Shown: positions 1 to 64,000 of the stretch, in pieces
Numbering within the stretch: the first letter of the stretch is position 1
How the letters are laid out: each line of letters opens with the position of its first letter
Origin: an uncultured Psychroserpens sp.
GTDB lineage: Bacteria > Bacteroidota > Bacteroidia > Flavobacteriales > Flavobacteriaceae
Assembly (NCBI RefSeq): GCF_947500255.1
Contig: NZ_CANMRL010000001.1
Location: 1 to 64,000 of the forward strand
Length of the DNA stretch: 64,000 nucleotides
Direction: 5' to 3'
Made by a program: the position numbers and the translations under genes
Notes under the pieces: generated by a model
The model's input: the letters and a program-made list of their open reading frames with translations, nothing else
Database searches by the model: none
What the model was told of the DNA's origin: nothing

Positions 1-109
1 GCAGCAATATGTTTTGAACTATTTCTGCTAACGCAGCAATATGTTTTGAACTATTTCTGCTAACGCAGCAATATGTTTTGAACTATTTCTGCTAACGCAG
101 CAATATGTT
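1..109. repeat. 32-bp direct tandem repeat, three full copies plus a partial copy
   Basis: A 32-base unit beginning GCAGCAATATG occurs head to tail at 1-32, 33-64 and 65-96, identical each time. A 13-base partial copy at 97-109 runs into the paaC stop codon. The window begins inside the array, so the copy number is unknown. Each unit starts with GCAG and has CTGC near its end, so each copy could form a small hairpin. There are no unique spacers, so it is not CRISPR. The unit length is not a multiple of three, and it lies just past the 3' end of paaC. Confidence 0.9.
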
Positions 110-863
110 ACCATTCCATATTTGGATAGGTACGTTGCATATATTGCAAATCACTTAATAAGTATCCTAAATGTTCTGTATGAACACCTTGCTTTCCTCC
201 TTTTTGAAACCATTTAGATTCAGGCGTTTGAAGTCTTGCTTCTGTTAATAGATTACTTACGTTTTTGTAATAATTCTCTTTTAATTTTGTTACATCAACG
301 CCTATACCTTCAGCGACCATAGCTTTATCGGCTTCGGTAAGATGAAATAATTCATCGGTATAAGTCCATAAATCATTTATAGCATCTTGCATTTTTTGGT
401 TACTTTCTTCAGTACCATCTCCTAAACGTTTTACCCAGTCTGAAGAAAAGCGTTCATGATAGCTTACTTCTTTTATACACTTGTTTGCGATTGCCGAAAG
501 TGTTAAGTCTGAACTTTTTTGTAGCTCAGCTAAAAAGGCTAAATGATAGACATCGAATAAGAATTGTCGTCCAATGGTATAGGCAAAATTGGTATTAGGT
601 TGCTCAACCAATAGTACATTTTTGTACTCACGTTCTTTACGAAGCATTGCAATATCGTCTTCAGTTCTTCCATCTCCAGCTATTTTAGCAGCATATTGGA
701 AATAACTACGTACTTGTCCGAATAAATCCAACGAAATATTCGTGCAGGCAATATCTGTTTCTAAACTTGGTCCGTGACCACAGAGTTCTCCCATGCGTTG
801 GCCAAGGATAAGGCTATTATCTGCAATACCAAGAATGTAGTTATATAAATTTTCGTTTTTCAT
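108..863 (-). CDS. paaC: Phenylacetyl-CoA epoxidase subunit PaaC
   Basis: The 251-residue product is the structural, non-catalytic partner of PaaA in the PaaABCE ring-1,2-phenylacetyl-CoA epoxidase, a cytoplasmic multicomponent diiron oxygenase of aerobic phenylacetate breakdown. It is recognised from the N-terminal helical segment with LADNSLILGQR-like sequence (here GIADNSLILGQRMGELCGHGP), the FDVYHLAFL region and the operon order paaE-paaA-paaB-paaC. The ATG at 863 was chosen. An upstream in-frame start at 896 would begin inside an intergenic hairpin repeat and add eleven residues that do not look like family sequence. The stop codon lies at the edge of the 32-bp tandem repeat. The rest of the pathway (paaD, paaG, paaZ and others) would be expected beyond position 1. 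Confidence 0.93.
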   Translation of the reverse strand: MKNENLYNYILGIADNSLILGQRMGELCGHGPSLETDIACTNISLDLFGQVRSYFQYAAKIAGDGRTEDDIAMLRKEREYKNVLLVEQPNTNFAYTIGRQFLFDVYHLAFLAELQKSSDLTLSAIANKCIKEVSYHERFSSDWVKRLGDGTEESNQKMQDAINDLWTYTDELFHLTEADKAMVAEGIGVDVTKLKENYYKNVSNLLTEARLQTPESKWFQKGGKQGVHTEHLGYLLSDLQYMQRTYPNMEW

Positions 864-884
864 CTTAAAAATTTGTTTGATGAG

Positions 885-918
885 ATTCCGAAACACGTTC
901 GGAATGACGCAAGCGTCA
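885..918. repeat. Double-hairpin REP-like element between paaB and paaC
   Basis: ATTCCGAA (885-892) and TTCGGAAT (898-905) form an 8-bp stem with a 5-base loop. TGACGC (905-910) and GCGTCA (913-918) form a second stem immediately after. The second hairpin contains the paaB stop codon. From memory, ATTCCGAA-loop-TTCGGAAT sequences recur between genes in many flavobacterial genomes. Within this window there is only this copy. Confidence 0.6.
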
Positions 919-1203
919 CATATGTTTTACTTCGTCTGGTAAATCGTAAAATGTTGGATGGCGATAGACCTTATCTTGAGCTGGTTCGAATAATTCACCA
1001 TTATTCTCAGGGTTAGATGCTGTGATATGCTTTGATTCTACAACCCATATACTTACGCCTTCATTTCGTCTAGTATAGACATCACGTGCATTTTCTAGAG
1101 CCATTTCTGCATCTGCAGCATGAAGGCTTCCAAAATGTCTATGTTCTAATCCGTTTTTACTTCTTACGAAGATTTCCCAAAGTGGCCAGTTTTTTGTTGA
1201 CAT
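916..1203 (-). CDS. paaB: Phenylacetyl-CoA epoxidase subunit PaaB
   Basis: The 95-residue PaaB is a small bridging subunit of the phenylacetyl-CoA epoxidase. The family signature is clear: the N-terminal WPLWEIFVRSKNGLEHRHFG stretch, then LHAADAEMALENARDVYTRR and the C-terminal YRHPTFYDLP. The start at 1203 gives MSTKNWPLWE and lies 12 bases after the paaA stop. A longer open frame reaching 1362 runs antiparallel-free but through paaA in another frame and lacks family sequence. The gene is co-oriented with paaA and paaC, consistent with one transcript. Its last codon sits inside the REP-like hairpin at 885-918. Confidence 0.95.
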   Translation of the reverse strand: MSTKNWPLWEIFVRSKNGLEHRHFGSLHAADAEMALENARDVYTRRNEGVSIWVVESKHITASNPENNGELFEPAQDKVYRHPTFYDLPDEVKHM

Positions 1204-1214
1204 AACTTTATATT

Positions 1215-2171
1215 TTAAACTGCTTGTTTTTCTTTTCTTTGTCTTTTCTTTTCTGCATGAGCCATGGCAGCATCGCGCACCCATTCTCCTCGTTCCCAAG
1301 CACCTACTCTTGCTTTCATTCGTTCTTTGTTCATTGGCCCATGACCTTTGACAACTTGCCAAAATTCATCCCAATCGATTTCTCCAAAGTCATAGCTTTG
1401 ACGTTCTTCATTCCATTTTAAATCTGGATCTGGAATTGTTAATCCTATCAAATCGGCCTGAGGCACAGTTTGATCAATAAACTGTTGGCGTAACTCATCA
1501 TTTGTTTTACGCTTTAATTTCCATTTCATAGATTGAGCGGTATGCACTGATTTGTCATCTGTAGGACCTAACATCATTAAGCTTGGCCACCACCAACGGT
1601 TCAATGCGTCTTGAGCCATTTCTTTTTGTTCAGGTGTTCCATTTGCTAATTTGATCATAATCTCATAGCCTTGGCGTTGATGAAAGCTTTCTTCTTTACA
1701 CACACGAATCATCGCTCTGGCATAAGGACCGTAAGATGTATTACACAATGGTACTTGATTAATTATAGCCGCACCATCTACCAACCATCCAATCGCTCCC
1801 ATATCTGCCCATGTTAATGTTGGATAATTGAAAATACTAGAGTATTTGGCTTTACCAGTATGCAACTGTTCATACAACTCATCTCTAGAGATACCTAAGG
1901 TTTCTGTAGCCGAATACAAGTACAATCCATGACCTGCTTCATCTTGCACTTTTGCAAGTAGTGCTACTTTACGTCTTAATGAAGGCGCTCTAGTAATCCA
2001 GTTTCCCTCTGGAAGCATTCCTACAATTTCTGAATGTGCATGTTGGGACATCTGTCTGATGTGCGTTTGACGATACTTCTCGGGCATCCAATCTTTTGGT
2101 TCGATCTTTTCGTCTCTAGCGATACGCTCATCAAATTGTTTTTCTAAGCTTTTAATTTGCTCTTCACTCAT
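1215..2171 (-). CDS. paaA: Phenylacetyl-CoA epoxidase catalytic subunit PaaA
   Basis: The 318-residue catalytic diiron subunit converts phenylacetyl-CoA to the ring-1,2-epoxide. The iron-binding carboxylate-bridged motifs are visible as DEAGH (E78, H81) and EESFH (E161, H164) inside a helical ferritin-like fold. The length matches the family. It is the second gene of the operon: paaE ends 71 bases upstream and paaB starts 11 bases downstream. Start and stop both have clean ATG and TAA codons. PaaA works with PaaC as the core heterodimer and takes electrons from PaaE. Confidence 0.96.
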
Positions 2172-2242
2172 AACTTTTTGTTTTTAGTGACTCTATTTTT
2201 CCTTTTCAATATATGGTTGGTTTGATGTTTAATTATTGAGAA

Positions 2243-3316
2243 TTATACATCAAAATCTACGACTACTTTTTCAGTTGTTGGCACAGCTTGGCAACTCAAT
2301 ACATAATTTTGCGCCACTTCCTTGTCTTCTAATGCGTAGTTTATTTTCATTTCTACTTCACCATCAACAACCTGACATTTACAAGTACTGCATACACCTC
2401 CTTTACAAGCAAAAGGTAAATCGGCACCAGCGCCTAAAGCTGCATCTAAAATATTATCATATTCTTTAGTCATGGTGAATGCAAATTCTTTTCCTCCATC
2501 AACTATTGTAATTTCTATACCTTCTACATTTTGTTGAGCCAGACGTTCAGCTCTCTTGATATCTTCTTCAGAAAGTCCTGTGACAAATAATTCAAAATGA
2601 ACAAGTTCTTTTGGTAAACCTTTCTTTACTAGATAGTCGCTTACATAATTTACCATTTGCTCTGGACCACATAAGAACACTTCACTCGTATCTGGAATAT
2701 CAATAAAGGTTTTAGTGAGAACCTCCATTTTCTCATCATCAAAACGTCCATTAAACAATTCAATATCTCGACGTTCTTTAGTTAAGAAATAATAGATTTC
2801 CAGTCGTCCAAAATAGGTGTTTCTGAGTTGCTCCAGTTCTTCTTTAAAGATAATGGATTTTGCGGTTTTATTCACATAAAACAACTTGCAAGTTGAATTG
2901 GGTTCAGTTGCAAGATGGGTTTTTATCATTGAAAGAACAGGTGTAATTCCACTACCAGCAGCAAAAAACAAATAATTCTTTGAGCTTTCAGGCATGACGT
3001 CTACTCCAAATGTTCCACTTGGCGCCATGACCTCAATTTCATCTCCAATTTTTAGTTCTTCATTGATGTAAGTTGAGAATTTACCTCCTGGAATTTGCTT
3101 CACGGCAACTCGCCATTGTTTCTCAAATGGACTAGAACACAAAGAGTATGAACGACGTACATCCTCTCCATTGATGTCTGCCTTGAGTGTTAAATGCTGA
3201 CCTTGATTAAATTTGAATTCGTCATGTAATTCTGATGGAATTTCAAAAGCTACTACTGAAGTATCTTCTGTTTCCTTATAAATATCTGCAATCTTTAGGT
3301 TATGAAATTCTGCCAT
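2243..3316 (-). CDS. paaE: Phenylacetyl-CoA epoxidase reductase PaaE
   Basis: The 357-residue reductase passes electrons from NADPH through FAD and a plant-type [2Fe-2S] cluster to the PaaA diiron centre. The N-terminal half is a ferredoxin-NADP reductase module with the RRSYSLCSSP flavin motif and a GSGITPVLSMI nucleotide-binding loop. The C-terminal ferredoxin carries C304, C309, C312 and C342 in the CX4CX2CX29C pattern. It is the first gene of the operon in the window. Its ATG at 3316 lies 18 bases from a palindromic operator, so expression of the whole operon is probably controlled here. Confidence 0.95.
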   Translation of the reverse strand: MAEFHNLKIADIYKETEDTSVVAFEIPSELHDEFKFNQGQHLTLKADINGEDVRRSYSLCSSPFEKQWRVAVKQIPGGKFSTYINEELKIGDEIEVMAPSGTFGVDVMPESSKNYLFFAAGSGITPVLSMIKTHLATEPNSTCKLFYVNKTAKSIIFKEELEQLRNTYFGRLEIYYFLTKERRDIELFNGRFDDEKMEVLTKTFIDIPDTSEVFLCGPEQMVNYVSDYLVKKGLPKELVHFELFVTGLSEEDIKRAERLAQQNVEGIEITIVDGGKEFAFTMTKEYDNILDAALGAGADLPFACKGGVCSTCKCQVVDGEVEMKINYALEDKEVAQNYVLSCQAVPTTEKVVVDFDV

Positions 3317-3334
3317 ATGTATACCTTAAACATA

Positions 3335-3354
3335 AAACTAACACTTGTTAGTTT
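3335..3354. promoter_or_regulatory. 20-bp palindromic operator before paaE
   Basis: AAACTAACA (3335-3343) and TGTTAGTTT (3346-3354) are a perfect 9-bp inverted repeat with a 2-base centre. It sits between the predicted -7 box (3361-3368) and the paaE start, the usual place for a repressor block. The adjacent TetR-family gene (3386-3955) is the obvious candidate binder. This is inferred from position and symmetry. Confidence 0.7.
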
Positions 3355-3360
3355 GGAGAA

Positions 3361-3368
3361 CAAAGATA
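3361..3368 (-). promoter_or_regulatory. Predicted -7 promoter box of the paa operon
   Basis: On the minus strand this reads TATCTTTG, an exact match to the Bacteroidota -7 element TAnnTTTG. It places the transcript start just before the palindrome at 3335-3354. No good TTG -33 element is visible at the expected distance. Confidence 0.45.
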
Positions 3369-3385
3369 CAAAATATTATTCTTAA

Positions 3386-3955
3386 TTAGTTGTTAATTCC
3401 TTCGATGAGAACTTCATTTAAATTTTGAGCTAAATCGTTTGCGTTAAGGTCCTCTTTTTTAGGGATCCACAGATATAATGATCGTAATGTAGTCAACATA
3501 GAAAACATAATAATTTCTGGATTGCTCTGCTTCATTTCATTAGCTAATATCCCTTGTTTAATAATCTCAAGAAAATTGTTCTCATAATCATTTCTCAGTT
3601 GCAAGTAGTACTCTAATTGATCTTCGAGATGCATCCAATCATTATTTAGAGAAGCCATACCATTGGTATTATTAGCAGTAATATTCACGTGAAGTGCTAC
3701 GATTTGTTTAAGTTTTGAGATATTAGAAATCTCAGCATTTATAATAATATCCATTCCTCTGGTAAACTCTTCGGCTATGGTAATAATAATTGCCTTTAAT
3801 ATCTCTTGTTTGGATGTAATGTGATTATAAAGACTAGCTGCCTTGATACCCATTGCAGTTGCCAAATCCCTCATAGTAACAGCGCTATATCCTTTTTCTT
3901 TAAAAAGTTTTGCAGCGGTATTTATGATTTCTTCTTTGCGTGTTTCGGCTTTCAT
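3386..3955 (-). CDS. TetR-family transcriptional regulator of the paa operon
   Basis: The 189-residue protein has a TetR N-terminal helix-turn-helix at about residues 8-50: IINTAAKLFKEKGYSAVTMR, then DLATAMGIKAASLYNHITSK. The variable helical C-terminal ligand domain follows. It lies directly upstream of and in the same direction as paaE, with a perfect 20-bp palindrome between the genes, so it probably represses phenylacetate catabolism and is released by phenylacetyl-CoA. That effector is inferred from PaaR-type regulators elsewhere. A GTG at 3961 would add two residues; the ATG at 3955 was preferred. Confidence 0.85.
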   Translation of the reverse strand: MKAETRKEEIINTAAKLFKEKGYSAVTMRDLATAMGIKAASLYNHITSKQEILKAIIITIAEEFTRGMDIIINAEISNISKLKQIVALHVNITANNTNGMASLNNDWMHLEDQLEYYLQLRNDYENNFLEIIKQGILANEMKQSNPEIIMFSMLTTLRSLYLWIPKKEDLNANDLAQNLNEVLIEGINN

Positions 3956-4030
3956 TGGCACTAAGATACATATTCAATTTAAACTAAAAGATAAACTCGT
4001 ATGTAACAGAAAAGGCATTTTTTTAATTCA

Positions 4031-4052
4031 TAACTTTGTAAGGCTTTACAAA
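4031..4052 (+). promoter_or_regulatory. Predicted promoter and overlapping palindrome of the aromatic hydroxylase gene
   Basis: TAACTTTG (4031-4038) matches the -7 consensus TAnnTTTG, 35 bases upstream of the ATG. Overlapping it, TTTGTAA (4035-4041) and TTACAAA (4046-4052) form a perfect 7-bp inverted repeat with a 4-base spacer. A repressor bound there would cover the transcript start. The palindrome differs from the paa operator, so a different regulator is implied. Confidence 0.45.
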
Positions 4053-4072
4053 AAAAAGCATCTAAATACATT

Positions 4073-5818
4073 ATGGACAAACAAATAGAAACTAACCCTT
4101 TAATTGATAGATTACCTCCACATTTAAAACAATTTATCAAGCCTCAAAACTACGATGATTATTCTCCAATCAATCAAGCAGTTTGGAGATATGTGATGAG
4201 AAAAAATGTATCCTATTTGAGTCGTGTTGCTCATAATTCTTATTTAAAAGGATTGGATATGACTGGGATTTCTATTGACACCATTCCCAGCATGTATGGC
4301 ATGAATCGTATTTTGAAAAATATAGGTTGGGCTGCCGTAGCTGTAGATGGTTTTATACCTCCAAATGCATTTATGGAATTTCAAGCCTATAAGGTTTTGG
4401 TGATTGCTTCCGATATCAGACAATTAGAAAACATTGAATACACACCGGCTCCTGATATTATTCATGAAGCTGCTGGTCATGCACCCATTATTGCAAATCC
4501 AGATTATGCCGAATATTTAAGACGTTTTGGAGAAATTGGCGCCAAGGCTATTCTTTCTGCACATGATAACGATATGTATGAAGCTGTGCGATCACTTTCA
4601 ATTTTAAAAGAGGCCACTTCTTCAACTCCAGAAGACATCAAAAAAGCTGAAGCTTTGGTTAATGAACTTCAAAATAAAAAAGTTCCACTTTCTGAAATCG
4701 CAAAGATTAGAAATTTACATTGGTGGACTGTAGAGTATGGACTTATTGGAACTGTTGAGCAACCAAAAATTTATGGAGCGGGTCTTCTATCATCTATTGG
4801 AGAAAGCAAGTGGTGCATGACAGACGAAGTTGAAAAGCGACAGTATAGTATAGATGCAGCAGATATTGAATTTGATATCACTAAACCTCAGCCACAACTT
4901 TTCGTAACGCCTGATTTTGCATATCTCATGGAAGTTCTTGAAGAGTTCTCGGGTACCATGGCACTAAGAAAAGGTGGTTTTAGAGGGTTGCAAAAACTCA
5001 TAGATTCAAAAAAAATAGGTAGTATCGAATTAAATACTGGTTTACAAATTTCTGGTGTTTTTACTGAAATGATTACAGATGAAGACAACAATGTCGTCTT
5101 CTTTAAAACTGAAGGACCAACTGCTTTAGCTAATAGAGAAAAAGAACTCATAGGACATGGTACTGAAGCTAATCCAAATGGATTTAGCTCACCTATTGGA
5201 AAACTTAAGGGGATTAGCCTGGCTATTGAAGATATGAGACCTAGAGATTTAAAGGCGTATAATTTTTACGACGGAAAACGAATTTCCATAGAATATGAAA
5301 GCGGTATCACCATTGAAGGTTTAAACGTCACCGGAATAAGAAATGTCTTTGGTAAATTAATTCTTATCGAATTTGAAGACTGTACTGTTAAATACAAAGA
5401 CAAACTTTTATTTTCTCCCGACCAAGGCACATTTAAATTAGCTGTAGGATCATCAATTATTTCTGCATTTGCTGGAGCAGCAGATTATAGATCGTTTGAT
5501 AATCTTTATCATATTTCAGAAACAAGAACAGTACAAAAGCCAAAAAGTAAAACCAAACTAGAGCTAGAATCACTTTATAAAAGCGTAAGTGATATAAGAC
5601 AGTCAACTTACGACACTAAAGCTATTAATAATGTCTTTAGTACAATTTTAGACAACCACAAAAACGATTGGCTTTTATCATTAGAGTTGTATGAATTAAC
5701 AACTAAACACGACAAAAATTTAAGTCAAACGATTTTAAATCACTTAGAAGATTTAAAAACCAAACGGCCAGAAGTAGCGCATTTGATTGCAAACGGATTA
5801 GAATTAATTACAAATTAG
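4073..5818 (+). CDS. Aromatic amino acid (phenylalanine 4-) hydroxylase, long form
   Basis: This is a pterin- and iron(II)-dependent hydroxylase, probably converting phenylalanine to tyrosine. The catalytic domain fills roughly residues 30-320. The iron ligands are visible as HEAAGH (H131, H136) and the Glu of WWTVEYG (E221), matching H285, H290 and E330 of the human enzyme. At 581 residues it is about twice the usual bacterial length. The C-terminal ~260 residues look beta-rich, then helical, with no recognisable domain. There is no N-terminal ACT domain. It stands alone with its own promoter, next to the phenylacetate genes, and a rhodanese starts 10 bases downstream. Substrate preference (Phe versus Trp) cannot be read from the sequence. 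Confidence 0.88.
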   Translation: MDKQIETNPLIDRLPPHLKQFIKPQNYDDYSPINQAVWRYVMRKNVSYLSRVAHNSYLKGLDMTGISIDTIPSMYGMNRILKNIGWAAVAVDGFIPPNAFMEFQAYKVLVIASDIRQLENIEYTPAPDIIHEAAGHAPIIANPDYAEYLRRFGEIGAKAILSAHDNDMYEAVRSLSILKEATSSTPEDIKKAEALVNELQNKKVPLSEIAKIRNLHWWTVEYGLIGTVEQPKIYGAGLLSSIGESKWCMTDEVEKRQYSIDAADIEFDITKPQPQLFVTPDFAYLMEVLEEFSGTMALRKGGFRGLQKLIDSKKIGSIELNTGLQISGVFTEMITDEDNNVVFFKTEGPTALANREKELIGHGTEANPNGFSSPIGKLKGISLAIEDMRPRDLKAYNFYDGKRISIEYESGITIEGLNVTGIRNVFGKLILIEFEDCTVKYKDKLLFSPDQGTFKLAVGSSIISAFAGAADYRSFDNLYHISETRTVQKPKSKTKLELESLYKSVSDIRQSTYDTKAINNVFSTILDNHKNDWLLSLELYELTTKHDKNLSQTILNHLEDLKTKRPEVAHLIANGLELITN

Positions 5819-5828
5819 ACTTTATATT

Positions 5829-6134
5829 ATGGGATTTTTAGGATTTATATTTGGTGCAAAAAAACGACAGGTTAAACGTTATTTAGAACATGGAGCTGTT
5901 ATATTAGATGTGAGAACGCAACGAGAATGGGACAAAGGACATATAGAAAACTCGGTTCACATCCCTTTAAACGAATTAAATGCTAGAGTTGATGAAGTTA
6001 AACAGCTTAACAAACCAGTAATTGCTTGCTGTGAAAGCGGTGTACGTTCTGCCAAAGCGGCAAAGTTTTTAAACCTTAACAACATTGATGCAATTAATGG
6101 TGGCGGTTGGGTTAGTGTTCAATACAAATTATAA
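5829..6134 (+). CDS. Single-domain rhodanese-like protein
   Basis: The 101-residue rhodanese domain protein has the active-site loop CESGVR (C68 to R73) preceded by LDVRTQREWDKGHIENSVHIP, the typical CH2A/CH2B pattern. The six-residue loop fits sulfurtransferases rather than Cdc25-type phosphatases. A short hydrophobic N-terminus (MGFLGFIFG) may help membrane association. The gene follows the aromatic hydroxylase by 10 bases and is probably cotranscribed. Its stop codon overlaps the convergent DUF4230 gene end (shared TTATAA). The sulfur donor and acceptor are unknown. Confidence 0.9.
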   Translation: MGFLGFIFGAKKRQVKRYLEHGAVILDVRTQREWDKGHIENSVHIPLNELNARVDEVKQLNKPVIACCESGVRSAKAAKFLNLNNIDAINGGGWVSVQYKL

Positions 6135-6743
6135 CTTGATATCGTATAATTTTTCTGAAGAATCTATAGGGTTTTCATTGTATTGCAATGTCCACCCTAA
6201 AGAATTGGTAAGAATATAGAACTTGGCCAATTCACTAATTAATCTATTTTGCGCATTTGATTTTAAATCTGAAGCTTCAATTTTTTTCATCAACGACCTT
6301 TTAACTGTCTCCTTAATATCATTATAATCTTTTGCTTCAAACTGATTCAAGAAATCTGCTTGAATATCGTAATATTCGAAATCGGGATTTATTTTGATCT
6401 CTTCTTTTGGAATCTTGATGATACGTAAAGTTTTGGTCAACTCATCAATTTCGTATTCTATCAAGCTCAAATCGTAACCAATAGTCACATCGGCATTAAC
6501 AATCACTATAGCTTGTTTTTTGGCTTCTAACAAATCGGCAAAAACGGCTTTAGAATTCTTATACGTAAATACTTCACTAAAATGACCTTCAGTAACAACT
6601 AGCTTGCCAACATTTTTAACTTGTTCTTTTATGAGTGCTGTATGTTCTTGAAGTACAATTTTGTCTTCCCGCTTATCACCACAGTATTTGAATGTGAAGA
6701 GTACGATGAGTGTAATAATAACTCCGAATAATATTTTTCGCAT
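6129..6743 (-). CDS. DUF4230 family membrane-anchored protein
   Basis: The 204-residue protein has one N-terminal membrane segment (about residues 4-20, FGVIITLIVLFTF), then a soluble domain of the DUF4230 type, recognised from the AIVIVNADVTIGYDLSLIEY region. The rest is probably outside the cytoplasm. The function of the family is unknown. The gene is convergent with the rhodanese gene and overlaps it by six bases, and no downstream partner on its strand is close. The start at 6743 gives a normal positive residue (MRK) before the membrane segment. Confidence 0.75.
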   Translation of the reverse strand: MRKILFGVIITLIVLFTFKYCGDKREDKIVLQEHTALIKEQVKNVGKLVVTEGHFSEVFTYKNSKAVFADLLEAKKQAIVIVNADVTIGYDLSLIEYEIDELTKTLRIIKIPKEEIKINPDFEYYDIQADFLNQFEAKDYNDIKETVKRSLMKKIEASDLKSNAQNRLISELAKFYILTNSLGWTLQYNENPIDSSEKLYDIKL

Positions 6744-6762
6744 ATGCTAATTTACACAAAAA

Positions 6763-6802
6763 AACATTAGTTTTCTTCGACAGTGAAGCCTAAACTAATG
6801 TT
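6763..6802 (-). terminator. Intrinsic terminator of the gldB-gldC operon
   Basis: AACATTAGTTT (6763-6773) pairs perfectly with AAACTAATGTT (6792-6802), with an inner CTTC/GAAG stem. On the minus strand the hairpin is followed by a run of seven T. It lies 85 bases past the gldC stop codon. Confidence 0.75.
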
Positions 6803-6886
6803 AATCCAAATTGATTAATAGCATTACAAATCTAGTTAATTGGTAATACTGTTGCGTTATCTAACCTTTAAGTAAGAATTAAATAA

Positions 6887-7225
6887 TTATGTTTTCTTCA
6901 ATTCTAGTTTTTCAGCAAAATAATCACAAAAATCTCTCATTGTCGCTGTCATCTTTTCGTCTTGTGTGGCTCTGTGAAATGTATTACTCATTTCCACTAA
7001 AGTTTGATGAAAAAACTGTTTCATTTCATCTACTGGCATATCTTTAGTCCAAAGATCAATACGCAAGGTTTCCTTAGCTTTAGCATCCCAAACCGCAAGC
7101 ATCATTGCTTTTGCTTCTTCGTTAGAAATGCCTCCATCTTCGGCTGTCCAATGCAGCTTTTCAGGCACTCTATTTTCGTCAAGTTCAACACTAAGTTCTA
7201 TTTTTGAAGTATGGTTATTTGCCAT
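6887..7225 (-). CDS. gldC: Gliding motility protein GldC
   Basis: The 112-residue cytoplasmic-looking protein has no signal peptide. It is recognised as GldC from SKIELSVELDENRVPEKLHW, ISNEEAKAMMLAVWD and the LRIDLWTKDMPVDEMK core. In Flavobacterium, gldC lies directly downstream of gldB and its loss reduces gliding, but its biochemical role is not established. Here the two genes overlap by a single base (TAATG), so translation is probably coupled. A strong hairpin terminator follows 85 bases downstream. Confidence 0.93.
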   Translation of the reverse strand: MANNHTSKIELSVELDENRVPEKLHWTAEDGGISNEEAKAMMLAVWDAKAKETLRIDLWTKDMPVDEMKQFFHQTLVEMSNTFHRATQDEKMTATMRDFCDYFAEKLELKKT

Positions 7226-8184
7226 TATTTTGGTGGTTTATAATTAGATTTATTAAATATCTCAGCTGCATCTGTTTGCAACATTTGTTGTAAGGACACA
7301 TCATTATTTTTCATGTAAGCTCGAACAATTTGCCATCCAATGTACTGTCCGAGTCTACCAGGTGTTTGACTATCCAGTTCTAAATAAAATTTAGAAAAAG
7401 GCGCATCAGCAATAAATCGTGCAGATAAACTACTATCGGTATTATACAGCATTTCTTTTTCAACAAACTCGGTCCAGATTACATTTTCATTAAGTTTAGC
7501 AAATTCTAATTGATCAGGTCTGTAGCCAATTTTTTCGGCATCGGTTTTGAACGGAATCATTTTATCTTTGAAGTACAATTGCTTTCCAAAGAACACCATT
7601 TCGTCTAACAAGGTCCTTTTTTGAGATTGAAAGATTTGCTTTTCACTGTAGGCTTTGGCCAAATCAACAACAATTTGAGATGGCCTCATATTCTCTGCTA
7701 AATATTTTGGTATACCCGAATAAAACTCATGGTTACTTCCCAAGTAGTTGTCAATTGCAATTAAAACGATTGTATCTGTGACTATCAATTTTTCACGATA
7801 CTTTACAAAATTGGTTAAGGTAACAACCTTTGGTTCTGAAAAGGCCTTATCATAATATTTTAAATGTTGAAACAGCGCTTCAATATCATTACTTTCCTCT
7901 TTAAAATCACCAAATGTAACATGCGTTGCTTGGTGCAACTCTTTTTGAATGGTATCGTTCATTCTATTAATCCAAATTGAATCTGGTGTTCGTTTTGAAA
8001 ATAAAAACGGAAAGGCTTTTTTCAGGGTTCCTAATTGATCTGATTTTGTATTAGCAAAGGCTCGATCAAAACGCTCAATAACAATATTGGTTTCTATTTT
8101 AGAAATCTCATTTTCTAAAGCATCTTCATTTTTACAACTAAAAAATGAGATGAGAATAAGACATAATACAGGTATTCTTTTCAT
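7225..8184 (-). CDS. gldB: Gliding motility lipoprotein GldB
   Basis: The 319-residue protein starts with a lipoprotein signal peptide whose lipobox ends at SFFSC (cysteine near residue 17), followed by KNEDAL. The body matches GldB: NIVIERFDRAFA near residues 33-45 and the C-terminal GRLGQYIGWQIVRAYMKNN. GldB is a cell-envelope lipoprotein required for gliding in Flavobacterium johnsoniae. The transcript is divergent from nadE, with two TAnnTTTG boxes back to back in the gap, and is cotranscribed with gldC. Confidence 0.94.
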   Translation of the reverse strand: MKRIPVLCLILISFFSCKNEDALENEISKIETNIVIERFDRAFANTKSDQLGTLKKAFPFLFSKRTPDSIWINRMNDTIQKELHQATHVTFGDFKEESNDIEALFQHLKYYDKAFSEPKVVTLTNFVKYREKLIVTDTIVLIAIDNYLGSNHEFYSGIPKYLAENMRPSQIVVDLAKAYSEKQIFQSQKRTLLDEMVFFGKQLYFKDKMIPFKTDAEKIGYRPDQLEFAKLNENVIWTEFVEKEMLYNTDSSLSARFIADAPFSKFYLELDSQTPGRLGQYIGWQIVRAYMKNNDVSLQQMLQTDAAEIFNKSNYKPPK

Positions 8185-8241
8185 ATATCTTGATTACAAA
8201 AACTTAATTCAGCTAAATTTTTATTACTAACGTGATTACGC

Positions 8242-8262
8242 TATTTTTGTTACACAAAGGTA
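8242..8262. promoter_or_regulatory. Divergent promoter boxes for nadE and gldBC
   Basis: TATTTTTG at 8242-8249 (plus strand, toward nadE) and TACCTTTG read on the minus strand at 8262-8255 (toward gldB) both match TAnnTTTG. They are six bases apart, so the two promoters would compete for polymerase. Confidence 0.45.
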
Positions 8263-8289
8263 CTACTATTACATAAAAAACACATTAAA

Positions 8290-9078
8290 ATGCAGACAGA
8301 AAAAGTTGTTGATCATATTGTAAACTGGCTTAAAGATTACGCTACAAATGCTAGAGTAAAAGGATTTGTTATAGGAATTTCTGGCGGAATTGATTCTGCT
8401 GTTACTTCAACACTTTGTGCAAAAACTGGATTAGAGTTACTCTGTATTGAAATGCCTATCCATCAAGCTGCTAGTCATGTGAGCAGAGCACAAGAACACA
8501 TAGAACAATTGAAACAACGTTTCCCAAATGTTAGGGACAACAGAGTTGATTTAACACCAGTATTCGAAGAGTTTAAAACTGAAGTGTCTCTTGATGGTAA
8601 ACAGGCTACCGTAGATATGGCACTTGCTAATACGAGAGCACGATTACGAATGACAACCTTATATTATCATGCCGGACTTTTAGGATTGCTGGTTGCGGGA
8701 ACTGGTAATAAAGTTGAAGATTTTGGAGTTGGGTTTTACACGAAGTATGGTGATGGTGGCGTTGATTTAAGTCCAATAGCAGATTTATTAAAATCTGAGG
8801 TATATCAGATTGGAGAATACCTCAAAGTTCCAGATTCGATCATGAAAGCAGCACCTAGTGATGGTCTTTTTGGTGATTCGCGAAGTGATGAAGACCAAAT
8901 TGGAGCCTCTTATCCAGAATTAGAATGGGCTATGAAAATGAAAGATGAAGGGAAGACTGAAAACGATTTTGATGGACGCCAAAAGCAAGTGTTTCAAATA
9001 TTTATGAGATATAATCGTTCAAATACGCACAAAATGATCCCTATACCAATTTGCGAAATTCCCAAAGAATTTAAATAA
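8290..9078 (+). CDS. nadE: NAD+ synthase (NH3-dependent)
   Basis: The 262-residue enzyme converts deamido-NAD to NAD with ATP and ammonia. The PP-loop SGGIDS is at residues 31-36, and the C-terminal region contains KVEDFGVGFYTKYGDGGVDLSPIADL and the PSDGLFGDSRSDEDQIG loop. It has no glutaminase domain, so it is the short ammonia-dependent form. Its length is usual. The gene is divergent from gldB, a neighbourhood seen in other flavobacteria, and is followed by a response-regulator gene 137 bases downstream. Confidence 0.95.
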   Translation: MQTEKVVDHIVNWLKDYATNARVKGFVIGISGGIDSAVTSTLCAKTGLELLCIEMPIHQAASHVSRAQEHIEQLKQRFPNVRDNRVDLTPVFEEFKTEVSLDGKQATVDMALANTRARLRMTTLYYHAGLLGLLVAGTGNKVEDFGVGFYTKYGDGGVDLSPIADLLKSEVYQIGEYLKVPDSIMKAAPSDGLFGDSRSDEDQIGASYPELEWAMKMKDEGKTENDFDGRQKQVFQIFMRYNRSNTHKMIPIPICEIPKEFK

Positions 9079-9215
9079 TTGTTAGGTTTCTCGTTAAAAA
9101 AAAGCGATTATATTGATTTTTTTTAGTAATTTTGCAATGCAAATCTCCACATTCTTGAATTTATTTTTATAAGTTCTGGCACTCTATACTAACTAACCAA
9201 TTAATTTATTGTATT

Positions 9216-9845
9216 ATGATCAAGGTATTAGTCGTTGACAACCATCCTATCGTAACTACTGGCTTTCAACTTTTATTTGAAAATCACGACGAAATCCAAA
9301 TAGTTGGAACCGTTGGAAGTGGAGTGGAAATATTTGAATTTGTGCGTCGCCATGATGTAGACGTTATTGTTTCTGAAATTGAACTTCCTGAACTTAATGG
9401 TATAACTGCGCTTAGAGCCATTAAAAAAGAACACAGCCACATTAACATTATTATGTTTAGCTATCATCCTGAAGAGATTTATGCCATAAGTACTATTAAG
9501 GCAGGTGCATCTGGTTATGTGTCAAAGTCTGAACCAACAGATGTCATTGTAAAAGCAATAAAGTTGGCTCATCAAGGGGAAATTCACCTCAGTAATAAGA
9601 TGTCTAAACATCTTAATTACAATGATACTAGACAAACAAAAAGTAGAATCTACAAGCGCTTATCCACTAGAGAAGTTGAAGTTTTGAAACTATTATCTTC
9701 AGGTAAGAAAAACAAAGAAATAGCTCAAGAACTCGACATTAATGAAAAAACGGTAAGCACTTATAAAGCGCGACTATTTAAGAAGTTAAATGTGACCAAC
9801 CTTATTGATCTTGTAAATCAAGGAAAGCAGTTAGATATCACTTAA
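9216..9845 (+). CDS. LuxR/NarL-type response regulator with degenerate phosphorylation site
   Basis: The 209-residue protein has an N-terminal receiver domain (about 1-120) and a C-terminal LuxR-type helix-turn-helix (about 145-205; LSTREVEVLKLLSSGKKNKE and EKTVSTYKARLFKKL). In the receiver the normal phosphoacceptor Asp is replaced by Glu54 (VSEIELPELNG against the usual MDIxMPxxxG). The acidic pair near the start is VDNH, with Asn9 where Asp is usual. It may therefore act without phosphorylation or in a permanently active-like state. No histidine kinase is adjacent. A TAATTTTG box at 9127-9134 may be its promoter. The stop overlaps the dnaG stop in TTAA. Confidence 0.88.
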   Translation: MIKVLVVDNHPIVTTGFQLLFENHDEIQIVGTVGSGVEIFEFVRRHDVDVIVSEIELPELNGITALRAIKKEHSHINIIMFSYHPEEIYAISTIKAGASGYVSKSEPTDVIVKAIKLAHQGEIHLSNKMSKHLNYNDTRQTKSRIYKRLSTREVEVLKLLSSGKKNKEIAQELDINEKTVSTYKARLFKKLNVTNLIDLVNQGKQLDIT

Positions 9846-11809
9846 ATCTTTCCGCCAACTACCTTACCAAGTTTTCTAGAAAGAAGCATTTTTAGACCAA
9901 CATAATCTTTAACATCTTCAAGGATATTGCGATTGTTTGCGTCTTCACGCAAAGTATCATTCTGGTATTCTGCTACTTTTTTATCTATTAAGTAACAACG
10001 CAGTGTTAAAATAGTTTGCGTGACATGTTGAGCAATACTGTGTTTTTTTTCTTTAGGAATGATATGATTGCGCTCCCAATCATGTAAGCTATAGCGTTCA
10101 TCATTCATCAAAATTGTAGTTACAGCACTAGCCAATTCTTGATCAAGCTTATTAACAAAATTCTTGGTAGAGAATTCTGGTTCTTGGTTTAAGGTATCTA
10201 TAATAGTATAATACAACAATTTAAAATTAGAGTTGGAAAATTGCATCTCGTCTTCTTGCAAATCGAGGTATATTTTTTCAAACACCTTGGCGTTATGTAT
10301 AACAGGCTCTAACTGTAATTCACCATCTTCAGATTCTTTTAGAACTAAATCTTCAAAATCTTCAGTTTCTGTTCCATAGAGTAACAAAATTTCAATAATC
10401 TTACGCTCTAACTCATATTGAAGATCAACTTTAGGTGCTTTAGCCTGAGGTTTAACAACATCAAATGCTTTTTGTTGGGTCTTAATCGTTTTATTGGCTT
10501 CCTGTACCTCTTTTTTTGTAATCTGAGCTAAAGTACTAAACAGTACATCTTCACTTATATCCATAATGCGTGAGCACTCTTGAATATAAATTTCCTTTTT
10601 TATTTGATCTGGAATCTTAGAAATACTATTTACAATATCTCTAATGGTCTCTGCCTTTTTTATAGGATCATTATTAGCTTCTTTGATAAGCAAAGATGCT
10701 TTGAACTGAATAAAATCTTTCGAATTGTCGTTAAGATATGCTGTCAATTCTTCTAACGTATTTTGTTTTGCAAAACTATCGGGATCCTCACCTTCTGGAA
10801 AACCGCAAACCTTGACATTCATACCTTGTTCTAGAATCAAATCTATACCTCTAATAGACGCTCTTATTCCTGCAGCATCACCATCAAAAAGAACAGTGAT
10901 ATTATTGGTTAATCGATTAACCAATCGAATCTGTTCTGGTGTTAAGGCAGTACCAGAAGATGCAACAACATTTTTAATTCCAGTTTGGTAAAACTGTATG
11001 ACATCGGTATACCCTTCAACTAAATAGCAGTTGTCTTCTTTTGCTATAGATTGTTTAGCATGATAAATTCCATAGAGGATTTTACTTTTATGGTAGACCT
11101 CACTTTCGGGAGAGTTTAAATACTTAGCCGCTTTTTTATCTGAAGTCAATATACGTCCGCCAAATCCTAAAACACGTCCGCTCATACTATGAATTGGGAA
11201 CATCACTCGACCTTTAAAACGATCGAATTTCTTTTCAGGTTTCACGATGGTTAATCCTGTTTTTTCTAAAAACTCCAATTGATAGCCTTTTTTTAGAGCT
11301 TCATCAGTAAAGGCTTGCCATTCATCTAACGAATAACCTAAGTTAAATTGTTTTATCGTTTCATTAGTAAAACCTCGCTCCTTAAAATAACTTAACCCAA
11401 TAGCTTGGCCTTGATCTGTTTTAAACATGATGCGTTCAAAATAATCTTTGGCGAACTCATTAACTAAATATAAACTTTCGCGCTCATTAGCTTCCTGCTT
11501 CTGTTCATCGGTTTGCTCGGTTTCTTCAATTTCAATATTGTATTTCTTAGCTAGATATTTTATCGCTTCGGGATAAGTAAAGTGTTCATGCTCCATCAAA
11601 AACGTGACAGCATTCCCTCCTTTTCCACTGGAGAAGTCTTTCCAAATTTGTTTTACGGGAGATACCATAAAACTTGGAGAACGTTCATCACTAAAAGGGC
11701 TGAGACCTTTAAAATTACTCCCTGCTTTTTTTAGTTGAACAAAATCACCAATTACCTCCTCTACTCGGGCGGTGTCAAATACTTGTTCTATGGTGGATTT
11801 TGAGATCAA
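9842..11809 (-). CDS. dnaG: DNA primase DnaG lacking zinc-finger ligands
   Basis: The 655-residue primase makes RNA primers at the replication fork. The TOPRIM catalytic core has VEGYTD and LFDGDAAG with the expected acidic residues. The N-terminal zinc-binding module is recognisable by position (GLSPFSDERSPSF, then KQIWKDFSSGKGGN). The four zinc ligands of the usual CPFH...CFGC pattern are Ser37, Ser40, Asp58 and Ser61, so zinc cannot bind there in the normal way. The remaining sequence is intact. The N-terminal MISKSTIEQVFDTARVEEVI is a typical primase start. The DnaB-interacting C-terminus is present. The gene is convergent with the response-regulator gene. Confidence 0.94.
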   Translation of the reverse strand: MISKSTIEQVFDTARVEEVIGDFVQLKKAGSNFKGLSPFSDERSPSFMVSPVKQIWKDFSSGKGGNAVTFLMEHEHFTYPEAIKYLAKKYNIEIEETEQTDEQKQEANERESLYLVNEFAKDYFERIMFKTDQGQAIGLSYFKERGFTNETIKQFNLGYSLDEWQAFTDEALKKGYQLEFLEKTGLTIVKPEKKFDRFKGRVMFPIHSMSGRVLGFGGRILTSDKKAAKYLNSPESEVYHKSKILYGIYHAKQSIAKEDNCYLVEGYTDVIQFYQTGIKNVVASSGTALTPEQIRLVNRLTNNITVLFDGDAAGIRASIRGIDLILEQGMNVKVCGFPEGEDPDSFAKQNTLEELTAYLNDNSKDFIQFKASLLIKEANNDPIKKAETIRDIVNSISKIPDQIKKEIYIQECSRIMDISEDVLFSTLAQITKKEVQEANKTIKTQQKAFDVVKPQAKAPKVDLQYELERKIIEILLLYGTETEDFEDLVLKESEDGELQLEPVIHNAKVFEKIYLDLQEDEMQFSNSNFKLLYYTIIDTLNQEPEFSTKNFVNKLDQELASAVTTILMNDERYSLHDWERNHIIPKEKKHSIAQHVTQTILTLRCYLIDKKVAEYQNDTLREDANNRNILEDVKDYVGLKMLLSRKLGKVVGGKI

Positions 11810-11842
11810 TTTTAGAAATAATAATAGAACCGTAAATTTAAC

Positions 11843-11878
11843 AAAAAAGCTCCATTACTAAAGTAAATGGAGCTTTTT
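11843..11878 (-). terminator. Intrinsic terminator after the ECF sigma operon
   Basis: AAAAAGCTCCATT and AATGGAGCTTTTT form a long stem with a 9-base loop. Read on the minus strand it ends in a T run. It lies 20 bases after the stop of the outer-membrane protein gene and before the dnaG start. Confidence 0.85.
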
Positions 11879-11897
11879 AATTGCTTATATAGCTAGA

Positions 11898-12971
11898 CTA
11901 ATCCAAATCAAATCTAAATCCTATAGATAGATTATGCTGATCAAATGTTTGATCTTTAAATAATGGGCTTAGGTCATACTTTGCATAAATCCCTAGAGTT
12001 CCATAGCCAACATAGGCACTTAATCCATACACAAAAGGAGAAGCATTATAACTACGTCTAATTTTTTCCTTCACGCGATCCCCATCTTCCTTAAATCGTA
12101 GCTTTTGCTGCGTTCCTATGTTAAATCCAGCATAACCACCTAAACCTATTTTGAAATGTCTTGCTGTACTGTATCTAAAATAACCCTTACGTTCAATTTT
12201 CTTTGAAGGCCCAAACTCAAAATGCAAAGGAAACACCAAGTTTGTAATTCTAAATTCAGACTCTTTTAACTCACTAGGAAACGTTTCTAAGGTTGTTGTA
12301 TTTCCGTTTTGAACAAAATACCTATCATCTTTAGGTGTTAATTTATTCCACATAAATGAGAAACCATATTTTAAACGCACTGCGTTATTATCTTCAAATA
12401 GTCTTGTTTTCCATGCAATACCTAATTCTACAAATCCAGATTGCATAAAGGTATACTCATCACCTATTTTTTGTCCATCGCCAATGGCATTGTTAAATCC
12501 AGCTGCAAATACGAGGTCACTTGTTGTTCGCTTATCATACTTTCTTGGCTTTCGTCTTGAACTAACATTAAGTCCACCAAGTTTACTCAAACTAAAATTA
12601 AAGTGAACCTCATCATCGTCTCTATCATCATAATAGGCATCATTTCGCTTTAATAATTCAATTTTATTATCAATAATTGCAAGTCGGTTTTCAATATTAA
12701 GAGCACGTCTCTTTGCAGCTTCTTTTTTGAGTTGCTCTGCTTTAGTTTCTGTAATCTCACCTTTAGATAGACGTTCATTAATAACCTCCACCTCTGCTTT
12801 TAAGAATTCTCGTTCTTCATCTTGAATTTTTGTTTTTAGTCGTTCTAACGCGCTAATCTTAAAATTAACTTCTTTCAACAACGTTGTGTCTTTTTCTGTT
12901 TCTTGTGCACTCAAATTCGCTGTAATTAGGCATAGAGAGAGTAGCACTACGTACTTAGTAATAGTGTTCAT
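11898..12971 (-). CDS. Outer-membrane beta-barrel protein with N-terminal coiled coil
   Basis: The 357-residue protein has a Sec signal peptide (MNTITKYVVLLSLCLITANLSAQ). A charged region likely to form a coiled coil follows at about 25-112, then an acidic patch DDRDDDE, and a C-terminal beta-barrel-like part with alternating aromatic strands such as FKIGLGGYAGFNIGTQQKL and FVYGLSAYVGYGTLGIYAKY. It is the third gene of the operon with the ECF sigma factor and a single-pass membrane protein. That context suggests an envelope-stress or envelope-remodelling role, or a target of the sigma factor. The exact function is unknown. Confidence 0.75.
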   Translation of the reverse strand: MNTITKYVVLLSLCLITANLSAQETEKDTTLLKEVNFKISALERLKTKIQDEEREFLKAEVEVINERLSKGEITETKAEQLKKEAAKRRALNIENRLAIIDNKIELLKRNDAYYDDRDDDEVHFNFSLSKLGGLNVSSRRKPRKYDKRTTSDLVFAAGFNNAIGDGQKIGDEYTFMQSGFVELGIAWKTRLFEDNNAVRLKYGFSFMWNKLTPKDDRYFVQNGNTTTLETFPSELKESEFRITNLVFPLHFEFGPSKKIERKGYFRYSTARHFKIGLGGYAGFNIGTQQKLRFKEDGDRVKEKIRRSYNASPFVYGLSAYVGYGTLGIYAKYDLSPLFKDQTFDQHNLSIGFRFDLD

Positions 12972-12997
12972 AATGTTTGTTTTTAATTGATGATTAT

Positions 12998-13831
12998 TTA
13001 ATTGTTACGCTCGGCGACTGCAGTTTTCACCGTATTGTAACTGGATCTTAAAGCTTCAAATACTTTGGTTCTAAACGATTGTTCGAGATCGGCTTCAACG
13101 TCTTGAAGTAATGCATCTGCATCGACCGTTCGAGTTGTTTCGTTATAGATTCGCTGCTTTAAAATGTCTTTTTCTGCTTGTTTTAAAAGATCTTCTATTT
13201 CTTGACTCGTTACTGCTGTACCATCTGTATCTAATGCTTTTATTTGATTAACGACTTGAAGTACTTTTGCATCCTCAGAAGTTAATGTATTTGTAGCAAT
13301 AGCTTTCTTTTCAATACTGTTCTTTTCATTCGCAATTGCAACAACAGCATTTTGGAGTTTATGGTCATTTATAATCTTGTCTTGTTTTACAATTGATATT
13401 GCCTTTTGTTCGGAAACTTGAACCATTTGAGTATGGTCTTCTTGAATTGGCTTCACTGGAGAGACATCCATTTTAGTCTCATTAGTTTTCTCAATAGCGT
13501 CTTCGTTTAAAATCTCAACAATGGCGTCTTTACTTTCTATAGTTTCAGTAGGCTTATGTATCTCTTTGTTCTCAAGGCTTTCTTTAATCTCAGTATCTAC
13601 AAGTATTGGTGAAACTGATTGTTCTTCTGAAGACTTGAAAAACAAAGTCGTTACAAAAAGTACGCCTACGATGCTAGCAGCAATACCTATATATAAAAAC
13701 CAACTTCTTGAGTTTTTCTTATCATGAGTATCAAGCTGATTTGAAAGCTTATTCCAAGCGTCAGTTGATGGCTGAATCGATCGCTTTTCTAACTTATCCT
13801 TTATATTTTCTTCAAATTTAATTGGTGCCAT
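12998..13831 (-). CDS. Single-pass membrane protein, putative anti-sigma factor
   Basis: The 277-residue protein has about 40 cytoplasmic N-terminal residues (PSTDAWNKLSNQLDTHDKK), one membrane helix at about 43-65 (SWFLYIGIAASIVGVLFVTTLFF), then a low-complexity, Glu/Lys-rich periplasmic region. The gene overlaps the sigma-factor gene by 14 bases, which favours coupled translation. Size, topology and position fit an anti-sigma partner. No zinc-binding anti-sigma motif is visible, so the assignment rests on context. Confidence 0.65.
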   Translation of the reverse strand: MAPIKFEENIKDKLEKRSIQPSTDAWNKLSNQLDTHDKKNSRSWFLYIGIAASIVGVLFVTTLFFKSSEEQSVSPILVDTEIKESLENKEIHKPTETIESKDAIVEILNEDAIEKTNETKMDVSPVKPIQEDHTQMVQVSEQKAISIVKQDKIINDHKLQNAVVAIANEKNSIEKKAIATNTLTSEDAKVLQVVNQIKALDTDGTAVTSQEIEDLLKQAEKDILKQRIYNETTRTVDADALLQDVEADLEQSFRTKVFEALRSSYNTVKTAVAERNN

Positions 13832-14384
13832 AACTTGTTGTATTTATGTCCTTAATTTTTTTCTGAAGCATTTGTCTTGCTTTAAATAATTGTGATTTTG
13901 AAGTCCCTTGAGATATATTTAGTATCTCAGCAATTTCATGATGTTTGTAGCCTTCAATAGCATACATGACAAATACCATTTTGTAACCATCAGGAAGCTC
14001 ATCTATGATTTGTTGAATTTGTGCCACTTCAATTTGAGATTCTACATTATTGTATTGCTCTTGGGCGAATGGTTCATCTTCAACTGAGAATTCAACGTGT
14101 TTTTGTTGTCTTAAAAACGAAATAGATTCTCTTACCATAATACGTCTTAACCAACCTTCAAAACTTCCTTCATTTTTAAAATTCTTCAGATTTGTAAACG
14201 CTTTAAAAAAACCATTCAACATTACAGACTCTGCATTTTGCATATCTTTTACATAGTATCTACAAATACTTAACATTTTAGGCGCATGAATTTCAAACAA
14301 TGTATGCTGTGCATCTCGCTTACCTTTAGCCGCCTTTTTTATTAGCGTTGTATTGTTTTTATGATGTAATTGAATGACTTTCAA
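13818..14384 (-). CDS. ECF-type RNA polymerase sigma-70 factor
   Basis: The 188-residue protein has sigma region 2 (ICRYYVKDMQNAESVMLNGF and FEGWLRRIMVRESISFLRQ) and region 4 (IDELPDGYKMVFVMYAIEGY then HHEIAEILNISQGTSKSQLF), with no regions 1.1 or 3. It heads a three-gene operon with a membrane protein and an outer-membrane protein. The upstream GCAACC-N16-CGTCTT element suggests self-activation. Similar elements precede two lipoprotein genes at 44.7 and 45.5 kb, making those candidate targets. Confidence 0.93.
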   Translation of the reverse strand: MKVIQLHHKNNTTLIKKAAKGKRDAQHTLFEIHAPKMLSICRYYVKDMQNAESVMLNGFFKAFTNLKNFKNEGSFEGWLRRIMVRESISFLRQQKHVEFSVEDEPFAQEQYNNVESQIEVAQIQQIIDELPDGYKMVFVMYAIEGYKHHEIAEILNISQGTSKSQLFKARQMLQKKIKDINTTSYGTN

Positions 14385-14413
14385 AATAGCTTTCGTTTGG
14401 TCTTCTATTTATA

Positions 14414-14441
14414 AAGACGCAATAATGATGCAAATGGTTGC
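14414..14441 (-). promoter_or_regulatory. Putative ECF-dependent autoregulatory promoter
   Basis: On the minus strand, GCAACC (14441-14436), a 16-base spacer and CGTCTT (14419-14414) lie 30 bases upstream of the sigma gene. The form matches the GCAACC-N15-CATCTT elements found before two lipoprotein genes in this window. Dependence on this sigma factor is inferred. Confidence 0.5.
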
Positions 14442-14490
14442 CCAATGCTTAAAAAAAATTATAATATATTGTTTTTCAGATTTTTAAAAA

Positions 14491-15468
14491 TTATTTTTTT
14501 CTATCAATAACATAGTTTACCATTAACTCAAGAGCAGTTTTATACTCAGATTTAGGATATAATTTTAAGATTTGTAAGGCTTCGGCCTGGAACTCTTTCA
14601 TTTTATTAACGGCATATTCGAGTCCGTTATTCGTTTTCACAAAAGCAATAACTTCTTTAACTCTCTTTTTATCTTTATTGTGATTTTTAATTGAATTGAT
14701 GAGCCAAGACTTTTCTTTTTTAGAGCAATTATTGAGCACATGAATAAGTGGTAGTGTCATTTTTTGCTCTTTGATGTCAATCCCTGTTGGTTTTCCTATA
14801 GCTTCTTCTCCATAATCAAATAAATCATCCTTGATTTGAAATGCCATACCGATAAGTTCTCCAAACTTTCTCATAGACTCAACATGATCTGAATTAGGTT
14901 TTACCGAGGCGGCTCCCAAACTGCAGCAAGCAGCGATCAATGTTGCTGTTTTTTGTCTGATAATATCATAGTAGACTTCTTCGGTGATATCTAATTGTCT
15001 TGCCTTTTCAATCTGAAGTAATTCCCCTTCGCTCATTTCCCTAACGGCAACCGAAATAATTTTAAGCAAATCGAAATCATTATTATCAATAGACAACAAT
15101 AGACCTTTAGATAGCAGGTAATCTCCAATGAGTACGGCTATTTTATTTTTCCATAACGCATTAATAGAGAAAAAACCACGTCTACGATTACTATCATCAA
15201 CCACATCATCATGAACCAAGGTGGCTGTATGAATAAGTTCTATAACCGAAGCTCCTCTGTATGTTCGCTCACTTACCTGGCCATTATCAACCATTTTTGC
15301 TACTAGAAATACAAACATGGGACGCATTTGTTTTCCTTTTCGGTTAACAATGTAATGCGTAATTCGATTTAACAAGGCCACTTTACTCGACATAGAAAGT
15401 AGAAACTTTTGTTCAAAAAGTTCCATTTCATATGTAATGGGTTGTTTTATTTGTTCGGTAATCTTCAA
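14491..15468 (-). CDS. Polyprenyl (all-trans) diphosphate synthase
   Basis: The 325-residue long-chain trans-prenyltransferase adds isopentenyl diphosphate units to an allylic primer, probably giving the side chain of menaquinone. Both aspartate-rich motifs are present: LVHDDVVDDSNRRRG (first DDxxD) and FQIKDDLFDYG (second). GKQMRPMF near residue 49 is the usual substrate-binding Arg region. The length is normal. Chain length cannot be read reliably. A TAATTTTG box on the minus strand at 15505-15498 may be its promoter. Confidence 0.92.
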   Translation of the reverse strand: MKITEQIKQPITYEMELFEQKFLLSMSSKVALLNRITHYIVNRKGKQMRPMFVFLVAKMVDNGQVSERTYRGASVIELIHTATLVHDDVVDDSNRRRGFFSINALWKNKIAVLIGDYLLSKGLLLSIDNNDFDLLKIISVAVREMSEGELLQIEKARQLDITEEVYYDIIRQKTATLIAACCSLGAASVKPNSDHVESMRKFGELIGMAFQIKDDLFDYGEEAIGKPTGIDIKEQKMTLPLIHVLNNCSKKEKSWLINSIKNHNKDKKRVKEVIAFVKTNNGLEYAVNKMKEFQAEALQILKLYPKSEYKTALELMVNYVIDRKK

Positions 15469-15625
15469 TTAGAGTGGCTATTCTTATCTGTGTTTTACAA
15501 AATTACTAATAAAGTAGGTATCGAAATTAAATACTGGTAATAATTCGTTAAAATTTAAATGTCAGAAATAGACTAGCCCTTTATTTTGTATATTTAATAG
15601 TTAATTAATTAAAAATCCGAACTTT

Positions 15626-17278
15626 ATGAAAAAAATTACTTTATTACTGTTATTATGTTTATGCACTCATTTGAGTTATTCTCAAATTCTTTTTGAAGAT
15701 AACTTTGATGGCTCAGGTCCTGGTATTGCAGGTTGGACTGTAACCGATGTAGACGGTCAAACACCTAATGTTAATGTTAGCGAATTCACATCTGCTTGGA
15801 TTGAAGTAGATAGAGATGGTAGTGCAGGTGGAGGTGCTAATTATGGTGGTCCTGCTGGAGATTTTGCCGTAGCAAGTACCTCTTGGTATACGCCTGCTGG
15901 CACTTCAGACGACTGGCTAATTACACCTCAAATTAATTTAACCTCTGATGCTACATTATATTGGGATGCCAAGGCACAAGATGCTGGATTTCCTGATGGC
16001 TATGAAGTTAGATTATCTACTTCTGGTACAAATACAGCAACAGATTTCACTGAATTATTGTTTTCTATTGCGGCTGAAGATCCAGCGTTCCAATCAAGAC
16101 AAGTTGATCTTTCTGCCTATACAGGACAAAATGTATACATCGCTTTTAGAAACAATTCAACAGATCAATTTGTATTACTAGTAGATAATGTTGAAGTTTC
16201 AGTAACACCTTCGTGTGTTGTCCCAACAGATTTTACTGCTGGAACTGTTACTGCTACAACGTATGAAGTTACTTGGATGGATACCAATGCTGGTACGCCA
16301 AACTGGGAAATAGAATGGGGAGCTGATGGATTCACACAAGGTACAGGAACGTCTGTGACCGGATTAACATCAACGTCGTATACATTTCCTGGCCTAATGC
16401 CTGAAACAACATACAATTTCTTCATCAGAACAAATTGTGGTGGTGCCGAAGGTGATAGTGATTGGGTTGGACCAATAGCATTTACAACCTTATTTGATTG
16501 TTCTACAATTGTATTACCACTTGATGAGAACTTTGTTAGTGAAAGCTCATTTAATTCTTGCTATGGTGTTGAAGATATAGATGCTAATGGTACAGCTTGG
16601 ATACAACAAGCTTTAGACTTAGATGGTGATTTAACTGATGAAACGTTTGCTACTAATGGATCAAACGGACTTGACCCTAAAGATGATTGGCTAGTTTCTC
16701 CAGCATTTCCGATGACAATGGATGCGACTTATACAGTTGACTTCTCATTTAACGGAGCAAATACAGCAACTAACAATGCCAATGAAAGTTTAGAGGTTCT
16801 TATTTTAGACGGTCCTACATCATCAGCAAATATTCTGGCTACACTTTACACTAATACTGGTATTGTACAAACTGGTGCTTTTGCAGAATTGGAAAACATG
16901 GCTACAAATATCGTTCAAGATTTTGATGCCACTGCAGATGGAACATTCCATGTGGCATTCCGTACAACGTCTCCAGCTAATAGTGGATTCTTATTATTGT
17001 TTAACTACAATATCGTAGAAACATTAAGTGTTGATGAATTTGACAGAAACAATTTTAGTTATACTTATAATAAAGACACAGATCAATTAACTCTTGAATC
17101 TACAAGTTTACCACTTGATAGTATGGAGCTATATAGTATCTTAGGTCAAAAGGTTGTGTCGAGAGAATTATCTCAAAATCGAGAGGTAGTTGACATGTCT
17201 CGTTTAACAGATGGTGTTTATCTAGCTACTGTAACCATTAATGGTAGTAGTAAAACATTTAAAATCGTTAAACAATAA
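15626..17278 (+). CDS. T9SS-secreted protein with choice-of-anchor J and fibronectin III domains
   Basis: The 550-residue exported protein has a signal peptide at 1-19 (LLLLCLCTHLSYS). A choice-of-anchor J domain follows at about 22-195 (LFEDNFDGSGPGIAGWT, DDWLITPQINL), then a fibronectin type III domain at about 200-288, and a second anchor-J-like module at about 295-465 (DDWLVSPAFPM). It ends with a type A T9SS sorting domain (about 470-550; MELYSILGQKVVSRELS, LTDGVYLATVTINGSSKTFK). It is expected to cross the outer membrane by type IX secretion and be surface-attached or released. No enzyme domain is seen, so it may be adhesive. A strong terminator follows. Confidence 0.9.
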   Translation: MKKITLLLLLCLCTHLSYSQILFEDNFDGSGPGIAGWTVTDVDGQTPNVNVSEFTSAWIEVDRDGSAGGGANYGGPAGDFAVASTSWYTPAGTSDDWLITPQINLTSDATLYWDAKAQDAGFPDGYEVRLSTSGTNTATDFTELLFSIAAEDPAFQSRQVDLSAYTGQNVYIAFRNNSTDQFVLLVDNVEVSVTPSCVVPTDFTAGTVTATTYEVTWMDTNAGTPNWEIEWGADGFTQGTGTSVTGLTSTSYTFPGLMPETTYNFFIRTNCGGAEGDSDWVGPIAFTTLFDCSTIVLPLDENFVSESSFNSCYGVEDIDANGTAWIQQALDLDGDLTDETFATNGSNGLDPKDDWLVSPAFPMTMDATYTVDFSFNGANTATNNANESLEVLILDGPTSSANILATLYTNTGIVQTGAFAELENMATNIVQDFDATADGTFHVAFRTTSPANSGFLLLFNYNIVETLSVDEFDRNNFSYTYNKDTDQLTLESTSLPLDSMELYSILGQKVVSRELSQNREVVDMSRLTDGVYLATVTINGSSKTFKIVKQ

Positions 17279-17298
17279 ATATAGATGTAACGTCAAAT

Positions 17299-17327
17299 AA
17301 AAAGAGCTGCAAATTGCAGCTCTTTTT
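17299..17327. terminator. Bidirectional intrinsic terminator
   Basis: AAAAAGAGCTGC (17299-17310), a 5-base loop and GCAGCTCTTTTT (17316-17327) form a perfect 12-bp stem flanked by A and T runs. It lies between the convergent T9SS cargo gene and rlmN and can act on both strands. Confidence 0.9.
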
Positions 17328-18368
17328 TTATGTTTTATTTGCGAGTTGACCACATGCGGCATCAATGTCCTTTCCGCGGGAACGCCTAACTGTAACTGTA
17401 ATGTTATGAGCTTCCAGCATAGACACATACATATCTATAGCTTTGGAATTAGCCTGCTGAAACTCGCCATCATCTATAGGATTATATTCGATTAAATTGA
17501 CCTTGCTAGGTGCAAATTTGCAAAATTTGATAAGGGCATCCACATCTTTTTTAGAATCGTTTATGCCATCCCAAACCACATATTCATACGTGATTCTATT
17601 TTTTGTTTTGGCATACCAATATTCTAATGCTTCTCTTAAATCCTCCAACGGAAATGTAGCATTAAAAGGCATTATTGATGTTCGGGTTTCATTAATAGCA
17701 GAATGTAATGACACTGCCAATTTAAATTTCACCTCATCATCGGCCATTTTCTTAATCATTTTTGGCACGCCAGACGTCGACACCACGATACGTTTTGGAG
17801 ACATTCCCAAACCTTCTGGAGATGTAATCTTATCAATAGCTTTGAGTACGTTTTTATAATTCATGAGTGGCTCTCCCATTCCCATAAATACAATATTACT
17901 CAAGGGTCTATTGTGATACAATCGGCTTTCTTTATCGATTGCCACAACTTGATCATAGATCTCATCTGGATTTAGATTACGCATACGTTTTAATCGTGCA
18001 GTAGCACAAAATTTACAATCTAAACTACAACCTACTTGGCTTGACACACAAGCTGTTGTTCTATTTTTTGCTGGTATTAAAACCGACTCTACAATTAGAC
18101 CGTCGTGTAAACGCACTGCATTTTTTATAGTGCCATCGGCACTTTTTTGCATTTGATCTACCTTAATATGATTGATTACAAAATGGGTTTCAAGTTTTTG
18201 ACGTGTTTCTTTAGAAATATTGGTCATATCCTCAAAAGCATGAGCACCTTTACTCCATAACCATTCATAAACTTGGTTTCCTCGGAATGCCTTATCGCCT
18301 TCTCTTACGAAAAAATCTCGAAGTTGTTCCTTCGTTAATGCGCGTATGTCTCTTTTTTTAATTTCCAT
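17328..18368 (-). CDS. rlmN: Dual-specificity 23S rRNA A2503 / tRNA A37 C2-methyltransferase RlmN
   Basis: The 346-residue radical-SAM enzyme methylates C2 of adenosine. The 4Fe-4S motif CxxxCxxC is CSLDCKFC. The methyl-carrying cysteine is in the C-terminal IDAACGQLAN, and SSQVGCSLDCKFCATARLK is diagnostic. GEPLMNYKNVL and VSLHSAINETRTSIMPFN are typical of the family. The start at 18368 gives MEIKKRDIRALTKEQL, a normal N-terminus. It is convergent with the T9SS gene. A structured intergenic element lies upstream. Confidence 0.95.
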   Translation of the reverse strand: MEIKKRDIRALTKEQLRDFFVREGDKAFRGNQVYEWLWSKGAHAFEDMTNISKETRQKLETHFVINHIKVDQMQKSADGTIKNAVRLHDGLIVESVLIPAKNRTTACVSSQVGCSLDCKFCATARLKRMRNLNPDEIYDQVVAIDKESRLYHNRPLSNIVFMGMGEPLMNYKNVLKAIDKITSPEGLGMSPKRIVVSTSGVPKMIKKMADDEVKFKLAVSLHSAINETRTSIMPFNATFPLEDLREALEYWYAKTKNRITYEYVVWDGINDSKKDVDALIKFCKFAPSKVNLIEYNPIDDGEFQQANSKAIDMYVSMLEAHNITVTVRRSRGKDIDAACGQLANKT

Positions 18369-18445
18369 TTCTGGTGCAAAAGTAATGAAAGGAATAACGA
18401 TATTCGATATTCGATTTATGATTTTATAGTGCCTTAACTCGCATT

Positions 18446-18505
18446 AGTGATGGAAGCGGCATCCTTTTGCCTCTTTTTGGCAAAAGATATAGCTGAGAGC
18501 ACGAC
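18446..18505. ncRNA. Structured intergenic element (hairpin with conserved-looking flanks)
   Basis: CTTTTGCC (18464-18471), a 7-base loop and GGCAAAAG (18479-18486) make a perfect 8-bp stem. It is flanked by GTGATGGAAGCGGCAT on one side and ATATAGCTGAGAGCACGACC on the other. I recall near-identical flanks (GAAGCGGCATCC...GATATAGC) in many flavobacterial intergenic regions. It lies between the queA terminator and rlmN and has no open frame. Whether it is transcribed, and from which strand, is not known. Confidence 0.45.
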
Positions 18506-18527
18506 CCTTTGGGGAATGCCCAAATAA

Positions 18528-18553
18528 AAAGCCTCATGAAAACATAAGGCTTT
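18528..18553 (-). terminator. Intrinsic terminator of queA
   Basis: AAAGCCTcATG and CATaAGGCTTT pair around an AAAA loop with one mismatch. On the minus strand the hairpin is followed by a T run. It lies 21 bases after the queA stop. Confidence 0.8.
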
Positions 18554-18574
18554 AAATAGTATCGTATTGTGCTA

Positions 18575-19624
18575 TTAAATAATGAGCATCGCATCACCAT
18601 AGGTGTAAAAACGGTACTTCTCTTTAACAGCTTCTTCATAAGCTTTTTTCATAAAATCGTGACCTGCAAAAGCAGATACCATCATCAATAATGTTGACTT
18701 AGGTGTATGAAAATTAGTAATCATACTGTTAGCTATGCTAAAGTCGTAAGGTGGAAAAATAAATTTGTTGGTCCATCCCGAAAACTCATTAAGTGTACCA
18801 CTAGATGACACCGAACTTTCAATTGCTCGCATAGCTGTTGTACCAACGGCACATACACGCCTTTTTTCGGCAATTCCTTTATTAATAATATCTGTAGCCG
18901 GCTTGGTGATATAAATTTCTTCACTGTCCATTTTATGCTTAGATAAATCTTCTACCTCAACAGGATTAAAGGTTCCTAATCCAACATGCAACGTTACTTC
19001 TGGCAACTCAATACCTTTAATTTCCAAACGCTTGAGCAAGTGTTTCGAAAAGTGCAAACCTGCTGTTGGAGCAGCTACGGCACCTTCATTTTTAGCAAAA
19101 ATAGTTTGGTAACGCTCTTCATCTTCTGGTTCTACATCTCTTTTAATGTACTTAGGAAGTGGTGTTTCTCCAAGCTCTGTAAGCTTTCTTCTAAATTCAC
19201 TGTAAGACCCATCATATAAGAAACGTAAGGTTCTACCTCTTGACGTTGTGTTATCAATAACTTCGGCAACTAATGTTTCGTCATCACCAAAGTAAAGTTT
19301 ATTACCAATTCTAATCTTACGAGCTGGATCTACCAACACATCCCAAAGACGTTGTTCTTCATTTAATTCTCTTAATAAGAAGACTTCAATTCTAGCGCCA
19401 GTTTTTTCTTTGTTTCCATATAAACGCGCTGGAAATACTTTGGTATTATTTAAGATCATCACATCTCCTTCGTCAAAATAATCGATGATATCCTTAAATA
19501 GTTTATGTTCGATTGTTTGATTTTTTCTATCCAAAACCATTAATCTAGATTCGTCTCTTATGTCTGAAGGACGCTCAGCTAATAATTCTTCTGGAAGGTC
19601 AAAATTGAAGTGTGATAATTTCAT
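18575..19624 (-). CDS. queA: tRNA preQ1(34) S-adenosylmethionine ribosyltransferase-isomerase QueA
   Basis: The 349-residue enzyme transfers and isomerises the ribosyl group of SAM to preQ1 at tRNA position 34, giving epoxyqueuosine. Recognised from the N-terminal [19 protein letters not shown], the [12 protein letters not shown] motif and the C-terminal [19 protein letters not shown]. The length is usual. A TATATTTG box with a TTG 21 bases upstream lies in the 137-base gap after aroA, so it probably has its own promoter. A terminator follows. Confidence 0.96.
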
Positions 19625-19715
19625 GTGCTATTGTTTTATTTATTTTGATAAGTCTCGCGATAGTTTCAGCGTTATCTTTTTGCTGGCTTCAAGAGTCTTA
19701 TTTTTTTACAAGTTG

Positions 19716-19747
19716 CAAATATACAATCTCAACATAGGGGTTGTCAA
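19716..19747 (-). promoter_or_regulatory. Predicted queA promoter
   Basis: On the minus strand, TTG (19747-19745), a 21-base spacer and TATATTTG (19723-19716) match the Bacteroidota -33/-7 promoter form with correct spacing. It is the best two-part match noticed in the window, 92 bases upstream of queA. Confidence 0.55.
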
Positions 19748-19761
19748 GTAAAACGCTGTAT

Positions 19762-20988
19762 TTATTTGGAAAATTTAAATCCGAGCGTTTTTAAATCGTC
19801 CCAAAACGTTGGATACGATTTAGAAACTACCATGTGATCTTCGATATTTAAATTAGTTTTTAAGGCCAAAGGGGCAAAAGCCATGGCCATTCTATGATCG
19901 TTATAGGTTGCAATAGTGACATTGTCTTTAATCAATGAAGGTACATAGAGCTCTAGTGTATCTTCGGAAATATCAACTTTAGCATTTAACTTTTCTAGTT
20001 CATTCTGAAGTGCTACCAATCGATCGGTTTCTTTTATTTTGAGTGTATGCAATCCTGAAAGATGACAATTTACACCTAATCCTAGACAGGTTACGGCGAT
20101 TGTTTGCGCTATGTCTGGAGCATTATTTAGTTGAAATTCTACAGCTTTCTCTTGAGTGACTTCTACTTTTTTTAAAGTGATAGTATGATCTCCAAATGTA
20201 GTTTCTACACCAAATGTTTTATAAATTTCTGCTAACACAGAGTCTCCTTGTAATGAGTCTTGTTTATAGGATGACAATTTAATCTCTGTCCCTAAAGGAC
20301 TCAATGCAGTAATGCTATAAAAATAGGATGCCGAAGACCAATCTGACTCCACTACCAAAAGATCACATGACAGATCTGAACGCTTTGACTCTACCTTGAT
20401 AACTTGATCTTCAAATGTTGTTTTGATTCCTACTTGATTGAGCAAATCTAATGTCATATTGATATAAGGAATAGACGTAATTTTTCCTTCTAAGGTCAAT
20501 TCTAGTCCGTTTTCCAAACTTGAAGCAATAAGCAATAATGCAGAAATATACTGACTGCTTACATTAGCCTTTAACGTTACTTTATCTTTTACTAGATACG
20601 TACCTTTAATCTTCAATGGCGGACAACCATGTGTTTCGAGGTATGAAATTTGAGCGCCTAATTGGTTTAAAGCGTCGACCAATATTTCTATAGGTCGTTC
20701 TTTCATTCGGTTTGAACCAGTGAGTACTACTTCTCTACCCATTTGTTGAGCAAAGTAAGCCGTAAGAAAGCGCATTGCTGTTCCTGCATGATGAATATCA
20801 ACCACATTCTCTATAGACGTCAAAGCCTTTTGCATGACTTTGGAATCATCAGAATTCGAAATATTCTCTATGCTTAATTCTGGATAGAGTGCCTGCAATA
20901 ACAGTAATCTATTGGATTCGCTTTTAGAGCCCGTAATTATAATTTCGGATATGTTTCCGATTTGAGATTTGTAAAGCTGTAGTGTCAT
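19762..20988 (-). CDS. aroA: 3-phosphoshikimate 1-carboxyvinyltransferase (EPSP synthase), variant active site
   Basis: The 408-residue enzyme catalyses step six of the shikimate pathway. Recognisable segments are ITGSKSESNRLLLLQAL, SSQYISALLLIASSL, NNAPDIAQTIAVTC, KETDRLVAL and YNDHRMAMAFAPLAL. The loop usually written GNAGTAMRPL reads HHAGTAMRFL here, with His-His for Gly-Asn and Phe for the Pro. That loop lines the phosphoenolpyruvate/glyphosate pocket. The start ATG follows directly on the T run of an intrinsic terminator (20989-21014), an odd arrangement for a leader. Confidence 0.92.
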   Translation of the reverse strand: MTLQLYKSQIGNISEIIITGSKSESNRLLLLQALYPELSIENISNSDDSKVMQKALTSIENVVDIHHAGTAMRFLTAYFAQQMGREVVLTGSNRMKERPIEILVDALNQLGAQISYLETHGCPPLKIKGTYLVKDKVTLKANVSSQYISALLLIASSLENGLELTLEGKITSIPYINMTLDLLNQVGIKTTFEDQVIKVESKRSDLSCDLLVVESDWSSASYFYSITALSPLGTEIKLSSYKQDSLQGDSVLAEIYKTFGVETTFGDHTITLKKVEVTQEKAVEFQLNNAPDIAQTIAVTCLGLGVNCHLSGLHTLKIKETDRLVALQNELEKLNAKVDISEDTLELYVPSLIKDNVTIATYNDHRMAMAFAPLALKTNLNIEDHMVVSKSYPTFWDDLKTLGFKFSK

Positions 20989-21014
20989 AAAAAAATTCCT
21001 GCTTGCGCAGGAAT
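20989..21014 (-). terminator. Intrinsic terminator abutting the aroA start codon
   Basis: ATTCCTGC (20995-21002) and GCAGGAAT (21007-21014) form a perfect 8-bp stem with a GCAA tetraloop on the minus strand. It is followed by seven T and then directly by the aroA ATG. It lies 3 bases after the MazG-like gene stop. It could simply end that transcript, or regulate read-through into aroA. Confidence 0.8.
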
Positions 21015-21017
21015 GGT

Positions 21018-21344
21018 TTATTTTAGTTTGTCATTATTGTGATGTCTATCGTGATCTCGTTTGGCTTTTTTATCCATTTTTTTATCGAAAGCACTTTGCA
21101 GATCTATTCCTGTTTGATTTGCTAGGCACAAAACTACAAAAACTACGTCTGCTAATTCCTCTCCTAAGTCCTTATCTTTATCACTTTCTTTTTCACTCTG
21201 CTCGCCATAACGCCTTGCTATAATTCTGGCAACCTCACCCACTTCTTCGGTAAGTTGAGCCATATTGGTTAGCTCGTTAAAATATCTTACGCCATGCGTT
21301 TTAATCCAATTATCAACATCCAGTTGAGCATTTTTAATATTCAT
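21018..21344 (-). CDS. MazG-like nucleotide pyrophosphohydrolase
   Basis: The 108-residue all-alpha NTP pyrophosphatase-type protein has the metal-binding EEVGEVARIIARR and GEELADVVFVVLCLA motifs. Such single-domain proteins hydrolyse non-canonical or excess nucleoside triphosphates. The C-terminus is very charged and His-rich (DHDRHHNNDK). The ATG at 21344 follows the stop of the DUF3857 gene by one base (TAA-C-ATG), so translation is probably coupled. A longer frame starting at 21398 would overlap that gene by 50 bases and is not supported. Confidence 0.88.
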   Translation of the reverse strand: MNIKNAQLDVDNWIKTHGVRYFNELTNMAQLTEEVGEVARIIARRYGEQSEKESDKDKDLGEELADVVFVVLCLANQTGIDLQSAFDKKMDKKAKRDHDRHHNNDKLK

Positions 21345-21345
21345 G

Positions 21346-23364
21346 TTACACTTTTTTAAGTACGACTTGTTCTGATTGCTTTTCAACAATTTTTTCATAA
21401 AAATCTTTGAATACTTTATAATCGTCAGAATTTATAAAAGACGTATTCATCTCCAAAGAAATATTTAATTGAAGAAATTTACCACTTTCTTTGATGATAT
21501 ATGTAAACTTAGCATCATTATCTTTAAACTCATACGCTCCATTTTCTGGCAAGGATTCAACTTGATACCCATCTGGAATCATAATATTGATAACATACTT
21601 ATCTTCAAATGGAAAACTAAAATCGATTGGATATTGTCGCTCTTCTAATTTAAACGGACTCTCTTTTGTTGCCATAAAAAACATTGGTGAAAAATATAAG
21701 TTTCCGCCAATATCATCTATTCCGTCACTTAACGTATAATCATACGACAATCTTACGGGTTGAGTAATATCTGTATCATTTTTATAGTCGATATTAGAAA
21801 CCTCGATATCACCTTTGTTTTTTTCAAGACGTTTTCTGTGTTCATCAGCACTAATTCCGGTGTTACTCTTTCTATAAGATAAAGCCAAATGATCTGAAAT
21901 GTTGCGTCTTACTTTTCCGTTAATAGTAAAATCTTCATTGATCTTTACATTTAAAGACGTAGATTCTGTAGCCTTCCCTGTTGGCCTTAAAGACACCCAA
22001 CCTGAAGTTCCATCATCTTTTATTACACGACCTTGCCAATTTAATGCACGTTGCGGCAATACATTAACCATACTATACATTTCGGTTGCATCAAATAAGG
22101 CATAACTATCTTGATTCTCCACCATACAAATCACATAATTAAAACCTTTACGCGTTGGAAACAAAGGAATACCGTTATTCTTTGTACTTACTAATACTGG
22201 GTTAGCATTCACGCCTTGCGAGCGCAACATTGCAATCAATAAAAGGTTGATGTCTGCTACATTACCTTCACCTTCTTTATAAGCTTTACGTATACCTTTT
22301 TGTGCTCTAAAACCATATAATCCATTCCACTTTACCTTAGACTTTACATACGATTGCAATACAAAACCTTTTTGAAAATCATCATTAGCAGAGGCAACAA
22401 GTGATTGTATATCTTCTTTAAAAAAGCCAGATCTATTAAGCTGATTTCCAAAATCGGATTCATCATATATGGATTTTGACACATTTTCCCAATTAGATGA
22501 AAATGATTTTTCTACAGCACCATAAGTATTTAAAATAGCAGATAATTCCAAACTCATTTTGGCCCTGTAATTATCCATATTACCAGCATAAGCCTCGCCT
22601 TTTAACGAAGGGATATTTGATTCGTTTGCCGAAAGCACATTGACTTTATATTCGAATGAACCACTTGAATAATTTTTAACACTTCTTGACGCTTGATTGT
22701 TTTGAACTGTTCTTTTATAGGTAGCTGACTTGTTTTCAACGGTACTTTTGATATTGGGATAATAAAATGCCCTAGGATTCACTTTTTTATTATACACATA
22801 ATATTCTGGACTTGCTATTTTCAAATCCAATTTATCAATGGGAATATTATATTGAAATACAATGTCATCTATAGTTAAAAATGGAGAAATTACATCATAG
22901 GTAAATTCAATAATGCAACCTTCATTTACATTAGGCATCGTTATGGTATTGATCTCTATAAAATCAGTAGCATCTTCTTCAAAAATACCCTCTTTTTTTA
23001 GTTTGTCTTTTTCAATCTTTCCATTAACGAGATTATACGTATAACCTTTTAATCCCGTTAATTTTTCTTTACTCCCTGCTCCAGCTTGGTACAAGAAAAT
23101 CTTTTCTGTAGCATAATTAAAGCCGTCTTTGTTATATATTTTTATACGTTCATGTACTTGTCGCCTCTGTACAAAACCTCTCTCATCTGTAAATTCGAAA
23201 TAAATATTTTCATTTTTGTAAAGAATTGCTGCATTAGCAGCTGAATCAATAGGATGTTGTTTTTGAGCTAATTCTTCAGCAGATACTTTTCCAAATTTAT
23301 AATTTTGTGCCTTACTAGACATCATAAATGCTACAAGCAGAATTAGTGTTAATAGTTGTTTCAT
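21346..23364 (-). CDS. DUF3857 protein with degenerate transglutaminase-like domain
   Basis: The 672-residue exported protein has a signal peptide (MKQLLTLILLVAFMMSSKAQ), an N-terminal DUF3857 domain (about 45-240) and a transglutaminase-like domain (about 270-450). The usual catalytic Cys is Val in EGNVADINLLL, and the His position reads FNYVICMV, so the fold looks catalytically dead. A C-terminal beta-rich part follows. It is the second of two tandem DUF3857 genes. The paralogue upstream (23381-25282) keeps the Cys and His. The pair probably acts in the envelope; the substrate is unknown. The start at 23364 was chosen for its signal peptide. Confidence 0.85.
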   Translation of the reverse strand: MKQLLTLILLVAFMMSSKAQNYKFGKVSAEELAQKQHPIDSAANAAILYKNENIYFEFTDERGFVQRRQVHERIKIYNKDGFNYATEKIFLYQAGAGSKEKLTGLKGYTYNLVNGKIEKDKLKKEGIFEEDATDFIEINTITMPNVNEGCIIEFTYDVISPFLTIDDIVFQYNIPIDKLDLKIASPEYYVYNKKVNPRAFYYPNIKSTVENKSATYKRTVQNNQASRSVKNYSSGSFEYKVNVLSANESNIPSLKGEAYAGNMDNYRAKMSLELSAILNTYGAVEKSFSSNWENVSKSIYDESDFGNQLNRSGFFKEDIQSLVASANDDFQKGFVLQSYVKSKVKWNGLYGFRAQKGIRKAYKEGEGNVADINLLLIAMLRSQGVNANPVLVSTKNNGIPLFPTRKGFNYVICMVENQDSYALFDATEMYSMVNVLPQRALNWQGRVIKDDGTSGWVSLRPTGKATESTSLNVKINEDFTINGKVRRNISDHLALSYRKSNTGISADEHRKRLEKNKGDIEVSNIDYKNDTDITQPVRLSYDYTLSDGIDDIGGNLYFSPMFFMATKESPFKLEERQYPIDFSFPFEDKYVINIMIPDGYQVESLPENGAYEFKDNDAKFTYIIKESGKFLQLNISLEMNTSFINSDDYKVFKDFYEKIVEKQSEQVVLKKV

Positions 23365-23380
23365 GGTTAGGTATATTGAT

Positions 23381-25282
23381 TTAGTTAGTAGTAAGTACAA
23401 CTTTAGTTTTATCATGCTTCACAATAGTTGACATAAAAGAGCGGAAATCGTCGTACTCTTCTTTAGGATAATAGCCTTTATTTAAAATGTGTGTTCGTTT
23501 ATAGACCAATTCATGTTCTGAGCGTTTTTCAATAGAGAACTTATAAGTCCCAAATTTATTGACTATTTCTATGGGGTTTGGCATGGCTTCAACCTTAAGA
23601 TCTGGAGCTATTTTAATGACAAACTCATCTACATCTTTATAACCTCTTTCAATTTCAAAATCTAAAGTTCTGTTTTCGTAGCGCGTAGGTATACTTTTGA
23701 TTCTATTAAAAGCATTAGGCTGAAACAATAGACGCTTTCCCGTTTTGGTAACAAAACTAGATGAAGATACATTTACTTTTTCTGTAAACTCAACATGATC
23801 TTTATCGTTATTAAAGGCTATATTATCTACTGAAAGATTATTAATATAATCCCAATATTCTTTAAAATATAATTCTTGTTCTCGCAGAGGTCTTTTTTGA
23901 ACACCTTCATGCAATGCATATTGGTAACCATAAGTTTTTATGGTAACACTTCCAGAAATTTCTCCATTTATCGTAAGGTTAACATCTGCATTAGTCAACT
24001 GCAGGTTATCTTCTGTTTTGTATATTGTGGTGTGTACAATTTTACCACCTTCAGGTGTGATTAATAAAGCGTCACGATCATCTGTAAAGCTCGCAATAAA
24101 ACCAAACGGATTTGTTTGATTAGTGCATTCTAACCAAATATCTTTCTCTTCATTTGGGACGCATAATACGACATGGTTTCCTTCGGTAGCAGAAAACTCT
24201 TTATCTATACTCACCAAATCTTCATCACCATAAATCACTGCATAATGCGCCTCAACACCAACTTCCTCCAACAACGCTTTCGTATAGTTTGATAACCCTT
24301 TGCAATCGGCATAACCCAAGCGCTCAACATCTTCAGCCAACATAGGTTTCCAACCGCCAATACCTACTTGAACACTTATATAGCGTGTTTTTTCTTGCAT
24401 ATAGTTGTATACAATTCTAGCTTTTTCAATATCAGAAGTTGCATTTTTTGTAAGTGCTTTAATTTCAGTTTTCACAGCATCTGGTAGTGCTTCTGTTCCC
24501 GATAAAAGTTCGTCATGCATCCACTTTCCAAAATCTTGCCAGTTATTATTAATACCTCGCACACCTTCCATTTCAAATTCGGTTAATGCAACTCTTAAAA
24601 CTGGAGCAAATGTTCTAAAAGAAGGACTATATGCTTCAGGTTTTAAGGACGTTAAATTTTTTGCTGTATAATGATAGTCACTATGTTTTTCGATATTATA
24701 ATTTTCAAGGTTGATGGGCTTAGTTTTCAACTCAACACCTGAATTATTAGTGATTTTATATTCTGAATTCTGAGCACTAACATAAAATCCGTTTATGGGA
24801 CTCCAACTAGGAAAAAATGCCGTACTCGCATACTCTACTTCTACTTCATAAGATACTGTATATGGATAACTAATTGGTGTATATTCCAGATACTTCACTC
24901 GACTATCGGAATATAATGTACCTCCACTTACGGCACTAACATCTTCAAAGTCCTTTTCCTTAAACTTCTTGATTTCATTCCCGTTTTTATCATATATCCT
25001 AGCTTCTAATGCTTTAATTTTTATGCGTTTATCGTAAGACTCCACAGTTCCTTGATGTCTTATTCCTCCTTCATTAAATACTGTGACAATGCGTTTTCTT
25101 TTGTATATAAATTTATTGTAAGCCTTGACTTCGATATCAGTTTTATCATACCTAATGACAGCATTTGATTTGATTTTTAATTCAAATGGAATCGTTGATG
25201 ATTTATATAAGTCGGCCTCTTGGGCAAACAACATTGAAGACAGTGATGTTAACAATAACATCACCAAAATTCTGAAGGGCAT
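23381..25282 (-). CDS. DUF3857 and transglutaminase-like domain protein
   Basis: The 633-residue exported protein has a signal peptide (LVMLLLTSLSSMLFAQ), a DUF3857 domain (about 50-230) and a transglutaminase core (about 270-400). Candidate catalytic residues are intact: Cys in RLGYADCKGLSNYTKALL, His in TEGNHVVLCV, and the acidic strand WLECTNQ. A C-terminal beta-rich domain follows. It may act on peptides or proteins in the periplasm. It is first in an operon with the degenerate paralogue 16 bases downstream. A TATATTTG box at 25318-25311 (minus) is a possible promoter. Confidence 0.88.
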   Translation of the reverse strand: MPFRILVMLLLTSLSSMLFAQEADLYKSSTIPFELKIKSNAVIRYDKTDIEVKAYNKFIYKRKRIVTVFNEGGIRHQGTVESYDKRIKIKALEARIYDKNGNEIKKFKEKDFEDVSAVSGGTLYSDSRVKYLEYTPISYPYTVSYEVEVEYASTAFFPSWSPINGFYVSAQNSEYKITNNSGVELKTKPINLENYNIEKHSDYHYTAKNLTSLKPEAYSPSFRTFAPVLRVALTEFEMEGVRGINNNWQDFGKWMHDELLSGTEALPDAVKTEIKALTKNATSDIEKARIVYNYMQEKTRYISVQVGIGGWKPMLAEDVERLGYADCKGLSNYTKALLEEVGVEAHYAVIYGDEDLVSIDKEFSATEGNHVVLCVPNEEKDIWLECTNQTNPFGFIASFTDDRDALLITPEGGKIVHTTIYKTEDNLQLTNADVNLTINGEISGSVTIKTYGYQYALHEGVQKRPLREQELYFKEYWDYINNLSVDNIAFNNDKDHVEFTEKVNVSSSSFVTKTGKRLLFQPNAFNRIKSIPTRYENRTLDFEIERGYKDVDEFVIKIAPDLKVEAMPNPIEIVNKFGTYKFSIEKRSEHELVYKRTHILNKGYYPKEEYDDFRSFMSTIVKHDKTKVVLTTN

Positions 25283-25368
25283 TCTTTAGAGTTTTTATTA
25301 ATAGCTAATTCAAATATAGCTGTTTTATTTTAACAGAATGTGTAAAAAACAGAAAAGCAATTACACAA

Positions 25369-25896
25369 CTACAATATAGACTTTTTTCTCTTTTTAAACA
25401 CATATAACGTGGTTAAAATAATGAAACATGGAATGGCTATATATTTGAACTCACTAATGATAACACGAAGGCCCCATTCTGAAAAAAATCGTTCAATACC
25501 TAATGGTGATACTTCAATCACTCTACATGGAAAAAAATGTCTGGAATTTTCAAAAGGAATGAAAAATCCAACGCCTCTTCCTCCTGTAGTCATAGCGTCT
25601 AATATCCCATGAGATATGGTTGATAGAAAAATCACTATGGCGAAAACTAGTTTTCTTGTTTTTCCGAAAACAGCGCACAATACAATACTCCAAATCAATG
25701 CAAACAGAATAGAATGTGTAAACCCTCTATGTCCTAATGGATGCATATAATCGATACCAAATTTAAAAGATAGTACATCCAGATCTGGAAGTATAGCAGA
25801 ACCAATAGCTAGAAACACCAATAATGCATTCGATTTTGAATCTAAGACTTTTGCTGTAGTATAGGCTACCAATCCATGACCAAAAACTGATGCCAT
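25369..25896 (-). CDS. YdjM-like membrane-bound metal-dependent hydrolase
   Basis: The 175-residue integral membrane protein has about four hydrophobic helices. Conserved polar residues of the YdjM/DUF457 family are seen in AIGSAILPDLDVL, HPLGHRGFTHS and STISHGILDAMT. His and Asp residues at the membrane surface suggest metal binding. Known members include the E. coli inner-membrane protein YdjM; the substrate is not established. The start overlaps the dtd stop by one base (TAATG), so the two genes are one transcript. Confidence 0.85.
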   Translation of the reverse strand: MASVFGHGLVAYTTAKVLDSKSNALLVFLAIGSAILPDLDVLSFKFGIDYMHPLGHRGFTHSILFALIWSIVLCAVFGKTRKLVFAIVIFLSTISHGILDAMTTGGRGVGFFIPFENSRHFFPCRVIEVSPLGIERFFSEWGLRVIISEFKYIAIPCFIILTTLYVFKKRKKSIL

Positions 25897-26348
25897 TATG
25901 CTTTGTTTTTTGTATCAATAATTATAGTCACAGGACCATCATTAAGCAGTTCTACTTTCATATCTGCACCAAACTCACCTGTCTGAACCACTTTACCCAA
26001 ATCGGTCTCTAATTGCTTTACAAAAGCCTTATAGAGTGGAACAGCAATATCTGGCTTAGCGGCATAAATATAGCTAGGTCTATTTCCTTTTTTAGTACTA
26101 GCATGCAGTGTAAATTGACTCACAACGATAGCCTCTCCATCTATTTGAAGTATTGACTTATTCATGACACCGTTCTCATCTGAAAAAATTCGGAGATTTG
26201 TAATTTTATTAGATAACCATTTAATATCATCTTGTGTATCATCATTGACTATTCCTAAAAGAATAAGCAAACCCGATTGGATATTGGCCACTTTTTGCCC
26301 TTCAATAGTTACAGAAGCTTGAGACACACGTTGGATGACTGCTTTCAT
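25896..26348 (-). CDS. dtd: D-aminoacyl-tRNA deacylase
   Basis: The 150-residue enzyme removes D-amino acids (and glycine) mischarged on tRNA. Both conserved active-site segments are present: VVSQFTLHASTKKGNRPS, and the cis-proline motif in ELLNDGPVTIIID. The N-terminal MKAVIQRVSQASVTIEGQKV is diagnostic. The length is exactly typical. It lies between a small ExbD-like lipoprotein gene and a membrane hydrolase gene, all on the minus strand. Confidence 0.96.
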   Translation of the reverse strand: MKAVIQRVSQASVTIEGQKVANIQSGLLILLGIVNDDTQDDIKWLSNKITNLRIFSDENGVMNKSILQIDGEAIVVSQFTLHASTKKGNRPSYIYAAKPDIAVPLYKAFVKQLETDLGKVVQTGEFGADMKVELLNDGPVTIIIDTKNKA

Positions 26349-26368
26349 TACTCTTTTACTTCGTTTTC

Positions 26369-26680
26369 TTAGTTAATGATAAATTGTAAATTAAGTGCAT
26401 TGGCTTTTCTTAATTCATACTTTATATCGGAAACCATTCCCATGGTCGTATTTTCGTCAATCTTTAATTTGACATAAAACTGAGATCTTTGTACAGAATC
26501 TAAATCTTTAGTTTTATTTTGAACAGCAGGAATAATATCTGATATTTCAGCAGTTTCCCCATCAATTGTCATGGTATCTGGATTGGAAGTTGTTTCAATG
26601 GTCAAAAAAATCGATTTGTCAACAATCGTACAAGACCACAATATTAAACTCAATATAATAACAGCAGACTTTTTATTCAT
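26369..26680 (-). CDS. Small lipoprotein with ExbD-like periplasmic domain
   Basis: The 103-residue protein has a lipoprotein signal peptide (NKKSAVIILSLILWSC; cysteine near residue 17). The C-terminal half resembles the periplasmic part of ExbD/TolR proteins: YVKLKIDENTTMGMVSDIKY and LRKANALNLQF. The ExbD membrane helix with its proton-carrying Asp is absent, and no ExbB is nearby. A two-residue-longer start at 26686 is possible. It overlaps the rsgA end by 8 bases. The function is unknown; the ExbD likeness is my reading of a short segment. Confidence 0.6.
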   Translation of the reverse strand: MNKKSAVIILSLILWSCTIVDKSIFLTIETTSNPDTMTIDGETAEISDIIPAVQNKTKDLDSVQRSQFYVKLKIDENTTMGMVSDIKYELRKANALNLQFIIN

Positions 26681-27623
26681 TGTCATAATTATCAGTTCTG
26701 TAATGTTCCTCTTCTCCTTCTAGAATTTGGAGATAGCTTCTATATCTGGAATAGGCTACTTCATCTTTATCCAATGCATCTTTCACAGCACATTTGGGCT
26801 CTTCGATATGCAAACAATTATTGAACTTACAGTCTTGTTTGAGTTCAAAGAATTCTGGGAAATAATCACCAACTTCTTCTTTATCCATATCTACGACACC
26901 AAAGCCTTTTATTCCTGGCGTGTCAATAATTTTAGCATCAAAACTCAGATCAAACATTTCGGCAAATGTTGTGGTATGCTGTCCTTGACTGTGTTGGGTT
27001 GAAATAGATTTAGTTTTAAGGTCTAAACCGGGCTCTATAGCATTAACCAATGTTGATTTTCCAACGCCTGAATGACCAGCAAACATACTCACCTTACCAA
27101 CCATAAGTGATTTTACTTTGTCGACATTCTTTCCTGTTTCTGCTGAAATCCCAATACATTCATAACCGATCTTTCGATATACATGAGCTAAATAGCGTAC
27201 CTCATCTAGCGTCTCTTCATTATAGGTATCTATCTTATTAAATAACAGAATTGTTTTTACTGAATACGCTTCGGCAGTGACTAAAAATCGATCAATAAAA
27301 CTGGTAAATGTTGGTGGATTATCAATCGTAATTAGCAAAAATACCTGATCTACATTTGAAGCGATAATATGCGTTTGCTTAGACAGGTTAACAGATTTAC
27401 GAACAATATAATTGACACGATCATGAATGTTATGAATCACGCCTGTGGTTTCATCGTTATTGGTTTCTAATTCGAAATCGACATTATCACCAACCGCAAT
27501 CGGATTGGTACTTTTAATGCCTTTAAGACGAAACTTTCCTTTAATTCTACATAGGTATGTAGCACCCAAATCGGTTTTAACGGTGTACCAGCTTCCAGTT
27601 GATTTATAAACAATTCCTGTCAT
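26673..27623 (-). CDS. rsgA: Ribosome small-subunit-dependent GTPase RsgA
   Basis: The 316-residue circularly permuted GTPase assists late 30S ribosome maturation. The G-motif order is permuted as expected: LLFNKID (G4) precedes AGHSGVGKSTLVNAI (G1) and DTPGIKGFG (G3). The N-terminal OB fold covers about 1-70, and the C-terminal zinc finger has CKFNNCLHIEEPKC. The length is normal. It overlaps the next small lipoprotein gene by 8 bases, which suggests coupling. A strong terminator separates it from the gene downstream of its start on the other side (27664-27689). Confidence 0.96.
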   Translation of the reverse strand: MTGIVYKSTGSWYTVKTDLGATYLCRIKGKFRLKGIKSTNPIAVGDNVDFELETNNDETTGVIHNIHDRVNYIVRKSVNLSKQTHIIASNVDQVFLLITIDNPPTFTSFIDRFLVTAEAYSVKTILLFNKIDTYNEETLDEVRYLAHVYRKIGYECIGISAETGKNVDKVKSLMVGKVSMFAGHSGVGKSTLVNAIEPGLDLKTKSISTQHSQGQHTTTFAEMFDLSFDAKIIDTPGIKGFGVVDMDKEEVGDYFPEFFELKQDCKFNNCLHIEEPKCAVKDALDKDEVAYSRYRSYLQILEGEEEHYRTDNYDNE

Positions 27624-27663
27624 TACAACAAAGATGCTAATAATTAGCCTTTAAACCAATAAA

Positions 27664-27689
27664 AAAAGACTGACGGTTGTCAGTCTTTT
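27664..27689 (-). terminator. Intrinsic terminator after the T9SS-type small protein gene
   Basis: AAAAGACTGAC and GTCAGTCTTTT form a perfect 11-bp stem with a 4-base loop. On the minus strand it continues into a T run. It lies 5 bases beyond the stop codon at 27695. Confidence 0.9.
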
Positions 27690-27694
27690 GTTAA

Positions 27695-28351
27695 CTAAAC
27701 TCGTATTGCTTTTTTTGAAGTAATGGTTTTTCCGTTGGATTGTAAATTGATAATATAAATACCTGAAGGTTGATTGGATAAATCGACGCTAACCGTTGAG
27801 TCGAGGTTTTTATATGTTGAATTTAAAATAATTCGCCCTGTGAGATCGGCTACAACAACCGTCACATTAGAAAAGTCATCACTGCATTTGATATTGAATA
27901 TACCATCATTTGATGGGTTTGGATACAGTGTTGTTTTGCGTTGTTCTATATCCTCGATATATTTAGGTACAACAGAAACAGGCACAGAACCACACTCTCT
28001 TCTTTTTCCACATATTAAATACGAACATTTAGTATGCGTCTTATATCCAACTATGACAATTTCTGCCAATTCCTCATAATCTTTTAGGACAATATTCAAT
28101 TTCTTTTGTTCACCAACAACAATCTCTTCTGTGTGATATCCTAAATTTGATATTTGCAATGTATCAGTTGATTTTGCCTCAATACTAAAGCGTCCTTTTT
28201 CATCTGCTAAAACACCTTTGTTTGAATGTTTAATAATAATGTTTGAAAATGGGACTTCACCATTTCCATCTGAAATGGTTCCTTTAATGGTTGTTTGTGC
28301 AAAAGAAGACAAGGTTAAAAATGTTGTCAATGCTAGTACGATCGGTTTCAT
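27695..28351 (-). CDS. Secreted protein with carboxypeptidase-like regulatory domain and T9SS sorting domain
   Basis: The 218-residue exported protein has a signal peptide (MKPIVLALTTFLTLSSFAQ). A carboxypeptidase-D-like regulatory beta-sandwich follows at about 20-95 (TIKGTISDGNGEVPFSNIII, ADEKGRFSI). A Cys-containing linker (KTHTKCSYLICGKRREC) comes next, and a type A T9SS sorting domain at about 140-218 (LYPNPSNDGIFNI, QPSGIYIINLQSNGKTITSK). The start at 28351 was chosen because it gives a clean signal peptide; an open frame extends nine codons further upstream. The role is unknown. It has its own terminator. Confidence 0.82.
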   Translation of the reverse strand: MKPIVLALTTFLTLSSFAQTTIKGTISDGNGEVPFSNIIIKHSNKGVLADEKGRFSIEAKSTDTLQISNLGYHTEEIVVGEQKKLNIVLKDYEELAEIVIVGYKTHTKCSYLICGKRRECGSVPVSVVPKYIEDIEQRKTTLYPNPSNDGIFNIKCSDDFSNVTVVVADLTGRIILNSTYKNLDSTVSVDLSNQPSGIYIINLQSNGKTITSKKAIRV

Positions 28352-28453
28352 AATTCTATATATTGGTTGATACATCAAACCTAATTGAAATAGAAACCAA
28401 CTGAAACTGATAATGAGTGAACACTACATTTTGATTAGTAAACGTGTAAAAAA

Positions 28454-28480
28454 AAAAGCCTCAATACGTTTGAGGCTTTT
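28454..28480 (-). terminator. Intrinsic terminator of the aromatic amino acid operon
   Basis: AAAAGCCTCAA (28454-28464) and TTGAGGCTTTT (28470-28480) form a perfect 11-bp stem with a 5-base loop. A long T run follows on the minus strand. It lies 4 bases past the last stop codon of the pheA operon. Confidence 0.9.
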
Positions 28481-28484
28481 AAGT

Positions 28485-29567
28485 TTATCCGTTAATAATC
28501 TTTTCTTGGTGATTGATGGATTCTTGGTGAATGGCTTTAAACACACGTAAGATAAATTCTTCGCTCAAGTTCTTCTCTTCGCCTTGCAGGATCATTTTGC
28601 CAAGAATTTCATTCCAACGTTTGGTTTGTAAAACAGCAACGTTTCTAGACTTCTTTAACTCTCCAATACCATCTGCCACGATCATACGTTTGCCTAACAT
28701 TTCAATTAATTGATGATCTATCACATCAATCTTTGTACGAAGCGTATTCAATGCATTCTTGAATTCTGCTTCATTATCTGTTTCCTTTCTAATACGTAAA
28801 TCTTCAGTATACTTGATCAATGTATCTGGTGTGATCTGTTGAGCTGCATCACTCCAAGCTTTATCAGGATCGTAATGCGTTTCTATCATTAAGCCATCAT
28901 AATTAAGATCAAGGGCAGTTTGACAGAGATCGAAAATAATATCTCGACGACCAGCAATATGTGACGGATCCAAAATTAAAGGTAAATCAGGAAAACGGTT
29001 TTGAAGGTCAACAGCAATTTGCCATTCAGGATTATTTCTATAACGTGTTTTTTCATAAGTTGAAAACCCTCTGTGGATTACACCTAGATTTTTTACATCT
29101 GCCGTGTGAAACCGTTCTACAGCACCTAACCAAAGCGCCAAATCTGGATTCACAGGATTTTTAATCAATACTGTTTTATCGGTTCCTTTTAAAGCATCTG
29201 CGATATCTTGCACAATAAACGGACTCACAGTAGTACGCGCACCAATCCATAATATGTCAACATCGTGCTTTAAGGCCAAATCAACATGATGTGCGTTAGC
29301 AACTTCGGTCGTAATCATCATTCCCGTTTCCTCTTTCGCCTTTTGTAGCCATTTCAAACCCAATGCACCAACGCCTTCAAAATTCCCAGGGCGTGTTCTA
29401 GGTTTCCAAATACCAGCTCTTAACACAGTAGCATCACTATCTTTTAACTGGTGCGCAATTTTTAAAACCTGCTGCTCAGTTTCGGCACTACATGGTCCTG
29501 CAATAACAAGCGGATGTTCTAATCCGAACTTATCTAACCATGCTCTCAACTCTTTCTTATTCTCCAT
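28485..29567 (-). CDS. Bifunctional 3-deoxy-7-phosphoheptulonate synthase / chorismate mutase
   Basis: The 360-residue fusion begins with a DAHP synthase of the KDO8PS-like type (about 1-262; VIAGPCSAETEQQVLKIAHQ, RAGIWKPRTRPGNFEGVG, DPSHIAGRRD) and ends with an AroQ-type chorismate mutase helix bundle (about 270-355; LRTKIDVIDHQLIEMLGKRM). It combines the entry step of the shikimate pathway with the branch step to prephenate. In related fusions the mutase domain mediates feedback by prephenate or chorismate. It is last in the pheA-aminotransferase-tyrA operon and ends at a strong terminator. It is expected to share the attenuator upstream of pheA. Confidence 0.93.
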   Translation of the reverse strand: MENKKELRAWLDKFGLEHPLVIAGPCSAETEQQVLKIAHQLKDSDATVLRAGIWKPRTRPGNFEGVGALGLKWLQKAKEETGMMITTEVANAHHVDLALKHDVDILWIGARTTVSPFIVQDIADALKGTDKTVLIKNPVNPDLALWLGAVERFHTADVKNLGVIHRGFSTYEKTRYRNNPEWQIAVDLQNRFPDLPLILDPSHIAGRRDIIFDLCQTALDLNYDGLMIETHYDPDKAWSDAAQQITPDTLIKYTEDLRIRKETDNEAEFKNALNTLRTKIDVIDHQLIEMLGKRMIVADGIGELKKSRNVAVLQTKRWNEILGKMILQGEEKNLSEEFILRVFKAIHQESINHQEKIING

Positions 29568-29576
29568 AATTTTCTA

Positions 29577-30428
29577 TTAAGCAATTCCTTTTAATATCTC
29601 TTTTATATGATTTGTATTTTTCATTTCGTTGTAAATCTCATCAAAATCATCGGCTTCCATCAACGTTTTAAATTGTTTCAAATTGGCGATATATTCTTCT
29701 AATGTTTCAATAACATTCTCTCTATTTTGTTTAAAAATTGGTGTCCACATTTCAGGAGAACTTTTAGCCAAACGTACAGTACTCTCAAAACCACTTCCTG
29801 CCATATCAAAAATATCGCGTTCGTTCTTTTCTTTTTCTATAACTGTTTTACCCAACATAAATGAACTAATGTGCGATAAATGAGACACGTAAGCAATATG
29901 TTTGTCATGAGCTTCTGGATTCATATATCGAATACGCATACCTAAGTCTGAAAATAACTGTAAAGCTTTCTCTTGCAATTTAAATGTGGTTTTCTCAACC
30001 TCACAAATAATGTTCGTTTTCTTCTGAAACAAATCTCTTATAGCTGCTTTAGGTCCAGAAAATTCGGTTCCGGCAATAGGATGTGTTGCCAAAAAATTAC
30101 GACGTCTTTTGTGGTCTTCAATAGCTTTACAAACAGGAAGCTTGGTTGAGCCAACATCAATCACCAATGTTTGATCTGAAATAACATCCAATATTTTTGG
30201 TAACTCAAGAACTGCCTTATCAACTGGAATAGCGAGCACCACTAAATCGGCATTATGCAAATCATCATACGATGCTTCATCTTCAATAATATTGAGCGCA
30301 ATGGCTTGCTGTATGTGATCGTTATTAGCATCAATTCCAAAAACTCTAGCCTTGTTGTAATTAGATTTGATATCTAACGCCAAACTCCCACCAATTAATC
30401 CTACACCAATAATGTAAATGTTATTCAT
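29577..30428 (-). CDS. tyrA: Prephenate dehydrogenase
   Basis: The 283-residue NAD(P)-dependent enzyme of tyrosine biosynthesis has an N-terminal Rossmann motif IGVGLIGGSLALDI. HPIAGTEFSGPKAA carries the catalytic His, and SHLSHISSFML and FESTVRLAKSSPEMW lie in the helical C-terminal domain. There is no ACT domain. It follows the aminotransferase gene by 3 bases and precedes the DAHP synthase/chorismate mutase gene by 9 bases, so the operon covers both the Phe and Tyr branches. Confidence 0.94.
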   Translation of the reverse strand: MNNIYIIGVGLIGGSLALDIKSNYNKARVFGIDANNDHIQQAIALNIIEDEASYDDLHNADLVVLAIPVDKAVLELPKILDVISDQTLVIDVGSTKLPVCKAIEDHKRRRNFLATHPIAGTEFSGPKAAIRDLFQKKTNIICEVEKTTFKLQEKALQLFSDLGMRIRYMNPEAHDKHIAYVSHLSHISSFMLGKTVIEKEKNERDIFDMAGSGFESTVRLAKSSPEMWTPIFKQNRENVIETLEEYIANLKQFKTLMEADDFDEIYNEMKNTNHIKEILKGIA

Positions 30429-30431
30429 ATG

Positions 30432-31577
30432 CTATGTCAATCTTGCTAGTGCTTCTTCCAACTCATCTTGAGGCGCACACAATGAAATTCTTATATATCC
30501 TTTTCCATTACTTCCAAAAATAGTTCCTGGCGTAATAAAAATAGATCTCTCTTTTAGTATTAAATCTATATACTCTTCGGCATCTAAATAGTCGGGTAAT
30601 TTTGCCCAAACAAATAAGCCTGTCGATCCTTTATCATAGGTACAATTAAGTGCCTCGGCTATCTGCCATGCAATTTTTCGACGTTGTTCATAAACACTAT
30701 TGAGGCTTAAAAACCAAATATCAGAGCAGTTTAGAGCTTCTATTGCACCTTTTTGAATCCCTAAAAACATTCCAGAATCCATGTTACTTTTTACGCGTAA
30801 TACGGCGTTGATGTACTCACTTTTTCCTAACAACATACCTACACGCCAACCTGCCATATTAAAGGTTTTACTAAGCGAATTTAATTCCAAACACACCTCA
30901 GAAGCTCCATTATATTTAAGAATACTTCTTGGGTATTTATTCAATATAAAGCTGTATGGATTATCATTAACAATCAAAATATCATTTCGCTTTGCGAATG
31001 TTATCAAATCTTCAAATAATTTATTTGTAGCAGCTGCTCCAGTTGGCATATGAGGATAATTCACCCACATGAGCTTTACCTTTTCAAGGCCTCTTTTTTC
31101 TAGAGCAATAAGATCTGGCAACCAATTATTATCTTCTGTAAGATCATAATGCACGGGTGTAGCTCCTACTAAATTAGTCACCGATTGATATGTTGGATAA
31201 CCTGGATTTGGAATCAATACCTCATCGCCTTCATTTAAAAACGCCATAGATATATGTAAAATACCCTCTTTGCTTCCCATAAGTGGAAGGATTTCTGTCA
31301 ACGGGCTCAACGGTACATTGAAGTACCTTTTATAAAAATTGGCAATAGCCTCCCTTAGTTCTGGTATCCCTTGATAGCTTTGATATTTATGTGCTCCTTC
31401 TTCATTAAACGTCTCCACTAATGCATTAAGTACGCGTTCTGGCGGATTTAAATCTGGGCTACCAATACCTAAATTGATAATTGGTTTCCCTTGAGATTTA
31501 AGCAACCTCACTTCTCTTAATTTTTTTGAGAAGTAATATTCTTCAACGTTTTGTAATCGGTTAGCAATCTGAATCAT
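30432..31577 (-). CDS. Class I/II pyridoxal-phosphate aminotransferase (aromatic operon)
   Basis: The 381-residue fold-type I aminotransferase has its PLP lysine at K237 in SLSKTFNMAGWR. NPGYPTY, VNYPHMPTG and the C-terminal RISLCAP Arg are also typical. Between pheA and tyrA it very likely transaminates prephenate, phenylpyruvate or 4-hydroxyphenylpyruvate. It overlaps the pheA stop by 4 bases. Other possibilities include LL-diaminopimelate aminotransferase-like activity, since family members are similar; the operon argues for the aromatic role. Confidence 0.9.
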   Translation of the reverse strand: MIQIANRLQNVEEYYFSKKLREVRLLKSQGKPIINLGIGSPDLNPPERVLNALVETFNEEGAHKYQSYQGIPELREAIANFYKRYFNVPLSPLTEILPLMGSKEGILHISMAFLNEGDEVLIPNPGYPTYQSVTNLVGATPVHYDLTEDNNWLPDLIALEKRGLEKVKLMWVNYPHMPTGAAATNKLFEDLITFAKRNDILIVNDNPYSFILNKYPRSILKYNGASEVCLELNSLSKTFNMAGWRVGMLLGKSEYINAVLRVKSNMDSGMFLGIQKGAIEALNCSDIWFLSLNSVYEQRRKIAWQIAEALNCTYDKGSTGLFVWAKLPDYLDAEEYIDLILKERSIFITPGTIFGSNGKGYIRISLCAPQDELEEALARLT

Positions 31578-32401
31578 TGTCTTGCATTTTTATATTCTCC
31601 CAATACTTTAAACTCTTGAGCCATTATGGTCATTACAGACTTAGCTTTTTCGAAATCTTTATAAGAGTCAAAAGTTAAATCTACAAAAAAAGCATACTTC
31701 CAAGGCGTTTCAATTTTTGGGAGTGATTGTATCTTCGTTAAATTTAACTTACAATCACTTAATACGTTTAAAATAGTCGCCAAACTTCCTCTTTTATGGT
31801 CTAATTCAAATTTAACTGAAGCTTTGTTGATTTCATCTTCAGAAATTTCAGCGTTTTTTGTCTTTACAACTACAAATCGTGTTTCATTGTGTTTAATGGT
31901 TTGAATGCTTTCTGAAATAATCTTTAATTCAAACAATTGTGCAGCTAATTGAGATGCTATTGCTGCAACGTTTTTAATTTGATGTGTCTGAATGCGTTGT
32001 GCTACTTCAGCTGTATCTTTATCTTCAATGAGCTTAATATGCGGATATTGTTTGAAAAAATCTTTGCATTGTAACAGCGCCATTGGATGCGAATACACTT
32101 CTTCAATATCATTAATAGTTTGGTTTGGCAATGCCATTAAGTGATGTTGAATATCTAAATAATGCTCACCAACAATATGTAACCCTTTTGTATCTATTAA
32201 TGCATAATTTGGAATGATCGAACCTGCAATAGAATTTTCAATTGCCATAATTGCAGCATCACTCTTACGAGTCAATAAACTGTCGACTGTTTTATCAAAC
32301 GTCAAATACTCATTAACATCAACCAATTGATCAAAAAATTGCTGTGATACAATGTGATGAAATGATCCTTTTATTCCTTGTATAGCTACTGATTTTATCA
32401 T
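31574..32401 (-). CDS. pheA: Prephenate dehydratase
   Basis: The 275-residue monofunctional enzyme gives phenylpyruvate. The catalytic prephenate dehydratase domain is at about 1-180 (VAIQGIKGSFHHIVSQQF, AIMAIENSIAGSIIPNYAL, NETRFVVV), followed by an ACT domain (about 190-275; KRGSLATILNVLSDCKLNL) for allosteric phenylalanine control. The ATG at 32401 starts just after the T run of an attenuator hairpin. An in-frame ATG at 32422 lies inside that hairpin and was rejected. Enzyme feedback through ACT and transcript attenuation would therefore act together on the same step. Confidence 0.93.
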   Translation of the reverse strand: MIKSVAIQGIKGSFHHIVSQQFFDQLVDVNEYLTFDKTVDSLLTRKSDAAIMAIENSIAGSIIPNYALIDTKGLHIVGEHYLDIQHHLMALPNQTINDIEEVYSHPMALLQCKDFFKQYPHIKLIEDKDTAEVAQRIQTHQIKNVAAIASQLAAQLFELKIISESIQTIKHNETRFVVVKTKNAEISEDEINKASVKFELDHKRGSLATILNVLSDCKLNLTKIQSLPKIETPWKYAFFVDLTFDSYKDFEKAKSVMTIMAQEFKVLGEYKNARQ

Positions 32402-32429
32402 AAAAAAAGTCCCGATTTTCATCGAGACT
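32402..32429 (-). terminator. Attenuator terminator hairpin before pheA
   Basis: On the minus strand AGTCTCGAT and ATCGGGACT form a 9-bp stem (one G-U pair) closed by a GAAA tetraloop and followed by seven T. The pheA ATG begins at the next base. A competing pairing exists: bases 32424-32434 can pair with 32460-32471 (GAGAC/GTCTC plus ATAT/ATAT), which would break the 5' arm of the terminator. That upstream arm lies in codons 21-24 of the leader peptide, as in classical attenuators. Confidence 0.85.
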
Positions 32430-32453
32430 CATATTAAATTTATTCTTAATAAA

Positions 32454-32531
32454 TTATACATATAACGTCTCTTCCTTTTCGTTAAAAAAGAAATAAAACC
32501 AGTTATAATATGTATAATTTAAAGTGTTCAT
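32454..32531 (-). CDS. Aromatic-rich leader peptide of the pheA operon attenuator
   Basis: This is a 25-codon open frame with ATG at 32531 and TAA at 32456-32454. Ten of 25 residues are aromatic: Tyr 6, 8, 9, 13 and 24, Trp 11, and Phe 12, 14, 15 and 16. The dense core reads YTYYNWFYFFF. It ends 24 bases before the terminator hairpin. Ribosomes stalled at codons 6-16 for lack of charged Phe, Tyr or Trp tRNA would leave codons 21-24 free to form the antiterminator. The open frame, residue content and hairpins are seen directly; regulation is inferred. Confidence 0.82.
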   Translation of the reverse strand: MNTLNYTYYNWFYFFFNEKEETLYV

Positions 32532-32656
32532 AGTGTTATTGAATTGCTAATGTAATTATTATTTTAAGAAATCAAAATTGTTATAACATATTTTTGAGTT
32601 TTTCGTTTCAGTTTTAAAGAATTCATAATTTAAAGGTAGCCATTGGTTATAATTAC

Positions 32657-32664
32657 TATTTTTG
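32657..32664 (+). promoter_or_regulatory. Predicted -7 box of gldA
   Basis: TATTTTTG matches TAnnTTTG and lies 18 bases before the gldA ATG. The gap of about 150 bases is shared with the divergent aromatic operon. No clear TTG lies at the expected -33 spacing. Confidence 0.4.
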
Positions 32665-32682
32665 AATAAATAATTTTGGTAT

Positions 32683-33576
32683 ATGTCTATAGAAGTTGAA
32701 AACATCTCTAAAGTTTACGGTGAGCAAAAAGCGCTTGACAGTATTTCTTTCTCTGTTAACAAAGGTGAAATTGTAGGTTTTTTAGGTCCGAATGGCGCTG
32801 GAAAATCGACACTTATGAAAATCTTAACCACCTATATCAATGCAACAGAAGGTGTTGCCAAAGTAAGTGGCTTTAACGTTGAAGTTGATAAAAAAGACGT
32901 GCAAACTAGCGTAGGTTATTTACCAGAGCACAATCCATTATACCTAGACATGTACGTTAAAGAATATTTGACTTTTAACGCTGGGATTTATAAAACACCA
33001 AAATCTAGAATTAATGATGTAATTGAATTAACTGGGCTTACTCCAGAAGCACATAAAAAGATAGGACAATTATCAAAAGGCTACAGGCAACGTGTAGGTT
33101 TGGCTAATGCGCTTTTACATAATCCGTCAGTTTTAATTTTAGATGAACCAACAACAGGTCTTGATCCAAACCAATTGGTAGACATAAGACATCTTATTAA
33201 AAATATTGGTAAAGACAAAACAGTATTTCTATCTACGCATATTATGCAGGAAGTGGAGGCCATATGTGATCGTGTGATTATAATAAATAAGGGACAAATC
33301 GTTGCTGATAAAAAATTAAAAGAGTTAAGAGATGACAAGGAACAAACCGTTATCGTAGAGTTTGACTATCGTGTAGAAGATGCTTTTTTACTTAAACTTC
33401 CTAATGCTAAAAGTGTTAAGAATACACATGATTTCATTTACGAAATCACATTCGCAACAGGAGATGACATGCGTTCTCATGTATTTGATTTTGCACATGA
33501 TAATGAATTGAAGATTCTTCAGCTCAATCAAAAAAATGCCAGTTTAGAAAGTTTGTTTAGAGAGCTTACATCTTAA
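32683..33576 (+). CDS. gldA: Gliding motility ABC transporter ATP-binding subunit GldA
   Basis: The 297-residue ABC ATPase has Walker A GPNGAGKST (about 35-43), signature LSKGYRQRVG and Walker B LILDEPTTGLDP, followed by the C-terminal extension typical of GldA/CcmA-like exporters. The length and sequence fit flavobacterial GldA, which works with GldF and GldG. Neither partner is in this window; they are usually encoded apart from gldA. GldA is needed for gliding in Flavobacterium johnsoniae, although many gliding Bacteroidota lack it. A broken small gene follows 12 bases downstream. Confidence 0.9.
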   Translation: MSIEVENISKVYGEQKALDSISFSVNKGEIVGFLGPNGAGKSTLMKILTTYINATEGVAKVSGFNVEVDKKDVQTSVGYLPEHNPLYLDMYVKEYLTFNAGIYKTPKSRINDVIELTGLTPEAHKKIGQLSKGYRQRVGLANALLHNPSVLILDEPTTGLDPNQLVDIRHLIKNIGKDKTVFLSTHIMQEVEAICDRVIIINKGQIVADKKLKELRDDKEQTVIVEFDYRVEDAFLLKLPNAKSVKNTHDFIYEITFATGDDMRSHVFDFAHDNELKILQLNQKNASLESLFRELTS

Positions 33577-33588
33577 TCGAAAAGTAAT

Positions 33589-33795
33589 ATGGGCGAATTC
33601 TTTATAGCATTTATTGGATAATTTTTTGCAGATTTTATACTGGATTTATTAAAACCAATTGGCGCTTCTATCAAATGACTTGTTTATCTTGGTAAAAGAA
33701 AATATGACGACATATTAGAAGAACGATGGAATACTATTTTAGGTTTCTTTGGATTTATGTTTCTCCTGTTCTTGCTTATATACTGTATCATTTAA
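33589..33795 (+). pseudogene. Remnant of a small membrane protein gene with two in-frame stops
   Basis: Reading from the ATG at 33589 in one frame to a final TAA at 33793-33795 gives 68 sense-like codons interrupted by TAA (33619-33621, codon 11) and TGA (33676-33678, codon 30). Otherwise the frame reads like a protein: charged middle KRKYDDILEERW and a hydrophobic C-terminal helix (LGFFGFMFLLFLLIYCII). The TGA could derive from a Trp codon. It lies 12 bases after gldA and abuts the next gene. Two nonsense changes without a frameshift suggest recent decay. Confidence 0.65.
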
Positions 33796-34548
33796 TTATT
33801 CAAAAATTAGCTGTCCAGTATAGAATTGTTCTACATCAACAACTGAAGGCGTATTAACTAGAATGACATCACCAGTACTTCGTATTTCGCCTGTTATAGA
33901 TTGTTGTGCATTAATAATCATATCATTACTGCTACGCTGAAATATATCAATATCTTGAGCTACCAAGTGACGTCCTTCAAATCTAGCATCGCCTGAGAAA
34001 AATCGTATGTTGGCCGTATCTACTTCTCCCGAAATAAAACATGTTGAGAGGTTGTTTACGATTACTGTAAATGTGTTACAATCAATTTCTAAAATGAAAT
34101 TACCATCTGTATTTACAGCATCTTCTTCTTCAAAATCTTCAGAAATCAATTCTAAATTATTGTAATTCAATACACCATTACTGCGGACAGGCAAACCAGA
34201 TCCGTTTCTAATTTGAGTAATATTTGGTGCGCTAACAAATACTTTAGTAACTCCATAATCTCGTGTAATATTACAAGCATTATTGTTGTAAAGCTCCAAT
34301 CTTCCATTAATGACTTTAACCTCAATATCATTAAGTAAATACTCTCCTGTTTGAACAGTTACCTTTTGAGTCGCCGCCTCTGTAAGTATTAACTCTACCC
34401 TTGGAAAAACTGCAATTTTAGTAAACGCATCTACATTAAATTCTTGCTCTACAATGTCACCTGTATTTTGAAAACAATCAGGTACATTTTCACCATTGCA
34501 AGAGAATAATAAAAGCGTAAAGCATGTGATGTAAATTAGTTTTTTCAT
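33796..34548 (-). CDS. Head-GIN (DUF2807) domain lipoprotein
   Basis: The 250-residue lipoprotein has lipobox LLLFSC (Cys near residue 17). The right-handed beta-helix-like head-GIN fold is seen in GDIVEQEFNVDAFTKIAV, VTVQTGEYLLNDIEVKVING and NGSGLPVRSNGVLNYNNLEL. The function of the family is unknown; it is surface or periplasmic in Bacteroidota. It starts within the last 4 bases of the PagL-like gene (ATGA overlap), so both are on one transcript. Confidence 0.87.
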   Translation of the reverse strand: MKKLIYITCFTLLLFSCNGENVPDCFQNTGDIVEQEFNVDAFTKIAVFPRVELILTEAATQKVTVQTGEYLLNDIEVKVINGRLELYNNNACNITRDYGVTKVFVSAPNITQIRNGSGLPVRSNGVLNYNNLELISEDFEEEDAVNTDGNFILEIDCNTFTVIVNNLSTCFISGEVDTANIRFFSGDARFEGRHLVAQDIDIFQRSSNDMIINAQQSITGEIRSTGDVILVNTPSVVDVEQFYTGQLIFE

Positions 34549-35642
34549 AATCGTATTCCTATTCCAAATTCTACAGCTTCGGCCTTAGCTCCGTGAGATT
34601 TTAACGTTATAGCTCCAAATATTTTGTCTCCAAAATAACGCTTTAAACCAATCCTATTATAAACACGTCCTTCAAAATCGTAAGGGTAATATACGTAATA
34701 ACCCAATTGAGAAATAAACGACATTTTATTAATAAATAGTTCATGTCCAACAAAAACACCAACACGTTTCCAATCTTCATCACCACTTACATTTAGTTCA
34801 GGAAATGCTACAGAATAGAAGTAAATGAGCTCTTTTAAAAATTTAGAGAAAAAGACATCGGCTCCAACTTGTATGGCGCTTTTTCGGTTTAAGCGTTTAT
34901 CGGCATAAGCTGAGACTATATAAAATGGATATTGCCCAATATCGATAATATCACTTTCATTGACTCCACTTCTAAAGGCTAAATTATATTTGATCTTTTC
35001 TTTATATTTTTTCTCTTCGGAAGACGGGATGTAGTCCTGTTCTTTTTCATAATCGAACAAATAATTAGCTCCAACATTAAATACAAAGGTATTCGTTGAA
35101 TTGTTTGGCGCTCTAAAATTAGCATTTGAATAATGAATCACAGAAATACCAGCCTGAACTCCAAAACCTTTGAATATATTCTCCTTTTTATAGTTAAGCA
35201 TCGCGTAGGTTGTACTCATTAAATCTGAACCATATGCATTATTTATAAAGTTGGTTTCTTTGTCATACGGATTTGTGGTATACGCTATTCCTTGACCTAT
35301 TCTAAAGTTTAAGTTCCGTTTTAAAAAGTAAAAATTATAGTGAGCGTATAATCCATAATTCTCACCAAGAAAGCGGTTTTTCATATCTTGGTATACAAAC
35401 GAAAATCCCCAATCTGGATAATTATATCGGCTTTCCCAATTTTTAAATCCGAAAGTTTTTCTATTATAACTTAAAATAAATCCTGTTGGATGGTCTGTAA
35501 TCAAATGAGAAATATCTGGATTATGCTCCAGAATAGTTCCGTAGAAGGTGTTTACATCTAGAGTAAACAGCTTAGGGTCTTCCTCTTGAGCAGATACAGA
35601 TATAAAAAGCAAACAAAAAACGCAGTTAAAAAAACGCTTCAT
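34545..35642 (-). CDS. PagL-like lipid A deacylase (acyloxyacyl hydrolase family)
   Basis: The 365-residue outer-membrane protein has a signal peptide (MKRFFNCVFCLLFISVSAQ) and a beta-barrel pattern ending in the C-terminal strand AEAVEFGIGIRL. The motif VIHYSNANFRAPN carries the PagL-type His-x-Ser pair, and the downstream region could supply the catalytic Glu. By family, it would remove an acyl chain from lipid A in the outer membrane. It is longer than Pseudomonas PagL, as is usual in Bacteroidota. It lies in an operon with a head-GIN lipoprotein. Confidence 0.78.
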   Translation of the reverse strand: MKRFFNCVFCLLFISVSAQEEDPKLFTLDVNTFYGTILEHNPDISHLITDHPTGFILSYNRKTFGFKNWESRYNYPDWGFSFVYQDMKNRFLGENYGLYAHYNFYFLKRNLNFRIGQGIAYTTNPYDKETNFINNAYGSDLMSTTYAMLNYKKENIFKGFGVQAGISVIHYSNANFRAPNNSTNTFVFNVGANYLFDYEKEQDYIPSSEEKKYKEKIKYNLAFRSGVNESDIIDIGQYPFYIVSAYADKRLNRKSAIQVGADVFFSKFLKELIYFYSVAFPELNVSGDEDWKRVGVFVGHELFINKMSFISQLGYYVYYPYDFEGRVYNRIGLKRYFGDKIFGAITLKSHGAKAEAVEFGIGIRL

Positions 35643-35676
35643 TCAATTTAGTTATGCCACAAAAATAACAGAATAA

Positions 35677-36633
35677 TCAAAACACCTGCGAAGCAACCGC
35701 TTTAATATTATCACTTTTCCCCATAGAATAATAATGCAAGACAGGAATCCCTGCTTTTTGAAGCTCTTTAGATTGTTGTATGCACCATTCAATTCCAACT
35801 TGACGCACAGCTTTATTATCATTGCATTTTACAATTTCTATAATAAGATCTTCTGGAAGATCCACATGAAAACGATGTGGAATTAAATTAAGTTGCTTCT
35901 TTGTGGCTATAGGTTTTAATCCAGGAATTATAGGAACGGTAATCCCTTCGTTTCTACATTTTTCAACAAATTTGAAGTATTTATCATTATCAAAAAACAT
36001 TTGTGTCACAATATAAGTAGCTCCTTTTTTTATTTTCTTTTTGAGGAAATGAATATCACTATCTAAACTAGGCGCTTCAGCGTGTTTTTCGGGATAGGCA
36101 GCAACGCCGATACAAAAATTAGTTGGTGAGGAATTTTCCAATTCTTCATCAAGATAATTGCCTTGATTTAAGTCGGAAATTTGAGTTACCAAACCACTTG
36201 CATATTCATGGCCATCTTTTTCTGGTTTGAAATAGGTTTCGGTTTTTACGGCATCACCTCGAAGTGCCATAACATTATCAATCCCAAGAAAATCTAGATC
36301 GATAAGGAAATTTTCGGTATCTTCTTTTGTAAATCCGCCACATAAAATATGAGGAATCGCATCGACACCATATTTATTTTGGATCGCTGCACAAATCCCA
36401 ACAGTTCCAGGACGTTTCTTTACAATTTGCTTTTTGAGCAATCCATTACCAGCATCTTTAAAGGTATACTCTTCACGATGATAGGTCACATCAATAAAAG
36501 GTGGCTTAAACTCCATTAACGGATCGATATTATCAAAAATTGATTGAATATGCTGCCCTTTTAAAGGTGGTAAAATCTCAAAAGAAAATTGTGTGTTTCC
36601 GTTGGCATTTTTTATGTGTTCGGTAACTTTCAT
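35677..36633 (-). CDS. metF: Methylenetetrahydrofolate reductase
   Basis: The 318-residue TIM-barrel flavoenzyme makes 5-methyl-THF for methionine synthase. Family segments are FSFEILPPLKG, FIDVTYHREE, DNVMALRGD and GATYIVTQMFFDN. Length and start (MKVTEHIKNANG) are normal. It ends the methionine operon that begins with the metB-like gene. A 32-codon membrane microprotein gene ends one base before its ATG. The whole run is downstream of a SAM-I riboswitch. Confidence 0.96.
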   Translation of the reverse strand: MKVTEHIKNANGNTQFSFEILPPLKGQHIQSIFDNIDPLMEFKPPFIDVTYHREEYTFKDAGNGLLKKQIVKKRPGTVGICAAIQNKYGVDAIPHILCGGFTKEDTENFLIDLDFLGIDNVMALRGDAVKTETYFKPEKDGHEYASGLVTQISDLNQGNYLDEELENSSPTNFCIGVAAYPEKHAEAPSLDSDIHFLKKKIKKGATYIVTQMFFDNDKYFKFVEKCRNEGITVPIIPGLKPIATKKQLNLIPHRFHVDLPEDLIIEIVKCNDNKAVRQVGIEWCIQQSKELQKAGIPVLHYYSMGKSDNIKAVASQVF

Positions 36634-36634
36634 A

Positions 36635-36733
36635 CTATGGTGTTGATGTGAGATATGCTATGAGCAAAGACACTGTGGTTAACACTAATAATTGCAATGC
36701 AAATCTTATTTCTACTTTATATTTTTTCATCAT
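36635..36733 (-). CDS. Unannotated 32-residue single-pass membrane microprotein
   Basis: The frame starts with ATG-ATG at 36733 and ends with TAG at 36637-36635. The product begins MMKKYKVEIRF, followed by a strongly hydrophobic stretch (ALQLLVLTTVSLLIAYL) long enough for one membrane helix. The next base but one is the metF ATG (TAG-T-ATG), a spacing typical of coupled genes. It lies between metH and metF. The Lys-rich start suggests an N-inside orientation. No homologue is recognised, and translation is unproven. Confidence 0.55.
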   Translation of the reverse strand: MMKKYKVEIRFALQLLVLTTVSLLIAYLTSTP

Positions 36734-36805
36734 CTTGACTGTTTTGTTCAATACAAGATTAGGTTTTAGTTGCTATCTTATGGTAAGCTTAGTTCTAAGA
36801 AATTG

Positions 36806-39484
36806 TTAAGTTTCTGCCAGATTCGGATTGAGCCATTTTCTGGCTTGATCTTCACTAATCTGTCTACGTTTTGCATAATCCTCTAATTGGTTTTCAGTTA
36901 TTTTTCCCAATCCGAAATATTTAGCTTCGGGATGTCCAAAGTAATAGCCACTTACACTAGCAGCTGGCCACATCGCTAAACTCTCGGTAAGCTTAACACC
37001 TATGTGTTCTTCAACATCTAATAAGTGCCATAAGGTTGTTTTTTCTAAATGATCTGGGCATGCTGGATAACCAGGTGCTGGCCGAATGCCTTTATAACTT
37101 TCTTTGATTAATTCTTCATTACTAAGATGTTCGTCTGAAGCATAAGCCCAAACATCTTTTCTTACATGCTCGTGCAAGTACTCGGCAAAAGCTTCTGCCA
37201 ATCGATCTGCTAATGCTTTAATCATAATCGAATTATAATCATCGTTAGCGGCTTCAAACTGTTCGGCTAATTCTTGAGTACCAAAACCTGTAGTGACGCA
37301 AAAACCACCAATATAATCCTGTATTCCTGACGTTTTTGGCGCAATAAAATCAGCCAGCGCTATATTTGGAACACCTTCTCTTTTTTTAAGTTGTTGACGA
37401 AGCGTTAAAAAGATGGCTTGCACATTTCCGTTATCATCATACACTTCAATGTCATCATCATTGATCGTGTTGGCAGGAAATAATCCAAAAATAGCTTTTG
37501 CTTTAAGGAGTTGTTCATCCAAAATTCGTTTCAGTAAGTCCTGTGCATCTTTAAACAAGTCTTGCGCTTGCTGTCCAACAACAGAATCATTTAAAATATC
37601 TGGAAATTTTCCGTGGAGATCCCAGCTTCTAAAAAACGGACTCCAATCTATGTATGCTTCTAATTGTGCCAGATCAAAATGGTCTATAACTTGAATTCCT
37701 AATCGTTTTGGCTTAACAATTTCCGAAGTAGCCCAATTAATTTGATATTTACGTTGTCGTGCGACATCTATTGAGATATATTCTTTTCGTTTTCCTCGCG
37801 TTAAAAACTGCTCTCGAAATTTGTCATACTCCTCACGAATTTGAGTTTTGTAAGCTTTATTATCCTTTTGCAATAAATTACCAACAACAGTAACTGCTCT
37901 TGATGCATCATTAATATGCACAACAGTATGATTATAATGAGGTGCGATCTTTACAGATGTATGCGCTTTGGATGTGGTAGCACCACCAATGATTAATGGA
38001 ATCGTTAAATTCTCCTTTTTCATAGCTTTAGAGAGATAAACCATTTCATCAAGTGATGGTGTTATTAATCCACTTAATCCTATAACATCTACATTTTCTT
38101 TGACTGCTGTTTCTATAATTTTTTCAGGAGGAACCATAACTCCTAAATCGATAATTTCATAATTATTGCAACCCAAAACCACACTCACAATATTCTTTCC
38201 TATATCATGTACATCTCCTTTTACAGTAGCCATTAATATTTTACCTGCAAATGCTTGTTTTCCATCTTTTTCGGCTTCAATAAAAGGTTGCAAATAAGCT
38301 ACTGCTTTTTTCATGACACGTGCAGATTTTACGACTTGAGGCAAAAACATTTTTCCGCTACCAAATAGATCACCAACCACATTCATTCCTACCATCAAAT
38401 GGCCTTCAATAACCTGAATAGGTTTAACAGATAATACACGAGCTTCTTCAACATCCTCAACAATAAAAGCGTCGATCCCTTTAACTAAAGCATGTGTAAT
38501 ACGTTCTTGTAAAGGTGCGTTTCGCCATTCTAAAACCTTAGTATCGTCTTCTTTTTTTTGTCCTTTTACAGTTTCGGCAAAATCTAGTAAACGTTCGGTA
38601 GCATCATCATGTCTATCAAACAACACATCTTCAACATGCTGTAATAAATCCTTCGGAATTTCATCATAGACCTCTAACAACGTTGGATTCACAATGCCAA
38701 GAGTCATACCATGTTGAATAGCATGATATAAAAATGCAGAGTTGATCGCTTCCCGAACAATTGTATTTCCTCTGAATGAGAATGAAACATTACTCACTCC
38801 TCCCGACACATTTGCATGAGGCAAATTTTCACGAATCCATTTTGTGGCTTTAAAAAAGTCTAAAGCATTTAAACGATGTTCATCCATACCTGTAGCTACA
38901 GGGAAAATATTAGGATCGAAAATAATGTCTTGGGGTGGGAAATTGACTTGATTGACCAAAACATCATAAGAACGCTTACAAATATCAATACGTCTCTGAT
39001 ATGTATCTGCTTGACCAACCTCATCAAAAGCCATAACAATCACTGCTGCTCCATAGCGTTTGATTAATTTTGCCTGACGAATAAATTCGTTTTCACCTTC
39101 TTTTAAGCTAATTGAATTAACTACACATTTACCTTGAACCACCTGTAATCCAGCTTCAATAATATCCCATTTAGAGCTATCTATCATTATTGGAATACGT
39201 GCAATATCAGGTTCTGAAGCGATAAGGTTTAAAAACTTAATCATGGCATACTTCCCATCGAGCATGCCTTCATCCATATTAACATCTAAAATTTGGGCGC
39301 CTCCTTCAACTTGATCTCTAGCAACATCGAGAGCTTCATCATATTTCTCTTCTTTAATCAATCTGAGAAACTTTCTAGATCCAGTCACATTGGTACGTTC
39401 TCCAACATTGATGAAATTACTTTCAGGAGTCACAACCAAAGGCTCAAGACCAGATAAGGTTAAATATGTATTACGTCTTACCAT
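36806..39484 (-). CDS. metH: Methionine synthase, cobalamin-dependent, C-terminal part
   Basis: The 892-residue polypeptide carries the folate-binding domain (about 15-280; [16 protein letters not shown]), the B12-binding cap and Rossmann domains (about 310-560; [13 protein letters not shown] with the cobalt-ligand His, [13 protein letters not shown]), and the SAM-binding reactivation domain (about 570-892; [12 protein letters not shown]). The homocysteine-binding domain is a separate gene upstream, so MetH is split in two. The two genes overlap by one base (TAATG), so subunits are probably made in equal amounts. Confidence 0.95.
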
Positions 39485-40485
39485 TATACTTCAATATTAA
39501 TCTGTCTAGGTTTATAATTTTTAGCAACTTCAGCAATAGCTTGAATATGCTTTGGATTTGTCCCACAACAACCACCAATAATATTAATCAAACCGTCTTT
39601 TAGGTAATCTTCTATTAATTCTTGCATTTGTATTGCAGACTGATCGTATTCCCCAAAAGCATTTGGCAAACCTGCATTGGGATGCGCCGAGGTATAAAAT
39701 TCGGTTTCATAAGACAATCGCTGCAAATAAGGCTTGAGCTGTTCTGCGCCTAGGGCACAATTAAAACCAACACTCAATAAAGGCACGTGTGAAATAGAAG
39801 TTAAAAATGCTTCAACGGTTTGGCCAGATAAGGTTCGTCCTGAAGCATCAGTAATAGTTCCAGATACCATAATTGGTATATCGATTTGACGCTCTTCCTT
39901 AACTTCTTCAATTGCAAATAAAGCCGCTTTAGCATTGAGTGTATCAAAAATGGTCTCAACCAATAACACATCTACACCGCCATCAATCAACGCTTCTACC
40001 TGTTCTTTGTAAGCAATACGCAGCTCTTCAAAAGTTATGGCTCTATATTCTGGCTTATTAACATCTGGCGACATGCTCGCTGTCTTATTTGTTGGTCCGA
40101 TGCTTCCAGCTACAAATCGAGGTTTTTCAGGATTTGCTTTTGTAAACTCATTGGCAACTTGCTTTGCGATTTTAGCCGACTCATAATTGAGTTCGTAAAC
40201 CAAATCTTCCATTTGATAATCTGCCATGGCAATTGTTGTTCCAGAGAACGTATTGGTTTCTACAATATCTGCTCCAGCCTCAAAATATAAACCATGTACT
40301 TCGGCTATAGCTTGCGGTTGTGTTATCGACAATAAATCATTATTTCCTTTTAGAGACGTAGGGTAATCTTTAAATCGCTCGCCTCTAAAATCCTCTTCAG
40401 AAAAATCATAACGTTGCAGCATAGTTCCCATGGCACCATCTAGTACTAAAATTCGTTTTTCTATTTCTTCTCTGATATCACTCAT
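39484..40485 (-). CDS. metH: Methionine synthase homocysteine-binding subunit
   Basis: The 333-residue homocysteine S-methyltransferase barrel corresponds to the N-terminal domain of full-length MetH. Features include [37 protein letters not shown] (first zinc Cys) and [16 protein letters not shown] (zinc Cys pair). It lies directly upstream of the folate/B12/reactivation half, with a one-base overlap. The split form is common in Flavobacteriia. It starts 5 bases after the homoserine dehydrogenase stop. Confidence 0.93.
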
Positions 40486-40490
40486 AGACT

Positions 40491-41573
40491 TTAATTTATA
40501 TGGTTTGAAAGCTTGACTATATCTGATAAGACGCCTCTAGCTGTAACCTCTTTACCTGCTCCTGCACCTTGAATTACTATAGGTTGTGCACCATAGGATT
40601 TTGTAAAGATTTCAAAAATGGCATCAGAACCTTTTAATTGACCTAAAGCAGATTGTTTCTCTTCGGAAATGAGCTTGACTTCTAATCGTTTTTCAGCTAC
40701 ATTCAATTCACCTACGTATCTCAACACTTGATTTTTGGACAAGGCATCCTTACGTTCTAAAAAAGGTTGGTCTAACTCTTTAATTCTAGTTTTAAATTGA
40801 TGTAAACTCGTCTTTCCATTTAGGTTTTTAGGCACTAAAGACTGAATCTTTACATTCTGAAATTCTACATTTAAATCTAATTCTCTTGCTAAAATTAAGA
40901 GTTTTCTGGCCACATCATTTCCTGAAAGATCTTCACGAGCATCGGGTTCTGTTAATCCTAAATGTGAAGCTTTAGTTAATACCTTTGAGAATGTTTTATT
41001 TTCCGAAGAAAACGTATTAAATACATAACTCAATGAACCCGAAAACACACCTCTTATTTTTTCAATCTCCTCGCCAGAATCATAAAGATTTCTAATTGTC
41101 TCTATAATCGGTAGTCCAGCACCAACATTGGTTTCGTATAAAAATGACTTCTTATGTTTCTTTAGTGCTAAGCGCAATCCATCATAAAATTCATAATGTA
41201 ACGTATTTGCTAACTTATTAGCCGATACAATATGAAATCCATTTTCGATTAATGAAATATAATTCTTAACCAGATCTGCACTAGCAGTTGCATCAACAGC
41301 AATTACGTTTTCATACTGTTGTTCCTTCACGAATGTAATGATATCTGATACATCAAACGGGACAGAAAATTTTTTGAAATTGGTTTCCCAAGTATCAATG
41401 TCTCCCTCATCATTAAAAAAAACAAGCTTGGAATTAGTCACTACTGGAATTTCAATATTTAAATTCAATTGTGATTGCAAACGTTCTTTTGAAGCGTTGA
41501 TTTGACTGATAAGTGTACTACCAACGTTTCCAATCCCAAAAATCACAAGATGTATGGTTTTACGACTTGACAT
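40491..41573 (-). CDS. Homoserine dehydrogenase (monofunctional)
   Basis: The 360-residue enzyme reduces aspartate semialdehyde to homoserine. The N-terminal Rossmann motif is LVIFGIGNVGSTLI; ANKLANTLHYEFYDGL, YETNVGAGLPII and GVFSGSLSYVFNTFSSE form the catalytic domain. ATGREVTARG-like sequence near the end (GAGKEVTARGVLSDIVKL) is typical. There is no aspartokinase domain. Within the met operon it probably serves methionine synthesis. The ATG at 41573 overlaps the metB-like stop by 14 bases; the longer frame to 41624 adds non-family sequence. Confidence 0.92.
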   Translation of the reverse strand: MSSRKTIHLVIFGIGNVGSTLISQINASKERLQSQLNLNIEIPVVTNSKLVFFNDEGDIDTWETNFKKFSVPFDVSDIITFVKEQQYENVIAVDATASADLVKNYISLIENGFHIVSANKLANTLHYEFYDGLRLALKKHKKSFLYETNVGAGLPIIETIRNLYDSGEEIEKIRGVFSGSLSYVFNTFSSENKTFSKVLTKASHLGLTEPDAREDLSGNDVARKLLILARELDLNVEFQNVKIQSLVPKNLNGKTSLHQFKTRIKELDQPFLERKDALSKNQVLRYVGELNVAEKRLEVKLISEEKQSALGQLKGSDAIFEIFTKSYGAQPIVIQGAGAGKEVTARGVLSDIVKLSNHIN

Positions 41574-42735
41574 AATTCTGAGTTTTAGATGTATGCTTTG
41601 CAGTAAACGCTTGGTTAAGGTCATTAATTAAATCTTGAGCATCTTCAATTCCACAAGACAATCGAATGAGAGAATCTTTTATTCCAGATTGTAATCGTTT
41701 TTCTCTAGGTATTGAAGCATGTGTCATTTGTGGTGGATGGCATAGCAAGCTTTTCACACCACCAAGACTTTCTGCAAGTTTAAAGTAGCTCGTATTGGTA
41801 ACAAAATGATTGGCTGCTTCTTGTGTATCCTCTTTTAACGTAAAAGATACAATTCCTCCAAATAACCCATTTTGTTGACGCTTAGCGATATCATGATTTT
41901 TATGCGTCACCAATCCTGGAAAAAACACTTCATCTACAGCATGGTGATTTACTAAAAAAGCAGCTACAGCAAAGGCGTTTTCGCATTGCTTTTGATAACG
42001 CAACTCTAAGGTTTCAATACCTCGAATGGTTAAAAAGCAATCCCAAGGTCCTAAAATACCACCAGAAGCATTTTGAATGAACTTTAACCGTTCAGATAAT
42101 TCTTTGGTTTTAGTTACTACTAGACCAGCTACCAAATCGGAATGACCGCCAATATACTTTGTTCCGCTATGAATAATGAGATCTGCTCCAAGCGCTATTG
42201 GTTGCTGTGCAATAGGGCTTGCGAATGTATTGTCTACAACTAACAAAGCACCTACACTTTTTGCAATAATACTTATCGTTTGAATGTCTGAAACCTTCAA
42301 CGTTGGATTGGTTGGTGATTCTATCCAAACCAGTTTTGTTTTGCTACTAATCACATTAGCGACATTAGCTGCATCTGTAGTATCAACGTAATGCACTGTA
42401 ACACCAAGTTTTTCATAAACATGTGTAAATAAGCGATAGGCACCGCCATAAATATCATCTACTGCTATAATCTCATCACCAGCAGATAATAGTTTTAAAA
42501 CAGCATCAATAGCGGCTAAACCAGTAGCAAAAGCAAATGCCGAATCGCCGCCTTCAAGTTTGGCAACCACATCTTCCAAAACATGTCGTGTTGGGTTGTT
42601 GCTTCTTGCATAATCATAACCTTTATTTACACCAGGAGCATCCTGAATAAAAGTTGACGTTTGGTACACAGGTACCGAAATTGCTCCAGTGAGTGGATCA
42701 CTTGGAATGGAATGAATAATTTTTGTTGCACTCAT
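41560..42735 (-). CDS. PLP-dependent trans-sulfuration enzyme (cystathionine gamma-synthase/lyase family)
   Basis: The 391-residue Cys/Met metabolism PLP enzyme has the cofactor lysine in LIIHSGTKYIGGHSDLVAG, the tyrosine/arginine segment YDYARSNNPTRHVLEDVV, and SLGGVKSLLCHPPQMTHAS. The family includes cystathionine gamma-synthase, beta- and gamma-lyases and O-acetylhomoserine sulfhydrylase, which are hard to separate by sequence alone. At the head of the met operon, a role in making homocysteine is most likely. The start at 42735 is about 155 bases downstream of a SAM-I riboswitch. Confidence 0.9.
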   Translation of the reverse strand: MSATKIIHSIPSDPLTGAISVPVYQTSTFIQDAPGVNKGYDYARSNNPTRHVLEDVVAKLEGGDSAFAFATGLAAIDAVLKLLSAGDEIIAVDDIYGGAYRLFTHVYEKLGVTVHYVDTTDAANVANVISSKTKLVWIESPTNPTLKVSDIQTISIIAKSVGALLVVDNTFASPIAQQPIALGADLIIHSGTKYIGGHSDLVAGLVVTKTKELSERLKFIQNASGGILGPWDCFLTIRGIETLELRYQKQCENAFAVAAFLVNHHAVDEVFFPGLVTHKNHDIAKRQQNGLFGGIVSFTLKEDTQEAANHFVTNTSYFKLAESLGGVKSLLCHPPQMTHASIPREKRLQSGIKDSLIRLSCGIEDAQDLINDLNQAFTAKHTSKTQNYVKS

Positions 42736-42889
42736 TTTTCTAATTTTTTTGAGTTAATAAATAAATTAATTCAAAAGTCAAATGCGCTTTAAAAAGCGTA
42801 CCTAATAGAAAAATGTTATAAGAAATAACGTAAGTACAGATGAGTAATTACGCTGAGTTATCTATCTAAATCGTGATAAATGAATCACG

Positions 42890-42973
42890 CTTCAAGTAGA
42901 ATTTAGCACCTTCTTAATTGCTTAAGGGTTGCTAAGGCTTCTTCGGGTCTATTCCCTCCGCCTTTCTTGATAA
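42890..42973 (-). ncRNA. SAM-I (S-box) riboswitch upstream of the met operon
   Basis: Read on the minus strand from 42973, the sequence has the S-box core in order: TTATCAAGA, AAGGCGGAGGGA, AGACCCGAAGAAGCC, AGCAACC, AAGGTGCTAAATTC and a closing CTTGA. P1 pairs TCAAG with CTTGA. A CGTGAT/ATCACG hairpin follows at 42889-42872 without a T run, so the switching mechanism is unclear. It faces the metB-like, homoserine dehydrogenase, metH and metF genes, which fits SAM feedback. The core match is direct; the family is well known. Confidence 0.93.
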
Positions 42974-43084
42974 CATTTCAGTAAGTTATTGAACTTTGTG
43001 AATACAAATATTGCAATAGAAAAATTAAAAAACCAAATATTTCAGAAAAAAAATAAAATAAATATACTTTCCCCTTTATTTTTT

Positions 43085-43092
43085 TACTTTTG
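43085..43092 (+). promoter_or_regulatory. Predicted -7 promoter box of metK
   Basis: TACTTTTG matches TAnnTTTG exactly. A transcript starting about 6 bases downstream would begin just before the SAM-II-like element at 43109. No clear -33 TTG is present. Confidence 0.45.
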
Positions 43093-43108
43093 CCAAATAA
43101 TAATTTAA

Positions 43109-43157
43109 GAGGAAAAATTTGTTCTGATTGCAACCTCAATAAAAAATGCTAAAGCAG
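43109..43157 (+). ncRNA. SAM-II-like riboswitch upstream of metK
   Basis: GAGG (43109-43112) pairs with CCTC (43134-43137) as P1. In the P1 loop, CTG-ATT-GC (43124-43131) can pair with GC-TAAAG-CAG (43148-43157) to give a two-part pseudoknot helix. The words TTGCAACC and TGCTAAAG correspond to the conserved TTGCAGCC and GCTAAA of SAM-II aptamers. It lies 75 bases before metK on the same strand. I cannot run a covariance model, so this rests on motif and pseudoknot fit. Confidence 0.7.
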
Positions 43158-43232
43158 TTAGTTTACAACTTCTCTAGCGACCAAGCAATCTCAATTCATT
43201 TTTCAAAAAACAATATAATTTAAAAGAGATTT

Positions 43233-44486
43233 ATGGGATATTTATTTACTTCGGAAAGCGTCTCTGAAGGACATCCAGATAAAGTAGCAGATCAAATTAG
43301 TGATGCTTTAATAGATAATTTTTTAGCTTTTGACAAAGAATCCAAGGTAGCATGTGAAACTTTAGTCACTACTGGGCAAGTTGTACTTGCAGGTGAAGTG
43401 AAGTCGAATACTTACCTTGATGTACAAAAAATAGCTAGAGATACCATCAATAAAATTGGATACACTAAAAGTGAATATATGTTTGATGGTAATTCTTGTG
43501 GTGTGTTTTCTGCAATCCATGAGCAATCTGAAGATATTAATCGTGGTGTAGACAGAGAAAGCAAAGAGGAACAAGGTGCGGGAGATCAAGGAATGATGTT
43601 TGGGTATGCCACGCGTGAGACTGAAAACTTCATGCCTTTAGCTCTAGATCTTTCACATAGGATTTTAAAAGAACTAGCCGATTTACGTCGTGAGAACAAA
43701 GACATTACTTATTTAAGACCAGATTCTAAAAGTCAGGTGACAATTGAATATAGTGATGATAATGTTCCTCAGCGAATTGATGCTATTGTGGTCTCTACAC
43801 AACATGATGATTTTGCTAATGATGAAGAGATGTTAGCTAAAATTAGAAAAGATATTGTAGAGATATTGATTCCTAGAGTGGTGGCAAAATTACCAGAACC
43901 TATTCAAGTACTGTTCAATGATGATATTACGTATCACATCAATCCAACTGGAAAGTTTGTCATTGGTGGACCTCATGGTGACACAGGATTAACTGGACGT
44001 AAAATTATCGTTGACACTTATGGTGGAAAAGGCGCTCATGGTGGAGGTGCATTCTCTGGAAAAGATCCAAGTAAAGTAGATCGAAGTGCTGCTTATGCAA
44101 CTAGACATATTGCAAAAAACATGGTAGCTGCTGGTATTTGTGATGAAATTTTAGTACAAGTGAGTTATGCGATTGGTGTTGTAGAGCCAACCTCTATTTT
44201 TGTAGATACGTATGGTACTTGCCCATTTAATATTACAGATGGTGAGATCGCTGAAAAAATCGCCGAGGTTTTTGATATGCGACCAGCTGCTATTGAAGAA
44301 CGTTTAAAATTACGTCAACCTATGTATAGCGAAACAGCTGCTTATGGCCATATGGGACGCGATTCTGAAACAGTAAGCAAAACATTTAATCAACCTAATG
44401 GCAATCCTGTAACGATGGATGTCGAATTATTCACTTGGGAAAAGTTAGATTATGTTGATAAAGTAAAAGCTGCTTTTGGATTGTAA
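43233..44486 (+). CDS. metK: S-adenosylmethionine synthase
   Basis: The 417-residue enzyme makes SAM from methionine and ATP. Signature segments are [30 protein letters not shown] and [19 protein letters not shown]. The length is slightly above the bacterial norm, as in other Bacteroidota. It is divergent from the methionine operon. With its SAM-II-like leader, metK is probably repressed when SAM is plentiful. A perfect terminator hairpin follows 24 bases after the stop. Confidence 0.97.
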
Positions 44487-44510
44487 GTATCCAAAAAAAT
44501 CACAAATAAA

Positions 44511-44537
44511 AACCTCTAAATTAAACATTTAGAGGTT
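44511..44537 (+). terminator. Intrinsic terminator of metK
   Basis: AACCTCTAAA (44511-44520) and TTTAGAGGTT (44528-44537) form a perfect 10-bp stem with a 7-base loop, followed by a T run. Confidence 0.9.
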
Positions 44538-44626
44538 TTTTGTTTTTTACCAGAATTTCATAACATATAGTTTAAATAATATTCAAAGTGAATTTACTTC
44601 TTTAAAAATTAATTTTAAAAAACCAC

Positions 44627-44680
44627 GCAACCTTTTTTAGCAACTATCATCTTAGTAGAAAACTATCATCTTAGTAGAAA
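44627..44680 (+). promoter_or_regulatory. Putative ECF-type promoter with duplicated -10 region
   Basis: GCAACC (44627-44632), 15 bases, then CATCTT (44648-44653) resembles the element before the ECF sigma gene. The 19-base stretch ACTATCATCTTAGTAGAAA occurs twice in tandem (44643-44661 and 44662-44680). The element recurs at 45326-45352 before the paralogous lipoprotein gene. Confidence 0.5.
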
Positions 44681-44696
44681 CTGTAATTTGTATGCA

Positions 44697-45209
44697 ATGA
44701 AAATCTTAAATATATTATTATTGACCCTGTCTTTGAGTTTCTTATGTTGTGAGAACAATGACATTATTCAAAATGACATTTTGGAAATTGATTGTAGTGA
44801 GTTTGACGAATATGCAAAAATCACTATTGATGAAGATACTGGAATTACATTCCCCACATCTATAACTTATTCTCAGTTTAATGAAAATATTGGAAAATTA
44901 ACTATGATATTTAATTCTGATGATGGTGCTACTCTTCTTATTTCAGGGAAAATCGATTTTAATCAACCAATCAATTCCTACGAGTATTTGTTCAGCAATA
45001 CAAATGATCAGAACGAGGATCTTGGTTTTTATTTTTCTAATTTAACTGTTTCACCAAATATTGATAATACATTAGTATTTAACGTAACAAATATTGGAGT
45101 TATAGACGAGTATATTGATATTAACTTCGCTGGAGAATATTATGATGCTACTTTTACTGATAGCTATAAAACCATTGTTGGATGTGTTCACGTCCTAAGA
45201 GATAATTAA
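44697..45209 (+). CDS. Small lipoprotein, paralogous to the C-terminal domain of the 45.5-kb lipoprotein
   Basis: The 170-residue protein has a lipoprotein signal (MKILNILLLTLSLSFLC, lipobox at LSFLC). The C-terminus, DEYIDINFAGEYYDATF and VGCVHVLRDN, closely matches the end of the next lipoprotein (NEYIDINFSGSYEDSLG, NGIIHVLRDN). It looks like a stand-alone copy of that terminal domain. The upstream regions are also similar, so gene and promoter were probably duplicated together. The ATG at 44697 was preferred over a TTG at 44688. The function is unknown. Confidence 0.72.
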   Translation: MKILNILLLTLSLSFLCCENNDIIQNDILEIDCSEFDEYAKITIDEDTGITFPTSITYSQFNENIGKLTMIFNSDDGATLLISGKIDFNQPINSYEYLFSNTNDQNEDLGFYFSNLTVSPNIDNTLVFNVTNIGVIDEYIDINFAGEYYDATFTDSYKTIVGCVHVLRDN

Positions 45210-45325
45210 AACTACTCTTCTGGAAAGGTTTTATCACTTTTTATATATCACTAGAAAATGGAACGTTTACAATGACAAAAATTAAAAACGAAGTGATTTA
45301 ATTAGATTTAGTTGTGAGACATCAC

Positions 45326-45352
45326 GCAACCTTTTTTAGCAACTATCATCTT
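45326..45352 (+). promoter_or_regulatory. Putative ECF-type promoter of the large lipoprotein gene
   Basis: GCAACC (45326-45331), 15 bases, then CATCTT (45347-45352). About 30 surrounding bases are nearly identical to the region at 44625-44654. It lies 105 bases upstream of the lipoprotein ATG. The 248-base gap 45210-45457 holds nothing else that I recognise. Confidence 0.5.
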
Positions 45353-45457
45353 ATTAGAAACTGTAGTCAATTTGATTACAAAATCAGAATCCAAAATCAA
45401 TCACGTAGGAATTTTTTAACCTTAACTGTTATAGTAACAACAACAAAACTTAACTCT

Positions 45458-47272
45458 ATGAAATTATTACAAATGCCCCGTAAATCTTTTTTACTTATTG
45501 TCTTGTGTATGTTTTTATGTTTGTCTTGTACAGATGACGACAACACAACTTCAAACCCTCAAAATCAAGGTCCAGATCCAACCACATTCTCTGAAAATTT
45601 CGGTGATGAAATCTCAAGAGACTTCTTAGGAACTATTGTTGACATCAATGGCAACCCTATTGAAAATGTTATGATTAGTATTGGTAGCTCTACAGCTATG
45701 ACTGATAGTAATGGTGTTTTCATTATTAACAATGCTACAGTCAACCAGCGCTTTGGCTATATTAAAGCAGAAAAAGCTGGTTATATTCATGCTTCAAGAG
45801 CTGTGGTTCCTAGTCAAGGCACCAACAAAGTACGTATTATGATGTTATCAGAAACAGTTGTTGGTACAACTGCTAGTGGTACTCAAGAAACTATTAACTT
45901 ACCTAATGGTGCTTCGGTAGCTTTAGAAGGTGATTATATAAAACCTGATGGTACTGCTTATGATGGAAGTGTTAACGTCATTATGCATCTTCTCGATCCA
46001 GTAGATGAAAATATGCAAGATCAAATGCCTGGTATGTTATATGCTGCCAACGCTCAAAATGAAGAGCGAATGCTTCAAACATTTGGAATGTTAGCAGTAG
46101 AATTACGTGGTGAAAATGGTGAAGATCTTAATCTTACGGAAGGGTCTACAGCTGAAATAAAAATACCACTCGATCCTAGCTTAATGACAAATGCACCTAG
46201 TTCTATTCCGCTTTGGTATTTTGATGAAGCCAATGGATATTGGATTGAAGAAGGTCAAGCTACTTTAGTTGGAAACACTTATGTTGGAACCGTATCTCAT
46301 TTCTCCTTTTGGAATTGTGATATCCCAGCAGAATATGTGGATTTTTGTGTCACTGTTTTTGATAGTGAGTCAAACCCTATAGCAAATACTCAAGTGACTT
46401 TGACAAGTTCAAATTATGGGACAACTTCTGGTTATACCAATGAAAATGGTGAAACTTGCGGTGTAATACCAAGTGGTGAAACCTTAGAAATTAATGTTTA
46501 TAGCTATGACATATGTGGACAAAGCCCAATATATTCTGAGACTATTGGTCCATTTGTAGTAGACTCTGCTATAAGCATAACGATACTTGATGGTCCTGAA
46601 ACTATTTCTGAAACAGTTACAGGTATATTTAACGATTGTAGTGGAAATCCTGTTACAGATGGTTACATACTAATGAATTATGGTGGTCAGGTTTTCACAG
46701 ATGTTGTTGAAGACGGAAACTTTGAATTCAATCTTATAAGATGTGAATCTAATAATACATTTAGTATAAAAGGAAGTGACTATGTGAATTTACAAGTTAC
46801 TGATAGTATTAGTTATACATTTACTACACCAGTAACTAACATAGGAACCATATCAGCTTGTAATACAGTTACCGAATTTGTTCAATATACCATTGATGAT
46901 AATGAAACCGAAGTTTTCATTGACGGTTTTGAGGTATTATTTGCCGAATACAATCCTAATTATGATGCACCTACACTTGCTATCTTTGGAAGTGGTGAGA
47001 ATTGTTTCTATTTACAAGGCGTTCTTAATGGTGATCCTTATATTGGTACATATGATTATTATGAATGGAACGGTATAATTGGAGGAGATACTGGCTTTAA
47101 TATTTCTGAATGCAATGACATCTCATCCAATAACAATAATATCATTTTCAATTTCACCACCTTAGGTGACACAAACGAGTATATTGACATTAATTTTAGT
47201 GGTAGTTATGAAGATTCTTTAGGGGTGATGCATACCATAAATGGTATTATTCATGTCTTAAGAGACAATTAA
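45458..47272 (+). CDS. Large surface lipoprotein with carboxypeptidase-like regulatory domain
   Basis: The 604-residue lipoprotein has lipobox MFLCLSC (Cys near residue 24) followed by TDDDNTT. A carboxypeptidase-D-like regulatory domain lies at about 50-110 (FLGTIVDINGNPIENVMISI, DSNGVFIINN). A central conserved domain follows (NLPNGASVALEGDYI, MPGMLYAANAQNEERMLQTF, PLWYFDEANGYWIEEG). Several Cys-containing beta-sandwich repeats and a terminal YIDINFSGSY domain complete it. It is paralogous to the 606-residue lipoprotein at 48345. Acidic residues after the lipid Cys suggest surface export in Bacteroidota. The start at 45458 was chosen for the signal peptide. No enzyme motif is seen. Confidence 0.83.
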   Translation: MKLLQMPRKSFLLIVLCMFLCLSCTDDDNTTSNPQNQGPDPTTFSENFGDEISRDFLGTIVDINGNPIENVMISIGSSTAMTDSNGVFIINNATVNQRFGYIKAEKAGYIHASRAVVPSQGTNKVRIMMLSETVVGTTASGTQETINLPNGASVALEGDYIKPDGTAYDGSVNVIMHLLDPVDENMQDQMPGMLYAANAQNEERMLQTFGMLAVELRGENGEDLNLTEGSTAEIKIPLDPSLMTNAPSSIPLWYFDEANGYWIEEGQATLVGNTYVGTVSHFSFWNCDIPAEYVDFCVTVFDSESNPIANTQVTLTSSNYGTTSGYTNENGETCGVIPSGETLEINVYSYDICGQSPIYSETIGPFVVDSAISITILDGPETISETVTGIFNDCSGNPVTDGYILMNYGGQVFTDVVEDGNFEFNLIRCESNNTFSIKGSDYVNLQVTDSISYTFTTPVTNIGTISACNTVTEFVQYTIDDNETEVFIDGFEVLFAEYNPNYDAPTLAIFGSGENCFYLQGVLNGDPYIGTYDYYEWNGIIGGDTGFNISECNDISSNNNNIIFNFTTLGDTNEYIDINFSGSYEDSLGVMHTINGIIHVLRDN

Positions 47273-47292
47273 ACGTGCTCTATTTTATATAC

Positions 47293-47325
47293 AAAAAAAG
47301 CCATCTCTATTGAGATGGCTTTTTT
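47293..47325. terminator. Bidirectional intrinsic terminator
   Basis: AAAAAGCCATCTC and GAGATGGCTTTTTT form a perfect stem around a TATT loop with A and T runs on both sides. It separates the large lipoprotein gene from the convergent GLPGLI gene. Confidence 0.92.
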
Positions 47326-47349
47326 ATGTTAGTTATTTATACAGGTCAA

Positions 47350-48195
47350 TTATCCTCGACTACGTCCCATACGATTATCTCTAAACTCTTTCATCTTCGC
47401 AACAATCGTTTCTTGATATTCCATTTTCGTGGTTTCTTTGCCTTTATCTGGAGCTTCAATCTCTACTTTCTCTTCTGGATTAATCACTAATTTAGAACAT
47501 AGCATCGTTGTATCTCCTGCACTCACTTCTAAAATTAATCCTGGTAATCCCCAATATTCAGATGGACCATGACCTACTGGAATCTGAGGTGAATACCATG
47601 CTTCTACTTCTGTCATAGGAATCTCCTCTTCCTTCTCTTCTTTATCTGTTGCTTTGCCTGTTTCGACATTTGCATTATTTCTTCTCAATTTATCCCATGA
47701 GAATGCATACCATGTTAGTTCGTCTGTGGGAATGGACGCTGTTGCTTTAAAGCACGTATAGTTTCCTATTTGTTTTGTTTCAGTACCCATAACCCATTCT
47801 ATCTTTTGTAATTTATCTTTAACCAAAAAGCGTTTCCCGTAAAATTCTTGGTCTTGAATCTGTGTGTTGGTTTTTACATTTTTATATTGATCTCCTGCTG
47901 CAAAGTTTTTGCCCCAAGAATCTGTTGCACCAGACATAGCATCAAGCTTATCGCCTTCTTTAAATATAGACTCTTCTTTGTTAAACGTAAGCGTGTATGT
48001 TTTTTCAAGTCTGTTTTTTAGACGTGCCATGACTTGCTTTTTCTGAGCTTCACTTAGTCGTTTTCCCCAATTCCCTAAATCCATAGTTGATTTAGAAATG
48101 TATGTTGCTTGTCCTTGAAAATCTTGAGCATTAAGGTTTAATGTCATGAGTAAACCAAATACCAGAATACTTAGTTTTGTGGTTAGTGTTTTCAT
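47350..48195 (-). CDS. GLPGLI family protein
   Basis: The 281-residue exported protein has a signal peptide (LSILVFGLLMTLNLNAQ). The family motif is GLPGLILEVSAGDTTMLCSK; AWYSPQIPVGHGPSEYWGLP precedes it. It starts with the FQGQATYISKST strand shared by the other two GLPGLI proteins of the window. The function of the family is unknown; it is periplasmic or outer-membrane associated. A 17-bp motif and a TATATTTG box upstream are shared with the GLPGLI gene at 53130-54032. Confidence 0.88.
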   Translation of the reverse strand: MKTLTTKLSILVFGLLMTLNLNAQDFQGQATYISKSTMDLGNWGKRLSEAQKKQVMARLKNRLEKTYTLTFNKEESIFKEGDKLDAMSGATDSWGKNFAAGDQYKNVKTNTQIQDQEFYGKRFLVKDKLQKIEWVMGTETKQIGNYTCFKATASIPTDELTWYAFSWDKLRRNNANVETGKATDKEEKEEEIPMTEVEAWYSPQIPVGHGPSEYWGLPGLILEVSAGDTTMLCSKLVINPEEKVEIEAPDKGKETTKMEYQETIVAKMKEFRDNRMGRSRG

Positions 48196-48225
48196 AATTA
48201 TGTTTGATTAGTCTTGTGTGTCTAA

Positions 48226-48276
48226 CAAATATAAAAAATAGTTAAACAAAACTAATATCTTTATCATAACATTAAC
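48226..48276 (-). promoter_or_regulatory. Promoter of GLPGLI gene with shared upstream motif
   Basis: On the minus strand a TATATTTG box (48233-48226) lies 26 bases from the motif written on the plus strand as TTTATCATAACATTAAC (48260-48276). The GLPGLI gene at 54032 has the same motif (one mismatch) with exactly the same 26-base spacing. Confidence 0.5.
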
Positions 48277-48344
48277 ACTACGCATTTTAGTCATATTTGT
48301 TTATATTGCTTGTAAGTACATTCAAACAAATAACTTGAACATCT

Positions 48345-50165
48345 ATGAGTACAAAGCGAATTATTTACTTTTTTTCAATTTTGTTGCTTGTTTTTTCCTG
48401 CTCTGAAGACGATAATGAACGTAATCAACAAAACGGAAATTCTAATCCGATACTAACTCATGATGCTACTTCTTTTGTTCAAAATTTGGGTAATGACGTC
48501 TCTAGAGACTTTATTGGAACGGTTACAGATATTAATAAAAACCCAATAGCAGATGCCAGAATAAGAATTGGTAATGGCTATGCATTAACAGATATCAATG
48601 GCACTTTTATTATCAATAATGCTGTTGTTAAAAGCAGACTTGCACATATCAAAGCTGAAAAGATCGGTTATATTAATACATCTAGGTCATTAGTTCCGAG
48701 TACTGGCACGAATAGGGTTCGTATCATAATGTTAACTGAAACTATTACTGCTACTACTACCAGTGGAGTTCAAGAAACCATTAGCTTACCAAATGGTGCT
48801 TCAGTAGATTTAAAAGGGCAGTATGTTAAAGCCACAGGTACAGCATACACTGGAGATGTTAGTGTTATTATGCATTTTCTAGACCCAACTGATGAGAGCA
48901 TGCCTGACCAGATGCCTGGTATGCTTTATGCAGCGAATGGACAGAATGAAGAACGAATGCTTCAGACCTTTGGAATGTTAGCTGTAGAATTACGTTCTGA
49001 ATTTGGTCAAGAACTGAATTTAGCTCGCGGCTCTACAGCAAAAATAACTATACCATTAGACCCTAGTTTATTATCTAATGCTCCAAACACAATTCCGTTA
49101 TGGTACTTTGATGAAGATAATGGTTATTGGGTAGAAGATGGTGAAGCCACTTTAGTTGCTAATACTTATGTTGGAACGGTTAGGCATTTTTCCTTTTGGA
49201 ACTGCGACCTTCCTGCAGAAACAGTTTCATTTTGTGCAACATTCACCGACGTTGATAATACCCCTATAGACAATCTCAAAGTTGAGATTACAAGTTCAAA
49301 TTTTGGTACAACTGTTGGTTTTACAAACGAAAGCGGCGAGGTTTGTGGATATGCTCCTAGTGATGAAACATTAGACATAAATGCGTCTACTAACGATCCT
49401 TGTATCACGACGTCTATCTACTCAAGTACTATTGGTCCGTTTACATCAGATAGTTCATTAGACATTCAACTTACAGATTTTATGTCTACCGATCTCATAG
49501 TTGAAACAGTTACAGGAAATTTTGTTACTTGCGATAATAGTCCTGTCACAAATGGTTATGTTAAAATCATATATGGGACTCAAGAGCTCTATCATTCTGT
49601 AACGGATGGTAGCTTCGAGTTTAACCTTTTAAGATGTGTTGAAACAACATCGTTTGAATTGGAAGCCGTGGACTATGAAAATTTAAATATGTTCAATTCA
49701 CAAATTGTTTCATTTACGACGCCGTTAACTGATGTTGGTATCATACAAGCCTGCGCTGTGCTGAACTCTGAGTATATACAGTATACTTCAGCCTCGGGTA
49801 ATCTCAATACGCTTTCTGTGACCTCAGCTGGAATTAATGGTAGCGGAACTTTAGGAATTAGCTATATGAATCCGCTTACTTTTGGCGGACCTTCATTTGA
49901 TTTAAGAATCAACAATTATACGACACCAGGTGATTATATTGGAGCTATGGGCGTAGGTGATTTTACTAGTAACATCCCTTTTGCTACAATTGTAATGTTA
50001 CCCTATGACCAATTTGAGGGTACTGTAACCGTTATTTCTGCTGGTGAATTGCTTGGTGAATTTATAACAATCTCGTTTTCTGGAACTATGTCTAGCTCTT
50101 TTGCATCTGATCAAATTGAAGCATTCCCTATCTCTGGTCAGATACAAGCGATAAGAGATTACTAA
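48345..50165 (+). CDS. Large surface lipoprotein, paralogue of the 45.5-kb lipoprotein
   Basis: The 606-residue lipoprotein has lipobox LLVFSC (Cys near residue 19) followed by SEDDNERN. A regulatory beta-sandwich lies at about 45-110 (FIGTVTDINKNPIADARIRI). The same central domain follows (MPGMLYAANGQNEERMLQTF, PLWYFDEDNGYWVEDGEATL), then Cys-rich sandwich repeats. The C-terminal ~130 residues differ from the paralogue (TTPGDYIGAMGVGDF). The N-terminal two-thirds align closely, which points to duplication followed by exchange of the tail. The GCAACC-N15-CATCTT element of its paralogues is absent upstream. Confidence 0.83.
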   Translation: MSTKRIIYFFSILLLVFSCSEDDNERNQQNGNSNPILTHDATSFVQNLGNDVSRDFIGTVTDINKNPIADARIRIGNGYALTDINGTFIINNAVVKSRLAHIKAEKIGYINTSRSLVPSTGTNRVRIIMLTETITATTTSGVQETISLPNGASVDLKGQYVKATGTAYTGDVSVIMHFLDPTDESMPDQMPGMLYAANGQNEERMLQTFGMLAVELRSEFGQELNLARGSTAKITIPLDPSLLSNAPNTIPLWYFDEDNGYWVEDGEATLVANTYVGTVRHFSFWNCDLPAETVSFCATFTDVDNTPIDNLKVEITSSNFGTTVGFTNESGEVCGYAPSDETLDINASTNDPCITTSIYSSTIGPFTSDSSLDIQLTDFMSTDLIVETVTGNFVTCDNSPVTNGYVKIIYGTQELYHSVTDGSFEFNLLRCVETTSFELEAVDYENLNMFNSQIVSFTTPLTDVGIIQACAVLNSEYIQYTSASGNLNTLSVTSAGINGSGTLGISYMNPLTFGGPSFDLRINNYTTPGDYIGAMGVGDFTSNIPFATIVMLPYDQFEGTVTVISAGELLGEFITISFSGTMSSSFASDQIEAFPISGQIQAIRDY

Positions 50166-50192
50166 TCACAACAATTTATTCAATAAATAAAA

Positions 50193-50218
50193 AAAGCCCT
50201 CTATAAATAGAAGGCTTT
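50193..50218. terminator. Terminator hairpin between convergent genes
   Basis: AAAGCC...TCTAT pairs with ATAGA...GGCTTT, with one mismatch and a tight loop. The longer A run on its left gives a good T run for minus-strand transcripts. It could also serve the plus-strand lipoprotein gene that ends at 50165. Confidence 0.65.
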
Positions 50219-50223
50219 AATAT

Positions 50224-50306
50224 GCGTTAAGGATTGAGGCTTTGTTGAAGCTCCTCGAAGAGAGCGACTGCTGAAAGCCTGACTTTTGCCCAAGCAAAAG
50301 TAACGC
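50224..50306. ncRNA. Structured multibranch intergenic element
   Basis: Nested pairings were read directly. GCGTTA (50224-50229) with TAACGC (50301-50306) closes the element. AGGCTTT (50237-50243) with AAAGCCT (50274-50280) encloses a GCT-C-CTC/GAG-AGC hairpin (50250-50265). ACTTTTGC (50282-50289) with GCAAAAGT (50294-50301) forms an 8-bp hairpin with a CCAA loop. There is no open frame. I recall similar sequences between genes in other flavobacteria. It lies at the 3' end of the barrel gene (stop 50312), before the shared terminator. Confidence 0.5.
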
Positions 50307-50311
50307 CCAAT

Positions 50312-53062
50312 TTATAAAGTATAAATCACTCTAAAGGTTACAAATCTTGGCTGAATAAAGGTTTCTGAATTAAATACAGAAATATTCCCAGCACTATTAT
50401 TTACTCTTGAGTCGATATCTAATAAGTTAGAAGCTTTTATTTCATATTCCCATTTAGCATCTCTATCTTTTCTATACGCTAAACTCGCATCCCAAGTTTG
50501 AAATGATTGCGAAGGTCTCACACCATCATCTTGATTGGTGTAGGTGAAATCTGTTCTAAAGGTTACAGAATTCCAGATGTAAGCATCAACTTCAATTGAT
50601 GGCGAATTCGTCACAAATCGTGTAGATGTTGTTCCTTGATCGTTATCACTAACAGCGTATGTATATCTTAAACGCACATTGGGTGCTTCTCTAAAATTAG
50701 TACGTAACTCTGGTGAATATGATTGAGTAAAACTTTCACTTACCGTACGTATATCTTGAACAAATTGGTTACGCTTTGAGTATGAAAAACGTACACCTAA
50801 TCGCGCTCTAATCTTTTTAAATGTACGCTCTACTCGACCAAATAGACTAGCAGATTCGTCGGCAAAACTAGAATTGAAAAATGAACTCGTTCTAATCACA
50901 TTATCAAAATTAGTTGAACTTCTAATCTGATCAATATTCTTGCTGTAATTAGCAAATGCAAATACATTGGTATAGTTGAATAAGTTAAAACTAAAGTATC
51001 TTAAATTTAAATTATGAGATAAAGAGTTTTGTAATTCTGGATTACCATAATTGATACTATTGAAGCTATTTAAAACTAGACCTTCGGCCAAACTAGTTAC
51101 ATCTGTAAAAGAGTTACTCATATTATAACGGAAGGTTAAGGTTTCACTCTTTTTAAACTGTATGAGTGTTTCAAATTCTGGTAACACTCTAAAGAAATTA
51201 TCTTTATACTCTGTACCAAACTGTGTGTTTTTATTACCGTAAGCATGTAGTGAGAATCCTGGTGTAATGGTAAATTTTCCTGTTTTTACTCGGTATCTAA
51301 ATCCTAAATACACATCACTAAAGTTGTATTCGGTATCATTTTCATTTCTCAATAAATTCCCATCTTCATCTGTTAATGAAGCTACAGGGTCAAAGAATGA
51401 ACCATCATCTAAAAACTGAAAGATATTAGAGTTGAACTTTTGGTTACTTAAAATGGTTCCTAAAGTCAAATTAATATTACTCTTGTTATTCAAAATATAA
51501 TAGTAATCTACTTTAGCATCTAATTGATTGGATTTGATGCGCCTGTTTTGATTAAGGTTATATCCAAATTGATCTCGATCAAACCCTAAGCCTAGAGCGG
51601 TATTATCAAAAGCATCTTGATCTTGAGGAGGATCGTCGTTATTTGTTGGATCATTCACTAATAGCGCATTATAAAATGGATCTTCATCACTAATTAAATG
51701 TTGTGCTTCTAAGGCGAAGATATTTTTCTCGTCTAGTGTATAGTAATAGTTAAGGTTTTGATTAATACTAAACGGTGTCACTTCTTCAAACTGATCTGTA
51801 TTGCCAATCACTGAAGAAAATTGATTTTGACGTTCAGTATCTTTAGATAATCGTCCTAAAAGATCATAATCTAATTGGTTATTGAAATTAGGCTTGTAAG
51901 ATGCACTTAACTTAGCAAGTGCCTGATTAGAAGCCTCGCGTCCTGTTTCTACAGTTTCTTCATCAGGAATTCCTAAATCTGAATCAATATAGCGAACAAA
52001 GCTCTCTTCACGCGTTCTTAAACGGCTACTATTGTAGATTACAAATCCGCTAAGATCTAAGGCTTTATTTGGAGAGTAACTAAAGTTACCTGCACCGAGT
52101 TTAGTATCTATGGCTTGAGCATTACCTAAATTGGTCAAGCCTCCCAATCCATTATTTCCAAGATTAATATTTGTTCCGCTACTTTGACTCGGACGTCTAA
52201 AACCGCCACCAAAGTTTCGAATATCTCTATTCGTTAAAGCCACTTCTCCTATATTATTCATATCACCAATAACATTGATGCTGTACTTTGGACTGTAATA
52301 AAAGAGTTTTGGTTGTACAAGAAATAAGTCTTTATCAGGAGCCTTACCTGCGCCTGCCGTAACATCTCCAAACCAGAAGTTTTCCTTTCCTTCTTTTAGT
52401 TTGATATTTATGGCGACATTATCTTGATTGTTCTGTACACCTCTTAACTGACCAACTTCGGAATAGTTACGTAATACTTGAATTTTATCCACGGCATTTG
52501 ACGGAATGTTTTTTGTAGCCAATTTAGAATCGCCATCAAAAAAATCTTTCCCGTTCACCATTAATTTATTGACCACTTTACCTTCAACTTCAATTTGGCC
52601 ATCATCATTAATCTCTACACCAGGTAATTTTTTGAGAACATCTTCAAGTTTACGCTCAGAGCCATCTTTAAAGGAGTCGGCATTATAAACCAACGTATCA
52701 CCTTTAATAGTTACAGGCATTTCGTATGTTAACTCTACAGCATCAAGTGCATTGTCATTTTGAAGTGTATAATTTTTTGTGATGTTAGTTTCTTTGGTAG
52801 TAATCTCTTCAGATAGGGTTTTCATACCAATGTAACTCACTTGAACAGTATACGTGGTGTTTTTGTCAAGATCTAGCTTAAAACGTCCTTTATCATTTGT
52901 AATTGCATATGATGCCATGGCTTTTGTTTCCTTATTAATGGCAATAACATTGGCAAGTTCTAAAGGTGCCCCGATACTGTCTTTGACAACACCTTGTACT
53001 GTAATTTGAGCACTAGTAATGCTCGTCACGAGCAGTAACGCAAGTATGAATATATTTCTCAT
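50312..53062 (-). CDS. TonB-receptor-like outer-membrane beta-barrel protein
   Basis: The 916-residue protein has a signal peptide (LALLLVTSITSAQ). An N-terminal carboxypeptidase-like regulatory domain lies at about 20-100 (QGVVKDSIGAPLELANVIAI), a plug-like domain at about 115-225 (LEDVLKKLPGVEINDDGQIE, VDKIQVLRNYSEVG), and a long beta-barrel ending FIQPRFVTFRVIYTL. No SusD partner is present, so it is not a standard SusCD pair. It follows a GLPGLI gene by 67 bases on the same strand. That pairing suggests the two work together in the outer membrane. The substrate is unknown. Confidence 0.85.
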   Translation of the reverse strand: MRNIFILALLLVTSITSAQITVQGVVKDSIGAPLELANVIAINKETKAMASYAITNDKGRFKLDLDKNTTYTVQVSYIGMKTLSEEITTKETNITKNYTLQNDNALDAVELTYEMPVTIKGDTLVYNADSFKDGSERKLEDVLKKLPGVEINDDGQIEVEGKVVNKLMVNGKDFFDGDSKLATKNIPSNAVDKIQVLRNYSEVGQLRGVQNNQDNVAINIKLKEGKENFWFGDVTAGAGKAPDKDLFLVQPKLFYYSPKYSINVIGDMNNIGEVALTNRDIRNFGGGFRRPSQSSGTNINLGNNGLGGLTNLGNAQAIDTKLGAGNFSYSPNKALDLSGFVIYNSSRLRTREESFVRYIDSDLGIPDEETVETGREASNQALAKLSASYKPNFNNQLDYDLLGRLSKDTERQNQFSSVIGNTDQFEEVTPFSINQNLNYYYTLDEKNIFALEAQHLISDEDPFYNALLVNDPTNNDDPPQDQDAFDNTALGLGFDRDQFGYNLNQNRRIKSNQLDAKVDYYYILNNKSNINLTLGTILSNQKFNSNIFQFLDDGSFFDPVASLTDEDGNLLRNENDTEYNFSDVYLGFRYRVKTGKFTITPGFSLHAYGNKNTQFGTEYKDNFFRVLPEFETLIQFKKSETLTFRYNMSNSFTDVTSLAEGLVLNSFNSINYGNPELQNSLSHNLNLRYFSFNLFNYTNVFAFANYSKNIDQIRSSTNFDNVIRTSSFFNSSFADESASLFGRVERTFKKIRARLGVRFSYSKRNQFVQDIRTVSESFTQSYSPELRTNFREAPNVRLRYTYAVSDNDQGTTSTRFVTNSPSIEVDAYIWNSVTFRTDFTYTNQDDGVRPSQSFQTWDASLAYRKDRDAKWEYEIKASNLLDIDSRVNNSAGNISVFNSETFIQPRFVTFRVIYTL

Positions 53063-53129
53063 TTGATTGGATTTTGTTTCTATATGTTTTCCAAAATGGA
53101 GAACCGAAACCTTATTTTTTGATTACTTA

Positions 53130-54032
53130 TTAATTTCTACGACCTCTATTTCTACCACCATACATCTGGCGCATTTCTTCAATCTTGTCTTTCATTATTT
53201 TATTGTATTCTTCACGAGTCACAACATCTCCTTTTTCAGGTTTTTCGATGAGTTCTTTTTCTTTAGGATTCATGACTATTTTAGTACATAGCATAACCGT
53301 TCTATCTGCATTAACCTCAAGTATCAAACCTGGCAATCCATGATATTCTCCTGGACCTGAACTCACAGGGATTTGAGGCGTGTACCAAGCCGTAACAACT
53401 ACAAATTTTGGCACTTCGAGTTCATCAAAAGGATCATCAGAATCTGTTTTAGTTGTATCAGCAGTTTCTTTACCTTCTTTCTTCTCATTATCTTTCTTCT
53501 GATCTCCTCCTCTATTTCGTCGGCGCATACTCATAAAATCCATCTCATCAACAGGCTTTGTTGTTGTGGCTTTAAAGCATGTATACTGACCTATTTGCTT
53601 TGTTTCGTTTTCAAGTTTCCATTCTAATTTTGGTAGCGAATCTCTTACTAAGAATGATTTACCAAAGAATTCCTGTTCTTGAAGAATGACATCTTCTTTT
53701 ATGTTTTTGTACTGAGGACCTCCAGTAAAACTACTCATCATACCTCTCCATCGACCTCCTCCTGATCCTGGAGCATCAAGTTTTTCTTCTTCCTTATAGG
53801 TTGATTCGCTTCGATTGAAATTAAGCACATATGTTTTTTCCAACATACTTTTCATTCGTTCTGCAACCATCTTTTTTTGCTGTTCACTCATTTGACCGCC
53901 ACCCCAATTACTCATGTCAACTGTGGTTTTGGTTTGATAGATAGCTTGACCCTGGAAGTCTTGCGCGTTTACATTTAGTGCTGGTATTAGTAGTAATAGT
54001 ACAATACTGAGCTTTGAAATTAGTCTTTTCAT
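53130..54032 (-). CDS. GLPGLI family protein
   Basis: The 300-residue exported protein has a signal peptide (LSIVLLLLIPALNVNAQ). AWYTPQIPVSSGPGEYHGLP and GLILEVNADRTVMLCTKIVM carry the family motif. A charged insert (RRRNRGGDQKKDNEKKEG) lies in the middle, and the C-terminus is Arg-rich (GGRNRGRRN). The start at 54032 gives the signal peptide; the longer frame to 54116 runs into promoter elements. It is upstream of, and probably cotranscribed with, the TonB-receptor-like barrel gene. Its promoter matches that of the GLPGLI gene at 47350. Confidence 0.87.
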   Translation of the reverse strand: MKRLISKLSIVLLLLIPALNVNAQDFQGQAIYQTKTTVDMSNWGGGQMSEQQKKMVAERMKSMLEKTYVLNFNRSESTYKEEEKLDAPGSGGGRWRGMMSSFTGGPQYKNIKEDVILQEQEFFGKSFLVRDSLPKLEWKLENETKQIGQYTCFKATTTKPVDEMDFMSMRRRNRGGDQKKDNEKKEGKETADTTKTDSDDPFDELEVPKFVVVTAWYTPQIPVSSGPGEYHGLPGLILEVNADRTVMLCTKIVMNPKEKELIEKPEKGDVVTREEYNKIMKDKIEEMRQMYGGRNRGRRN

Positions 54033-54059
54033 AATAGAGTTACAATTACTCTTGTTCAA

Positions 54060-54110
54060 CAAAACTAAACAAGAATTAAACAAAACGTTGCTATTTATAA
54101 TAACATTAAC
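54060..54110 (-). promoter_or_regulatory. Promoter of GLPGLI gene with shared upstream motif
   Basis: On the minus strand TAGTTTTG (54067-54060) matches TAnnTTTG. The motif written on the plus strand as TTTATAATAACATTAAC (54094-54110) lies 26 bases away, the same layout as at 48226-48276. A regulator binding upstream of polymerase is likely. Confidence 0.5.
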
Positions 54111-54117
54111 GTTCAAA

Positions 54118-54137
54118 AATACTTTAATTAAAGTATT
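54118..54137. repeat. 20-bp perfect palindrome
   Basis: AATACTTTAATTAAAGTATT is fully self-complementary. It lies in the 168-base gap between the stop of one GLPGLI gene (54201) and the start of the next (54032). It could be an operator or part of a weak terminator; there is no T run. Confidence 0.6.
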
Positions 54138-54200
54138 AAGACTCTAAAAAACACTAAATGTTAAATCGTAAAAGGTTAAACTTTTCTTAAAGTTATTTTA

Positions 54201-55052
54201 TTAGCCTCCTATTCTAATTTCAATATTTTCACCATCTCGACCTCTTCTATTTGATCTAAAGCGTTCTTCCATTTCTTTCATCTTCTTTTCCATGATCTTA
54301 TCATAAGCTTCTTGCGTCATTTCATCACCTTTTTTTGGTTCAACAATTTCAGATGCATTTTTAGGGTTGAGAACAATCTTACTACAGATGACTGTTTCAG
54401 TACCATCATTGACTTCAAGGATTAAACCAGGCAATCCGTGATAATTTCCTGGACCTGCACTTACAGGGATTTGTGGTGTATACCAAGCCGTTATAGTAAT
54501 TTCTTTCATTTTAGGAGGTGCATTTTCATCTCTACTTAAATCTTTATCACCATTAAAACTAATCCCGCTTTCAACATCTTCAATCTCTCTGGTCATAGTT
54601 GCTTTAAAACACGTATAGTCTCCAATATTTTTAGTCTCAGACCCTAATGTCCATTTAATATCTTCTAACTTATCCTTTATCAAAAACAATTTGCTAAACG
54701 ATTCATTTTGGTTAGTAAAACGCTTTTCTTTGATATTCTTATAAAGTATATCTGCACCTCCTGTTTCTACCATAACAATCTGCATTCCTTGAGGCTGTGG
54801 TGCGCCTAAAGATTCTTCTTCTTTATATAATGACTCCTCTTTATTAAAAGACAAAATATAAGTTCTTTCAAACTGCTTTTTAAGCATTTCCATCATTTGG
54901 TCTGCCATACCAGAAGACACTTGCGTACTATCTAATTTGATATCAATTTTACGTTTAGACTTATAAGTAGCCTGGCCTTGAAATTCTTGAGCCTTTGCTT
55001 TTGCCGAGAACAAAAGTGCTGTTACGATTATGAGTTTAATAATTACTTTCAT
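54201..55052 (-). CDS. GLPGLI family protein
   Basis: The 283-residue exported protein has a signal peptide (LIIVTALLFSAKAKAQ), then EFQGQATYKSKRKID, and the family segment AWYTPQIPVSAGPGNYHGLP followed by GLILEVNDGTETVICSKIVL. Met-rich helical stretches lie around residues 48-60 (GMADQMMEMLKKQFERTY) and near the C-terminus (YDKIMEKKMKEMEERF). It is the second gene of the operon that begins at 55427 and is controlled from the region shared with the histidine kinase. The function is unknown. Confidence 0.87.
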   Translation of the reverse strand: MKVIIKLIIVTALLFSAKAKAQEFQGQATYKSKRKIDIKLDSTQVSSGMADQMMEMLKKQFERTYILSFNKEESLYKEEESLGAPQPQGMQIVMVETGGADILYKNIKEKRFTNQNESFSKLFLIKDKLEDIKWTLGSETKNIGDYTCFKATMTREIEDVESGISFNGDKDLSRDENAPPKMKEITITAWYTPQIPVSAGPGNYHGLPGLILEVNDGTETVICSKIVLNPKNASEIVEPKKGDEMTQEAYDKIMEKKMKEMEERFRSNRRGRDGENIEIRIGG

Positions 55053-55061
55053 GGTTTTATT

Positions 55062-55427
55062 TTATTTGTTGTTATAATATTCAATTGCAGCTTTTCTCAT
55101 TTTTTTTACACGCTTTAAAAACCCGTCAATGTCTTTTCTACTGCCATTAACTGTGTAAGACATTTTACTTTTTTGACCATTTGACATTTGTTTCCCGTTA
55201 CAGGTAATTTCAAACGTAATGCTTTCATCACTATCTATATCTTCGAGAAGTTCTTTAATATCTTTCATAATAAATGTAGATTCAATCTCTTTAGCCGAGT
55301 CTACATTAACCGAAATACTTAAGTCGGTAACTGTATTATTCGTAGTTACTTTTCCGTTTAATTCAGGTTTTTGACTATAGCCAATTGTTGCAATAAAAAG
55401 CGTTAAAATGGTAAATAGGTGTTTCAT
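55062..55427 (-). CDS. Small secreted protein of unknown function
   Basis: The 121-residue protein has a signal peptide (LFTILTLFIATIGYSQ) and then a small mixed alpha/beta domain ending in a basic helix (GFLKRVKKMRKAAIEYYNN). No family is recognised. It is the first gene of an operon with a GLPGLI protein 9 bases downstream. Its promoter region is shared with the divergent histidine kinase gene and contains three phased GTTAAC boxes. It is therefore a strong candidate target of that two-component system and possibly its feedback partner. Confidence 0.75.
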   Translation of the reverse strand: MKHLFTILTLFIATIGYSQKPELNGKVTTNNTVTDLSISVNVDSAKEIESTFIMKDIKELLEDIDSDESITFEITCNGKQMSNGQKSKMSYTVNGSRKDIDGFLKRVKKMRKAAIEYYNNK

Positions 55428-55455
55428 GTTTTTTGATTTAATGATTAATACTTCA

Positions 55456-55511
55456 CAAATGTAACAGACGCACTAATGCTTTTTAGTTAACCAGTGTTAA
55501 CGTGTGTTAAC
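55456..55511. promoter_or_regulatory. Divergent control region with three phased GTTAAC boxes
   Basis: GTTAAC occurs at 55486-55491, 55496-55501 and 55506-55511, exactly 10 bp apart, so all lie on one DNA face. Each box is itself a 6-bp palindrome. On the minus strand a TACATTTG -7 box (55463-55456) points to the small secreted protein gene, 22 bases from the nearest box. The histidine kinase ATG is at 55551. Tandem phased repeats are typical of OmpR-family binding sites, and such a regulator is encoded 1.5 kb away. Confidence 0.65.
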
Positions 55512-55550
55512 CGATTAGTATTTGACCCTTTTAACATTTACTTTTGACAT

Positions 55551-57092
55551 ATGAATGATTCAAAATACAGGTACATTCTCTATGTTATTGTCGTTGTTAT
55601 TATAGCTACAATAGGCATTCAAACCTATTGGAATTATAAAAACTACTTGACAAATAAACAACAGCTTATCAATGATGTACAAGCTAGTCTTGATGATGCA
55701 GTAGATAATTATTACACTGCATTAGCAACACGAACTACCTTAGGTGTTTCTTTAGAAGGTGAACATCAAAAAAATGCATTTAGAGAAAATGGTGAGCTTG
55801 AAAAATTCTTGCAACAAATTGATGGTGCCCACAAAGAATTTAGAAATCTTGATTCTATCGATTTTCAATCAACCGAAGGGTTTACAGTAGTTAGAGGGTT
55901 TAAAGCAGACTCTATGATGGCGGCAGATAAGAAAGATAATCAACCCTTGTCAAATGAAGAGTTAAAAAAACGTATAGACAGCTTTAGATTTAAAAGTGAT
56001 AGTATTAGCTTTAATCTTTCTAGTCTTGAAATGCTAACGACAAAAGTTGTGATCTCTATTAATAATGACACATTAGATATAGAAGAAGTTGATAGCTTAC
56101 TTAAAATTGATCTAGCGCGAAAGAATATCGATATTAGCTATAGACTAAACTATATTGAAAAGTCTAATAAAGGATTAGACAGTTGCTGGATCGAACGACC
56201 TAAAATTTATCAAGATGCCTCTAATGACAAATTATTTTTAAGTTCGATATCAAAATCATCTTTTATACCTCTTGATAGTGTCTTATCAATTCAATACGAA
56301 AACACCACTTGGGCAGTTTTAAAACGAATTATTTGGAGTATCATTATCTCGTCCCTATTAGTATTTGCCGTAGTAGGTTGTTTATTTTATCTATTAAAGA
56401 TTATAAAACACCAAAAACAGTTAGCAGAAGTTAAAAACGACCTCATAAGTAATATTACCCATGAATTCAAAACACCTATTGCTACAATTGGAGTTGCACT
56501 AGAGAGCATTCAAAACTTTAATGTGATTGAAGATAAAAACAAAACCAAGGCCTATTTAGATATGTCAAACACACAATTGTCTAAATTAAACACTATGGTT
56601 GAAAAGTTATTAGAAACCGCTACTCTAGACAGTGAAAATTTAGAACTCAATAGAGACAATTATAACATTTCTGAGGTCTTGTCGACTATCGTAGAAAAAC
56701 ACAAACTTCAAAATTCAAACACATCGATAACATATAATATTATTGATAACATTTTTGCCAATGTAGACATCTTTCATTTTGAAAATGCCATAAATAATAT
56801 CATTGACAACGCTTTTAAATATGGTGGCAATACCATTTTTGTTGATTTAAAACATACCTCATCTCAAATTGAGATCTCTATATCTGATAATGGTAATACG
56901 TTGACAAAAGCTAATAAAGATCGAATTTTTGAAAAATTCTATCGCATCCCAAGAGGAAACACTCATGATGTTAAAGGCTTTGGCATTGGTTTGTATTATT
57001 CAAAAAAGATCATTGAGAAACATGGTGGCTCCATAGATCTTGAGCTTAACAACCAACTTACCACTTTTAAAATTTTGTTGCCCAATGCATAG
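55551..57092 (+). CDS. Sensor histidine kinase
   Basis: The 513-residue protein has a membrane helix at about 9-26, a periplasmic sensor region at about 30-255 with no recognised domain, a second helix at about 259-283, and then the kinase. The phosphoacceptor His304 lies in NITHEFKTPIATIG. The ATPase has NNIIDNAFKYGGN (N box), ISDNG (G1) and GFGIGLYYSKKIIEKHGG (G2). It overlaps the response regulator gene by 8 bases. The signal sensed is unknown. The divergent operon of a secreted protein and a GLPGLI protein suggests an envelope signal. Confidence 0.94.
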   Translation: MNDSKYRYILYVIVVVIIATIGIQTYWNYKNYLTNKQQLINDVQASLDDAVDNYYTALATRTTLGVSLEGEHQKNAFRENGELEKFLQQIDGAHKEFRNLDSIDFQSTEGFTVVRGFKADSMMAADKKDNQPLSNEELKKRIDSFRFKSDSISFNLSSLEMLTTKVVISINNDTLDIEEVDSLLKIDLARKNIDISYRLNYIEKSNKGLDSCWIERPKIYQDASNDKLFLSSISKSSFIPLDSVLSIQYENTTWAVLKRIIWSIIISSLLVFAVVGCLFYLLKIIKHQKQLAEVKNDLISNITHEFKTPIATIGVALESIQNFNVIEDKNKTKAYLDMSNTQLSKLNTMVEKLLETATLDSENLELNRDNYNISEVLSTIVEKHKLQNSNTSITYNIIDNIFANVDIFHFENAINNIIDNAFKYGGNTIFVDLKHTSSQIEISISDNGNTLTKANKDRIFEKFYRIPRGNTHDVKGFGIGLYYSKKIIEKHGGSIDLELNNQLTTFKILLPNA

Positions 57093-57762
57093 AACAACTA
57101 TTTTATTAGCTGAAGATGAACCAGCTTTAGGACAGATAATCAAAGAAAGTTTGGAAACCAGAGACTTCCAGGTACTGCTATGTAATGACGGAGAAAAAGC
57201 CTTAAAGACCTATCAAAATGACAATCCCGAACTATTAGTTCTTGATGTTATGATGCCAAAAAAAGATGGATTTACTCTAGCTAAGGAAATTAGAGCCATT
57301 GATGATAGTGTTCCCATCATATTCTTAACAGCCAAATCACAAACCCAAGATGTTGTTGAGGGTTTTACCATTGGAGGAAATGATTATCTTAAGAAACCAT
57401 TTAGTATGGAGGAGCTCATTGTAAGAATCAATAATTTACTCCAAAGAACTAAAGTTCAAAAAACCTCAGAAGTTTTAAAAATAGGCAATTACACTTTTGA
57501 TTTCCCAAAGCAGCAATTACATTATAACAATATTTCAGAACAGCTAACTCATCGTGAATCTCATCTTCTATTTCACCTAATAAAAAATAAGAATGAGGTT
57601 CTAGACCGTTCTATAATACTCAATAAACTATGGGGAAATGACGACTTCTTCTCTGCCAGAAGTATGGATGTGTTTATCACAAAACTCCGCAAAAAACTAC
57701 AAAAGGATGAGCAAATTCAAATCATTAATGTACGTGGATTTGGATATAAGCTCGTTTGCTAG
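57085..57762 (+). CDS. OmpR/PhoB-family response regulator
   Basis: The 225-residue protein has a receiver domain at 1-120, with acidic pocket E10-D11, phosphoacceptor D54 (LLVLDVMMPKKDG) and KKPFSMEELI, and a C-terminal winged-helix DNA-binding domain at about 130-225 (ISEQLTHRESHLLFHLIKNK, RSMDVFITKLRKKL, VRGFGYKLV). Its ATG at 57085 lies inside the end of the kinase gene. A frame reaching back to 57040 adds kinase-coding sequence. It probably binds the phased GTTAAC boxes at 55486-55511. Confidence 0.94.
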   Translation: MHRTTILLAEDEPALGQIIKESLETRDFQVLLCNDGEKALKTYQNDNPELLVLDVMMPKKDGFTLAKEIRAIDDSVPIIFLTAKSQTQDVVEGFTIGGNDYLKKPFSMEELIVRINNLLQRTKVQKTSEVLKIGNYTFDFPKQQLHYNNISEQLTHRESHLLFHLIKNKNEVLDRSIILNKLWGNDDFFSARSMDVFITKLRKKLQKDEQIQIINVRGFGYKLVC

Positions 57763-57848
57763 AAAATAGATCTCTTAATTCATCGTTTAAAAATTGAATC
57801 CTCTAAATAATGGTTCAATTTTTGTATTTTCGATACTATAAACGAAAC

Positions 57849-58631
57849 ATGGCTTTTATTAGATATATTTTCTTTCTGTTCACAACTGCAATAATTGCGC
57901 AAACACAAATAGATTTGACGCTTGTTGATTCTACAGCTATAAAAGCAGATCAAATTGTTGCTGTCGATAATTTCGAAACAGTCTATTATACTACAAACAC
58001 TATTTTACACAAAAAACCAAAAGATAAGCCCTCAATTAATTATAGTAATGTTCAATTAGGAATCCCTACTACAGTAAATGCATTTAATCCTTTAAAAATA
58101 AATATGTTTTATCAGGATTTTAATACTGTTGTTATTTTAGACAATCGTTTAGCTGAAATTTTTAAAGTTGATTTCAATACAATCCCAGTTTATAAAAATG
58201 TATCTCATGTATCTACAGGCTACGATAATACGTTATGGATTTTTAATCAGGACATCCAACAACTGCAATTATACGATTATAAAAATGACAATGTAAGAGT
58301 GACAACTATACCTGTTCAATCCAATGTTTTAGACCTTAAAAGTGATTACAATTACTGTTGGATGCTAACCGAAAACTTTTTATATCAATACACATACTTT
58401 GGAAGTTTAATTTCAAAAATTGAAAACAAAGACTATACCTCGTTAGCCATACATAATGAAAATATTATTCTCAAAACTGGTAGTTCACTAGTCTATAAGT
58501 CAAAAAAGAGTAACGACCTCATTCCTTTAAAAACACCGAAATTGTTAATAAATCAGTTTTTACTAACCAATGAAACCTTGTATATTTACGATCTTGAAAA
58601 ACTTCATAAATACCAACTAAAAATCAAATAG
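57849..58631 (+). CDS. Exported protein of unknown function, upstream of deoxynucleoside kinase
   Basis: The 260-residue protein has a signal peptide (MAFIRYIFFLFTTAIIAQ) and then repeated short beta-strand patterns with Tyr/Asn residues (FETVYYTTNTILHKK, NTVVILDNRLAEIFKVDF, NYCWMLTENFLYQYTYFGSL). This could be a beta-propeller, but no named family is recognised. The start at 57849 was chosen for the signal peptide; an upstream in-frame start at 57810 is less likely. It ends 2 bases before the deoxynucleoside kinase gene, so they are cotranscribed. Confidence 0.75.
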   Translation: MAFIRYIFFLFTTAIIAQTQIDLTLVDSTAIKADQIVAVDNFETVYYTTNTILHKKPKDKPSINYSNVQLGIPTTVNAFNPLKINMFYQDFNTVVILDNRLAEIFKVDFNTIPVYKNVSHVSTGYDNTLWIFNQDIQQLQLYDYKNDNVRVTTIPVQSNVLDLKSDYNYCWMLTENFLYQYTYFGSLISKIENKDYTSLAIHNENIILKTGSSLVYKSKKSNDLIPLKTPKLLINQFLLTNETLYIYDLEKLHKYQLKIK

Positions 58632-58633
58632 AT

Positions 58634-59248
58634 ATGCACGTTGCAGTTGCGGGAAATATTGGTGCTGGTAAAACCACACTTACTAAGTTACTAGCTAAAC
58701 ACTATAAATGGGAACCTCAATTAGAAGATGTAGTTGACAATCCTTATCTCGATGATTTTTATAACCAGATGGAACGCTGGAGTTTTAACTTACAAGTCTA
58801 TTTTTTAAATAGCAGATTTCGTCAGGTCGCACAAATTCGTAAAAGTGGTAAAGACATTATTCAAGACAGAACTATTTATGAAGATGCACATATTTTTGCG
58901 CCCAACCTTCATGCCATGGGATTAATGACCAATCGAGATTTTGAAAATTACCGTTCGCTTTTTGATCTTATGGAAGGTTTTGTAGAAGGTCCCGATCTAT
59001 TGATTTACTTGAGAAGTACCATTCCAAATTTGGTGTCTCAAATTCACAAAAGAGGACGCGACTATGAAAACTCGATTAGTATTGATTATCTAAGTCGTCT
59101 AAACGAACGCTACGAAGCATGGATTCATGGTTATAACAAAGGAAACTTATTAATTATTGATGTCGATAATTTAGATTTTGTAGCTAATCCCGAAGATCTT
59201 GGAGGTATTATCAATAAAATTGACGCACAAATTAACGGATTGTTTTAA
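58634..59248 (+). CDS. Deoxynucleoside kinase
   Basis: The 204-residue enzyme is of the dNK/dGK-dAK family, which phosphorylates deoxynucleosides for salvage. The P-loop is VAGNIGAGKTTL at the start; QDRTIYEDAHIFA carries the DRx motif, and KRGRDYENSISIDYLSRL forms the arginine lid. The length is usual. The substrate (deoxyadenosine, deoxyguanosine or thymidine) cannot be read reliably. It follows a secreted protein gene by 2 bases. Confidence 0.93.
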   Translation: MHVAVAGNIGAGKTTLTKLLAKHYKWEPQLEDVVDNPYLDDFYNQMERWSFNLQVYFLNSRFRQVAQIRKSGKDIIQDRTIYEDAHIFAPNLHAMGLMTNRDFENYRSLFDLMEGFVEGPDLLIYLRSTIPNLVSQIHKRGRDYENSISIDYLSRLNERYEAWIHGYNKGNLLIIDVDNLDFVANPEDLGGIINKIDAQINGLF

Positions 59249-59310
59249 AGACATCTCGCATAATCACTTTTTTTTAAATTAAAGCGTATCGACTATTTCA
59301 TTATAGTTAT

Positions 59311-59337
59311 AACACCTATACAATTACTATACATCTT
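59311..59337 (+). promoter_or_regulatory. Weak ECF-like promoter candidate upstream of the Rieske fusion gene
   Basis: AACACC (59311-59316), 15 bases, then CATCTT (59332-59337) has the spacing and -10 word of the elements at 44.6 and 45.3 kb, but the -35 word differs in three of six bases (GCAACC). It lies 72 bases before the gene at 59410. Confidence 0.25.
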
Positions 59338-59409
59338 AGTTATATTGTAATTAGTCCTATATTTTTTCGTCCAAAGATTGTAACTTAGAAACTCTAAACA
59401 ATCAACTTC

Positions 59410-61026
59410 ATGGCAATTCACAAGATTGAAATCGCTAAGATTTCTCAGCTTCAGGAAAAACAACCAGCTTATGCTTTAGTAAAAAATACCGATCTAGTAA
59501 TTATAAAACATGAAAAGGGCATTTCTGTTCTTTACGGTCGTTGTCATCATCGTGGCGCCTTACTAGCAGATGGTTATATTGAAGGTCACAACTTAATTTG
59601 TGGTGTTCATCATTGGGATTATAGGTATGATACTGGCGTTAGCGAATACAATAATGACGAACAACTACACAAGTTTCAGGAGTACATAGAAGGAGATGCG
59701 TTAATGATTGATAAAAATGAAATTGACGAATTTGAAACCAATCATCCACAACCATTTAATCGTGATGACTATTTAGGTACTTACGCAGACACACATCCTG
59801 AAGATACAGAACCTTATACAGGATATATTAAAGAGCTTGCAAAAAACGGATTAAAAAATATTGGACACCATGGGTTTTCGGCCTCTATGGGAGTTGACAG
59901 AAATACGCTGCCAAAATGGAATGACATTCAGTTTCTTCCAGCACAATTAGCCTCACGTCCATTATTAGATGAAGAAGATGTTATTACCAAAGTCGTTATA
60001 GGACCAAATGCTAAAAAACCTTTAGTATTAGACATCCCGCTCTTTGTTAGTGATATGAGTTTTGGAGCATTGTCACGAGAAGCTAAGATAGCTTTGAGCA
60101 AAGGTGCAGAAATGGCTGGAACAGGAATTTGTTCTGGTGAAGGTGGTATGTTACCAGAAGAGCAACAAAGCAACTCAAAATATTTTTATGAATTGGCCTC
60201 TGCTCAATTTGGATTTTCATGGGACAAATTAGACAATGTTCAAGCCTTTCATTTTAAGGGAGGGCAAGGTGCAAAAACAGGAACGGGTGGTCATTTGCCT
60301 GGAAATAAAGTAAGTAAAGAAATTGCCAAAGTTAGAGGTCTAGAAGAAGGGCAAACTGCTATTTCTCCTGCAGCAAACCCCAATTTTCACTCTGCTCAAG
60401 ATTTTAAAAAATTTGGAGACCAAGTAAGAGAACGAACAGGCGGTATTCCTATCGGATTTAAAATTGCAGCTAGTCACATCGAAAAAGACATACAATTTGC
60501 AATCGATGCTGGAGTAGATTATATTATATTGGATGGACGAGGTGGCGGAACAGGTTCTGCTCCTACTATTTTAAGAGACCATATTAATGTTCCAACTATT
60601 CCTGCATTAGCTAGGGCAAGAACATATTTAGATCAAGTTGGCGCAAAAGATATCACCTTAGTCATTACTGGTGGTTTACGCGTTGCTGAAGATTTTGCAA
60701 AAGCTATGATGCTAGGTGCTGATGCCATAGCAGTTTCCAATTCGGCATTACAAGCTATAGGCTGTTTAGGTATGAGAGCTTGTGGTACAAATAATTGCCC
60801 TGTTGGTATTGCTACTCAAAAGGAATCGCTAAGAAGTCGCCTAATTATTCAATCTTCAGCTAAACAACTTTACAACTACTTTGATGCCACTAATAATCTT
60901 ATTAAAGTTGTAGCTAGAGCTTGTGGTTATGATGATATTTCAAAATTTAACACAAATGACCTTTCAACGTTTGATTTAAATATGCACAAGCTTACGGGTA
61001 TTAATTACGCTGGAGTAAAATTTTAA
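59410..61026 (+). CDS. Rieske domain fused to FMN-binding glutamate synthase-like protein
   Basis: The 538-residue fusion has a Rieske [2Fe-2S] domain at about 1-105 with C45, H47, C64 and H67 (GRCHHRG and ICGVHHWDY). A glutamate synthase-type FMN barrel follows at about 140-530: DIPLFVSDMSFGALSREAKI, GICSGEGGM, GGQGAKTGTGGHLPGNKV, and the cysteine cluster CLGMRACGTNNCPVG for an Fe-S centre. There is no amidotransferase domain. The Rieske domain may feed electrons to the flavin. The substrate may be glutamate/2-oxoglutarate or another compound. Two genes follow closely. Confidence 0.92.
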   Translation: MAIHKIEIAKISQLQEKQPAYALVKNTDLVIIKHEKGISVLYGRCHHRGALLADGYIEGHNLICGVHHWDYRYDTGVSEYNNDEQLHKFQEYIEGDALMIDKNEIDEFETNHPQPFNRDDYLGTYADTHPEDTEPYTGYIKELAKNGLKNIGHHGFSASMGVDRNTLPKWNDIQFLPAQLASRPLLDEEDVITKVVIGPNAKKPLVLDIPLFVSDMSFGALSREAKIALSKGAEMAGTGICSGEGGMLPEEQQSNSKYFYELASAQFGFSWDKLDNVQAFHFKGGQGAKTGTGGHLPGNKVSKEIAKVRGLEEGQTAISPAANPNFHSAQDFKKFGDQVRERTGGIPIGFKIAASHIEKDIQFAIDAGVDYIILDGRGGGTGSAPTILRDHINVPTIPALARARTYLDQVGAKDITLVITGGLRVAEDFAKAMMLGADAIAVSNSALQAIGCLGMRACGTNNCPVGIATQKESLRSRLIIQSSAKQLYNYFDATNNLIKVVARACGYDDISKFNTNDLSTFDLNMHKLTGINYAGVKF

Positions 61027-61029
61027 ATT

Positions 61030-61776
61030 ATGACATCAACACTACATTTAGCAGCACAATATTTAGCTACAGCAGCTATTAGTTTTATTACAAAAAAAGA
61101 GGATGATAGTCATACCAATTTAGGCTGGAAAAATCATAGCCTTGAAACACATAAGTTTCCTAATGGTGATAAATTGGGTCTTAGCTACGAGAGTTTTTCC
61201 TTGGAATGGATTCATAGTAATGGAAACAAAGAACATTTCCTTTTAAATAAAACCACTCACAAAGACATTATAAATTGGATAATACAAACCAGTAAAAATA
61301 ATGGTATAGAAATGCCTTATCAATATGAGTTACATTACGAACTGCCTTATAATCAAGTTTCTGATGGAACTAGTTTTGAAATTACTAATTCTGAAAATTT
61401 GCATGTATTAATTCAGCAAAGAGATCTAGCACAAAAGGTAATTAGTACTATTTTAAAATCTAATGATTTTGAAAGCCCAATACGAATATGGCCTCATCAT
61501 TTTGATACAGGTGCTTTTGTCAATATTTCTGATCAACTCTCGATTGGTTTGGGAATGGCTATGCCAGATACACTAATTGATAGTTTTTATTTTTATGTTA
61601 GTGGGTATAATGGTCATCAGCCTATTGATATAGCATTGACGAACTCTACAAATAAAGGGTCGTACTACAGTAATGGCTGGCAAGGTTTTGCTATGTCTAT
61701 AAATGAGCTTGATGAACATTCAGCAATTGAATTTTGTCAAGTCGCTATCAACACTTACGAAAATACAATCAAATAA
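61030..61776 (+). CDS. Conserved-looking soluble protein of unknown function
   Basis: The 248-residue protein has no signal peptide or membrane helix. Notable segments are LGWKNHSLETHKFPNGDKLG, IRIWPHHFDTGAFVN and IGLGMAMPDTLIDSFYFYVS, and YSNGWQGFAMSI. The His pair in WPHHFD could bind metal. I do not recognise a family. It starts 3 bases after the Rieske fusion gene, and its stop overlaps the antiporter start (TAATG), so the three genes form one operon. Confidence 0.78.
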   Translation: MTSTLHLAAQYLATAAISFITKKEDDSHTNLGWKNHSLETHKFPNGDKLGLSYESFSLEWIHSNGNKEHFLLNKTTHKDIINWIIQTSKNNGIEMPYQYELHYELPYNQVSDGTSFEITNSENLHVLIQQRDLAQKVISTILKSNDFESPIRIWPHHFDTGAFVNISDQLSIGLGMAMPDTLIDSFYFYVSGYNGHQPIDIALTNSTNKGSYYSNGWQGFAMSINELDEHSAIEFCQVAINTYENTIK

Positions 61777-63014
61777 TGTTCGAAATATTTGTTGGTATCA
61801 TCGCCCTAGCCGCTTTTCTAAGCTATTTGAATGCTAAGTTTTTAAAGCTTCCTGAAACTATTGGTGTTATGATTCTTTCTATAGCTGTATCACTTCTGTT
61901 TGCTGCTAGCTACTTTATTGACCAAACCTATTTTGATCAAGTCACAGATTTTGCAAAAAGTATTGATTTTAAGACTATTTTGTTTGATTTTCTTCTGGGT
62001 ATTTTGCTCTTCGCAGGTGCTATACATGTCAATTTAAAAGGGCTTCTAAAAGAAAAGTTAACCGTTTTTATCTATGCCACTTTTGGAGTTTTGACATCCA
62101 CATTTATTATTGGAACGATATTTTTTTATATCGCTTCACTAATAGGATTAGATATCAGTTATCTATATAGTTTAGTTTTTGGAGCATTAATTTCACCCAC
62201 AGATCCTGTAGCTGTATTAGCCTTATTGAAAAAAGCTGGAACTCCAAAACATATGGAAATTAAAATTGTAGGAGAATCACTGTTTAATGATGGTGTAGGT
62301 ATAGTAGTATTTCTAACTATACTTGCTTTAGCAACTATGATGCACGAATTCGAATTTTCTCATATTATATCCGAATTTGGTAAAGAAGCAGGAGGCGGAT
62401 TTTTGATGGGATTTCTCTTAGGGCATTTAGGGAAAAGATGCATCGTTAGTGTTAACAAACAATCGGTAATTGCCGTACATATCTCTTTAGCGATTGTTAT
62501 GGGTGGCTATGTATTATCAAATATGCTTCATATCTCTGGAGCAATAGCCATGGTTGTGGCTGGTCTTATTATCGGTAATAGTCTGCATTCAAAAAATATT
62601 TCTGAAGACTTAAAAAATCATATGAATATCTTTTGGAAAGTTTTAGATGAAATCTTCAATGCTGTTTTATTTGTACTCATTGGGATTGTAATGATTACTT
62701 TAGACTTCAATATTTATCATTTATTATTAGGACTTATATCTGTGGTTATTGTTCTTTTATCTAGATATGTCACCATTATTTTGTCAAATTTCCTGTTAAA
62801 AAGAGTACATAGAGCAAATAAAAACGATGCATTAATATTAACTTGGGCAGGTTTACGTGGTGGGATTTCAATTGCATTAGCACTTTCACTTCCAGAAGGT
62901 GATGTAAAAGACATTATTTTATATGCCACGTATGTAGTTGTTGTTTTCTCAATTATAGGACAAGGATTAACCATAGAAAAACTAGTCTCTAAGTTATCAA
63001 AACCTAACAAATGA
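61776..63014 (+). CDS. Na+/H+ antiporter (CPA1 family)
   Basis: The 412-residue membrane protein has about 12 helices. Typical CPA1 segments are FGALISPTDPVAVLALLKKAG (with the TDP motif), GESLFNDGVGIVVFL (with the ion-binding Asp) and LTWAGLRGGISIALALSLP (with the functional Arg). The start at 61776 overlaps the preceding stop; a frame from 61734 would add non-family residues. It is last in the operon with the Rieske fusion. The ion (Na+ or K+) cannot be told. Confidence 0.93.
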   Translation: MFEIFVGIIALAAFLSYLNAKFLKLPETIGVMILSIAVSLLFAASYFIDQTYFDQVTDFAKSIDFKTILFDFLLGILLFAGAIHVNLKGLLKEKLTVFIYATFGVLTSTFIIGTIFFYIASLIGLDISYLYSLVFGALISPTDPVAVLALLKKAGTPKHMEIKIVGESLFNDGVGIVVFLTILALATMMHEFEFSHIISEFGKEAGGGFLMGFLLGHLGKRCIVSVNKQSVIAVHISLAIVMGGYVLSNMLHISGAIAMVVAGLIIGNSLHSKNISEDLKNHMNIFWKVLDEIFNAVLFVLIGIVMITLDFNIYHLLLGLISVVIVLLSRYVTIILSNFLLKRVHRANKNDALILTWAGLRGGISIALALSLPEGDVKDIILYATYVVVVFSIIGQGLTIEKLVSKLSKPNK

Positions 63015-63060
63015 AAACTTTGTACCTCTTAGAAATTTGTTATAAGAGTACTAAGAAGAG

Positions 63061-64000
63061 CTACTTTATAAACCCATTCTGTTTGGCATGTTTAATGGCT
63101 TGGGCACTGCTTTCTACTAAAAGCACAGGTGTTTGTGTATAGTTCTCGAAAAGACCTTTGACACGTAACATTTTCTTTTTGTGTTTCACACTTCTCAAAT
63201 AAATGGCTGCCACCTGACTTGGGTAAGTTTTAGCAATTTCAATATAGATATCTGCATCGTGTTCTCCACTATCTCCAATTAATATGAATTTTAATTTAGG
63301 GTAAGCTTTTAGAATATTAATGATCTCTATTTGCTTTTGCGGTTGATCACCAGACTTCTTTTTAAAAATATCTTTAAAACTTCTTAGTAAGATCGGACCT
63401 TTAGGAAAGGTATGTTGCTTTAGGAAAAAATCAAGATAGCGATATAAATTCCACGGACTATGACTTACATAAAAAATTGGATTAGCATCGTTACCAGAAG
63501 TACCTCTGTGTAGCTTATGATAAAAATCTGCAGCACCTTCTAAAGGAATTCGGCTTGCGGCATTTTTAAAGATACTATTGAGTAATACTTTCCATTTCAG
63601 TGTAGAGACTACGCCTGTGTGAATAATCGTATCGTCAATATCACTAATCACACCAAAATTTGCTTGATATGACGGAATTAATAATTTACCTGGAAAGCGA
63701 TTTGAATTTTGTATACTACGTTTAATATTAGCATCATCATAGGCAACTTCAAAGTGAAGCCAGCCTTCTTCATTAGTTAAGGACTCTAAACCCTCAACAT
63801 TCTCATCAATTTTGAAATAACCATGATCGTCTGTAACTGTTTTTAAAACGGTTTCATTTGGTAATGTTATTCTAAGTTCGGTGTGTTTAATTTCATCAGT
63901 TTCAAAACGTTTCCATGAATTGATAAATAAACCAAATAGTCCTTTTTGTTCCAGATTAATTGTTTCATCTTCTAAAGCACGACCACGCATATAAAAATGG
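63061..64000 (-). CDS. App1-like phosphatidate phosphatase domain protein (5' end beyond window)
   Basis: At least 309 residues. The C-terminal part (about 110-270) is a HAD-like App1/DUF2183 catalytic domain: FGVISDIDDTIIHTGVV (catalytic DxDxT), IFYVSHSPWNLYRYLDFFL and LKFILIGDSGEHDADIY. The N-terminal ~105 residues are beta-rich. The frame stays open to the window edge, with three further sense codons (His-Phe-Tyr) before the ATG at 63990, so the true start is probably past 64000. It is convergent with the antiporter gene. It may act on phosphatidate or another phosphorylated substrate. Confidence 0.85.
   Translation of the reverse strand, partial: HFYMRGRALEDETINLEQKGLFGLFINSWKRFETDEIKHTELRITLPNETVLKTVTDDHGYFKIDENVEGLESLTNEEGWLHFEVAYDDANIKRSIQNSNRFPGKLLIPSYQANFGVISDIDDTIIHTGVVSTLKWKVLLNSIFKNAASRIPLEGAADFYHKLHRGTSGNDANPIFYVSHSPWNLYRYLDFFLKQHTFPKGPILLRSFKDIFKKKSGDQPQKQIEIINILKAYPKLKFILIGDSGEHDADIYIEIAKTYPSQVAAIYLRSVKHKKKMLRVKGLFENYTQTPVLLVESSAQAIKHAKQNGFIK

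Follow-up and report, generated by a model that had tools for sequence, protein, structure and literature searches.

The window, meaning the whole 64,000-nucleotide stretch of DNA that was analysed, carries an aromatic amino acid operon on its minus strand. By Pfam identities the operon comprises four genes in one direction: pheA, an aminotransferase gene, tyrA, and a gene encoding a DAHP synthase fused to chorismate mutase. A short open reading frame (ORF) and several competing RNA hairpins lie ahead of pheA. The features are given below from the promoter side to the end of the operon, all on the minus strand. The "named loci" are the best 80 of 208 candidates by pheA similarity, a near sample in which Flavobacteriaceae genera are included.

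32573-32577 (-): TTTTG, candidate -33 promoter element (sequence reading)
32547-32554 (-): TACATTAG, candidate -7 promoter box, TAnnTTTG-like (motif conserved upstream of the leader ATG)
32454-32531 (-): leader peptide ORF, 25 codons plus stop, kept in relatives
32485-32521 (-): segment 1, 5' arm of the predicted 1:2 (protector) hairpin (fold)
32484-32498 (-): putative control codons, run core F12 Y13 F14 F15 F16 (each of the five final run positions is Phe or Tyr in 100-106 of the 107 distinct leaders)
32460-32471 (-): segment 2, predicted to form the antiterminator's 5' arm and lying within leader codons 21-24 (fold and three-way covariation)
32424-32434 (-): segment 3, predicted to form the antiterminator's 3' arm and sharing bases with the terminator's 5' arm (fold and three-way covariation)
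32402-32430 (-): predicted intrinsic terminator 3:4 with U tract (fold; a fuzzy match to its core, made without a shuffled control, lies within 700 nt of pheA in 80/80 named loci)
31574-32401 (-): pheA, prephenate dehydratase (PF00800, 181.5 bits)
30432-31577 (-): class I/II aminotransferase (PF00155), directly 3' of pheA in 80/80 named loci
29577-30428 (-): tyrA, prephenate dehydrogenase (PF02153 and PF20463)
28485-29567 (-): DAHP synthase fused to chorismate mutase (PF00793 and PF01817)
28454-28480 (-): terminator-like hairpin closing the operon (fold prediction)

The leader ORF reads MNTLNYTYYNWFYFFFNEKEETLYV. Its composition of five Tyr, four Phe, and one Trp in 25 codons agrees with the first-pass annotation. 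Eight aromatic residues fall within ten codons, the sole such case among the window's 1023 short ATG frames of 10-45 codons, counted on both strands. Among 12,324 frames from ten shuffled windows, none reaches eight aromatics in ten codons and four reach seven. The terminator consists of a 9-bp stem (AGTCTCGAT/ATCGGGACT), a GAAA loop, and seven T at 32408-32402, the last of which adjoins the pheA ATG (32401-32399). RNAfold agrees with this earlier reading of the terminator and extends the stem to 10 pairs (32430-32407). An in-frame ATG at 32422, beside the terminator loop, would give PheA the additional residues MKIGTFF; the ORF list picks that start, which falls inside the terminator.

Three pairings are predicted for the leader RNA. 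The antiterminator pairs 32471-32460 with 32434-32424 through 11 pairs and one bulge, and the fold that contains it (32480-32423) reaches -12.8 kcal/mol (z -3.88), with 0 of 200 shuffles equally stable. This pairing, with its upstream arm in codons 21-24, had been proposed earlier alongside the terminator, and both are borne out; the earlier list had overlooked a strong 1:2 hairpin that folds the leader ORF on itself (32521-32485 with 32480-32450). Folded whole (144 nt), the leader forms both this long hairpin inside the ORF and the terminator, with an energy of -33.1 kcal/mol (z -5.69; 0 of 200 shuffles). For a transcript that ends before segment 4 and whose initial leader portion is occupied by a ribosome, folding yields the 2:3 pairing.

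The same element list named the ORF, the antiterminator, and the terminator correctly and missed a Bacteroidota-type promoter box at 32554-32547. Of 159 family leaders with sufficient upstream sequence, 155 carry the motif TAnnTT[TA]G no more than 60 nt ahead of the leader ATG, against a flank-based expectation of 8.4; counting distinct upstream sequences gives 145 of 149. The TTTTG at 32573-32577 presumably corresponds to the -33 element of Bacteroidota promoters. In Flavobacterium psychrophilum, the primary sigma consensus is reported as TAnnTTTG at -12 to -5, and translation starts in Bacteroidia are described as independent of the usual Shine-Dalgarno sequences (PMC9723704). Taken with this consensus, the position of the box would put the transcription start near 32542, upstream of the leader ORF and at a distance of 11 nt from its ATG.

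The leader and its terminator are conserved well beyond the window. Both occur in 79/80 named loci, the exception (L077) being a region cut by a contig end. A wider set comprises 153 pheA upstream regions, 80 from a family search, 40 from an order search, and 33 from a class search, hand-picked among the pheA matches listed (matches were present in at least 268/299 family, 74/148 order, and 39/149 class genomes). Five of the 80 family regions are loci also in the named set, and 13 regions of the order sample come from the same family as the window, the remaining 27 from different families. The cut-off for a leader, chosen after close relatives had been viewed, was seven aromatics in ten codons, then six plus a hairpin of -7 kcal/mol. 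At least seven aromatics in ten codons of a short frame are found in 79/80 family, 22/40 order, and 18/33 class regions, compared with 1/80, 1/40, and 0/33 in the reverse-complement control and 3/800, 0/400, and 0/330 in the shuffle control. With at least six aromatics plus the hairpin, leader and terminator are found together in 80/80 family regions, 22/40 of the order sample (13/13 same-family and 9/27 other-family), and 21/33 regions from other orders of the class; seven further class loci have the leader in 7/7. 

Close relatives say little about the pairing. RNAalifold on 81 close sequences detects both-sided change in just 1 of 20 pairs because the alignment is so conserved, and distant relatives were therefore used. 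A set of 203 leaders contains 197 distinct sequences, of which the 107 with a distinct arm 3 were analysed; these are not independent by descent. One leader with a mis-assigned terminator, L062, enters the swap and covariation counts and is dropped only where stated. The predicted duplex between a leader's own segment 2 and its own arm 3 averages -12.44 kcal/mol, against -8.90 kcal/mol with arms from other genomes and -5.84 kcal/mol with shuffled segment-2 regions. When arms are swapped, the own partner beats the median swap in 102/107 leaders and ranks in the best tenth in 51/107; it is the top of all in only 7/107 because many arms have a common core.

Base identities in segments 2, 3, and 4 change together across the 107 distinct arms, as the two competing hairpins of the earlier annotation would predict. 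At core position 0, the 2-3-4 triplets are CGC (73), ATA (16), TGC (7), GTA (3), and GCG (2); at position 4, they are GCG (73), CGC (17), GTA (3), ATA (3), CGT (2), and TAT (1). Segment 2 frequently lacks a partner at inner positions 5 and 6 ('.AT', for instance, accounts for 42/107 at position 6), which makes the antiterminator shorter than the terminator. Because one base suits two partners through both transitions and transversions, the comparison offers strong evidence that 2:3 and 3:4 both form; the segment-2 partner came from the predicted duplex, a choice biased towards pairing.

The spacing of these elements follows the aromatic run. From the last aromatic codon to segment 2, the median distance is 9 nt (interquartile range 8-10; sd 1.74 without L062 and 4.48 with it), while shuffled arms give a gap with an sd of 7.82. 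The distance between segment 2 and the stop codon has an sd of 8.05 without L062 and 8.82 with it. Evolution appears to keep the distance from the run and not from the stop, a pattern that would suit a ribosome waiting on the run.

An occlusion model, in which the front edge of the ribosome is assumed to lie 16 nt from the P-site base, gives a compatible picture. Before segment 4 is made, the modelled probability of 2:3 in the window is 0.68-0.69 for A-site positions from codon 3 to codon 16, falls to 0.01 or less from codon 20, and is 0.007 without a ribosome. Over 106 distinct leaders, the mean is 0.79 for a ribosome at the run end and 0.01 for one at the stop; ribosome-free transcripts average 0.51. 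The probability of 1:2 without a ribosome is 0.93 in the window and averages 0.29 over the 106 leaders, and the model suggests that the ribosome-free state might not be clearly "off" in most relatives. After segment 4 has been made, the terminator prevails at equilibrium in the window wherever the ribosome stands (0.85-0.98); antitermination would therefore have to be a kinetic commitment made during transcription.

The locus thus combines a short ORF rich in codons for the pathway's products, a terminator before the first gene, and a competing antiterminator. Judged by the spacing and the assumed-footprint model, its control codons are placed to free segment 2 on a stall and to leave it covered at the stop. 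The most probable reading, to which a probability of roughly 0.9 can be given from comparative sequence data, is a classical ribosome-mediated transcription attenuator that responds to charged tRNA-Phe and tRNA-Tyr and controls the operon of pheA, the aminotransferase gene, tyrA, and the DAHP synthase/chorismate mutase gene. RNA polymerase would start near 32542, and a ribosome would follow onto the leader ORF. When Phe or Tyr is short, the ribosome would wait on the F/Y run at codons 12-16, covering segment 1 and leaving segment 2 just free; segment 2 could then pair with segment 3 before segment 4 exists, and the polymerase would continue into pheA. When both amino acids are ample, the ribosome would pass codon 20 and cover segment 2, whereupon 3:4 would form and transcription would stop at about 32402. 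If no ribosome is present, 1:2 would form in the window's leader and termination would presumably win as well.

The amino acid specificity of such an attenuator can be judged from the run. Averaged over 107 leaders, the 10-codon stretch contains 4.7 Phe, 2.7 Tyr, and 0.45 Trp residues; the run ends with Phe in 87/107 leaders. This excess would be expected if the attenuator sensed Phe alone, or general translation speed, and the Tyr codons were incidental, yet that explanation is unlikely: at least one Tyr and at least two Phe are present in 106/107 of these stretches, both residues are frequent at each of the last five run positions, Tyr holds the majority at position -3 (69 Tyr, 34 Phe), and the operon includes tyrA and the entry enzyme. 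Trp was considered as the main control codon and rejected. It appears in 63/107 distinct leaders, in 50 of those 63 at offsets -5, -9, and -10 from the run end; the offsets are scattered and the other 44/107 leaders are without Trp. The first-pass suggestion that stalling might "perhaps" extend to Trp is therefore not upheld. Its central proposal, that stalling on Phe and Tyr codons frees the antiterminator, gains comparative backing from the exchange of Phe and Tyr, the three-way covariation, the fixed spacing, and the promoter box.

Codons need not be the sensor if the nascent leader peptide itself arrests the ribosome on free Phe or Tyr, in the manner of TnaC. The motif TY..WFYFFFS is well conserved at the protein level in close relatives, and the fixed gap between run and segment 2 would fit an arrest site as well. 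Part of that conservation is explained, however, by the RNA pairing of segment 1 with segment 2, and in other clades the peptide differs, with Phe and Tyr exchanging at the last five positions in a way that an arrest peptide would rarely allow. Arrest by the peptide is therefore quite improbable. Since Phe and Tyr exchange while the rest of the peptide drifts, the comparison points to tRNA charging as the probable sensor rather than a specific arrest peptide. A leader that binds a protein or small molecule, such as a riboswitch or T-box, with an irrelevant short frame, would account for a structured 5' element that has no Rfam match at gathering score at the locus; it is hardly credible, given that conservation tracks F/Y codon content and ribosome-scale spacing and that the leader alignment is without any further predicted conserved fold. 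An ordinary intergenic terminator next to a chance frame, without regulation, would suit a short frame in an A/T-rich region but is very unlikely and the least credible reading of all, as the frame, spacing, and three-way pairing are kept far above the reverse-complement and shuffled controls.

The preferred reading, an attenuator responsive to Phe and Tyr charging, has well-known counterparts. The enterobacterial pheA leader, pheL (RF01859), likewise combines an aromatic-rich peptide, mutually exclusive pairings, and a terminator before pheA. Its peptide has Phe codons and no Tyr codons, whereas the Psychroserpens run mixes Phe and Tyr and precedes an operon that spans both branches plus the entry enzyme. 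In ilvGMEDA-type attenuators, a single leader similarly holds control codons for several amino acids, there the branched-chain amino acids instead of Phe and Tyr. The Rfam Phe_leader model RF01859 scores 14.5 bits on the window, below its gathering score of 55. On relatives, it scores 25.0-38.8 bits at the leader, on the leader's strand, in 6/8 tested; the best match (L204 344-467, 38.8 bits, E 4e-4) comes near to membership and stays below it. Predictions by Lopatovskaya et al. in 2010 may include Bacteroidetes.

Bacteroid-trp RNA (RF01692), also a leader-type regulatory RNA in Bacteroidetes, is described in PMC2864571 and likened to E. coli trpL in PMC6414381, but it uses Trp codons, and its model has no match at the pheA leader. 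For F. psychrophilum, a conserved structured 5' element without an Rfam match is reported upstream of pheA; further genera of Flavobacteriaceae have it too, and the study separately notes "strong clues" that amino acid operons are attenuated through leader peptides (PMC9723704, 2021). That element is very probably the same as the one analysed here, although the text on it in the 2021 study gives no leader peptide, codons, or pairing for pheA. Passages on leader-like short ORFs in Bacteroides do not mention pheA (PMC7366714). Among the matches listed, from a search that covered few subscription journals, PMC9723704 is the nearest to a description of such a Phe/Tyr leader at pheA in Bacteroidota, and no other paper describing one was found. 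The earlier view that this attenuation is undescribed in Bacteroidota needs correcting with respect to the pheA element and the attenuation clues in that study; it holds, among the matches listed, for the Phe/Tyr leader, the three-way pairing, and the range. A regulatory element at pheA is already in print, and what is added here is the Phe/Tyr specificity, the three-way covariation, and the range.

The range of the leader appears to follow the type of PheA. The leader falls below the cut-off in 17/40 order-sample and 12/33 class loci, including all 11 loci of one family (f5), in which the leader is absent and PheA is merely 30-33% identical to the window's. Two order loci (L256, L257) with five aromatics and a terminator are scored as misses. 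The survey would overlook loci with another gene ahead of pheA, and the class figure may therefore be a lower bound. Elsewhere in the phylum, outside the class, an aromatic-rich frame is found at 4/35 loci (2/33 plus a further 2/2, L344 and L346). PheA is 42-44% identical to the window's at the four loci with a leader-like frame (L344 in G929, L346 in G949, L357 in G876, and L363 in G835) and 32-39% identical at the other 31. The leader therefore seems, from these comparisons, to travel with one PheA type, and gene transfer is a possible source of the out-of-class leaders. When the covariance model was run at order level, it matched 58/395 genomes; the model detects distant leaders poorly, and the survey anchored on pheA was used in its place.

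Enterobacteria combine a Phe attenuator with separate Tyr-responsive repression. In much of Bacteroidia, the mixed Phe/Tyr attenuator might instead be the inherited main switch of the Phe/Tyr pathway, covering the entry enzyme and both branches, tied to one PheA type, and acting as an OR gate for either shortage. The balance tips slightly in favour of this broader view. The probable switch is of a well-known kind and is widely conserved in a class where it is barely described. The locus offers a precise, testable case that Bacteroidia commonly use such attenuation, here with a joint specificity for Phe and Tyr that serves a whole pathway. The attenuator would provide a regulatory part for flavobacteria and would let aromatic amino acid control be predicted in unstudied genomes.

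Some relatives depart from the usual arrangement. One locus (L276, G342:C25:18566-19106) has two tandem attenuators before a single pheA, with leaders MNNLVSTFRFFGFFFFRKEGAMS and MNQNTQQNFSFFGFFFFKWKSEAVD and a terminator after each; the pheA match there contains an in-frame TAG. In three Gelidibacter loci (L045, L050, and L057), extra sequence intervenes, and the terminator core begins 541, 434, and 201 nt upstream of pheA, respectively. Among the 600-kb genomes of family f16 (L266-L268), two have no leader by the cut-off. In L268, MNRTPYYYYFFIELV... is retained and the terminator is gone, as if regulation had decayed in a reduced genome.

Within the Psychroserpens genome, the covariance model of the pheA element scores 134 bits at the locus and identifies one convincing copy. 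The only other match at E values up to 1 (32.5 bits, E 0.1) was rejected as a chance hit to an intergenic terminator, with a hemD-like gene on its upstream side. Leaders for other amino acids are present: upstream of hisG lie a His leader peptide, MTFIQLHHHHFHSSTQAS, and a terminator (L319, about 1172-1228), and a single match to Bacteroid-trp (RF01692) elsewhere in the genome has the WWW-containing leader MNTNLNHTWWWMSRNETS. The Phe/Tyr, His, and Trp leaders of this one genome share, as read from sequence, a common layout. The Trp leader MNTNLNHTWWW... (L024 1521-1577) starts almost like the Phe/Tyr leaders MNTLNHTYYNW... of close relatives (L026, L029, and others), and either a common origin or a shared start-site preference is possible. 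The ilvD gene was considered as a further attenuated operon and set aside, as PF00920 (ilvD/edd N-terminal) has no match in the whole genome; given this result, branched-chain synthesis may be absent from the genome.

The window contains further RNA motifs away from the operon. A SAM riboswitch (RF00162, 73.6 bits) at 42855-42976 (-) and a SAM-II long loop riboswitch (RF01726, 62.1 bits) at 43103-43162 (+) represent two SAM riboswitch classes, 126 nt apart on opposite strands and apparently divergent. At 18432-18510 (+) lies a Flavo-1 RNA (RF01705, 51.2 bits), a motif of Flavobacteriaceae whose function is unknown.
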